This document shows positions 1 through 35,598 of a DNA stretch of 35,598 nucleotides, in pieces. Numbering within the stretch: position 1 is the stretch's first letter; each line of letters opens with the position of its first letter. The notes below the pieces were generated by a model. That model was not told where the DNA came from and did not search any database. It saw nothing but the letters and a program-made list of their open reading frames with translations. Source of the stretch: Flavobacteriaceae bacterium (GTDB lineage: Bacteria; Bacteroidota; Bacteroidia; Flavobacteriales; Flavobacteriaceae); NCBI GenBank assembly GCA_016649745.1, contig JAENXD010000006.1, forward strand, positions 1 through 35,598, given 5' to 3'. The position numbers and the translations under genes were made by a program.

Positions 1-28
1 ATGGTGGGAGAGTATGTCACCGCCTTTC
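1..28 (+). rRNA. rrf: 5S ribosomal RNA, 3' end only
   Basis: The first bases match the conserved 3' part of bacterial 5S rRNA: a GGGAGAGTA-type loop E/helix IV segment followed by a CACCGCC-like 3' strand of helix I. Most of the gene lies left of the window. A strong terminator follows within a few bases, as expected at the end of an rRNA operon. The exact 3' end is estimated. Confidence 0.72.
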
Positions 29-33
29 TTTTG

Positions 34-69
34 AAAAACCTTCAACTTTACTGTTGGAGGTTTTTTTTT
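34..69 (+). terminator. Rho-independent terminator of the rRNA operon
   Basis: A 13-bp stem (34-46 with 53-65, one G-U pair) with a TTTACT loop is followed by an uninterrupted run of T to position 69. It lies directly behind the 5S rRNA tail. Confidence 0.85.
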
Positions 70-157
70 GGAATAAATTTGAGATTTATCAATCCGTATT
101 TTCTGTTATCTGAATTATTTATCCGTATTTTGTTGTAATTAACTAATAAATATAGAA

Positions 158-586
158 ATGAAACAACAGAATTTTAAGAATCACAGTAGATGGGTGATTG
201 GATATCACGGCATAACACTTATAGCCATTCTGGCTTTTTTAGTAGGATCAATTAGAAATTTTTTAAAGTCATCAGAGGATAATTTATACTCCGCCTCCTT
301 ATTGGTTTTGCTTGGCTTTATTTTGTTCTTTATGTTTCATTTCTTAAGATCTTTCGCTTTAAAAGCGCAAGACAGGGCAATTAGAGCAGAAGAAAAGTTA
401 AGATATTTTATTTTAACTGGAAAAGCAATCAGCAATAAAATTACAACGAGACAATTTGTCGGATTGCGGTTTGCTTCTGATGAGGAATTTCCTGCCTTGG
501 CTGAAAAAGCAGAACGAGAAAATCTTTCAGAAAATGATATTAAAAAAGCAATAATCAATTGGAAAGCTGACGAATATCGTGTTTAA
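158..586 (+). CDS. DUF6526 family membrane protein
   Basis: A 142-residue protein with two predicted membrane helices (about residues 15-33 and 45-65). A charged cytoplasmic tail follows, ending in a short helical region (EFPALAEKAERENLSE...). The N-terminus MKQQNFKNHSRWVIGYH resembles the QNxKNHxRxxxxYH start typical of DUF6526, a Bacteroidota family of unknown function. The gene stands alone after an rRNA terminator and before a convergent gene. The family call is from memory of the pattern, and no biochemical role can be given. Confidence 0.72.
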   Translation: MKQQNFKNHSRWVIGYHGITLIAILAFLVGSIRNFLKSSEDNLYSASLLVLLGFILFFMFHFLRSFALKAQDRAIRAEEKLRYFILTGKAISNKITTRQFVGLRFASDEEFPALAEKAERENLSENDIKKAIINWKADEYRV

Positions 587-613
587 GATATAATCGATCG
601 ACTTTTAAAGACA

Positions 614-644
614 AAAAATCCTCCTATTATATGGGACGATTTTT
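614..644. terminator. Imperfect bidirectional terminator between convergent genes
   Basis: An A-rich arm ending in ATCCTCC pairs with GGGACGATTTTT, with one internal mismatch, between the convergent genes at 158-586 and 700-2379. A and T tracts on the two sides would serve both directions. Confidence 0.55.
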
Positions 645-699
645 AATTTCAATTTCGATTGAATGAAGGTACTTTATTATTCAATACTTTGATTCAAAT

Positions 700-2379
700 T
701 TATTTTAATACCTCAATAATTGGATTGCCTGTATTTCCATTTGGTTCTGTTATGTTTAAAAAACTGGCTAATGTTGGTGCAATATCGATGATTGGATAAA
801 AAATGTCAGATTTTCCTTTTTTAATTCTTTCCCCATAGAATATTAGTGGAACATGGGTGTCGTAACTGTGGCCCGAACCGTGAGTAGTACCGGTTTTTGA
901 GTGGGTAATTGTTGAAGGATTTGGAATAAATAAGACATCTCCTGAGAATTTTTGATTGTACCCATTTTGTAAAGTTTGTAATAGGCCTGAACTAAAGGTT
1001 GTAGTTTGTAAAGTATGGGCGGTTACCGATTTATAAACGTTTTCAAAATTTATTATCTTGTCAGCTATTACTTGCGACACTTCAATGGTGTTTAGTTTTA
1101 ATACTTCAATTTTCTCTTTATTTAAAAAGATTTGATAATTGGAAATATCTTCAACAATGTCATTCGAATTAAAATATTTCAACGTAATTTCGTTTACAAA
1201 TTGTTTAAATGCGATTGGATTAAAATAGCCCGCTGGAATTTTTAATGAATTTAAATAGGCAGGAACTGGGACTGCAGCATGGTCAGCAGTTAAAAAAAGT
1301 GTATAATTGTTTTCCCCAACTTCCTTATCTAAAAAATTCAGAAGACTTTCCAAATCTTTGTCGAGTCTAATATAGGTGTCTTCTAGCTCTTTGGAGTCAG
1401 TTCCAAATTGATGGCCGACATAATCGGTACTTGAAAAACTCACTGCTAAAAAGTCTGTAAATTCACCTTTACCTAATTTCTCACCTTTTACAGCGGCTTC
1501 AACAAAATCTTTAGTAATTGAATTACCTGCCGGAATGGCTTTTATCAAACTAAAATTACTGTTTGTTTTTCTTAATTCAGCTAAATCATAAGGAAATGTG
1601 GAAGTTGTTTTTCCTTTAAATAAGCCTTCATAGTCGTTATTGTCCGGTAATGTTTCAGTATATGTTGAAATGTCATAATAAGTATTCCAAGTCTCGTTTA
1701 AATAGGCGTCAGCTTTCCCTGAATTATTAAACTCATTTACCCAATCTGGAAGTTCATTCATATAAAATGTGCTGGTAATAAATTTCCCTTCATTACCGCC
1801 TTCAAACCAATAAGCGGCATTTGCCGTATGCCCGCCTGGTAAAATTGCTGATCGGTCTTTTATAGCAATACTAATGGTTTTGCCTCGCATATTTTGTGAC
1901 AATCTTAATTGATCTGTGATGGTGGTTGTCAACATTCTATGAGGCGATTTGTTGCCTCCAGAGTTTGCTCCTACACTTTTATAGTTGTTATCATCTACGC
2001 AATAAATAGATTTTTTTTCATATTTATCATACCAGTCATTGGAAATAATACCGTGATTACTTGGTGTTGTGCCTGTATAAATGGATGTGTGACCCACAGC
2101 GGTATAAGTTGGAATATAGTTGTAATGAACATTTTTTAAATTATAACCATCTCTCATTAATCGTTTAAAACCGCCATCACCATATTTATTGTAAAATTTT
2201 ACTAAATAATCGTAACGCATTTGGTCTACTACAATCCCAACAATTAATTTAGGGTTTGTTTGTTCAGTTTCAGCAGAAATAGAGATATCGACAGGTGAAA
2301 CGGCCGTGGTTTCAGATTTTATGGCAATGCATCTAATTAAGGTTAAACTAATGATTAGTAATATAAATATTTTCTTCAT
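700..2379 (-). CDS. pafA: PafA-like alkaline phosphatase, exported
   Basis: A 559-residue member of the alkaline phosphatase superfamily that best fits the PafA group, broad-specificity phosphomonoesterases of the periplasm or cell surface. Visible active-site elements are D52 (VVDQMRYD), the probable nucleophile T93 in PTYTAVGH, N114 (SNDW), K174 and R176 (IKDR), D319 and H323 (STDYVGH), D366-H367 (TADH) and a final zinc-ligand-type His near H509 (DTHVPL). K-x-R after the nucleophile is the PafA-type signature for monoesterase activity. The N-terminus is a signal peptide ending LTLIRC, so it may be a lipoprotein anchored at C17, although Arg before the Cys is unusual. It is divergent from mlaE and convergent with the DUF6526 gene. 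A likely role is release of phosphate from organic phosphates outside the inner membrane. Confidence 0.88.
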   Translation of the reverse strand: MKKIFILLIISLTLIRCIAIKSETTAVSPVDISISAETEQTNPKLIVGIVVDQMRYDYLVKFYNKYGDGGFKRLMRDGYNLKNVHYNYIPTYTAVGHTSIYTGTTPSNHGIISNDWYDKYEKKSIYCVDDNNYKSVGANSGGNKSPHRMLTTTITDQLRLSQNMRGKTISIAIKDRSAILPGGHTANAAYWFEGGNEGKFITSTFYMNELPDWVNEFNNSGKADAYLNETWNTYYDISTYTETLPDNNDYEGLFKGKTTSTFPYDLAELRKTNSNFSLIKAIPAGNSITKDFVEAAVKGEKLGKGEFTDFLAVSFSSTDYVGHQFGTDSKELEDTYIRLDKDLESLLNFLDKEVGENNYTLFLTADHAAVPVPAYLNSLKIPAGYFNPIAFKQFVNEITLKYFNSNDIVEDISNYQIFLNKEKIEVLKLNTIEVSQVIADKIINFENVYKSVTAHTLQTTTFSSGLLQTLQNGYNQKFSGDVLFIPNPSTITHSKTGTTHGSGHSYDTHVPLIFYGERIKKGKSDIFYPIIDIAPTLASFLNITEPNGNTGNPIIEVLK

Positions 2380-2401
2380 TTTAATGTAAATTTTACAATT
2401 T

Positions 2402-2409
2402 CAAAAGTA
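2402..2409 (-). promoter_or_regulatory. Candidate -7 element for the PafA-like gene
   Basis: On the minus strand this reads TACTTTTG, a full match to the Bacteroidota -7 consensus TAnnTTTG, 22 nt upstream of the start codon. The -33 element is weak (TTTA with a spacer of about 22 nt). No mapped transcript supports it. Confidence 0.42.
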
Positions 2410-2498
2410 CTAAATTTTTAAAGTGTTGCGTTAAACTTAAGTTACAAAAACGATAATAAATAGTATTAATTTAATATTTTAGCCAAAAATAAATTGAG

Positions 2499-3239
2499 AT
2501 GCGCTACTTAAAGCATATAGGAAAATATTTTATTATGCTTCGGCAAGTTTTTAGAAAGCCACAAAAATGGTCGGTTTTTAGAGAAATGTTATTTAGGGAA
2601 ATTGAAGATTTAGGGCTTAAATCGTTAGGGATAATTGCTTTTATCTCTTTTTTTGTTGGCGGAGTTGTGGCTATTCAAACGGCCTTAAATGTCGATAGTC
2701 CTTTTATACCTAAATACTTAATAGGCTTTGCCACAATGCGATCCATGATTTTAGAATTTGCACCAACATTTATGAGTGTTATTTTGGCTGGAAAAGTGGG
2801 GTCATATATCTCTTCAAGTATTGGCACCATGAGAGTTACTGAGCAAATAGATGCCTTGGAAGTCATGGGAATCAATTCTTTAAATTATTTGGTGTTGCCT
2901 AAAATTATTGCAACCGTATTTTTTTACCCCTTGTTAATTTCGTTAGCTATGTTTTTAGGAATTTTGGGAGGATATGTGGCCGGAACTTTAACTGATTTAT
3001 TTTATAGTGAAGATTATATTTATGGAATTCGACTTGATTTTGATTCTTACTATATACAATATGCTTTAATTAAAACAGTAGTTTTTGCATTTGTAATCGC
3101 AACCATACCGGCATATCATGGCTATTATGTAAAAGGTGGTTCATTAGAAGTTGGTCGTGCAAGTACGCAAGCCGTAGTTTGGACTAGTGTTGTTATCATT
3201 TTATTAAACTATTTTTTAACCCAAATGCTATTAGGATAA
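2499..3239 (+). CDS. mlaE: MlaE family lipid ABC transporter permease
   Basis: A 246-residue inner-membrane protein with about five to six hydrophobic helices. It carries the MlaE/YrbE hallmark run around residues 85-130 (APTFMSVILAGKVGSYISSSIGTMRVTEQIDALEVMG). This is the permease of the Mla-type system that moves phospholipids between the inner and outer membranes. The ATPase gene begins on the base after the stop codon, so the two are translated from one transcript. An MlaD/MCE-domain gene, usually the third member, does not follow; a tRNA promoter does. Confidence 0.93.
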   Translation: MRYLKHIGKYFIMLRQVFRKPQKWSVFREMLFREIEDLGLKSLGIIAFISFFVGGVVAIQTALNVDSPFIPKYLIGFATMRSMILEFAPTFMSVILAGKVGSYISSSIGTMRVTEQIDALEVMGINSLNYLVLPKIIATVFFYPLLISLAMFLGILGGYVAGTLTDLFYSEDYIYGIRLDFDSYYIQYALIKTVVFAFVIATIPAYHGYYVKGGSLEVGRASTQAVVWTSVVIILLNYFLTQMLLG

Positions 3240-4007
3240 ATGATTGAAGTTACGGATTTATATAAAGAATTTAAAGGCGTACCGGTTTTAAAAGGAATTT
3301 CAACCACTTTTGAAAAAGGAGTAACCAATATGATTATTGGTCAGAGCGGATCTGGTAAAACGGTTTTTTTAAAATGTTTGGTTGGGTTGCACATTCCTGA
3401 TAGCGGGATAATTTGTTTTGATGGAAGAAAGCATACGGAACTGAGTATTGAGGAACACAGGCTATTACGGCAGGAAATTGGAATGGTTTTTCAAGGAGGA
3501 GCTCTTTATGATTCATTAACAGTTGAAGAAAATATTATGTTTCCACTGAAAATGTTTACAGATCAATCTTTTGCTGAAAATCTTGATCGCGTAAATTTTG
3601 TTTTAAAAAGGGTAAATTTAGAAAATGCAAATAAAAAATTTCCGGCTGAATTGTCCGGAGGTATGCAAAAAAGAGTATCAATTGCCAGAGCCATTGTCAT
3701 GAATCCAAAGTACTTATTTTGTGATGAACCGAACTCTGGTTTGGATCCGAATACGGCGACAGTCATCGATAATTTAATTAAAGAAATTACGGAAGAATAT
3801 CAAATAATTACGGTGATAAATTCACATGATATGAATTCTGTTATGGAAATTGGAGAAAAAATTATTTTTTTAAAGGATGGTGTAAAAGAATGGGAAGGAT
3901 CGAATAAAGAGATATTTAAAACTGAAAATGAGGCAATTGTGAATTTTGTGTATTCTTCCAATTTATTCAGAAAAGTTAGGGAGGTTTATTTGAAAGAAAC
4001 AAAGTAG
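3240..4007 (+). CDS. mlaF: MlaF family lipid ABC transporter ATP-binding protein
   Basis: A 255-residue ABC ATPase that partners the preceding permease. It has Walker A GQSGSGKT (34-41), the Q-loop in VFQGG (83-87), signature LSGGMQKR (138-145), Walker B YLFCDEP (158-164, catalytic E163) and H-loop H196. The LSGGM variant and the SGLDP D-loop are typical of MlaF/Ttg2A proteins. A charged C-terminal extension (about 230-255) follows the nucleotide-binding domain. The ATG directly abuts the mlaE stop, which implies translational coupling. Confidence 0.93.
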   Translation: MIEVTDLYKEFKGVPVLKGISTTFEKGVTNMIIGQSGSGKTVFLKCLVGLHIPDSGIICFDGRKHTELSIEEHRLLRQEIGMVFQGGALYDSLTVEENIMFPLKMFTDQSFAENLDRVNFVLKRVNLENANKKFPAELSGGMQKRVSIARAIVMNPKYLFCDEPNSGLDPNTATVIDNLIKEITEEYQIITVINSHDMNSVMEIGEKIIFLKDGVKEWEGSNKEIFKTENEAIVNFVYSSNLFRKVREVYLKETK

Positions 4008-4015
4008 GTTAGAAG

Positions 4016-4046
4016 TTTGTTTTTATTAAATATACCCTTATATTTG
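4016..4046 (+). promoter_or_regulatory. Promoter of the tRNA-Lys/tRNA-Tyr unit
   Basis: A TTTG (4016-4019), a 19-nt spacer and TATATTTG (4039-4046) match the Bacteroidota sigma-factor consensus (-33 TTTG, -7 TAnnTTTG) in sequence and spacing. Transcription should begin near 4050-4053, about 18 nt before the first tRNA. Confidence 0.78.
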
Positions 4047-4069
4047 CAGCCGCTAAAAAGCAAAAGAAT

Positions 4070-4142
4070 GACCTGGTAGCTCAGTTGGTAGAGCACCTCC
4101 CTTTTAAGGAGGTGGTCCTGGGTTCGAGCCCCAGCCCGGTCA
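4070..4142 (+). tRNA. tRNA-Lys (anticodon TTT)
   Basis: A 73-nt cloverleaf. The D arm is GCTC/GAGC. The anticodon stem is CCTCC/GGAGG with loop CTTTTAA, so the anticodon TTT is at 4103-4105. The T arm is CTGGG/CCCAG with loop TTCGAGC. The acceptor stem GACCTGG/CCCGGTC pairs except for a T-C mismatch at the fifth position. CCA is not encoded after the discriminator A. Confidence 0.95.
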
Positions 4143-4143
4143 C

Positions 4144-4173
4144 AAAAAGCTTCTCAAGATAGAGGAGCTTTTT
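4144..4173 (+). terminator. Hairpin between the two tRNAs
   Basis: A 12-bp stem AAAAAGCTTCTC / GAGGAGCTTTTT (one G-U pair) with loop AAGATA lies between the tRNAs. It looks like a terminator with only a short T tail. It may act partly, or serve as a processing spacer, since no separate promoter for the second tRNA fits in the gap. Confidence 0.6.
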
Positions 4174-4186
4174 AATTTAAAATCTT

Positions 4187-4267
<81 letters not shown>

Positions 4268-4269
4268 CA

Positions 4270-4301
4270 AAGGTCTCAAACAATTTATTTGAGGCTTTTT
4301 T
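4270..4301 (+). terminator. Rho-independent terminator after tRNA-Tyr
   Basis: An AAGGTCTCAAA arm (from 4270) pairs with TTTGAGGCTTT (from 4288), using two G-U pairs, and is followed by a T run to 4301. Confidence 0.75.
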
Positions 4302-4392
4302 ATTGAAATTTTAAATTTTGGTCGAATAAATATAGAGCGATTGGATAATACTTCCGGTACCGTTCTTCCAAGATTTGGGCTTATTGTTGATT

Positions 4393-5796
4393 TTAGTTTT
4401 GGTTTACAATTAAAGTATCTAAATTTAAACGTGTTTTAAGCCATTTTTTTAATTGGTCCTTTTTCAGATCTTTTTTTGGCACAGATTTGTCCCATTCCGC
4501 ATTAAATACGGTAATGGTATCTACTGTCTTAAAATTAGTATTAACCTGCTGAGCGTAGCTTAATTGCTTTAAGCCGCTATAATTAATCTGAGCTTCTTTA
4601 CTTATTTGTATAAAAGGAATTTGGGAAGCGTAAAATTTAGACAATTCAGTTTCTAAAAGATTAAGTTTAGCTTCTTTTTCTTTTAAGGATTCATCTCTTG
4701 TGGAAATTAGTTTTTGATTTTGTTTGTATAATTCCGTCAGGTTATCAACATCTTTCATTAAATCTGAATCAACATTTTGTTCCACAAATAACTTAGTATT
4801 AGTAAGCCCATAATTGGGAAGTTTGGCTTTCCAATAATTAATTTCTTTTTCAGAAAGTGTTTTACCATACACATAAATTTTTAAACTATTTTTGTTATAA
4901 TCAAGGTCTTCATCTTTTTCATCTATAATGCTAATTCCGCTCTTTTTTAAATCAGCTATAAAATTTTCAGCGGATCGTTTAAATTGATTTATTTTGAATA
5001 AATTAAAAAATAAGTAAAGACTTCCTGCAAAAACTAAAAATGCAACAAATGAGACCAAGCGCGCAATACGTTTTCTTTTTTTTGAATTTATGTATTCAAC
5101 CATTGGAAATCTTAAAAACTTAACAATTACTAAAGTTGCTAAAGCAATAAATATGCTATTGATTGTGAATAAGAACATGGCACCTCCAAAATAGCTTAAA
5201 CTACCTGTTGCAAGCCCATATCCGGCCGTGCAAAGCGGTGGCATTAAAGCCGTGGCAATGGCTACTCCCGCTATAGTATTTGTCTGTTTGGTTCTTCTGC
5301 TTAAAACGATTATTAAAGCTAAACCACCTGCAAGACCAATAAATACATCCCGAACGTCAGGAGCTGTTCTTGATAAGAGCTCAGGAGTTTCATCTCTGAA
5401 TATGGGAATTAAAAAAAATAAAAAGGAAGTCGTTAAACTCAATACAACCATTACTCCTAAATTTATCAGAGAGCGTTTTAAAGTGTCAATATCATTTATG
5501 CCGACAGACAATCCAACTCCTAAAATTGGACCCATTAACGGGGAGATTAGCATTGCGCCAATTACAACTGCAGGTGAACCAATATTTAAACCAATAGAAG
5601 CTATTAAAATGGAAAAAATCAATACCCAAGCCGTATTGCCTTTCATTGCAATATTTTCTTTTATATCTTCAATAGTACCTTTTTTATCTGTTCCCGTTTT
5701 GATATCGAATACTTCAAAGAAAAAATGTTTTATGGCTGTCCAAGCCACAGTTAATTTTTTCGTATCTTCAACTTGGTTATTGTTTGTGTTTTTCAT
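4393..5796 (-). CDS. DUF389 (TIGR00341-type) integral membrane protein
   Basis: A 467-residue protein. An N-terminal soluble stretch (about 1-50) leads into a membrane domain with the DUF389 signature GAMLISPLMGPILGVGLSVGI (about 82-102). Further helices continue to about residue 265. The C-terminal half (about 270-467) is hydrophilic and predicted helical with heptad-like spacing (residues ~350-400). The function of DUF389 is not established. It is the last gene of a minus-strand run, 11 nt after manC, which suggests co-transcription rather than a shared pathway. Confidence 0.85.
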   Translation of the reverse strand: MKNTNNNQVEDTKKLTVAWTAIKHFFFEVFDIKTGTDKKGTIEDIKENIAMKGNTAWVLIFSILIASIGLNIGSPAVVIGAMLISPLMGPILGVGLSVGINDIDTLKRSLINLGVMVVLSLTTSFLFFLIPIFRDETPELLSRTAPDVRDVFIGLAGGLALIIVLSRRTKQTNTIAGVAIATALMPPLCTAGYGLATGSLSYFGGAMFLFTINSIFIALATLVIVKFLRFPMVEYINSKKRKRIARLVSFVAFLVFAGSLYLFFNLFKINQFKRSAENFIADLKKSGISIIDEKDEDLDYNKNSLKIYVYGKTLSEKEINYWKAKLPNYGLTNTKLFVEQNVDSDLMKDVDNLTELYKQNQKLISTRDESLKEKEAKLNLLETELSKFYASQIPFIQISKEAQINYSGLKQLSYAQQVNTNFKTVDTITVFNAEWDKSVPKKDLKKDQLKKWLKTRLNLDTLIVNQN

Positions 5797-5807
5797 AATT
5801 GCATTTT

Positions 5808-6884
5808 TTAAATGAAATCATCTCCAAATTCAGCTTTCACTGCTGAAGTTATTTGTTTTATTTCTTGTTCTTTGTTTTTGGGACAAATAAGAATTACACC
5901 ATCTTTTTCAATTACTATAAAGTCATTTAAACCTTGTATAACAACACGTTTTCCGGACTGTGTTCTAATCATATTGTTTTTGGAATCTCTATAGATAACA
6001 TTTCCGCCAACAGTAGCGTTTTGGTTTTTATCTTTGGTAAGTTTGTTATAAAGAGAACCCCAAGTTCCAAGATCATTCCAGCCAAATTCAACAGGTAATA
6101 TATAAACATTCTCTGCTTTTTCCATAATCCCAAAGTCGATGGATACATTTTCTGAAAAAGCATAATTTTTTTCAATAAAATCATTTTCTGAAGTCTTATT
6201 GTAACTATTTTGTCCTTTCGAAAATAGGGCATACATTTCTGGCAAATGGGTTTCAAAAGCTTTTAAAATGCTTTTCGCGCTCCAAACAAAAATACCGGCA
6301 TTCCATAGGTAATCGCCACTTTTCAAAAATTGTTCAGCAGTTTCTAAGTTTGGTTTTTCTGTAAAATCAGTTACTTTTTTTATAGCATTTTCTGAAGGAC
6401 TAAATTTAATATATCCATAACCGGTATTTGGCTCTGATGGTTTAATGCCTAGCGTTAACAGCGCATCATTTTCAGCACAAAAATTAAAAGCAGTTTGAAC
6501 ATTGTTTAAAAATTCATGTTCATCTTCAATCCAATGATCTGAAGGAGCAATAATTAGAATTCCTTCCGGATTTTCATTGTAAATTTTAAAAGCGCTGTAT
6601 AAAATACATGGCGCTGTATTTCGCATAGCAGGCTCTAACAATATTTGTTTTGTTGTTATTGTTGGAAGTTGTTCCGTTATTATTTTTTCATAAATTTTAT
6701 TGGTGGCAATTAAAATATTTTTTGAAGGAATTAAGGTTTCAAAACGGTTCACTGTTTGTTGAATTAATGAACTTCCGGTGCCCAGCATATCGTGAAATTG
6801 TTTTGGAAACTGTTGGGTACTCAAAGGCCAAAATCGAGAACCGACGCCTCCGGCCATAATGATGGCATAATAATTTTTATTCAT
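5808..6884 (-). CDS. manC: Mannose-1-phosphate guanylyltransferase
   Basis: A 358-residue nucleotidyltransferase that makes GDP-mannose from mannose-1-phosphate and GTP for surface glycans. The N-terminus has the pyrophosphorylase signature: MAGGVGSRFWPLS (10-22) and the FPKQF lysine segment (26-30). Further motifs are SDHWI (near 115), a sugar-binding TEKPN segment (near 193), NAGIFVW, and VEFGWNDLGTWGSL (near 265-278). It lacks the C-terminal phosphomannose isomerase domain of bifunctional ManC/AlgA, which fits the length. The SprT-like gene lies 61 nt upstream and the DUF389 gene 11 nt downstream. Confidence 0.93.
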   Translation of the reverse strand: MNKNYYAIIMAGGVGSRFWPLSTQQFPKQFHDMLGTGSSLIQQTVNRFETLIPSKNILIATNKIYEKIITEQLPTITTKQILLEPAMRNTAPCILYSAFKIYNENPEGILIIAPSDHWIEDEHEFLNNVQTAFNFCAENDALLTLGIKPSEPNTGYGYIKFSPSENAIKKVTDFTEKPNLETAEQFLKSGDYLWNAGIFVWSAKSILKAFETHLPEMYALFSKGQNSYNKTSENDFIEKNYAFSENVSIDFGIMEKAENVYILPVEFGWNDLGTWGSLYNKLTKDKNQNATVGGNVIYRDSKNNMIRTQSGKRVVIQGLNDFIVIEKDGVILICPKNKEQEIKQITSAVKAEFGDDFI

Positions 6885-6945
6885 CTATATAAATTTTATT
6901 GGTACTACAAGCCTTCATTTATTTTGGTTGGTAATATCCTTTTGT

Positions 6946-7539
6946 TTAATAATCTTTACAGGCTTCTACTTCAGCATTTGGATTGAATAAATAAACCTTT
7001 TTACTGGCCATTTCAACGCATTCAAATCGCGTTCTTCTTTGGGCTCCTTTTTTAAAAGATTTATTGTTGAAACTAAAAATGCTTCCGTTTTCTAACTCAA
7101 AGATAAAACTCTTTTCCGACTTTTCATTGTACATATTTAAAGCACGAGTCAAATTGACGTCGGCTCCGGTGCTCGCTCTCGGATTTTTAAGATAATTTGC
7201 CAAATAAGGAAGCAGGTGCGACGGATAAATGGTTGGTTGCAAAAAGGGTAACATTAAATGTTGAAAATTTTGTTTCCATTCCTTGCCGTGCGGTTTCACC
7301 CTTTTGTGTTTTTTGAAAGTAACCAAATGCGCCATTTCGTGAATAAGCGTGAATAAAAACTGGTATTTATTTAACGTGTTATTTAGCGTAATTTGAAAAT
7401 CGCCATTGAGTTTTCTTTTAAAATCACCGTGTTTTGTTGCCCTATTGTTCACTATTTTTATGTGAATAGGATGATTTGTCAGTATTTCTTCAACCAAATC
7501 AACCGAGTTTTCAGGAATGTATTTTGAAAGTATTTTCAT
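6946..7539 (-). CDS. SprT-like zinc metalloprotease-fold protein
   Basis: A 197-residue protein with a zinc site HEMAH (H67, E68, H71) and a downstream third ligand in PHGKEWK (H84). This is the layout of the SprT/Spartan family. In eukaryotes Spartan cuts DNA-protein crosslinks; the bacterial proteins' substrate is not settled. No C-terminal CxxC zinc ribbon is visible. Instead the end holds RRTRFECVEMASKKVYLFNPNAEV, a small beta domain. Six bases separate it from the upstream SDR gene, so it is part of the operon. Confidence 0.85.
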   Translation of the reverse strand: MKILSKYIPENSVDLVEEILTNHPIHIKIVNNRATKHGDFKRKLNGDFQITLNNTLNKYQFLFTLIHEMAHLVTFKKHKRVKPHGKEWKQNFQHLMLPFLQPTIYPSHLLPYLANYLKNPRASTGADVNLTRALNMYNEKSEKSFIFELENGSIFSFNNKSFKKGAQRRTRFECVEMASKKVYLFNPNAEVEACKDY

Positions 7540-7545
7540 AGTTTA

Positions 7546-8226
7546 TTAGGGCGTTGTTGAAGAAACCTGTAAAATTTTTCCGTTGTAAAATTTGTTTCCG
7601 GTTAAGGCAAAATTATAGATATAATCGGCCATTTCTTCAGCTGAAACAGAAGCCTTGTAACCTGGGAATGCTTCTTCAAGCATTTCGGTTTGTACGGCGC
7701 CCAAAGCTAAAGCGTTAAATGCAATTTGATGTTCTTTGTATTCTTCTGCCAAAACTTCCGTTAACGTTAATAAAGCGCCTTTTGAAGAACTATATGCCGC
7801 CAATCCGGGGAATTTCATGCTTTCTTGAACACCGCCAATACTGCTGATATTTACCACGTGACTTCCTTTTCCTAAAAATGGAATGAGTAATCGCGTAAGT
7901 TCGGCAACGGCAAAAACATTGACTTTATAAACCTCTAAAAAGTCTTCTGAGCTTAAATTTTCAAATGATTTGTTAACTAATTTTCCTGCATTATTTATCA
8001 GGACATCAACTTTTTTCCAGTTTTTACCGACAAAGTCTGTTACTTTTTTCAAGTCGTTTTTATTTGATAAATCCGCAGAAATTGTAGTAATATTTTTCAG
8101 ATTTAGATTTTCTAACGGTTTTGTATTTCTCGACAAGGCCAAAACATTGTAATTGTTTTTGGCAAACCGTTGTGCCAGTTCAAAACCAATTCCGCGACTT
8201 GTTCCTGTAATAATAATGTTTTTCAT
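7546..8226 (-). CDS. Short-chain dehydrogenase/reductase (SDR)
   Basis: A 226-residue classical SDR. It has the nucleotide-binding motif TGTSRGIG (7-14), NNAG (78-81), catalytic S129 (NISS) and YSSSK (Y145, K149). The first residues after the Rossmann strand (LSRN, 31-34) suggest an NADP preference. I start at MKNIIITGTSRGIG: a longer in-frame start would add 24 residues lying inside the preceding gene and is not needed by the fold. The gap to the upstream stop codon is one base. The substrate cannot be inferred. Confidence 0.9.
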   Translation of the reverse strand: MKNIIITGTSRGIGFELAQRFAKNNYNVLALSRNTKPLENLNLKNITTISADLSNKNDLKKVTDFVGKNWKKVDVLINNAGKLVNKSFENLSSEDFLEVYKVNVFAVAELTRLLIPFLGKGSHVVNISSIGGVQESMKFPGLAAYSSSKGALLTLTEVLAEEYKEHQIAFNALALGAVQTEMLEEAFPGYKASVSAEEMADYIYNFALTGNKFYNGKILQVSSTTP

Positions 8227-8227
8227 A

Positions 8228-9706
8228 TTAATTAAATATAATGTGTTGGTACGCTCCAATATCGGCAGGCCAAGTTCTTGGCACTCCCAAAATGTCATTT
8301 GGAACTATAAATTTTACCTCTTCGCTTCCTTTTTTTATTGCATCAGAATTTTCCCCAATTATCAATTTGTTATTTTCCGGAGATTTAAAATTTGGATTTC
8401 CGTTAAAAATATTGTCAACAAAATGAACTGGATCGTTAGGATCCATAAATCGAATCATATTATTTTTAAAAGAATAATTAAAAACAGTTCCAGCAACTTG
8501 GTCAATCACCAATTCAATATTGCTGTTCCCGTCAATGATGCAATTGGTAAAATTTGCCGCTTTTAAATCTCGTGCTTCTACAATTTGTGTTTTGCTTTCG
8601 TAGAAAAAGTTGTTAATTAAAACACTTGGAGCTTGTCGAAAACTGTTATTCCAAAAATTTGCAAATGTGGAATGAATAAAACTATAAGTTCCGCCAGCAG
8701 TGCAGGCCAAAGACGATTGTCCACTATTGTTAATCACCAAATTTTCCCCATAAATATTGGTTTCGCGTCCCAGAATGCCAAAGTTGGAGCTGTTGTAAAT
8801 CTGGCTGTTTTTAATCATTAAAGTCGGGATATCATTATTGCTGATAGAATCTGAAATAATTCCTGCGGAGGCATTTTTAATAATGGTGTTTTTTATGCTG
8901 TTGTTTTTACTTCCTGCACGCAACCAAATAGTGCCCCACTGTCCAGGAATTTCACTGAATTTCGGTTCAAGCCTGTCACCTTCAATGAAAACTTCCTTAT
9001 TTAATTCGCCGTCAATGGTTAAGGTTGCATTTTTACTTACAATTAACCCTGAATTTGCGTGAAAATGAATTTTTGCGCCCGCTTCTATAGTCAGTGTTTT
9101 AGTTGAAGGAACTGCGCAATACCCATAAATTACATAGGGTTTTTCATTGGTAAAAGTGGTATTGTCATCAAGGTAAAATCCGTTCACTTTTAAATTTTCG
9201 CCATCTGCTGTAGTTCCAATAGAAATTGTTTCAATAAAACCATTTGAATCTTTTGAAGGAAACAAAAAATGGGCATCTTTCACCAAAGTCACCAATTTAA
9301 CATCCTGTATGTTTTCGCCATTGTCAAAAACAATGGAATCTGTATAAATAGGATTTGCTGCTTGGCTATAATCAATAGTGGTTTCAATAAAAATATACAG
9401 ACTGTCTTTGGCTAAAATTTCTATATTTTCAAAAATTTGGCCAGGAATTCCATCAACATTTAATCGGTAAAATGAATTTTCCCCTCTACCAAGCGCAATA
9501 GTTGGAATGGAGATATTTTTATTGCTTTTGTTGTAAACCTTTAAATTGTAGGTGCTTGAGCCAATATTGGTAAAAACGGTATCCAAATACACAGTATCCT
9601 TTGAAAAAGAAAGTTTACCCGAACTTAACACTGTTGAAAAATCTTTTCTGCACGAAGAAAACACCAGTAACGTTAAAGCACATAAAAAGGTTAAATAATA
9701 ACGCAT
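8228..9706 (-). CDS. Beta-helix repeat lipoprotein, probably surface exposed
   Basis: A 492-residue protein with an SPII signal ending LLVFSSC (lipid Cys at 19). Residues ~25-200 look like beta-sandwich segments. Then comes a region of short repeating beta-strands with Asn ladders (NNSIKNTIIKNASAGIISDS, NSQIYNSSNFGILG) typical of right-handed parallel beta-helix proteins. The tail ends GVPRTWPADIGAYQH, the ending seen in 'choice-of-anchor Q' beta-helix proteins. A polysaccharide-binding or lyase-like surface role is possible, but no catalytic residues can be named. It lies 39 nt after the glutaminyl cyclase gene and 1 nt before the SDR gene. Confidence 0.82.
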   Translation of the reverse strand: MRYYLTFLCALTLLVFSSCRKDFSTVLSSGKLSFSKDTVYLDTVFTNIGSSTYNLKVYNKSNKNISIPTIALGRGENSFYRLNVDGIPGQIFENIEILAKDSLYIFIETTIDYSQAANPIYTDSIVFDNGENIQDVKLVTLVKDAHFLFPSKDSNGFIETISIGTTADGENLKVNGFYLDDNTTFTNEKPYVIYGYCAVPSTKTLTIEAGAKIHFHANSGLIVSKNATLTIDGELNKEVFIEGDRLEPKFSEIPGQWGTIWLRAGSKNNSIKNTIIKNASAGIISDSISNNDIPTLMIKNSQIYNSSNFGILGRETNIYGENLVINNSGQSSLACTAGGTYSFIHSTFANFWNNSFRQAPSVLINNFFYESKTQIVEARDLKAANFTNCIIDGNSNIELVIDQVAGTVFNYSFKNNMIRFMDPNDPVHFVDNIFNGNPNFKSPENNKLIIGENSDAIKKGSEEVKFIVPNDILGVPRTWPADIGAYQHIIFN

Positions 9707-9745
9707 TCGGGTTGTTTTTGTAAATGTAAAAATAAATTAAGCATA

Positions 9746-10780
9746 TTATTTTTTAATCAACTTGATTTCGTACAATTTACTCCAATGTTTTCCGGTCACA
9801 AAAAGTCGGTTATTTTCTTTGTCGAAAGCTATTCCATTAAGCACTTCATCGGAATCATCTAATTTTTGTTCATTTTCAATAGCGGTTTTTAAGCTGGTTA
9901 AATTAGCGACGCCCTCAACCTTACCGTTTTTTGGATTCACAATTAAAATGGTGTTTTGCTGCCAAATATTTACATAAATTAATCCGTTAACAAATTCTAG
10001 CTCATTCAGTTTTTCAACTTTGCGCTCATTGGTGTAAGCTTCAATATAACTTTCCTCCACAAGCGTTTCCGGATTCAAAAACCAAATATATTCCGTGCCG
10101 TCAGTTTTAATTAATTTTTCACCGTTATGAGACAACCCCCAGCCTTCTCGACTTTTAGTATAATTAAACGTTTTTTCTTGCTCAAATGTATTTAAATCAT
10201 ACACAAAACCAACGCCACCTTGCCAGGTTAATTGATATAATTTGTTATTAAAAATAGTAATTCCTTCCCCAAAATATTTTGCATCCAAATCTTTTTGCTG
10301 TAAAACTTTTCCTGTTTTTAATTCAACTTTTCTAATAGAAGATTTTCCTTTATGTCCTGTTCCTTCATATAAAAATCCGTTTAAAAATTCCAAACCTTGT
10401 GTATAAGCACCTTTATCGTGCGGATAGGTGTTTATAATTTTATAGGTATAAATGTCAGGAGCCGAATCAGCCAAAAAATAAACAGTTTCGGCAACTTTCG
10501 TAGTTTTATTTTCATAAAAAACAATAGCCGTAATTACATGCTTTCCAAGTTTATAATCGTTAATTTTTAAAGTTACGATATTGGCATCACCATTAATTTT
10601 TTTGTCATCTATTAAAAATTGGACGGAATCAATTGGCTTGTTATTTTTTTCTGAAACAGAAATGGTCAATTCCTTATTTGTCTGAATTTTTTTAGGGGCA
10701 TTTATAATAAATTTATGTTCACTTTTACAAGAGAATATGGCCAAGAATATAAAAAAACTAAAAAAAGATTTGTAGTACAT
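9746..10780 (-). CDS. Glutaminyl-peptide cyclotransferase, lipoprotein
   Basis: A 344-residue protein of the bacterial/plant glutamine cyclotransferase family (five-bladed beta-propeller). This family turns N-terminal Gln of peptides into pyroglutamate. The hallmark segment is PHDKGAYTQGLEFLNGFLYEGTG (about 119-141). Further propeller motifs are YFGEGITIFNNKLYQLTWQ, GWGLSHNGEKLIKTDGT, ELEFVNGLIYVNIW and LNGIAFDKENNRLFVTGKHW. The signal peptide ends LAIFSC (lipid Cys at 18). A ~100-residue N-terminal Ig-like domain precedes the propeller. It is the first gene of the minus-strand run and diverges from rpmE2. Confidence 0.9.
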   Translation of the reverse strand: MYYKSFFSFFIFLAIFSCKSEHKFIINAPKKIQTNKELTISVSEKNNKPIDSVQFLIDDKKINGDANIVTLKINDYKLGKHVITAIVFYENKTTKVAETVYFLADSAPDIYTYKIINTYPHDKGAYTQGLEFLNGFLYEGTGHKGKSSIRKVELKTGKVLQQKDLDAKYFGEGITIFNNKLYQLTWQGGVGFVYDLNTFEQEKTFNYTKSREGWGLSHNGEKLIKTDGTEYIWFLNPETLVEESYIEAYTNERKVEKLNELEFVNGLIYVNIWQQNTILIVNPKNGKVEGVANLTSLKTAIENEQKLDDSDEVLNGIAFDKENNRLFVTGKHWSKLYEIKLIKK

Positions 10781-10832
10781 AACTAAAATAGGCGTTTTAT
10801 GAATTTTTTATGTAAATAAAATAAATTATTTG

Positions 10833-10862
10833 TTTGAAGTTTCAAAAATATAGTTAAATTTG
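10833..10862 (+). promoter_or_regulatory. Promoter of rpmE2
   Basis: TTTG (10833-10836), an 18-nt spacer and TAAATTTG (10855-10862) match the Bacteroidota consensus. The predicted 5' leader before the ATG at 10902 is about 35 nt. Confidence 0.72.
10843..10850 (-). promoter_or_regulatory. Candidate -7 element of the glutaminyl cyclase operon
   Basis: The minus strand reads TATTTTTG, a TAnnTTTG match about 62 nt before the start codon. It lies inside the spacer of the divergent rpmE2 promoter. No good -33 element is visible, so this is a weak call. Confidence 0.32.
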
Positions 10863-10901
10863 CAGTCTTAAAAATAAAATTACATTTAAAACGAGTTTAC
10901 G

Positions 10902-11153
10902 ATGAAAAAAGGTATACATCCAGAAAATTATAGAATGGTAGCATTTAAAGATATGTCAAATGAAGATGTATTTTTGACTCGTTCAACAGTAAACACTAGA
11001 GAAACTCTTGAAGTAGATGGTGTTGAATACCCTTTGGTAAAATTAGAAATTTCAAGAACTTCACATCCATATTACACAGGTAAAACTAAAATGGTTGATA
11101 CTGCAGGACGTATTGACAAGTTCAAAACTAAATATGCTAAATTCAGTAAATAA
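10902..11153 (+). CDS. rpmE2: 50S ribosomal protein L31, type B
   Basis: An 83-residue protein starting MKKGIHPENYRMVAFKDMSN, with SHPYYTGKTKMVDTAGRIDKF in the second half. This is the standard sequence of type B L31, the zinc-free (C-minus) paralogue: no cysteine is present. It binds the 50S central protuberance and bridges to the 30S head. It has its own promoter and a strong terminator, so it is a single-gene unit. Confidence 0.97.
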   Translation: MKKGIHPENYRMVAFKDMSNEDVFLTRSTVNTRETLEVDGVEYPLVKLEISRTSHPYYTGKTKMVDTAGRIDKFKTKYAKFSK

Positions 11154-11172
11154 TTAGCAACTTTAAAATATT

Positions 11173-11204
11173 AAAAATCCTCAACGAAAGTTGGGGATTT
11201 TTTT
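11173..11204 (+). terminator. Rho-independent terminator of rpmE2
   Basis: A stem AAAATCCTCAAC / GTTGGGGATTTT (one G-U pair) closes on a GAAA tetraloop (11186-11189), followed by a T run ending at 11204. Confidence 0.88.
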
Positions 11205-11315
11205 GTTTATAGTTAAGGTGTAAGCCAATATGATATAAGGCATTGTGTTGATATGTAATTTGTTATAATATTTGTATTGATAAAAATTACTATATTGCAT
11301 ATAAAAACTAGTAGT

Positions 11316-12425
11316 ATGCCAATATATATGGATCGTCATGATGTGTCTGAAACCGTTACGGCAGAAAACGTCGCGCAATTGCATCAAGCTGATTTAAAGA
11401 TACAAGACAAGTTTAAATGCAGAGGGCTTACGTATTGGTTTGATGAAAATAGAAAAACTGCATTTTGTTTAGTTGAAGCTCCTAATAAAGAAGCCATAAA
11501 AGAAATGCATGACCACGCTCATGGCGAGGTTCCTCATAGAATAATTGAAGTTGATGATAGCATCGTTGAATCTTTTTTAGGCAGAATTGAAGATCCTGTA
11601 AAAGCCCAAAAAACAGCATTAAATATTATTAATGACCCTGCTTTTAGAATTATAATGCTTGTAAGATTTAAGGATTTTTCGTTAAACAATTCTTTATTTG
11701 AAAAAGAAAATCAGGCATTAGTTAAAATAAACGACGATATCTTACAAATTATTTTAAAGTTAAATGGCCGCATCGTAAAACAAAATTCTAAAAGTTTTTT
11801 AATATCATTTACCTCAGTAACTAATGCTGTTTTGGGCGCTTTAGAAATTCAATCAAAATTTGAAAAAGACGTAAAGAAAAGCGTGACTTTTAATTTAAAA
11901 ATTGTGCTTGGAGCCGGGGTTCCTGTTGCGGAAAAGGAAGGGCTTTTTGAAGATACTATTGACATGGTTGAATCGATATATAAATTTATTAAAGGTCATG
12001 TTGTAATAACAAATGAAGTTAAAGACTTATATGAGAGCGAAAATTCAAATAAATCTATTGATTATAAATTTATCAATGTTTTAAAGTCTTCTGATGAAAA
12101 ATTTCTCAATAATTTAATGAGTTGTATTGAAAATAACTGGAATAAAACCGATTTAAAAGCGAATGACTTTTGCAAGCAACTAGGATATAGCAAATCGCGA
12201 TTGTATCGAAAAATGATGTTTTTAACCGGTCAATCGCCAAATGCTTTTATAAAAGAATTCAGATTAAATATGGCCTTGGAATTATTGAATAAACAAATAG
12301 ACAATATTTCTGAAATTGCGTTTAAAACAGGTTTTAATAGCCCAACTTATTTTTCAAAATGTTTTAAAGAAAAATTTGGAATTCTTCCTTCCAATTATAC
12401 AAAATTGTCAATTAACAAAGCTTAA
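11316..12425 (+). CDS. DUF4242 (nickel-binding type) / cyclase-like / AraC HTH fusion regulator
   Basis: A 369-residue protein in three parts. Residues 1-88 match DUF4242, the SCO4226-type nickel-binding fold: MPIYMDRHDV at the start, FCLVEAPNKEA, and a His cluster MHDHAHG at 64-70. Residues ~108-240 resemble a class III nucleotide cyclase core (ALEIQSKF, FNLKIVLGAGVPVAEKEGLFEDTIDMVESI, GHVVITNEVKDLY) without the catalytic metal-binding Asp pair, so it probably binds rather than cyclises. Residues ~265-365 are an AraC-type double HTH (CKQLGYSKSRLYRKM and ISEIAFKTGFNSPTYFSKCFKEKFGILPSNY). I chose the ATG at 11316 because DUF4242 begins there; 13 upstream in-frame residues look like leader. A metal- or ligand-responsive activator of the cassette downstream is an inference from position. 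Confidence 0.85.
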   Translation: MPIYMDRHDVSETVTAENVAQLHQADLKIQDKFKCRGLTYWFDENRKTAFCLVEAPNKEAIKEMHDHAHGEVPHRIIEVDDSIVESFLGRIEDPVKAQKTALNIINDPAFRIIMLVRFKDFSLNNSLFEKENQALVKINDDILQIILKLNGRIVKQNSKSFLISFTSVTNAVLGALEIQSKFEKDVKKSVTFNLKIVLGAGVPVAEKEGLFEDTIDMVESIYKFIKGHVVITNEVKDLYESENSNKSIDYKFINVLKSSDEKFLNNLMSCIENNWNKTDLKANDFCKQLGYSKSRLYRKMMFLTGQSPNAFIKEFRLNMALELLNKQIDNISEIAFKTGFNSPTYFSKCFKEKFGILPSNYTKLSINKA

Positions 12426-12573
12426 ATTAAAATCTTTTTAGAAATTCTTCAGAATAACTTTGAATCAAAATTGCGATTATTTGAATCAATTGTTAACGTA
12501 GTTGTTGTTTTATCTATGTAGTTTTGAAGTGTTTATAGGTGTTTTTCAAAAGCACGTTTAATCAATAGAATTC

Positions 12574-12592
12574 CCCGAGGCTCTGCCTCGGG
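12574..12592. repeat. Left-end hairpin of the IS200-type element
   Basis: A perfect 8-bp palindrome CCCGAGGC-TCT-GCCTCGGG with a 3-nt loop, 31 bases before the transposase start codon. It should be the subterminal hairpin recognised by TnpA. Confidence 0.85.
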
Positions 12593-12622
12593 TGTTGCGT
12601 AAAGATATGTATATTTGTTGAT

Positions 12623-13066
12623 ATGAGTGAGCATATCCACAAGAGTCATAATAAAAGTTTGCTTCTTTATCATTTTGTATGTCCGATAAAGTATAGGCGA
12701 AGTGTTTTGACCGCATCAGTTTCAAAGACTTTCAAAGAGATTTGTCTACAGATAGAACAACGATATGAGATGAGTTTTTTGGAAATAGGTATTGATGGGA
12801 ATCACGTACATTTTTTGATACAGGGTGTTCCTAATGATGCGCCTAAAAACATTATTGGAGCAGTTAAAAGTATCACGGCGAAAGAAATTTTCAGGCTTCA
12901 TCCTGAAGTAAAACAGGAGCTTTGGGGTGGAAAATTTTGGACGAGCGGCTACTATGTCAATACTGTTGGACAATATGCCAATGAGGATGTTATAAGGAAG
13001 TATTTACAGAATCAAGGAAAATCAGATTATGAAATGTTACATTCAGGTCAACTGAAATTGTTCTGA
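12623..13066 (+). CDS. tnpA: IS200/IS605 family Y1 transposase TnpA
   Basis: A 147-residue HUH single-strand transposase of full normal length. The metal-binding HUH motif is H61-V-H63 in GNHVHFLI. The catalytic tyrosine and the third ligand are Y127 and Q131 in RKYLQNQG, the same spacing as in the ISHp608 enzyme. Other family markers are LLLYHFVCPIKYRR (13-26), KSITAKEIF (82-90), LWGGKFWTSGYYVNTVG (100-116). All catalytic residues are intact, so the element may be active. Confidence 0.95.
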   Translation: MSEHIHKSHNKSLLLYHFVCPIKYRRSVLTASVSKTFKEICLQIEQRYEMSFLEIGIDGNHVHFLIQGVPNDAPKNIIGAVKSITAKEIFRLHPEVKQELWGGKFWTSGYYVNTVGQYANEDVIRKYLQNQGKSDYEMLHSGQLKLF

Positions 13067-13072
13067 TTGTGA

Positions 13073-13098
13073 TACCCCGACGGCTCTGCCTCGGGGTA
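13073..13098. repeat. Right-end hairpin of the IS200-type element
   Basis: A stem TACCCCGA-GGC / GCC-TCGGGGTA with loop TCT and a single bulged C at 13081, beginning 7 nt after the tnpA stop. It shares its core with the left-end hairpin. A bulge in the right-end stem is common in this family. Confidence 0.85.
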
Positions 13099-13224
13099 GT
13101 TCATTTTTCTTAAGGAAATTACCAACATTGGATTATTAATAATTGATATAAATGGTCATATTTAAAAGATTGAAAGTATTACAATTTATAATAACTGTTA
13201 TTGATCCAGCAACCTCAGAATAGT

Positions 13225-13361
13225 TTTTTAAGCTAACATCTTGATTTTCGTTTAGATTTTTCAATTCCAAAAATTGGAACTGTATTTCGATACCTAAATT
13301 TATGATTAAAGCTTGAAAATCCTTTAAAAATATAAAATACTAACTAAAAAAATAAACAATT
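13225..13361 (+). promoter_or_regulatory. Duplicated regulatory leader, copy A (before the cupin gene)
   Basis: This stretch reappears at 13847-13983 with long exact words in the same order: AGCTAACATCT (13231), TTTTTCAATTCCA, CCTAAATTT, TTAAAG, TGAAAATC and TACTAACTAAAAAA (13338-13351, 10 nt before the ATG). The central part holds the dyad TTCCA-AAAAT-TGGAA at 13265-13279. It is non-coding and should contain the promoter and operator of the cupin gene, though no clear TTTG / TAnnTTTG pair is present. That would fit an activator-dependent promoter. Confidence 0.75.
13265..13279. promoter_or_regulatory. Operator-like dyad TTCCA-N5-TGGAA in copy A
   Basis: A perfect inverted repeat TTCCAA-AAA-TTGGAA, 82 nt before the cupin start. 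The matching place in copy B keeps both half-sites with a 4-nt centre. Confidence 0.6.
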
Positions 13362-13748
13362 ATGAAAATTTCAAAAAACGACATTGAAGTCAAAATGGAG
13401 ATTCCTGGAGCTGTTATCCGTCAGAAAACAGATTTTGGAGACGCGACCGGATTAGGTAAAATTAGCGGAGAGTATTTTAGTCTCTCTGCGGGAGTGGATA
13501 CAACACCTTTGTTTATTGGGCTTGAAGGAAATTTGTGTCAGTGCCCTCATTGGGGATATCTTTTGAGTGGACAAATTACTACTACAGATGCTAATGGCAT
13601 CGAAGAAATTGTAAACGAAAAAGATCTGTTTTATTGGCCCGCAGGGCACAATGTAAAAGTCAATGCAGATGCGGAGATTGTCATGTTTAGTCCTCAGCAT
13701 GAGCACACACATGTAATCAATCATATGATTGAGATGACTAAAGGTTAA
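13362..13748 (+). CDS. Small cupin-fold protein, function unknown
   Basis: A 128-residue cytoplasmic protein with no signal peptide. A cupin core is visible: CPHWGYLLSGQI (61-72; first motif with one His, H63, instead of HxH) and EKDLFYWPAGHNV (86-98; second motif with P93, G95, H96). The C-terminus is His-rich (PQHEHTHVINH, 111-121). This is a single-domain cupin that may bind a metal or a small ligand. It opens the cassette with the flavin oxidase and has its own leader (copy A). Which reaction it serves cannot be read from the sequence. Confidence 0.72.
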   Translation: MKISKNDIEVKMEIPGAVIRQKTDFGDATGLGKISGEYFSLSAGVDTTPLFIGLEGNLCQCPHWGYLLSGQITTTDANGIEEIVNEKDLFYWPAGHNVKVNADAEIVMFSPQHEHTHVINHMIEMTKG

Positions 13749-13846
13749 AATCGCTACCAAAAATTTATAAAAAGGAGTCTTCTCAATTGGAAAAAATTGT
13801 ACAAGATGAAAAAATTGGTTAGAAGTACAATTTAGTTCATCTTATG

Positions 13847-13983
13847 ATTTTTTAGCTAACATCTAGAATCTTAATTTAAATTTTTCAATTCCAGACATGG
13901 AAATATATGCGATGCCTAAATTTTAGAGTTAAAGTCTGAAAATCTTATAAAATAAAAAATTACTAACTAAAAAATCAAAGATT
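13847..13983 (+). promoter_or_regulatory. Duplicated regulatory leader, copy B (before the oxidase gene)
   Basis: The second copy of the leader at 13225-13361, with matching words in the same order and nearly the same spacing: AGCTAACATCT at 13854-13864, TTTTTCAATTCCA, CCTAAATTT, TTAAAG, TGAAAATC, and TACTAACTAAAAAA at 13961-13974 (9 nt before the ATG). Copies differ by substitutions and single-base indels, so the duplication is old and kept by selection or gene conversion. Confidence 0.75.
13889..13902. promoter_or_regulatory. Operator-like dyad TTCCA-N4-TGGAA in copy B
   Basis: TTCCA-GACA-TGGAA lies at the position matching 13265-13279. The half-sites are conserved while the centre differs in sequence and length. 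Confidence 0.55.
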
Positions 13984-15399
13984 ATGTCAAATTTAATGAA
14001 AAACATAAATACTTCTGTTTTGGAAGAACTTGCTTCTAAATTAAGAGGAAGAATAGTTATGCCCACAGACCCTGACTATAATGAAACACGAAAAGTGTAC
14101 AATGGAATGATTGATAAACATCCTGGGATGTTTGTAATGTGTGTTGATGTTGCAGATGTTATTGCATCCGTAAATTTTGGCAGAGAAAATAATTTATTGG
14201 TTGCTGTTAGAGGCGGTGGACACAATGGCGGCGGACTGGGAATCTGTAATGATGGATTGGTAATTGATTTATCGGGCATTAAATTTATTCGTGTTGATAC
14301 TTCTAATAACACTGTTAGCGTAGGAGGAGGAAATATTTGGGGAGAAGTTGACCATGCGACACATCCTTTTGGATTGGCAGTTCCTGCTGGAATAATTTCA
14401 ACAACAGGCGTAGGTGGATTAACATTGGGTGGTGGCGTTGGGCATTTATCGCGTAAATACGGATTGACAATAGATAATTTATTGGAAGCTGATATGGTTT
14501 TGGCTGATGGTAGTTTTGTAACTGTAAATGCTAAGCAGAACTCAGATTTATTCTGGGCTATTCGCGGTGGTGGTGGAAACTTCGGAATTGTAACCTCATT
14601 TAAATTTCAAGCACATCAAGTAAAAACTGTTTTTGGGGGCCCAACTTTATGGCCTATCGAAAAAACAGCAGAAATTATGGAATGGTATCATAAGTTTTTA
14701 AATAATGCTCCAGATGAATTAAATGGTTTTATTGCGACTATGGTTATTCCGGGAGCGCCATTTCCGGAACATCTGCACAACAAACATTTCTGCGGAATTG
14801 TGTGGTGTTATGTGGGAGGTTTAGATAAAGCAGCTGAAATATTCAAACCAATATTAGCTATGAAGCCTTTATTTGAACATGTTGGCGAAATGCCGTACCC
14901 ATCTGTACAAACATTATTTGACGGATTGTTTCCTCCAGGTTTACAATGGTATTGGAGAGCCGACTTTTTTAATGAATTAGGTGCTGAAGTTAGGGCGCAA
15001 CATTTAAAATTTGGTTCAAAAATCCCTACGCCTCTTTCTCAAATGCATTTATATCCAATTAGTGGCGCTGCCAGCAGAGTTGCCAAGGATGAGACCCCAT
15101 GGGCTTACCGTGATGCCAAATATGCCGGAGTAATTGTTGGTGTTTCTCCAAATCCTAAAGATTCAGATAAAATTACAAAGTGGTGTAAAGATTATTGGGA
15201 AGCATTGCACCCTTATTCTTCCGGAGGCGCGTATTCAAATTTTATGATGGATGAGGGGCAAGAACGCGTAAAAGCGAGTTACAGGCACAATTATGAGCGT
15301 TTAACAAAAATTAAAATAAAATATGACCCTGCTAATTTCTTTAGCGTAAATCAGAATATTAAACCTAAAATAAATACTTATGAAACTACTACCTATTAA
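13984..15399 (+). CDS. FAD-linked oxidase with BBE domain (covalent flavin type)
   Basis: A 471-residue flavoprotein of the PCMH/VAO class. RGGGHNGGG (76-84) carries H80, the site of 8-alpha-histidyl FAD linkage in this family. The second FAD-binding loop reads GIISTTGVGGLTLGGGVGHLSRKYGL; the Cys that makes a second flavin bond in berberine-bridge enzymes is absent, so the link should be mono-covalent. The C-terminus YDPANFFSVNQNI (about 447-459) is the BBE domain. Relatives include 6-hydroxy-D-nicotine oxidase and sugar/alcohol oxidases; the substrate is unknown. No signal peptide is seen. It overlaps the next gene by 20 nt and shares its leader type with the cupin gene before it. Confidence 0.93.
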   Translation: MSNLMKNINTSVLEELASKLRGRIVMPTDPDYNETRKVYNGMIDKHPGMFVMCVDVADVIASVNFGRENNLLVAVRGGGHNGGGLGICNDGLVIDLSGIKFIRVDTSNNTVSVGGGNIWGEVDHATHPFGLAVPAGIISTTGVGGLTLGGGVGHLSRKYGLTIDNLLEADMVLADGSFVTVNAKQNSDLFWAIRGGGGNFGIVTSFKFQAHQVKTVFGGPTLWPIEKTAEIMEWYHKFLNNAPDELNGFIATMVIPGAPFPEHLHNKHFCGIVWCYVGGLDKAAEIFKPILAMKPLFEHVGEMPYPSVQTLFDGLFPPGLQWYWRADFFNELGAEVRAQHLKFGSKIPTPLSQMHLYPISGAASRVAKDETPWAYRDAKYAGVIVGVSPNPKDSDKITKWCKDYWEALHPYSSGGAYSNFMMDEGQERVKASYRHNYERLTKIKIKYDPANFFSVNQNIKPKINTYETTTY

Positions 15400-15862
15400 A
15401 TCAAATTTTAAAATGATTTTATTCATTTCAATGTTTTTATTAACGTTAACTATTTTTGCTCAGCAAAATATGAGAACGGGTAATGAGATGTCTGTTTTAT
15501 TTACAGATAAAGATGCAGATTTACAATGGGAACCTTGTCCGCCATTTATGCCAGAAGGTTGTTCTATTGCTGTATTACATGGAGATCCTGTAAAAAGAAA
15601 TTTGGATGTTTTTTTTAAAGTCCCAGCGAACTCAGATATTCCAAATCATTGGCATCATTCCGCAGAACGTATGATTTTAATTTCAGGTGAATTGCATGTG
15701 ACTTATAAAGGCGAAAACACCCAAATTATGAAAGCAGGATCCTATGCTTATGGTCCATCAACTAAACCTCATATTGCCAAATGTGTAAATTCAGAACCTT
15801 GTGTATTATTTATAGCGTTTGAAGAGCCATTAGATGCGTTTCCTTTAATTATAAAAGAGTAA
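15380..15862 (+). CDS. Exported cupin domain protein
   Basis: A 160-residue protein with an N-terminal signal peptide (hydrophobic 12-26, likely cut after IFA, residue 27) and one cupin domain. Motif 1 is H90-W-H92 and E96 (HWHHSAERMILISG). Motif 2 is GSYAYGPSTKPH with H131. A full 3-His/Glu metal site is therefore present, unlike the cytoplasmic cupin at 13362. Four Cys at 53, 61, 135 and 141 could form disulfides in the periplasm. The start at 15380 overlaps the oxidase gene by 20 nt; the ATG of residue 12 (15413) would avoid the overlap and still give a signal peptide. Coupling to the oxidase suggests a joint pathway. Confidence 0.85.
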   Translation: MKLLPIKSNFKMILFISMFLLTLTIFAQQNMRTGNEMSVLFTDKDADLQWEPCPPFMPEGCSIAVLHGDPVKRNLDVFFKVPANSDIPNHWHHSAERMILISGELHVTYKGENTQIMKAGSYAYGPSTKPHIAKCVNSEPCVLFIAFEEPLDAFPLIIKE

Positions 15863-15908
15863 AACACATGTGTTTTTAGATTTAAAATAATCAAATTTAT
15901 TTACAAAA

Positions 15909-15940
15909 AAAAACCATCACTTTTAATGATGGTTTTTTTT
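15909..15940. terminator. Bidirectional terminator between the cupin cassette and pdhC
   Basis: A stem AAAAAACCATCA / TGATGGTTTTTT with A and T tracts on the two sides lies between convergent genes. It fits termination in both directions. Confidence 0.88.
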
Positions 15941-15960
15941 GTAAATTATAAATAACTATG

Positions 15961-17244
15961 TTAAGCCAGCATTGTTACAGGATTTTCAATAAATTGTTTT
16001 AATGTTTGTAAAAAAGCTGAACCAGTAGCGCCGTCAACTGTTCTGTGATCGCAGGCCAAAGTAACTTTCATGGTGTTTCCAATCACAATTTCACCATTTT
16101 TAACAACAGGTTTTTGAATAATTGCGCCTACTGATAAAATTGCTGAGTTTGGCTGATTGATAATAGAAGTAAATTCTGAAATTCCAAACATTCCAAGGTT
16201 AGATACTGTAAAAGTACTTCCTTCCATTTCTGCAGGCGTTAATTTTTTAGATTTGGCTCTTGTTGCCATATCCTTAATTTCTGCTCCAATTTGAGTCATG
16301 CTTTTTTGATCTGTAAAACGAGTTACCGGCACAACCAATCCGTCTTCAACAGCAACAGCAACGCCAATATGCACGTGGTGGTTTATGCGCGTTCTGTCGT
16401 CAAACCATTGCGAATTTACTTTTGGATGTTTTTTCAATGCCATGGCGCTTGCCTTAACCACCATATCATTAAAAGATACTTTGGTGTCAGGTAGTTCATT
16501 AATGAGTCTGCGTGATTCAATGGCGTTGTCCATGTTAATCTCCAGCATTAAATAATAATGGGGAGCAGTAAATTTAGATTCCGCCAACCTGCGCGCAATG
16601 GTTTTGCGCATTTGAGAATTAGGAGTTTCTTCAAAGCTTTCTTTTCCAGAAACAATCGGTACAGAAACACTAGAAACAGCAGAAGCTGCTGTCGGCACAT
16701 AATTTTCAACATCAGATTTTACAATCCTTCCGCCTTCCCCGGTTCCGGAAATGGTGGTCAGATTTATTCCTTTTTCTTCCGCTATTTTTTTTGCCAAAGG
16801 AGATGCGATAACCCTGTCTGATGTATTTGTAGGAACTGGAGTTTGAGCCGTTTCGGCAACTTTTTCAGGAGTTTTTACAGTTTCAGTAACTTTTTCAGGT
16901 TCAGCAATCTCTGCTGTTTTCTCTGGAGCTTTTACAGTTTCAGGTGCTTTGACACTTGGTGCAGAAGACGCCTTAAATTCTTTTATGATAGCATCAATAT
17001 CTTCACCTTCTTCGCCAATAATAGCCAATAATGAATCTACAGGAGCACTTTCACCATCTTTTAAACCAATGTATAAAAGTGTGCCTTCATTAAAAGATTC
17101 AAATTCCATTGTTGCTTTATCGGTTTCAATTTCGGCTAAAATATCGCCTTCTGAAATTTTATCGCCAACTTTTTTTAACCACTGTGCTACAACTCCTTCA
17201 GTCATTGTGTCACTTAAATGTGGCATTGTTATAATTTCTGCCAT
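15961..17244 (-). CDS. pdhC: Pyruvate dehydrogenase complex E2, dihydrolipoamide acetyltransferase
   Basis: A 427-residue E2 subunit that transfers the acetyl group from lipoamide to CoA and forms the core of the complex. A single lipoyl domain lies at 1-78, with the lipoylated K43 in ETDKATMEFES. A Pro/Ala/Glu/Lys-rich linker follows (about 95-140, repeats such as VKAPEK and VKTPEK). The peripheral-subunit-binding domain is near 147-183 (ASPLAKKIAEEKGI ... GGRIVKSDV). The catalytic domain ends with H400 and D404 in DHRTVDG. Many relatives carry two lipoyl domains, so this is the short form. The start codon immediately follows the pdhA stop, giving a tight pdhA-pdhC operon. Confidence 0.95.
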   Translation of the reverse strand: MAEIITMPHLSDTMTEGVVAQWLKKVGDKISEGDILAEIETDKATMEFESFNEGTLLYIGLKDGESAPVDSLLAIIGEEGEDIDAIIKEFKASSAPSVKAPETVKAPEKTAEIAEPEKVTETVKTPEKVAETAQTPVPTNTSDRVIASPLAKKIAEEKGINLTTISGTGEGGRIVKSDVENYVPTAASAVSSVSVPIVSGKESFEETPNSQMRKTIARRLAESKFTAPHYYLMLEINMDNAIESRRLINELPDTKVSFNDMVVKASAMALKKHPKVNSQWFDDRTRINHHVHIGVAVAVEDGLVVPVTRFTDQKSMTQIGAEIKDMATRAKSKKLTPAEMEGSTFTVSNLGMFGISEFTSIINQPNSAILSVGAIIQKPVVKNGEIVIGNTMKVTLACDHRTVDGATGSAFLQTLKQFIENPVTMLA

Positions 17245-18237
17245 TTATCTATGTTTTAAAAACGGATAATCTTTTTGTTCGTAAACAATATCATATAATA
17301 ATTGCTTGTCAGGATATGGAGATTCTTCAGCAAATTTCACACATTCTTCCACTTTATCTTTTACGTTTTGGTCCCAAGCTTTAATTTCTTTATCCGTGGC
17401 GTATTTTTTTTCTTTTATGACAGCCAGCACTTGAGAAATAGGATCTATTTTACGATACTCGTCCACTTCATCCTTGGTTCTGTATTTTTGTGCATCACTC
17501 ATAGAATGACCTCTGTAACGATACGTTTTTATGTCGAGCAGCGTTGGTCCGTCACCTCTTCTTGCGCGTTCAATAGCTTCTTCCATAGCTTCAGCAACTT
17601 TAACCGGATTCATTCCGTCTACAGGTCCGCAAGGCATTTCATAGCCCAAACCAAGTTTCCAAATATCTTCTTGATTAGAAGTTCTGCTCACAGAAGTTCC
17701 CATAGCATAACCGTTGTTTTCGCAAATAAATACCACAGGAAGTTTCCAGGTCATAGCCATATTAAAGGTTTCGTGCAAAGAACCTTGTCTGGCGGCACCA
17801 TCCCCAAAATAAGTCAAGGTTACGCCATCTCTTCCAAAATATTTATCGGCAAAAGCCAAGCCTGCGCCTAAAGGTATTTGACCACCAACAATTCCGTGAC
17901 CGCCATAAAAATTATGTTCGGGAGAAAATATGTGCATAGAGCCACCCATTCCACGAGAAGTTCCAGTATCTTTTCCCATTAATTCTGCCATAATTCTTTT
18001 AGGATCAACACCCAATCCGATAGGTTGAACGTGATTTCTATAAGCAGTTATCATTTTGTCATTTTTTTTCATGACATGCAAAGCACCTGCCAAAACAGCT
18101 TCTTGTCCATTATATAAATGCAGAAAACCTCTAACTTTCTGTTGAATATAAAGCGCTGCCAATTTATCTTCGAATTTTCTCCAAAATAGCATGTCTTTAT
18201 ACCAGTTGATATAGGTTTCTTTCGTTATTTTTTTCAT
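17245..18237 (-). CDS. pdhA: Pyruvate dehydrogenase E1 component, alpha subunit
   Basis: A 330-residue E1-alpha that, with E1-beta, decarboxylates pyruvate on thiamine diphosphate and acetylates E2 lipoamide. The ThDP motif runs from GDGAARQG (145-152) to ENN (173-175). Other family blocks are AYRNHVQPIG (65-74), GMGGSMH (97-102), GGHGIVGGQIPLGAGLA (112-128) and the phosphorylation-loop-like YRYRGHSMSDAQKYRT. The beta subunit gene is not next to it; a separate pdhB locus is usual in flavobacteria. No gap separates it from pdhC. Confidence 0.95.
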   Translation of the reverse strand: MKKITKETYINWYKDMLFWRKFEDKLAALYIQQKVRGFLHLYNGQEAVLAGALHVMKKNDKMITAYRNHVQPIGLGVDPKRIMAELMGKDTGTSRGMGGSMHIFSPEHNFYGGHGIVGGQIPLGAGLAFADKYFGRDGVTLTYFGDGAARQGSLHETFNMAMTWKLPVVFICENNGYAMGTSVSRTSNQEDIWKLGLGYEMPCGPVDGMNPVKVAEAMEEAIERARRGDGPTLLDIKTYRYRGHSMSDAQKYRTKDEVDEYRKIDPISQVLAVIKEKKYATDKEIKAWDQNVKDKVEECVKFAEESPYPDKQLLYDIVYEQKDYPFLKHR

Positions 18238-18257
18238 CTGTTTAAATTTTATTTTTT

Positions 18258-18280
18258 AGCGGGAACAGATGCTGTTCGCT
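18258..18280 (-). promoter_or_regulatory. Hairpin in the pdhA 5' leader
   Basis: AGC-(GG)-GAACAG-ATG-CTGTTC-GCT forms a 9-bp stem with a two-base bulge and a 3-nt loop, ending 21 nt before the pdhA start codon. It has no T tail, so it is not a terminator. A role in mRNA stability or translation is possible but unproven. Confidence 0.4.
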
Positions 18281-18355
18281 ATTAATCATTCCTTTGTGTG
18301 TCAAAATTTGTCATGCTCGTTTCATTTATAAAAAATATAAGTTAAGGTCGAATTG

Positions 18356-18363
18356 CAAAAATA
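18356..18363 (-). promoter_or_regulatory. Candidate -7 element for pdhA-pdhC
   Basis: The minus strand reads TATTTTTG, a TAnnTTTG match. A TTTG lies at 18388-18391 with a 24-nt spacer, longer than the usual 19 or so. The implied leader is about 115 nt and would include the hairpin at 18258-18280. Confidence 0.38.
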
Positions 18364-18613
18364 CTATTTTGCAGTTTAGTAATTAAGCAAACCGCTAATT
18401 TTTTTACTATAATGTTTTCGTAAAAAGATATAAAACAGAAAAATATTACTTTAAAGATGTCATTATAATTTATATATGGTTTTTGGTAAGTAATCTAAAT
18501 ATAGATCAGTAAAACAATATTTTTAAAATAATTCAGTTATATTTACAATAATTTAAAGGTTTACTACCGTTGTGGGGACGACAATTATGATTACTTTTTT
18601 GCAATTGATTAGA

Positions 18614-18649
18614 ACTAAAAAGTCTCGAGATTTCTCGAGACTTTTTAGT
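18614..18649. terminator. Terminator of gcvP, perfect 17-bp inverted repeat
   Basis: ACTAAAAAGTCTCGAGA (18614-18630) and its exact reverse complement (18633-18649) are separated by two bases. A and T tracts at the stem base allow termination on either strand. It lies 22 nt beyond the gcvP stop codon. Confidence 0.85.
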
Positions 18650-18671
18650 GTTATGCAATAAAACATTCTAT

Positions 18672-21518
18672 TTAAGCTTCCACATAATCTTCTATAGAAT
18701 TACAAGAACAAATTAAGTTTCTGTCACCCAATGCATCATTAACCCGAGCAACAGACGGCCAGAATTTATTTTCTCTTATATATGGAAGTGGAAAAGCAGC
18801 CTGTTCACGAGTATAAGAATTATTCCATTCATTGGCTGTAATCACGCTTTCCGTATGAGGTGCGTTTTTTAACATAGGAATTAAAACACCGTCGTTGTCC
18901 ATAATTTCATTTTTTATGCTAATGAGGGTATCACAAAAACGATCTAATTCTTGCTTTCCTTCGCTTTCAGTAGGTTCAATCATTAAGGTGTCATGAACCG
19001 GAAAAGAAAGTGTAGGTGCATGGTAGCCATAGTCCATTAACCGTTTTGAAACATCTGTAACATCAGCTCCAAAGTTTTTAAATTCTCTAAAGTCAACAAT
19101 CATTTCATGAGCTGAAAATCCATTTTCTCCAGTATATAAAATTTTAAAATGTTTCTCTAATCTGGTTTTCATATAGTTCGCATTTAAAATAGCATAGATT
19201 GTTGCTTGTTTTAATCCATTTGAACCTAACATTTTTATGTAGCTGTAAGAAATCAACAAAACCAAAGCGGAACCCCAAGGCGCAGAAGAAATGCTTGTAA
19301 TTCCTTGATCACCACCAGTTTTAACTATTGGGTTTGAAGGTAAAAATGGCGCTAAATGTTTTGCAACACAAATTGGTCCTACTCCAGGTCCACCACCTCC
19401 ATGAGGAATTGCGAAAGTTTTGTGCAGGTTAAGGTGGCATACATCTGCACCAATTGTAGCCGGATTTGTCAATCCAACTTGGGCGTTCATATTGGCACCA
19501 TCCATATAAACTTGTCCGCCATTATCATGAATAATTTTGGTAAGTTCTTTAATTGAACTTTCAAAAACACCATGTGTAGAAGGATAAGTGACCATTAAAG
19601 CAGCCAAACTGTCTTTGTACAATGTTGCTTTTTCTCGAATATCATCTACATCTATATTTCCCTGTTCGTTAGTTTTGGTAACAATCACCTTATAACCGGC
19701 CATCACTGCTGAAGCGGGATTGGTTCCGTGAGCTGATGAAGGAATTAAACAAATATTTCTATGACCATTTCCTTTTGATTCGTGGAATGCTTTAATGACC
19801 ATCAATCCCGCATATTCACCTTGTGCACCTGAATTTGGCTGTAAGGAAGTGGCGTAAAAGCCAGTTATTTCATTCAATGACTCTTCCAGTCCTTTTATGA
19901 CTTCCTGATAACCCTGCGCTTGTTCTTTAGGCACAAATGGATGCATATTTCCCCAACTTGGTGAACTTATCGGAAACATTTCAGAAGCGGCATTTAATTT
20001 CATGGTACAAGAGCCTAATGAAATCATTGAATGTGTTAATGAAATATCTTTTCTTTCCAATCTTTTGATAAAACGCATCATTTCGGTTTCTGAATGGTAA
20101 TTTTCAAAAACCTCATTTTCCATAAATGAAGAAGTTCTTGTAAATTTTGAAGGAATGGTATTTTCAGAAATTGAATTTAAAACTATTGGTTTTTTACCTT
20201 CTGCTTCTGCTAAAATGGCAAGTATTTCATTAATGTCTGCTAAATTAGTTGTTTCGTTCACAGAAATGCCAACTAGATTGTTTGAGGGATAATAAAAATT
20301 TATTTCATTTTTTTCTGAAATTTCTTTAACCTTTGCGGCACTTGAAACTTCAACAAGTAAAGTGTCAAAATAGGCACTGTTTAATTGTTTTAAACCTAGA
20401 TCTTTTAAACCTTTATTTAAGGTTGAAGCTAAGTTTTGAATGTTGGTTGAAATATATTTTATTCCTTTTGGTCCGTGATAAACACCATACATACCAGCCA
20501 TAACAGCTAATAAAACTTGGGCTGTACAAATGTTTGAAGTTGCTTTTTCACGTTTTATGTGTTGCTCTCTGGTTTGTAAAGCCATACGCAAGGCGCGGTT
20601 TCCGTTTTTGTCCACAGAAACTCCAATGATTCGCCCTGGCAATGCACGTTTGTATTCTTCTTTTGTTGCAAAATAACCTGCGTGCGGACCACCATAGCCC
20701 ATTGGTATTCCAAATCGTTGTGTAGTTCCAACCACCACATCTGCACCCCACTCCCCTGGAGGGGTCAATAATGATAAACTTAATAAATCTGCAGCCACTG
20801 CTATTTTAGCATCAACAGCTTTCGCTTTTTCAATAAATGAAGTGTAGTCATATATTTGACCACTTTTTGCCGGATATTGAATAAGTGTCCCGAATATTTC
20901 CTTTGTAAATTCAAATTTTTCATGATCTCCAAATACAAGTTCTATCCCTAATGGAATAGATCGTGTTTTTAAAACATCAATAGTTTGCGGCAATACTTCA
21001 TCAGAAACAAAGAATTTTGATGCATTGGCATTTAACTGCTTGCGGGATCTTGAATTGAACAGCATTAACATAGCTTCTGCAGCCGCTGTTCCTTCATCCA
21101 ATAAGGATGCATTGGCTATTTTTAAGCCTGTTAAATCACTTACCATGGTTTGATAAATGATCAAAGCTTCTAACCGACCTTGTGAAATTTCAGCCTGATA
21201 AGGTGTGTAAGAAGTGTACCACCCCGGATTTTCTAAAATATTGCGTTGAATAACTCCGGGTAAAATGGTTGGGTGATACCCCAAGCCTATATAATTTTTA
21301 AATAGTTTGTTTTTGTTGGCAAGTTTTTGAATGAATGCTGAAAACTCAAACTCACTCATCGCTTTTGGTAAATTTAACTCATGAGTCAATCGAATATCTG
21401 TTGGTATTGTTTTGTCAATTAATTCATCTAACGATTGAACACCAATAGTTGCAACCATTTCTTTCACCCCATTTTCTCGAGGTCCAATATGTCTTAAAAC
21501 AAAGGAATTTGTTCTCAT
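18672..21518 (-). CDS. gcvP: Glycine dehydrogenase (aminomethyl-transferring), P protein
   Basis: A 948-residue, full-length single-chain P protein of the glycine cleavage system. It decarboxylates glycine on pyridoxal phosphate and passes the aminomethyl group to H-protein lipoamide. The PLP lysine is K700 in HLNLHKTFAIPHGGGGPG. The N-terminus RHIGPRENGVKEMV and the N-domain block SLLDEGTAAAEAM, together with TSNICTAQVLLAVMAGMY, are typical. Both halves of the gene-duplicated structure are present. No gcvT or gcvH lies nearby. It has its own promoter candidate and terminator. Confidence 0.97.
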   Translation of the reverse strand: MRTNSFVLRHIGPRENGVKEMVATIGVQSLDELIDKTIPTDIRLTHELNLPKAMSEFEFSAFIQKLANKNKLFKNYIGLGYHPTILPGVIQRNILENPGWYTSYTPYQAEISQGRLEALIIYQTMVSDLTGLKIANASLLDEGTAAAEAMLMLFNSRSRKQLNANASKFFVSDEVLPQTIDVLKTRSIPLGIELVFGDHEKFEFTKEIFGTLIQYPAKSGQIYDYTSFIEKAKAVDAKIAVAADLLSLSLLTPPGEWGADVVVGTTQRFGIPMGYGGPHAGYFATKEEYKRALPGRIIGVSVDKNGNRALRMALQTREQHIKREKATSNICTAQVLLAVMAGMYGVYHGPKGIKYISTNIQNLASTLNKGLKDLGLKQLNSAYFDTLLVEVSSAAKVKEISEKNEINFYYPSNNLVGISVNETTNLADINEILAILAEAEGKKPIVLNSISENTIPSKFTRTSSFMENEVFENYHSETEMMRFIKRLERKDISLTHSMISLGSCTMKLNAASEMFPISSPSWGNMHPFVPKEQAQGYQEVIKGLEESLNEITGFYATSLQPNSGAQGEYAGLMVIKAFHESKGNGHRNICLIPSSAHGTNPASAVMAGYKVIVTKTNEQGNIDVDDIREKATLYKDSLAALMVTYPSTHGVFESSIKELTKIIHDNGGQVYMDGANMNAQVGLTNPATIGADVCHLNLHKTFAIPHGGGGPGVGPICVAKHLAPFLPSNPIVKTGGDQGITSISSAPWGSALVLLISYSYIKMLGSNGLKQATIYAILNANYMKTRLEKHFKILYTGENGFSAHEMIVDFREFKNFGADVTDVSKRLMDYGYHAPTLSFPVHDTLMIEPTESEGKQELDRFCDTLISIKNEIMDNDGVLIPMLKNAPHTESVITANEWNNSYTREQAAFPLPYIRENKFWPSVARVNDALGDRNLICSCNSIEDYVEA

Positions 21519-21551
21519 TTATGTTTTGGTATTTTTTTATTTTAATGATTC

Positions 21552-21559
21552 CAAATTTA
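21552..21559 (-). promoter_or_regulatory. Candidate -7 element for gcvP
   Basis: The minus strand reads TAAATTTG, a TAnnTTTG match 33 nt upstream of the gcvP start codon. The -33 position is poor (TGTG with a 17-nt spacer). No glycine riboswitch is recognisable in the short leader. Confidence 0.42.
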
Positions 21560-21645
21560 ATGAAAATTATAGAATGCACATGCCACTCAGATTACTTAAT
21601 TATAATATTTTGTTAACCAAGAATTTTATTATAATTGCAAATAAG

Positions 21646-21653
21646 TACTTTTG
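21646..21653 (+). promoter_or_regulatory. Candidate -7 element of the UbiA-like gene, four bases from the ATG
   Basis: TACTTTTG matches TAnnTTTG and ends 4 nt before the start codon at 21658. Transcription would begin at or next to the ATG, giving a leaderless mRNA. No good -33 TTTG lies at the right distance. Confidence 0.38.
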
Positions 21654-21657
21654 TTTC

Positions 21658-22503
21658 ATGCAGTTATTAAAAAAAATACTTGATTTTTATATTTTCAGCA
21701 ATATTCATGTGGCGCTGGTCGGATTTTCAATAACGAAAATCACGCTGATTAACTTTGGAATAGAGGGCAATTTAACGCCATTTTTTGTGGCTTTTTCTAT
21801 ACTGCTTTCTTATAACTTTATTCGGTATTATGAAATTAAAAAGCACAAATTGATTTGGCTTAAAAGCTGGTTTTCTGAGAATATAAATAAAATAAAGGTA
21901 CTTTCGATTTTGTCAATTTTGGGATTGGGTTATATTTCTTTTTTTGCCGATTTTAATCTAAAATCACTATTCATACTTTTTCCTTTTGCTTTTATGACGT
22001 TGTTTTATACAGTACCATTATTTAAATTAGGAAAATTGGAAGTTTCTTTCAGAAATTTTCCTATGATAAAGATTTTTAGTATTGCCATAGCTTGGGCAGG
22101 TATTTCGGTATTTTTCCCATTGTATGAAGCGGGTTATCAATTTACTTCCGAAGTTTTTCTGGAATTTATTCAACGGTTTTTTATCCTTTTGGCAATTACA
22201 ATTCCTTTTGATATTCGTGATGTTGAGGAAGACTCAAAAGAGTTAAGAACTTTACCTCAAATTTTGGGAATAACCAACTCGAAAGTTTTGGGGATATTGT
22301 TTTTGTTTGGATTTGTTTTATTGGAAATTTTTAAAGAAAATTTTACGTACGTCGGTTTACTGATAGTACTTATAGTCTCAATTATTTCCGGATTTTTTTT
22401 ATGGTTTTCCTCGCCAGAAAGATCTCGGTATTACACAAGTTTTTGGGTAGAATCCGTACCTATATTTTGGTTGGGATTGGTTGTGTGTTTTAATAATTAT
22501 TGA
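21658..22503 (+). CDS. UbiA prenyltransferase-like membrane protein
   Basis: A 281-residue polytopic protein with about eight hydrophobic helices. The second UbiA Asp motif is clear: FDIRDVEEDSKELRTLPQILG (184-204, D185, D188, D192). The YTVPL turn (117-121) is also family-like. The first motif, normally NDxxDxxxD, reads YNFIRYYEIKKHK (52-64) and has lost its acidic residues apart from Glu59. Polyprenyl-diphosphate binding may be altered, so the transferase activity is uncertain. I start at MQLLKKIL; an in-frame extension upstream to 21526 is rich in Asn/Phe and non-membrane-like, and it would cover the gcvP promoter. Confidence 0.75.
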   Translation: MQLLKKILDFYIFSNIHVALVGFSITKITLINFGIEGNLTPFFVAFSILLSYNFIRYYEIKKHKLIWLKSWFSENINKIKVLSILSILGLGYISFFADFNLKSLFILFPFAFMTLFYTVPLFKLGKLEVSFRNFPMIKIFSIAIAWAGISVFFPLYEAGYQFTSEVFLEFIQRFFILLAITIPFDIRDVEEDSKELRTLPQILGITNSKVLGILFLFGFVLLEIFKENFTYVGLLIVLIVSIISGFFLWFSSPERSRYYTSFWVESVPIFWLGLVVCFNNY

Positions 22504-22532
22504 TTTTAAAAATTTGAATTATATGAAAAATA

Positions 22533-22558
22533 AAAAGCTTCCAATTTGGAAGCCTTTT
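22533..22558. terminator. Bidirectional terminator after the UbiA-like gene
   Basis: AAAAGCTTCC-AATTT-GGAAG(C)CTTTT forms a 10-bp stem with one bulged C, lying between convergent genes. Confidence 0.7.
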
Positions 22559-22612
22559 AAGGAATTATTTCTTGCGTTTTTTGCGTAAAACTTAGCGAAA
22601 TTTGCGGTTGAC

Positions 22613-23386
22613 TTATTTTAAAAGTTTTTCAATTTTTTCTCTTTCTTCTTCCGCCAAAGCGCCGTCAACCAAAATTCTTCCGCTGTATTCATCAGTAATG
22701 ATTTTTTTGCGACTTGAAATTTCAACTTGTCTTTGTGGTGGAATTGTAAAGAATGACCCGCCTGAAGCGCCTCTATCAATGGAAACAACCGCCAAACCAT
22801 TTTTAACATTTGTTCTGATTCTATTGTAAGCTGTTAATAAATTGTCATCAATTAATTCAGCATATTCTTTAGATTTTGAAACCAAAATATTTTCTTCTTT
22901 TTCGGTATCGCTCATAATATCATTCAACTCAGCTGCCTTATGTTTAAGCAATTCTTCTTTTCTGGCAAGGTTTTCTTTTGTGCCTTCAATAACTTCGTTT
23001 TTTTGCTCAATTTTAGCTCTGTGCTCTTTAATTCTTTTTTCAGCCAGTTCAATTTCAAGTTCTTGAAATTCAGTTTCTTTACTTATTGAATTGAATTCTC
23101 TGTTGTTACGAACTTTCTTTTGTTGTTCCGTATATTTTTTAACCAATGTGTTTGCTTCATCAATCACCAACTTTTTATCAGTAATTTCTTTTTTTAGGAC
23201 TGTCACTTCTTCATCTAAATTAACAAGCCTTTTATTTAAACCAACAACTTCATCTTCTAAATCTTCAACTTCTAGAGGTAATTCACCTCTTACGCTTTTA
23301 ATTTCATCAATTCTTGAATCAATTAATTGCAAGTCATAAAGAGCTCTTAATTTTTCTTCAACAGTAACTTCTTTGCTTTTAGCCAT
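22613..23386 (-). CDS. Coiled-coil protein of the C4 zinc-ribbon (zf-RING_7) family, ribbon cysteines lost
   Basis: A 257-residue protein. Residues ~10-170 form a long antiparallel coiled coil (many Glu/Lys heptads). The end (about 205-257) aligns with the small ribbon of this family: RGASGGSFFTIPPQRQ, then DEYSGRILVDG. In most relatives this part carries CxxC and CxxC; here the positions are Ser, Gly, Asp and similar, and no Cys exists in the region. I start at MAKSKEVTVEEK (23386). A longer start would run through the upstream gene's stop and add 27 unrelated residues. The gap to the Nif3-like gene is 1 nt, an operon seen in many Bacteroidota. Its role is not established. Confidence 0.82.
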   Translation of the reverse strand: MAKSKEVTVEEKLRALYDLQLIDSRIDEIKSVRGELPLEVEDLEDEVVGLNKRLVNLDEEVTVLKKEITDKKLVIDEANTLVKKYTEQQKKVRNNREFNSISKETEFQELEIELAEKRIKEHRAKIEQKNEVIEGTKENLARKEELLKHKAAELNDIMSDTEKEENILVSKSKEYAELIDDNLLTAYNRIRTNVKNGLAVVSIDRGASGGSFFTIPPQRQVEISSRKKIITDEYSGRILVDGALAEEEREKIEKLLK

Positions 23387-23387
23387 A

Positions 23388-24482
23388 TTATAGATAATAA
23401 ATTGGATTTGTGTTTTTTTGTGATAAAATGATTGCAAAATTAGGAAATTTTTTCGTAAGTATGTCAACTAAAAGATTTTTTGTGAATTGTTCACTTTCAT
23501 AGTGACCAATATCTGCAATAACCAGTTTGTTTTCGGCTTTGTAAAACTCGTGATATTTGATGTCGGCAGTTACATAAATGTCTGCACCTGCTTCTATAGC
23601 TTTTTCAATGGCAAAACTTCCGGAGCCACCTAGAACAGCAACTTTTTTAATGGATTTTCCCAACAATTCCGAATGGCGAATGCCTTTTGCATGCATGGTA
23701 TTTTTTAAAAAAGTTAAGAAGTCAATTTCACTTTTTTCTTCTTTCAATTCACCGATCATTCCTAACCCAATTTCCTGATTTTCATTTTCTAACGAAACAA
23801 TTTCATAAGCAACTTCTTCATAAGGGTGTGACTTAAATAACGCAGAAACGACATTTCTTTCCTTATGTTTTTCAAAAACGACCCCAATTAAGGTTTCATT
23901 TTCAGTATGTAATTTTCCTTTTTCTCCAACAAATGGATTGGAGTTTTCGTTTCCTCTAAAAGTACCAAAACCTTCTGTGTTAAAACTACAATTATCGTAA
24001 TTACCCACATTTCCTGCACCTGCGTTAAAAAGTGCTTGCCTAACTTTTTCAGCCGCTGCAATTGGCGCGTAAGTAAGCAATTTTTTAAGTGTGTTTTTTT
24101 GTGGAATCAATATTTTTTTGTTTTTCAGACCTAGCATTTCACAAATTTTAGCATTTACGCCTTCAATTGAATTATCTAAAGCCGTATGCATCGCATAAAT
24201 AGAAATGTTATTTTTAATAGCTTTAATCACTGCACGCTCCACATAATTCTTGCCATTTAGTTTTTTAAGTCCGGAAAAAAGAATGGGATGGAAGCTTACA
24301 ATTAAATTGCAATTGGTCGCAATAGCTTCATCCACCACGGTTTCTAAAGTGTCCAACGTCACCAAAACTCCTGTTACTTCTGTGTTGAAGTCGCCTACCA
24401 ATAAGCCTACATTGTCAAAATCTTCAGCATAATTTAAAGGTGCAATTTCTTCAATACATGCAGCGATATCTTTAATTTTCAT
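23388..24482 (-). CDS. Nif3-like dinuclear metal centre protein (DUF34)
   Basis: A 364-residue Nif3/YbgI/YqfO family protein. Metal-ligand segments are at both ends: SFHPILFSGLKK (H65 region), MHTALDN (98-104) and, near the C-terminus, ADIGHYESEQF (HxxxE). The middle (about 130-240) contains the PII-like insert seen in YqfO-type members, including FKSHPYEEVAYEIV. The molecular activity of the family is still debated (GTP cyclohydrolase-like or metal chaperone proposals). It is the first gene of a two-gene unit with the coiled-coil protein. Confidence 0.93.
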   Translation of the reverse strand: MKIKDIAACIEEIAPLNYAEDFDNVGLLVGDFNTEVTGVLVTLDTLETVVDEAIATNCNLIVSFHPILFSGLKKLNGKNYVERAVIKAIKNNISIYAMHTALDNSIEGVNAKICEMLGLKNKKILIPQKNTLKKLLTYAPIAAAEKVRQALFNAGAGNVGNYDNCSFNTEGFGTFRGNENSNPFVGEKGKLHTENETLIGVVFEKHKERNVVSALFKSHPYEEVAYEIVSLENENQEIGLGMIGELKEEKSEIDFLTFLKNTMHAKGIRHSELLGKSIKKVAVLGGSGSFAIEKAIEAGADIYVTADIKYHEFYKAENKLVIADIGHYESEQFTKNLLVDILTKKFPNFAIILSQKNTNPIYYL

Positions 24483-24504
24483 TTTTTTAATAGTGTTAGG
24501 ATAA

Positions 24505-24512
24505 CAAAGATA
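24505..24512 (-). promoter_or_regulatory. Candidate -7 element for the Nif3-like operon
   Basis: The minus strand reads TATCTTTG (TAnnTTTG) 22 nt before the start codon, with TTTA at the -33 place and an 18-nt spacer. Good -7, weak -33. Confidence 0.45.
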
Positions 24513-24580
24513 AAATTTACCAAAGAAAGTTAAAGTAATAATGAATAAATTTTCTGATTTGTTTTGTATTTTCGCTTACT

Positions 24581-25618
24581 GTGAAGTTTCTAAGAAAAAT
24601 AGCATATCCGTTTTCAATATTGTATGGATTAATTACAAGTTTGCGTAATTATTTATACGATGTTTCTTTTTTAAAATCTACGCATTTTAAAACGCCGACT
24701 ATTGTTGTCGGAAATTTAAGCGTTGGCGGAACCGGAAAAACACCGCAAATTGAATATTTAATCGATTTATTGAAAGATGACCACAAGATTGCAGTTTTAA
24801 GCAGAGGCTATAAAAGAAAAAGCAAAGGTTTTTTAATTGCTGATGATAAAGTTACTGCTGAAATGATGGGTGATGAATCTTTTCAAATTCATTTAAAATA
24901 CCCTGAAATAATTGTTTGTGTTGATGCCGACAGAACCAATGGAATTAAACAATTGGAGCAAATGGAAAATCCACCGGAAATTATTTTGCTGGATGATGCC
25001 TTTCAACATAGAAAAGTATGGGGGGCATTTAATATGGTGTTAACGACTTATGATCATTTATATGTAAATGATATGATGTTGCCAACAGGCAATTTACGTG
25101 AGAAAGTCTCAGGAGCGAATAGGGCACAAGCTATCATTGTCACTAAATGTCCAGTTGATCTTTCCGAAAATGAGCAAGCAGAAATAATCAAAAAGTTACA
25201 GCCGAAAGAATATCAGCAGGTGTTTTTTACGACTATAACTTATGATACGCAATTAAAGGGCAAATCAACTTTGGATTTAAGCGAATTGTCTGATTTTGAA
25301 ATTATATTGGTTACAGGAATTGCAAATCCAAAGCCATTTACGGAGTATTTAAATAGTAAAATGCTTAACTTTAAGCATTTGAAATATTCTGACCATCATT
25401 ATTTTAATTTAAATGACATTGCTGAAATAAATTTGGCTTATGATTCGTTACCTTCAAGAAATAAAATAATTTTAACAACAGAGAAGGATTATGTCCGTAT
25501 TTTTGGAAAACTAAAAAACTTGCATTACATCTCAATAAAAACAACATTTATAACTCATAAAAATGAGTTTGATAATCTTATAAAAAATTATGTGGAACAA
25601 AGTTCAGGAAACAGTTAA
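24581..25618 (+). CDS. lpxK: Tetraacyldisaccharide 4'-kinase
   Basis: A 345-residue inner-membrane-associated kinase that phosphorylates the 4' position of the lipid A disaccharide. The N-terminal hydrophobic helix (8-20) and the P-loop GGTGKT (49-54) in GNLSVGGTGKTPQIEYL are characteristic. AVLSRGYKRKSKGF, VDADR, LDDAFQHR (about 142-149) and the catalytic region that follows are all present. The start codon is GTG: it gives the normal N-terminus MKFLRKI and no ATG is available nearby. The tail overlaps the pnp start by 29 nt. A TATTTTCG at 24567-24574 may be its -7 element, implying a very short leader. Confidence 0.95.
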   Translation: MKFLRKIAYPFSILYGLITSLRNYLYDVSFLKSTHFKTPTIVVGNLSVGGTGKTPQIEYLIDLLKDDHKIAVLSRGYKRKSKGFLIADDKVTAEMMGDESFQIHLKYPEIIVCVDADRTNGIKQLEQMENPPEIILLDDAFQHRKVWGAFNMVLTTYDHLYVNDMMLPTGNLREKVSGANRAQAIIVTKCPVDLSENEQAEIIKKLQPKEYQQVFFTTITYDTQLKGKSTLDLSELSDFEIILVTGIANPKPFTEYLNSKMLNFKHLKYSDHHYFNLNDIAEINLAYDSLPSRNKIILTTEKDYVRIFGKLKNLHYISIKTTFITHKNEFDNLIKNYVEQSSGNS

Positions 25619-26399
25619 ATTCCTACAAAATAAAGGAATTTCAAAAGCAGATTACGGTATTATTTTAGGAACAGGATTGGGGAATTTAGTGGAGAAAATT
25701 GATATTGAATTCTCAATTTCCTATAAAGAGATTCCTAATTTTCCTGTTTCAACAGTTGAAGGCCATTCTGGGGAATTGATTTATGGGACAATCGGCACTA
25801 AAAAAGTGATAGCCATGCGTGGACGTTTTCATTATTATGAAGGATGGACTATGGAACAAACCGTTTTCCCGGTACGCGTAATGAAATTTTTGGGTGTTGA
25901 AAATTTAATTGTTTCAAATGCTTCAGGCGGCGTAAATTCGGCTTTTAAAGTTGGTGACATAATGATCATAACAGATCATATTAATTTAATGCCGTTTCAT
26001 CCTTTACACGGTAAAAATGAGGAACGTTTTGGACCTAGATTTGTTGATATGCATGAAGCTTACAGCAAAAAAATGATTGCTAAAATGGAGCGAATAGCGC
26101 TTAAACAAAATATTCCGGTTCATAAAGGTGTTTATTTGGCATTGCAGGGACCTACTTTTGAAACGCCCGCAGAATATAAAATGGTAAAGATTTTGGGTGC
26201 CGACGCTGTTGGAATGTCAACTGTTCCCGAAGTTATTGTTGCCAAGCATATGGGTATGACCTGTTTTGGAATTTCTGTAATTACCGATTTGGGTATTGAA
26301 GGAATTGCGGAAGCCGTTTCTCACGAAGAAGTGCAAAAAGTAGCGAAAATTGCAGAAAAAACAGTAGGTAAACTGGTAGAGGAATTTATTAAGAATTAA
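25590..26399 (+). CDS. pnp: Purine-nucleoside phosphorylase, PNP class II/trimeric type
   Basis: A 269-residue enzyme that splits inosine or guanosine with phosphate to the base plus ribose-1-phosphate (salvage). Family motifs are ILGTGLGNLVEK (24-35), MRGRFHYYEGW (73-83), SNASGGVNSAFKVGDIMIITDHINLM (107-132), and ALQGPTFETPAEYKMVKILGADAVGMSTVPEVIVA (186-220). Glu and Asn of the purine site fall in the last two blocks. The start lies 29 nt inside lpxK, so translation should be coupled. The gene is followed by low-complexity repeats, not by a hairpin terminator. The symbol is used for the nucleoside phosphorylase (deoD/punA group), not for polynucleotide phosphorylase. Confidence 0.93.
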   Translation: MWNKVQETVKFLQNKGISKADYGIILGTGLGNLVEKIDIEFSISYKEIPNFPVSTVEGHSGELIYGTIGTKKVIAMRGRFHYYEGWTMEQTVFPVRVMKFLGVENLIVSNASGGVNSAFKVGDIMIITDHINLMPFHPLHGKNEERFGPRFVDMHEAYSKKMIAKMERIALKQNIPVHKGVYLALQGPTFETPAEYKMVKILGADAVGMSTVPEVIVAKHMGMTCFGISVITDLGIEGIAEAVSHEEVQKVAKIAEKTVGKLVEEFIKN

Positions 26400-26400
26400 G

Positions 26401-26519
26401 GCAATAGGCAATAGGAAAAAGGGAAAAGGAAAAAGGAAAAAGGAAAAAGGAAAAAGGGAAAAGGGAAACTTCTCACTTCTAAAATCTCAATACTCAATAC
26501 TAACTTCTCACTTCTAAAT
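26401..26519. repeat. Low-complexity repeat block between pnp and ppx
   Basis: Three parts in order: two units of GGCAATA; about eight purine-only units of the type GGAAAAA or GGGAAAA (26413-26467); then a pyrimidine-rich part with AACTTCTCACTTCTAAA twice, exactly (26467-26483 and 26502-26518), around CTCAATACTCAATACT. The second copy lies inside ppx and encodes its last residues. Units are short and unspaced, so this is not a CRISPR. Confidence 0.85.
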
Positions 26520-27405
26520 TCTCGTAATATAAATTTTTCACAATACCATCCGCAAGTCCAATTTTAGGAACATATATTTTTTTAGCGCCACTCCATTTCA
26601 TGGCGGATAAATAAATTTTTGTTGCCGGTATAATTACATCGGCTCTATCCGGATTTAAACCCAATTCGGAAATGCGTTGCTCAAAAGTCATTTGTTTTAA
26701 AAATTGGTATTGGGTTTTCAAATACATTAATGTTAAAGGTTTTCCCATGGGCTGCCCTGAAAGTTTGAACAATTTATTTATATTTCCGCCTGAACCAACA
26801 AGAGAAAGTTTTTTTAGGTTTTGAGTATTTGCTTTAATCCAAATTTCAATATTTTCCCAAATATCTTTTGTTCCTTTTAAGTTATTAAGTAAACGTACGG
26901 TTCCTATTTTAAAGGATTTTGAATTGATTATTTTTCCGTTCGAAAATACAATAAATTCAGTACTTCCACCACCCACATCAATGTATAAATATGACCTGCC
27001 ATTTTTTAAAATATTACTTAAATCTTGTGAAAAAAGAATTTCAGCTTCTTTTTTGCCGTCAATAATATCTACTTTCACACCTGTTTTTTCCAAAATTTCA
27101 TTGGCAACCTCAAATCCATTTTTGGCCTCTCTCATGGCTGAAGTTGCAATGGCTTTAAATTGATGGACGCCATGAATTTCCATCAATAGTTTAAAAGCTT
27201 CCATGGCCTTAATCATTCTTATTTTATTTTCTTCAGAAATTTTTCCTTGCAGAAAAGCGTCGGCACCCAAACGAATTGGAACGCGAACCAATGCTGATTT
27301 ATTAAAAGTTGGAGCATCTCCATTTTTTTTAGTTAAAACGTTGGCTATTAATAAACGTATAGCGTTAGAACCAATGTCAATCCCGGCAAGTTTTTCAATT
27401 TTCAA
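26500..27405 (-). CDS. ppx: Ppx/GppA family exopolyphosphatase-type phosphatase
   Basis: A 301-residue protein of the actin-like ASKHA fold that trims polyphosphate or pppGpp. The phosphate-1 motif is AGIDIGSNAIRLLIANV (8-24), phosphate-2 is YIDVGGGSTEFIVF (near 142-155), and the adenosine-type motif is LVGSGGNINKL (near 202-212). It is the short one-domain form, without the C-terminal HD domain of E. coli Ppx. The end NLYYENLEVRS is encoded partly by an intergenic repeat (26502-26518), so the true ancestral C-terminus may be a few residues shorter. It lies 7 nt after the SixA-like gene. Confidence 0.9.
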   Translation of the reverse strand: MKIEKLAGIDIGSNAIRLLIANVLTKKNGDAPTFNKSALVRVPIRLGADAFLQGKISEENKIRMIKAMEAFKLLMEIHGVHQFKAIATSAMREAKNGFEVANEILEKTGVKVDIIDGKKEAEILFSQDLSNILKNGRSYLYIDVGGGSTEFIVFSNGKIINSKSFKIGTVRLLNNLKGTKDIWENIEIWIKANTQNLKKLSLVGSGGNINKLFKLSGQPMGKPLTLMYLKTQYQFLKQMTFEQRISELGLNPDRADVIIPATKIYLSAMKWSGAKKIYVPKIGLADGIVKNLYYENLEVRS

Positions 27406-27412
27406 AATAGTG

Positions 27413-27901
27413 CTATTTATAATTTTTAGGAAATTCTGTTAAAAATGTTTTTCCCGATTTGATGTCTTTCCAATGATTGGTGTCGAATTTAATGCCAACA
27501 ACCCCACAAGTTGGCACATTATCTAAATGAATACTTCCAAATTTATTTACAAAATCGCTAATGCCGTGGTCATGGCTAAAAATAATGGCCGAATCAAAAC
27601 CATCATCCAATGCCTTTACCGTTTTAATTAAATATCCATCGCTAAAATTGAATAAGGATTTGCTGATTCTAAGATTTGCGAGCGGAAAATTAAAAGTATA
27701 GCAAAAAATCATCCCCGTATGCAACGCCCTGTTTGCACAACTTGCGATAAACACATCTGGAGTCGAAATCTTTTTTTGAAGCACATTTGAAATCAAATAC
27801 GCATCATTGATCCCGCGTTCTTTAAGAGGTCGGTCAATATCTTTAACGCCTTCATATTCCCAAGAAGATTTTGCGTGCCTAACAATATAAAGTGTTTTCA
27901 T
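27413..27901 (-). CDS. sixA: SixA-like histidine phosphatase
   Basis: A 162-residue single-domain histidine phosphatase. The catalytic RHA (H9) lies in LYIVRHAKSSWEY. R24 sits in DIDRPLKERG. The region IASCANRALHTG (52-63) corresponds to the usual SSPAxRAxxTA with Cys in place of Pro. The second His (H110) is in FSHDHG. The protein resembles E. coli SixA, which dephosphorylates His-phosphate on phosphorelay/PTS proteins; the target here is unknown. It is co-directional with ppx (7 nt) and pdxH (30 nt). Confidence 0.88.
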   Translation of the reverse strand: MKTLYIVRHAKSSWEYEGVKDIDRPLKERGINDAYLISNVLQKKISTPDVFIASCANRALHTGMIFCYTFNFPLANLRISKSLFNFSDGYLIKTVKALDDGFDSAIIFSHDHGISDFVNKFGSIHLDNVPTCGVVGIKFDTNHWKDIKSGKTFLTEFPKNYK

Positions 27902-27931
27902 TTTGTTTTTATTGAGTTTTAAAGATAATAT

Positions 27932-28579
27932 TTAAGGAGCCAATCGCTCAATTTTCCAATTAAAATCTTCTTGAAGGGTGTATTTAATTCTGTCATGCAT
28001 GCGATTTGGCCGCCCTTGCCAAAACTCTATACTTATGGGTTTCACAAGAAAACCACCCCAATTTTTTGGTCTGGGAATTTCTTTATTTTCGAATTTTTTT
28101 TCAAATGAAGCTAACCGCTTGTCTAAATAATTGCGAGATGGAACCACCTCACTTTGGTCTGAAGCCCAGGCTCCTAATTTACTTCCTTCGGGCCTAGAGT
28201 CGAAATAACCATCGGATAAATTTTCTGAAAGTTTTTCAGCCACTCCTTTAATAATAACTTGGCGCTCAATATTTGACCAGAAAAAGGAAACGCAAATATT
28301 TGGGTTTAGTGTAATTGCTTTTCCCTTTTCACTGTCATAATTGGTAAAAAAGATAAAACCTTCCCATGTATATTTTTTTAGCAATACCATCCTTGTTTTA
28401 GGGAATCCGTCGGTACCAATTGTTGAAACTGCCATCGCATTCACTTCCGTATCACCACCAAATTCTTCGACTTCATAAAACCATTTTTGAAATAATTCCA
28501 TCGGATTGTCGGTAATTCCTTCCTCAGAAAGTTCACTTTTTTGGTAATTTCTTCTATAATTGCTTAAATCGCTTTCCAT
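27932..28579 (-). CDS. pdxH: Pyridoxamine 5'-phosphate oxidase
   Basis: A 215-residue FMN enzyme that oxidises pyridoxine or pyridoxamine 5'-phosphate to PLP. It has RMVLLKKYTWEGFIFFTNYDSEKGK (63-87, FMN and substrate binding), a dimer-interface segment SKLGAWASDQSEVV (about 135-148), and the C-terminal block FWQGRPNRMHDRIKY with WKIERLAP at the very end, the standard PdxH terminus. It supplies the PLP used by enzymes such as gcvP, though the two genes are not linked. It lies 34 nt behind the symporter gene. Confidence 0.96.
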   Translation of the reverse strand: MESDLSNYRRNYQKSELSEEGITDNPMELFQKWFYEVEEFGGDTEVNAMAVSTIGTDGFPKTRMVLLKKYTWEGFIFFTNYDSEKGKAITLNPNICVSFFWSNIERQVIIKGVAEKLSENLSDGYFDSRPEGSKLGAWASDQSEVVPSRNYLDKRLASFEKKFENKEIPRPKNWGGFLVKPISIEFWQGRPNRMHDRIKYTLQEDFNWKIERLAP

Positions 28580-28613
28580 ATATCAAAATTAGAAAATCTT
28601 TAAATTTTTATTT

Positions 28614-30086
28614 TTAGGCAATGTTTTCATTACTTTTTCTTATAAAAAGCAGGCCTGTAAAGGTAAGCAATCCATTTACAATTAAAAGCTCGTAGCCAAA
28701 AACATACCCATTTAAAAGCTGGGTTGAATAACTGTTTAAAAAATAGGTGAATATCACCGATAAAATAGCCACCATCCACACCAAAGAATCCTTTATGTGG
28801 GTTTTTGTAAAAATTCCGAATGCAAATAACCCCAGTAACGGACCATATGTATAAGAAGCCACTTGCAATAAACTGCTTATTACATTTTCTTTTAGCACAT
28901 ATCTGAAAATAATGATTACGATAATCAGTACCATTGAAATCGCAATATGCGTTTTTTTTCGAATTGCTGTTTGCTTTGATTTTTCTCTATTTTCAATGTC
29001 CAAAAAATCGATGCAATATGAAGTAGTCAAAGCAGTTAACGCACTGTCCGCACTTGAATAAGCGGCTGCGATTAAACCCAAAATAAAAAACACACCAATG
29101 TAAATTCCTAGACCACCTTTAAGCGCAATTTCGGGGAATAATAAATCGGTTTTAATGGCGCCATCAACAACTGGAATTGCAATGCCAAATTTTTCAGCAT
29201 AAATAAATAACAAAGCGCCTAGAGTTAAAAATATAAAATTGACAAGGATAAGCACTAATCCTAATGAAATCACATTCCATTGCGCTTCTTTAGTATTTTT
29301 GCAGGTCAAGTTTTTTTGCATCATGTCTTGATCCAAGCCAGTCATTGCAATCGCGATAAACATGCCGCCTAAAAATGATTTTACAAAATGCTTCTTCCCA
29401 TTAAAATCATCGGTAAATAAAATTTTACTGTAATGTTTGAATTCTTCTGAAGCAAAAACATCTGAAACAGACCAATTTAATTTGTTCAAAATTATAAAAA
29501 TGGTAGCGAATAAAGCAAAAAGCATAAAAGCAGTTTGCAAAGTATCAGTCCAAACAATTGTTTTAATTCCTCCTTTAAAGGTATAAATCCAAATTAAGAG
29601 TATAGAAAGAATTACGGTAATTTCAAAAGGAACATTCCATGCATCAAAAATAAAATATTGGAGAACGGATGCCATTAAAAACAACCTAAAAGAAGCAATC
29701 AAAATTCTTGAAACAAAAAAGAAAAAAGCACCTGTTTTATGGGTGATTGGACCAAAACGATGTATTAAAAACTCGTAAATTGAAGTAACCTGTAAATTAT
29801 AATAAATAGGAATCAGTACATAAGCAATCACCAAATAGCCAAATAAATACCCTATTACAATTTGCATATAACTAAACTGCGAACTTTGCACCCAACCTGG
29901 AATAGAAATAAAAGTAACGCCGGACAGGGAAGCCCCAATCATTCCAAATGCCACAATGTACCAAGGGGATTTTTTGTTTGCTTTAAAAAAAGTTTCGTTG
30001 CTGTCGTTTTTTCCAGTGAAGTAGGCTATTAAAAGAAGCACACAAAAATAAATGGCAATAAGTGTTAGAATATAAATAGGCTTCAT
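28614..30086 (-). CDS. Sodium:solute symporter (SSS family)
   Basis: A 490-residue polytopic protein with about 13 membrane helices. It has the SSS family pattern: [21 protein letters not shown] (about 47-67, sodium-site helix with unwound centre), [46 protein letters not shown] (about 248-269) and [25 protein letters not shown] (about 335-359, with the conserved SSADSAL). The substrate cannot be deduced; relatives carry sugars, amino acids or carboxylates. It is the first gene of a minus-strand run ending with ppx and is divergent from recR. Confidence 0.92.
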
Positions 30087-30120
30087 TAATAAATTTTAAC
30101 ATTACGGTTAACAAAGAAAG

Positions 30121-30128
30121 CAAAATTA
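30121..30128 (-). promoter_or_regulatory. Candidate -7 element for the symporter operon
   Basis: The minus strand reads TAATTTTG (TAnnTTTG), 34 nt before the symporter start. No clear -33 element is seen. It touches the -33 position of the divergent recR promoter. Confidence 0.33.
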
Positions 30129-30158
30129 TTGGAAATATCTTTCCTAATTGTATATTTG
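30128..30158 (+). promoter_or_regulatory. Promoter of recR, nearly leaderless
   Basis: ATTG (30128-30131), a 19-nt spacer and a full -7 element TATATTTG (30151-30158). The G of the -7 lies only 4 nt before the ATG at 30163, so transcription should start at or within about two bases of the start codon. Confidence 0.58.
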
Positions 30159-30162
30159 CAGG

Positions 30163-30774
30163 ATGAATTTTTCTTCAAAAATATTGGAAAATGCGGTGAA
30201 TGAAGTTTCTCAATTGCCCGGAATTGGAAAAAGAACCGCATTGCGATTGGTTTTGCATTTGCTAAAGCAACCGGCATCGCAAACGCATCAGTTGGCGGCA
30301 GGACTTACAAAATTAGTAGATGAAATAAAATTTTGTGAAAAATGCCATAATATTTCCGATGTGGAGGTCTGTGAAATTTGTGCAAATCCGTCCAGGAATT
30401 CAGAAATTATTTGTGTTGTTGAAGATGTGCGTGATGTCATGGCCATTGAAAACACTTCCCAATATAAGGGTTTGTATCACGTTTTGGGCGGAAAAATTTC
30501 TCCAATTGAAGGCATTGGACCCCATAATTTAACCATTGACAGTTTGGTTACAAAAGTAAAATTAGGAATGGTAAAAGAAGTTATTTTTGCCCTAAGTTCT
30601 ACCATTGAAGGAGACACTACAATCTTTTATATTTTTAAACAATTAGAAGCGCTAAATGTTAAAACTTCAACCATAGCGCGTGGAATTGCGGTAGGTGATG
30701 AGCTTCAATATGCCGATGAGGTTACTTTAGGCAGAAGTATAGTGAACAGAATTCCGTTTGAAAAATCATTTTAA
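30163..30774 (+). CDS. recR: Recombination mediator protein RecR
   Basis: A 203-residue RecR. It has the helix-hairpin-helix [17 protein letters not shown] (18-34) and the C4 zinc finger C58-x2-C61, C70-x2-C73. A TOPRIM domain follows (about 80-175; [16 protein letters not shown] and STIEGDTT), then the Walker-B-like end [21 protein letters not shown]. It loads RecA onto gapped DNA with RecF/RecO. The ATG at 30163 gives the standard N-terminus [12 protein letters not shown]; five upstream in-frame residues are not conserved and overlap the promoter. Confidence 0.97.
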
Positions 30775-30840
30775 ATTTTTTTGAATTATAATTTCTGACA
30801 GAACGGACAGCTTGCTAGAGATCCTTACTTTTAACTTTTT

Positions 30841-32925
30841 TTACTGCAAACTGTGTCTGCCAACTGCCAACTTTTCTATACTGATTCTGGCATCAACAGC
30901 AAAAATTTCTTTAGAATTTCCTAAAAGCGGATTTAAATCCAATTCTGCTATTTCCGGAGCAGCCAGAAGCAAATTGGAAACTTTTACAATAATTTCCGCA
31001 AAAAGACTTTCATTTACGCCTTCCTGATTTCTAATGCCTTGAATTATTTTATACGATTTTAAATTTTGAATCATTTCTAAGGCTTCTGTTTTTGAAACTG
31101 GCGCTAACGAAACATTGATGTCTTTTAAAACTTCTATATAAATGCCCCCCAAACCACACAAAACCATATGCCCGAAATCATCCTCTTTTTTAGCCCCGAT
31201 AAAAAGTTCAATTCCTTTTTTCATCGGTTGAAGTAACACGGCTTTTGCACCGTTAATTTGCATAATTTTCTCAAAAGACGCCGTCAGTTTTTCAACAGAA
31301 TTAATGTTTAAAACAATGCCGCCAACATCCGATTTATGAATGGGGCCAACCACTTTCATCACCACAGGAAATCCCATTTTTTTGGCTTCGATAATGCAGG
31401 ATTTTAGGTTGGTGCAAATGCTCTCAATTACGATTGGAATTTTTGCAGCGGTTAACAATTCCTTTACTTGTTGAGGTTCTAAATAACCGTTGGTTGCTTC
31501 CTTAATTATTTTTCTAATAGCCGGTAAATTAATAGCTGTTTTTGATATTTTAGAAGCAATTGGTTTGGCCGTTTTATAGATTTTAGCCAAGGCATTTCCA
31601 AATAAAACTTCATCAGGAAAATTGATATTTCCTTTTGAAATAAAATAATTGATTTCCTTTTCCACGTTCACAACGGAAGGTAAAACCGGGAAAATGGGTT
31701 TTTTGCATTCTCGCATTTTTTTGTCGAGAACATCATATACATCGTAGACTTCAAACAATCCGGGACTTCCAAAAATGACAATCATGGCGTCAATATTCGA
31801 AAATTTATCTTCGCAATAATCGATAATGGTTTCCAGTTGTGCTGCATTTCCTGTCGCTAAAAAATCAATAGGATTAGAAACGGATGAACCTAAAAATAAT
31901 TTATTCAGTAATGCTGAACTTTCTTTTCCTGTAATTTCCGGAACGTTCAGTCCATTTTTAGACAAAGCATCTGTGAGCATTACTGCAGGTCCGCCAGCAT
32001 GCGTAATAATCGCAATATTTTTCCCTTTTAATTCTTGGTGCATAAAAATTCCGGCTATGGTTATCAACTCATTTCTTCCGTAGCAACGAACAATTCCGGC
32101 TTTTTTAAACAAAGCATCCACTGCAACGTCTGAATTGGCAAGTGCGCCCGTATGTGAACTTGCAGCCCTGCTTCCTGCCGAAGAACTTCCTGCTTTTATG
32201 GCGGCTATTTTACATCCTTTGGCTATTAGTGAAGCTGCATGTTTTAAAAGCTTTTGCGGATTTTCAATGCTTTCAATATATAGCAATTTCACTTCTGAGC
32301 TTTTGCCATTTTCAAAGGTTTCGTCTAAATGTTCCAGCACTTCCTCCACGCCAATTTGGGCTGAATTCCCTACGGAATAAACGCTGGAAAACGTCAGGCC
32401 TGTTGCCATGGCAGCTTCCATAATAAAAACAGCAGTTGCCCCGGAACCTGAAATAAAATCAACACCTTTTGGATTTAATTTTGGAATTGGTGTTGTAAAT
32501 GCGCCTGCATAATGTTGATTGATCAACCCGATATTGTTAGGTCCAAGAAGCGTTCCGCCAGCAGCATTTATTTCTTCAACAATTTGTTCTTCCAACTTTT
32601 TACCTTCATCATCTTTTTCACCAAAACCTGCCGAAAATATAATAAATCCTTTGGTGTTTTTTTGTTGCGTTAAAATTTGAACCGTCTCCAAAGTAAATTT
32701 TGCCGCGATGGCAATAATTGCAAGATCCACTGAAGGAATTTCAGAAATATTTTGATAGCATTTTAGTCCTTGTACTTCCGTTTCTTTCGGATTTACGGCA
32801 AACAATTCACCTTTAAAATTGTGAGCGATTAAATTCTTTAAAACGCTTCCGCCAGGTGTTTGAATATTGTTTGAAGCACCAATAACAACAATGCTTTTGG
32901 GGTTTAGTAATTCTATGTTCAGCAT
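30841..32925 (-). CDS. Acyl-CoA synthetase (ADP-forming), fused alpha-beta form
   Basis: A 694-residue NDP-forming acyl-CoA synthetase (acetate-CoA ligase, ADP-forming, family). A CoA-binding Rossmann domain lies at ~5-130 (VVIGASNN, 14-20). Ligase domains follow with the phosphorylated His H258 in SSHTGALA. An ATP-grasp domain covers ~470-685 (VVMKVVGPIHKSDVGGIVLNI and LCGLGGIYIEVLKDI). The enzyme converts acyl-CoA, ADP and phosphate to acid, CoA and ATP. Coming 15 nt after iorB, it fits as the energy-yielding last step for aryl-acetyl-CoA. The end (KLAVGRHSLQ) is encoded by short CTGCCAA-type repeats and is unlikely to be ancestral. Confidence 0.93.
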   Translation of the reverse strand: MLNIELLNPKSIVVIGASNNIQTPGGSVLKNLIAHNFKGELFAVNPKETEVQGLKCYQNISEIPSVDLAIIAIAAKFTLETVQILTQQKNTKGFIIFSAGFGEKDDEGKKLEEQIVEEINAAGGTLLGPNNIGLINQHYAGAFTTPIPKLNPKGVDFISGSGATAVFIMEAAMATGLTFSSVYSVGNSAQIGVEEVLEHLDETFENGKSSEVKLLYIESIENPQKLLKHAASLIAKGCKIAAIKAGSSSAGSRAASSHTGALANSDVAVDALFKKAGIVRCYGRNELITIAGIFMHQELKGKNIAIITHAGGPAVMLTDALSKNGLNVPEITGKESSALLNKLFLGSSVSNPIDFLATGNAAQLETIIDYCEDKFSNIDAMIVIFGSPGLFEVYDVYDVLDKKMRECKKPIFPVLPSVVNVEKEINYFISKGNINFPDEVLFGNALAKIYKTAKPIASKISKTAINLPAIRKIIKEATNGYLEPQQVKELLTAAKIPIVIESICTNLKSCIIEAKKMGFPVVMKVVGPIHKSDVGGIVLNINSVEKLTASFEKIMQINGAKAVLLQPMKKGIELFIGAKKEDDFGHMVLCGLGGIYIEVLKDINVSLAPVSKTEALEMIQNLKSYKIIQGIRNQEGVNESLFAEIIVKVSNLLLAAPEIAELDLNPLLGNSKEIFAVDARISIEKLAVGRHSLQ
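30844..30872. repeat. CTGCCAA-type short repeats at the synthetase gene 3' end
   Basis: CTGCAAA, CTGTGT and CTGCCAA twice in a row (30857-30870) cover the last nine or so codons of the acyl-CoA synthetase gene, just before its stop. It is comparable to the block at 26401-26519. Confidence 0.65.
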
Positions 32926-32940
32926 AAGAAATTGGGTGTT

Positions 32941-33531
32941 TTAGGAAATGAGTTCAGCGGCAACTTCTTTACCTTTTAAATAAGCTTCTATGTTTTTTGC
33001 AACAATGCGTTCGCCTTTTCTTTCAAAAAGTGTGGCAATCGCTTTTTGAAAACTTTCGTCACTTAAAGGAATTAAGGAAGAAGCGGCTCCCAATAGTACA
33101 ATATTGGTTGCTTTTGAATTTCCCAAATCTTTTGCAATTTTCATGGCATCGATTAAAATATGGTTTTTATGCGATTTTATTTCATTGTAAAGTGTTTCCA
33201 ATTCAGGATAATTGTTAATATTTTCAAACGGATTGGAGTCGGTGATTAAATAGCCGTCTTTTTTCAAAAATGGTAAATACCGCAACAATTCCATTGGTTC
33301 CACAGAAATAATCATATCTGCTTTTCCCTGCGGAATTAAATCAGAAAAAATAGGTTTGTCTGAAATTCTTACATGAGATTGCACGGCTCCGCCACGCTGG
33401 CTCATTCCATGTACTTCCGATTGTTTTACATTTAATTTGTTATCTAAAGCTGCAGTGTCCAAAACGGCTGCAATGGTTAAAATTCCTTGGCCGCCAACAC
33501 CTGCTAAAATTATATTTATTTTTGATTGCAT
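32941..33531 (-). CDS. iorB: Indolepyruvate oxidoreductase subunit beta
   Basis: A 196-residue gamma-type domain of the 2-oxoacid:ferredoxin oxidoreductase family. GVGGQGILT lies at 11-19, and QSEVHGMSQRGGAVQSHVRIS (37-57) is the typical IorB/PorG block. It pairs with IorA to form the enzyme that oxidatively decarboxylates arylpyruvates with CoA to aryl-acetyl-CoA and reduced ferredoxin. It has no Cys clusters. It lies 4 nt behind iorA and 15 nt before the acyl-CoA synthetase, all in one operon. Confidence 0.93.
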   Translation of the reverse strand: MQSKINIILAGVGGQGILTIAAVLDTAALDNKLNVKQSEVHGMSQRGGAVQSHVRISDKPIFSDLIPQGKADMIISVEPMELLRYLPFLKKDGYLITDSNPFENINNYPELETLYNEIKSHKNHILIDAMKIAKDLGNSKATNIVLLGAASSLIPLSDESFQKAIATLFERKGERIVAKNIEAYLKGKEVAAELIS

Positions 33532-33535
33532 ACTA

Positions 33536-35152
33536 TTAATTTATTGACACGTTCTTATAATCTTTTAACTTGTCCTTTTTCTCTTTTGGAAGCTGTACGC
33601 AAGGACGTTGCGATATGATTACAGAAACACCTTTGTGATTTATTTCTTCTCTGATGATATCAATATTTTCCTTTAAATTTTTGTGCAATGGCGTAATCAC
33701 CTTTAAATGATCTTCATCAAGGCCCAAACCTTTACAAATTGAAATTAATCTTCCTGAAGCCGCTGAATCCTGTGCGCCGGTCATTGCAATGGCCGAATTG
33801 TCGGAAATGATAACGGTAATTGGTGTGTTTTCAATAATGACATCCAGCAATCCGGTCATGCCTGAATGGGTAAAAGTGGAGTCTCCGATAACAGCAATTG
33901 CCGGATGAATTCCTGCATCTGAAGCCCCTTTTGCCATAGTAATGGAAGCGCCCATTTCAATAAGCGTATTGATACTTTTATAAGGAGACAAAACACCCAA
34001 TGCGGAACAGCCAATATCGCCAAATACTTGTTGATTTTCTGTTTCCTTTTTTAAGGCATTAATGGCATCAAATAAATCATTATGCCCGCAACCAACGCAC
34101 AATTGCGGCGGTCTTCCTAAAACTACTTTGGGCAGATTTTCATTAATTATCACGTCAAAACCTAAAGCGTTTGCAATATTGTCAGGATTTAGTTCGCCAA
34201 CGCGCGGAATATCGCCGCTCAAACGTCCGATTACTTTCCTGCTTTCGCCTAAAAAGTCGGAAATTGCTTCTTCAATAAAAGGATAGCCGTCTTCCAATAC
34301 CAATATTTTTTCACAAGTATCAAACATTTGTTTAATAGGCTCTTTTGGCAATGGATATTGCGAAATTTTTAAAACCGGATAAAGGCATTCACCATCTTCA
34401 AAATTTTCCATCAAATAATTATAGGCGATTCCTGAAGCGATAATTCCGATAGTTTTGTTTGTGCCTTGATGGAATCTATTAAAGTCACTGTTTTCTGAAA
34501 TTTCAATCATATCAGGCTGAATGTCAACCAAATGTTGGTATCTGCCACGAGCATGCATTGGAATTAACTGAAATTGTGTTGAAAGTTTTGGAAGATGAAT
34601 GTTATTTTGTGTCACTTTTTCACCAGTAACAACGCCGGCTCTTGAATGTGATAATCGCGTTACCATTCTTATTAGAACGGGCAATCCTAATTCTTCAGAT
34701 AGCTCAAACGCATATTTTGTTATTTCATAACATTCTTGCTGGTTGGAAGGTTCCAAAATAGGAATCATGGCAAATTTGCCATAATAACGGGAATCTTGTT
34801 CGTTTTGGGAGGAATGCATCGAAGGATCATCGGCTACAACAACTACCAATCCGCCATTAATTCCTGAAACAGACATATTCATAAAAACATCTGCCGCCAC
34901 GTTTAAACCTACATGTTTCATCACCACCATCGATTTTTTTCCGGCGTAAGACATACCAAGTGCGGCTTCCATCGCGGTTTTTTCGTTGACCGACCAAGAG
35001 GAGTGAATATTTAATTCTTGTGCTATTTTTGATTTTTGGATATATTCGGTTATTTCGGTAGAAGGCGTTCCCGGATAGGCGTAAACACCTGACAATCCGG
35101 CATCAATGGCGCCTTGTGCCAACGCTTCATTGCCCAATAGAAGTTTTTTCAT
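33536..35152 (-). CDS. iorA: Indolepyruvate oxidoreductase subunit alpha, without ferredoxin domain
   Basis: A 538-residue thiamine diphosphate enzyme. The pyrimidine-binding half has AYPGTPSTEITEYI (25-38) and the ThDP-activating E57 (NEKTAMEAA). The pyrophosphate-binding half has CVGCGHND (352-359), GDIGCSALG (378-386) and GDS...N (423-425 with N452 in SDNSAIAMTG). Well-known IorA proteins continue for ~80-100 residues with two 4Fe-4S clusters. This one stops 20 residues after the ISQRPC block at 514-518, with no CxxCxxC motif. Electrons must therefore leave by another route or by a separate ferredoxin. First gene of the ior operon; substrate class (indole-, phenyl- or hydroxyphenyl-pyruvate) is inferred from the family. 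Confidence 0.92.
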   Translation of the reverse strand: MKKLLLGNEALAQGAIDAGLSGVYAYPGTPSTEITEYIQKSKIAQELNIHSSWSVNEKTAMEAALGMSYAGKKSMVVMKHVGLNVAADVFMNMSVSGINGGLVVVVADDPSMHSSQNEQDSRYYGKFAMIPILEPSNQQECYEITKYAFELSEELGLPVLIRMVTRLSHSRAGVVTGEKVTQNNIHLPKLSTQFQLIPMHARGRYQHLVDIQPDMIEISENSDFNRFHQGTNKTIGIIASGIAYNYLMENFEDGECLYPVLKISQYPLPKEPIKQMFDTCEKILVLEDGYPFIEEAISDFLGESRKVIGRLSGDIPRVGELNPDNIANALGFDVIINENLPKVVLGRPPQLCVGCGHNDLFDAINALKKETENQQVFGDIGCSALGVLSPYKSINTLIEMGASITMAKGASDAGIHPAIAVIGDSTFTHSGMTGLLDVIIENTPITVIISDNSAIAMTGAQDSAASGRLISICKGLGLDEDHLKVITPLHKNLKENIDIIREEINHKGVSVIISQRPCVQLPKEKKDKLKDYKNVSIN

Positions 35153-35187
35153 AAATTTCAGTTGTTAAAATTGTAATTATAATGCCA

Positions 35188-35195
35188 CAAATTTA
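35188..35195 (-). promoter_or_regulatory. Candidate -7 element for the ior operon
   Basis: The minus strand reads TAAATTTG (TAnnTTTG) 35 nt before the iorA start codon. No canonical -33 TTTG lies at 17-23 nt, which might mean activator dependence. Confidence 0.42.
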
Positions 35196-35356
35196 TGAAA
35201 ACGATTTCGTATTTTGTATGATAAAAATCAATCGAAAGTTTATAACTTATTGATAAACAAACTATTATATATTCAATAAAAATCATAAATGTTTAAATTA
35301 TATTAACTTAATCGATATTAATCTTATATTTAATATAAAAAATAAGTATATTACTG

Positions 35357-35385
35357 AATATTTCATAATTTTTATATGAAATATT
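35357..35385. promoter_or_regulatory. AT-rich 11-bp palindrome upstream of the ior operon
   Basis: AATATTTCATA (35357-35367) and its exact reverse complement (35375-35385) flank a 7-nt centre, about 205 nt before iorA. It lacks a T tail and GC content, so a regulator-binding site is more likely than a terminator. Confidence 0.35.
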
Positions 35386-35432
35386 ACCTGTTTTTTGAAC
35401 TATTTATTTTTATGTCGCTATGAAGCTCAATG

Positions 35433-35453
35433 GCGCGGATTTGTAATCCGTGC
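35433..35453. repeat. REP/IS200-like hairpin 1
   Basis: GCGCGGATT-TGT-AATCCGTGC forms a 9-bp stem with one G-U pair and a 3-nt loop. The small loop and GC-rich foot match hairpins recognised by Y1 transposases. Confidence 0.6.
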
Positions 35454-35534
35454 GTGGCGTAACATAATATATTGGTTAAACTTAAATGTGTAAATGTATT
35501 TTTTGTTTGAGCATATGATTTTCACTATTATAGG

Positions 35535-35555
35535 ATGTGCATTATAAATCCGCAT
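35535..35555. repeat. REP/IS200-like hairpin 2, related to hairpin 1
   Basis: ATGTGCATT-ATA-AATCCGCAT forms a 9-bp stem with one wobble pair and one mismatch. Its right arm AATCCGC- matches that of hairpin 1 (AATCCGT-), with the same 3-nt loop size and stem length. Confidence 0.5.
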
Positions 35556-35574
35556 GATTTGAGGAGTGAATTTG

Positions 35575-35591
35575 CCTGCCGGACAGGCAGG
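35575..35591. repeat. Palindrome CCTGCC-GGACA-GGCAGG
   Basis: A perfect 6-bp GC-rich stem with a 5-nt loop. Its GC content contrasts sharply with the flanks. It lacks a T tail, so it is not a terminator. Confidence 0.6.
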
Positions 35592-35598
35592 GGCGCAC

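Follow-up and report, generated by a model that had tools for sequence, protein, structure and literature searches.

Two unrelated genes in a Flavobacteriaceae genome, one for a small cupin (cupA) and one for a flavin oxidase, are preceded by the same leader of about 137 nt, and each copy carries an inverted repeat. Is this leader the operator through which an AraC-type protein encoded upstream co-regulates the two genes, as an initial annotation proposed, and how did both genes come to carry it? We addressed these questions in the window, the whole 35,598-nt stretch of DNA under analysis, which belongs to a 3.1-Mb assembly in 283 contigs (78% complete, 5% contaminated) that we take as Lutibacter-like. 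The reading we favor, with a probability of roughly two in three, is that the block is the leader of the oxidase gene and that an older copy of it came to stand before cupA by recombination. The switch would instead be a direct repeat and a promoter box further upstream, from which one transcript would run through cupA, the oxidase gene and a second cupin gene, cupB (Table 1).

Table 1. Features of the regulator–oxidase cassette, in window coordinates
Feature	Position	Strand	Evidence or remark
AraC-type regulator	11316–12425	+	Pfam, PDB profile search, structure model, Foldseek
Predicted regulator operator	12459–12499	+	direct repeat TTTGAATC.., 21-bp period
Predicted −7 box TAGTTTTG	12519–12526	+	offset 19 from the profile end; start predicted near 12531, using the start distance given in PMC6847099
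IS200/IS605-type element	12557–13106 (ends approximate)	+	TnpA at 12623–13066; PF01797, NF033573
Possible 3' stub of SCO4226-like lipoprotein gene	13198–13223	+	TTATTGATCC..TCAGAATAG; reads IDPATSE + stop
Leader copy 1	13225–13361	+	before cupA; dyad TTCCA-N5-TGGAA, exact, at 13265–13279; not the cupA leader type of G008 and G029
A-rich cupA start region	13338–13361	+	putative recombination junction within a shared TAACTAAAAA stretch
cupA	13362–13748	+	small cupin-fold protein; model pLDDT 90.1; Foldseek matches are cupins
Leader copy 2	13848–13983	+	before oxidase gene; dyad TTCCA-N4-TGGAA, exact, at 13889–13902; orthologous leaders in G008, G029, G018 and G006
FAD-linked (berberine-bridge-like) oxidase gene	13984–15399	+	PF01565, PF08031
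cupB, exported-looking cupin	15380–15862	+	PF07883, ORF positions

The duplication itself is real. When copy 1 was searched by BLAST against the window's own genome, the best match was copy 2 (127 nt, 80% identical, E 8.4e-23) and the next a 38-nt piece (E 0.004); no third copy was found in this 3.1-Mb, 78% complete assembly. An alignment of six leaders places 5 gap columns between the two copies, which agree in 77% of the 127 columns free of gaps. Several observations of the initial annotation are borne out: homology between the leaders extends as far as the start codons, each leader contains an exact dyad, and the shared words keep their order and spacing in general, apart from the small indels behind the gap columns. 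We rejected the idea that copy 1 is a recent copy of copy 2, since its identity to copy 2 (0.77) is about equal to its identity to the leaders of three other genomes, G008, G029 and G018 (0.75–0.76).

In our reading, the block serves the FAD oxidase gene as its untranslated leader across a group of Lutibacter-like genomes. BLAST found leader matches in six of 38 genus genomes, one of which was left out of the leader count: in G027 just the 25-nt end at the start region matches, and the ORF that follows it is unrelated. A sequence-only model built from six leaders and searched in the same 38 genomes gave matches in eight at E up to 0.001. The six strong ones are its own training copies, two in the window's own genome (G000) and one each in G029, G008, G018 and G006, and four weak ones (E ~1e-4; G032, G018, G015 and G034) fall within a long ORF that we take to encode a RecQ helicase. 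In all four other genomes with the leader it stands before the oxidase gene, and the gene 5' of it varies: cupA in G008 and G029, a SCO4226-like gene in G018 and the regulator gene in G006, which keeps the leader although no gene separates its regulator from its oxidase. In G008 and G029, cupA has a different upstream region.

That the block could be a dispersed repeat unrelated to these genes is a reading with practically no chance of being right, and nothing turned up in its favor. A widely dispersed repeat was looked for in the own, genus and family genomes and not found: there are two copies in the own genome, and within the genus the leader is confined to the oxidase/regulator cassette. 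In a set of 397 family genomes, which included three from the genus, with two candidates scored per genome, BLAST recovered only the window's genome and G006, leaving none at E 1e-5 in the 394 family genomes outside the genus.

The AraC-type protein is probably the right candidate for a dedicated regulator. Of the best 80 oxidase loci, out of at least 523 confirmed relatives, 63 have such a gene no more than 2 kb 5' of the oxidase gene and co-directional with it; among these 63 are more distant paralogues (31–40% identity) and two partial matches (L093, L094). Pfam and PDB profile searches divide the protein into a SCO4226-like domain at residues 1–79 (PF14026, PDB 4oi3), a class III cyclase-like domain at about 120–242 and a C-terminal AraC helix-turn-helix (HTH) at about 257–363 (PF12833, E 3e-19; PF00165, E 2e-11). 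The structure model (mean pLDDT 81.8) led Foldseek to cyclases, SCO4226 and AraC HTH domains. The N-terminal domain resembles the nickel-binding protein SCO4226 (PMC4186839), with the difference that in the regulator it is joined to the cyclase-like and AraC HTH domains. The middle domain matches class III nucleotidyl cyclases (Ma1120, photoactivated cyclases) by profile and model; unlike them it shows no invariant aspartate across 21 aligned regulators, read by eye, so that its catalysis looks lost. In outline the protein resembles a sensor-plus-cyclase protein whose output has turned to DNA binding. Our literature search found no description of the regulator, its cassette or the operator-like element described below, and no paper joining DUF4242 with AraC; among the matches listed for Lutibacter with AraC, none was about the cassette, judged by title.

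Three loci (L129, L063 and G003:C34:144254-146444) carry a tandem pair of regulator genes, about 55% and 32–34% identical to the window's. Metagenome-assembled genomes titled Calditrichaceae, Ignavibacteriae and Melioribacteraceae (L096, L104 and L070) contain a 31–34% regulator paralogue, an operator-like repeat and an oxidase gene.

A direct repeat of 21-bp period beyond the regulator gene, rather than the leader, is most likely the regulator's switch, as judged from comparison of related loci. We built a 38-nt operator profile from regions past regulator stop codons, holding out the window; it scored 33.8 bits at 12462–12499, with 2.4 bits at the window's next-best place. A second profile, trained on 46 loci judged not Lutibacter-like (41 used), gave the same place 32.2 bits and the next −1.5, and reached at least 20.8 bits in 16 of 17 held-out Lutibacter-like loci, the exception being L085 at −9.2. 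When full gaps were searched, an operator-like repeat of at least 15 bits appeared in 59 of the 63 regulator loci (drawn from the best 80 of at least 523), and was missing at that threshold in L085, L095, L106 and L133; these loci are related by descent, so the counts are not independent events. At oxidase loci that have no regulator the element was absent, with all 15 scorable loci at −5.9 bits or below (two others were too short). Presence with the regulator and absence at regulator-less oxidase loci tie the element to the regulator rather than to the oxidase.

A promoter box accompanies the repeat at a fixed distance. An exact TAnnTTTG box lies within 70 nt after the repeat in 31 of the 59 loci, at offset 19 in 28 and offset 20 in three, against a base-shuffle mean of 3.9 of 59; the same 70 nt contain no exact box in the other 28. 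A model of repeat and box together (R1; 47 sites with box, the window excluded and near relatives included, a limited number of candidates scored) matched in at least 24 of 38 genus genomes at E up to 0.01. At least 15 have a match at E up to 1.8e-5, each no more than about 1.2 kb downstream of a regulator gene, and the window's own genome has a single match, at 12460–12528 (E 4.6e-10). The weaker matches (E 1.2e-4 and above), four of which were inspected, are taken as chance, except the second in G012, which lies beside its regulator. Sixteen genus genomes have a full-length regulator match, and the sole one without a strong R1 match is G013, whose protein is a 34% paralogue.

The predicted switch resembles known systems in part. 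Sigma-A promoters of Bacteroidota contain TTTG or TAnnTTTG elements (PMC6847099, PMC9723704), and the window has a TAnnTTTG box too, placed at the distance from the repeat that recurs in other loci. The third position of TAGTTTTG is a G, a base hardly ever found there in Flavobacterium johnsoniae promoters (PMC6847099). AraC motifs of 21-bp periodicity have been described for several groups including Bacteroides, and the Bacteroides RhaR motifs share with the cassette an AraC HTH and a 21-bp-period repeat adjoining the promoter (PMC3870299); in that comparison the window differs in repeat sequence, target genes and its SCO4226-like and cyclase-like sensor, and its binding is predicted. In the mechanism we favor, the regulator would bind the repeat beside RNA polymerase at the box, and activation, as its family suggests, would yield one transcript through the three genes. 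A widespread regulator with an unusual sensor part thereby gains a sharply testable predicted operator.

The dyad does not behave as an operator across genomes. The initial annotation supposed that its half-sites are kept as in an operator, yet both are intact in none of the four orthologous leaders: the right half survives in G008 and G018, the left half in G029. Compared pairwise, the five oxidase leaders have a mean identity of 0.68 over their whole length; the left half falls below this (0.54) and the right half lies above it (0.78), while the best-conserved parts are a CCTAAA..GAAAA block (0.83) and TACTAACTAAAAA (0.91). The dyad pattern occurs at 17 sites in the own genome, compared with seven for a reversed control pattern. 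Fifteen of the 17 have a locus: besides the two leaders, 11 fall within ORFs of 150 aa or longer, another within an ORF of 136 aa, and the last lies clear of such ORFs. Both operator profiles score near background in the two leaders, where the maxima are −17.7 and −20.0 bits for the profile built without the window and −15.4 and −17.6 bits for the one trained on loci judged not Lutibacter-like. We also considered the leader as a decayed operator and rejected this, as half-site matches in the leaders were no better than in shuffles.

It is thus very improbable that the AraC-type protein binds the dyad leaders and switches cupA and the oxidase separately. The leader does lie in the regulator's cassette in all five genomes that have it, both dyads are exact in the own genome and the right half is fairly conserved. 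Set against this are the drift of the half-sites, with the left half below the leader average, and an operator-like repeat that lies elsewhere; moreover, of the 16 genus genomes that match the regulator over its full length, 11 have no leader, and cupA in G008 and G029 lacks it though regulator and operator-like repeat are present. The operator reading of the initial annotation was therefore most likely wrong in place and kind. Comparison with relatives shifted the predicted switch upstream, about 0.8 kb from copy 1 and 1.4 kb from copy 2, a caution against taking a tidy palindrome seen in a single genome for an operator.

Co-regulation is plausible through the upstream promoter rather than through the leaders. 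In two related loci (L103 and L114) the oxidase ATG follows the last cupA codon by 7 nt, a spacing that fits one operon. What stands of the proposed co-regulation by a dedicated factor is the AraC-type protein as its likely agent, in a one-operon sense; its route through duplicated leaders is not supported. CupA itself matches no Pfam family at E 0.001, giving only a sub-threshold Cupin_3 match. The cupB frame opens within the end of the oxidase gene, with a 20-nt overlap (15380–15399). Next to the regulator and oxidase genes, or between them, genes for a truncated haemoglobin and a SCO4226-like lipoprotein are variably present (L059:5013-5854; L056, L057, L058, L061 and others).

In the window, cupA carries another gene's upstream region instead of its usual one, as judged from the three of 38 genus genomes that have cupA. 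The cupA upstream regions of G008 and G029 align with each other at a score of 85 (shuffle maximum 32). That of the window scores 31 and 29 against them (shuffle maxima 33 and 38) and 66 to 124 against all five oxidase leaders (shuffle maxima 37 to 43). Some relation between the two leader types is possible, going by the scores of the G008 cupA upstream region against the oxidase leaders of G018 (39, shuffle maximum 35) and G006 (37, shuffle maximum 33). In the favored reading, the older copy of the oxidase leader would have replaced a cupA leader of the G008/G029 type.

Recombination within a shared A-rich stretch probably gave cupA its leader. By eye, the cupA start changes from the oxidase-type TACTAACTAAAAA on the left to AATAAACAATTATG, as in the G008 cupA, on the right; the right side also resembles the oxidase leader of G006. 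Immediately beside copy 1 there may be a stub of a SCO4226-like gene, a marginal case: its reading frame fits and its position corresponds to that of the 3' end of the G018 gene at L059 (IDPKTAE + stop), and its alignment beats the shuffle maximum in two of six comparisons, narrowly. The region 13107–13231 gave no score above the shuffle maximum against the regulator–cupA gaps of G029 and G008, the globin–oxidase region of G018 or the gap before copy 2. The cupA case recalls promoter capture, whether through recombination or through tandem duplication (PMC11111574): the upstream region of a neighbor precedes the gene, and a short shared sequence lies at the putative junction. It differs in being old and seen by comparison alone. 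It also offers an example of a gene that has taken over its neighbor's leader.

Both leader copies look constrained, and for this reason they probably do something. Identity of leaders between genomes (0.71–0.84) exceeded that at fourfold sites of the oxidase gene (0.33–0.61) in 10 of 10 pairs, bearing in mind that high A+T raises chance identity in leader comparisons. This bears on the alternative that the copy before cupA is a functionless, chance leftover of rearrangement. Its occurrence in a single genome, next to a possible gene stub and an IS element, would suit a leftover, but copy 1 is about as similar to the oxidase leaders (0.69–0.77) as these are to each other, well above the fourfold-site range, and it also contains the cupA start region; we consider a leftover distinctly improbable.

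The leaders most likely supply a 5' UTR with the start region, and perhaps a second, internal promoter. Their A-rich start region agrees with what PMC6847099 reports for F. johnsoniae. We tried TACTAACTAAAAA as a very common start signal and rejected it: there are only three exact occurrences in the own genome, two of them the leaders, and no ORF of at least 80 aa starts within 250 nt downstream of the third.

In a different account the leaders carry a second promoter that answers to another factor, whose site would be the dyad region or the better-conserved CCTAAA..GAAAA block. Leader constraint, the conservation of that block and the retention of the leader in G006, which has no gene between regulator and oxidase, all speak for it. 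On the other side, the exact TAnnTTTG box is found in one of six leaders, and one-mismatch words in five of six; the dyad halves drift, and no other candidate factor was identified. A sigma-70 promoter scan, whose model is not apt for the phylum, found seven promoters against 8.2 in shuffles. On balance we regard this account as unlikely. Highly unlikely is a structured RNA element, such as an attenuator or a riboswitch-like leader: the length and the position before start codons would fit, and RNAalifold drew two short helices with double changes in three of 15 pairs, but the consensus energy was only −1.16 kcal/mol with an unfavorable covariation term of +1.59, and Rfam gave no match at gathering level in 11000–16000.

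An insertion may add to the importance of copy 1. An IS200/IS605-type element, whose TnpA matches PF01797 at 118.8 bits and NF033573 at 127.8 bits (cut-off 55), sits between the predicted promoter and cupA. On the + strand, its right end is predicted to form terminator-like hairpins. The element may weaken read-through into cupA, in which case the copied leader would gain weight. A doubtful but possible extension is that the leader holds a second promoter independent of the AraC-type protein and that, with the IS element in between, the leader copy moved cupA away from the regulator's control to the oxidase's second control. If true, this would be natural rewiring by leader exchange, while a single dedicated operator stays with the regulator throughout Bacteroidota and related phyla. 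Homology of the window to the G029 gap ends near 12546. We set the ends of the element from partial copies in the own genome, where the tip of one contig (C142) carries a sequence identical to the element's right end and another contig (C69) contains a 73% relative.
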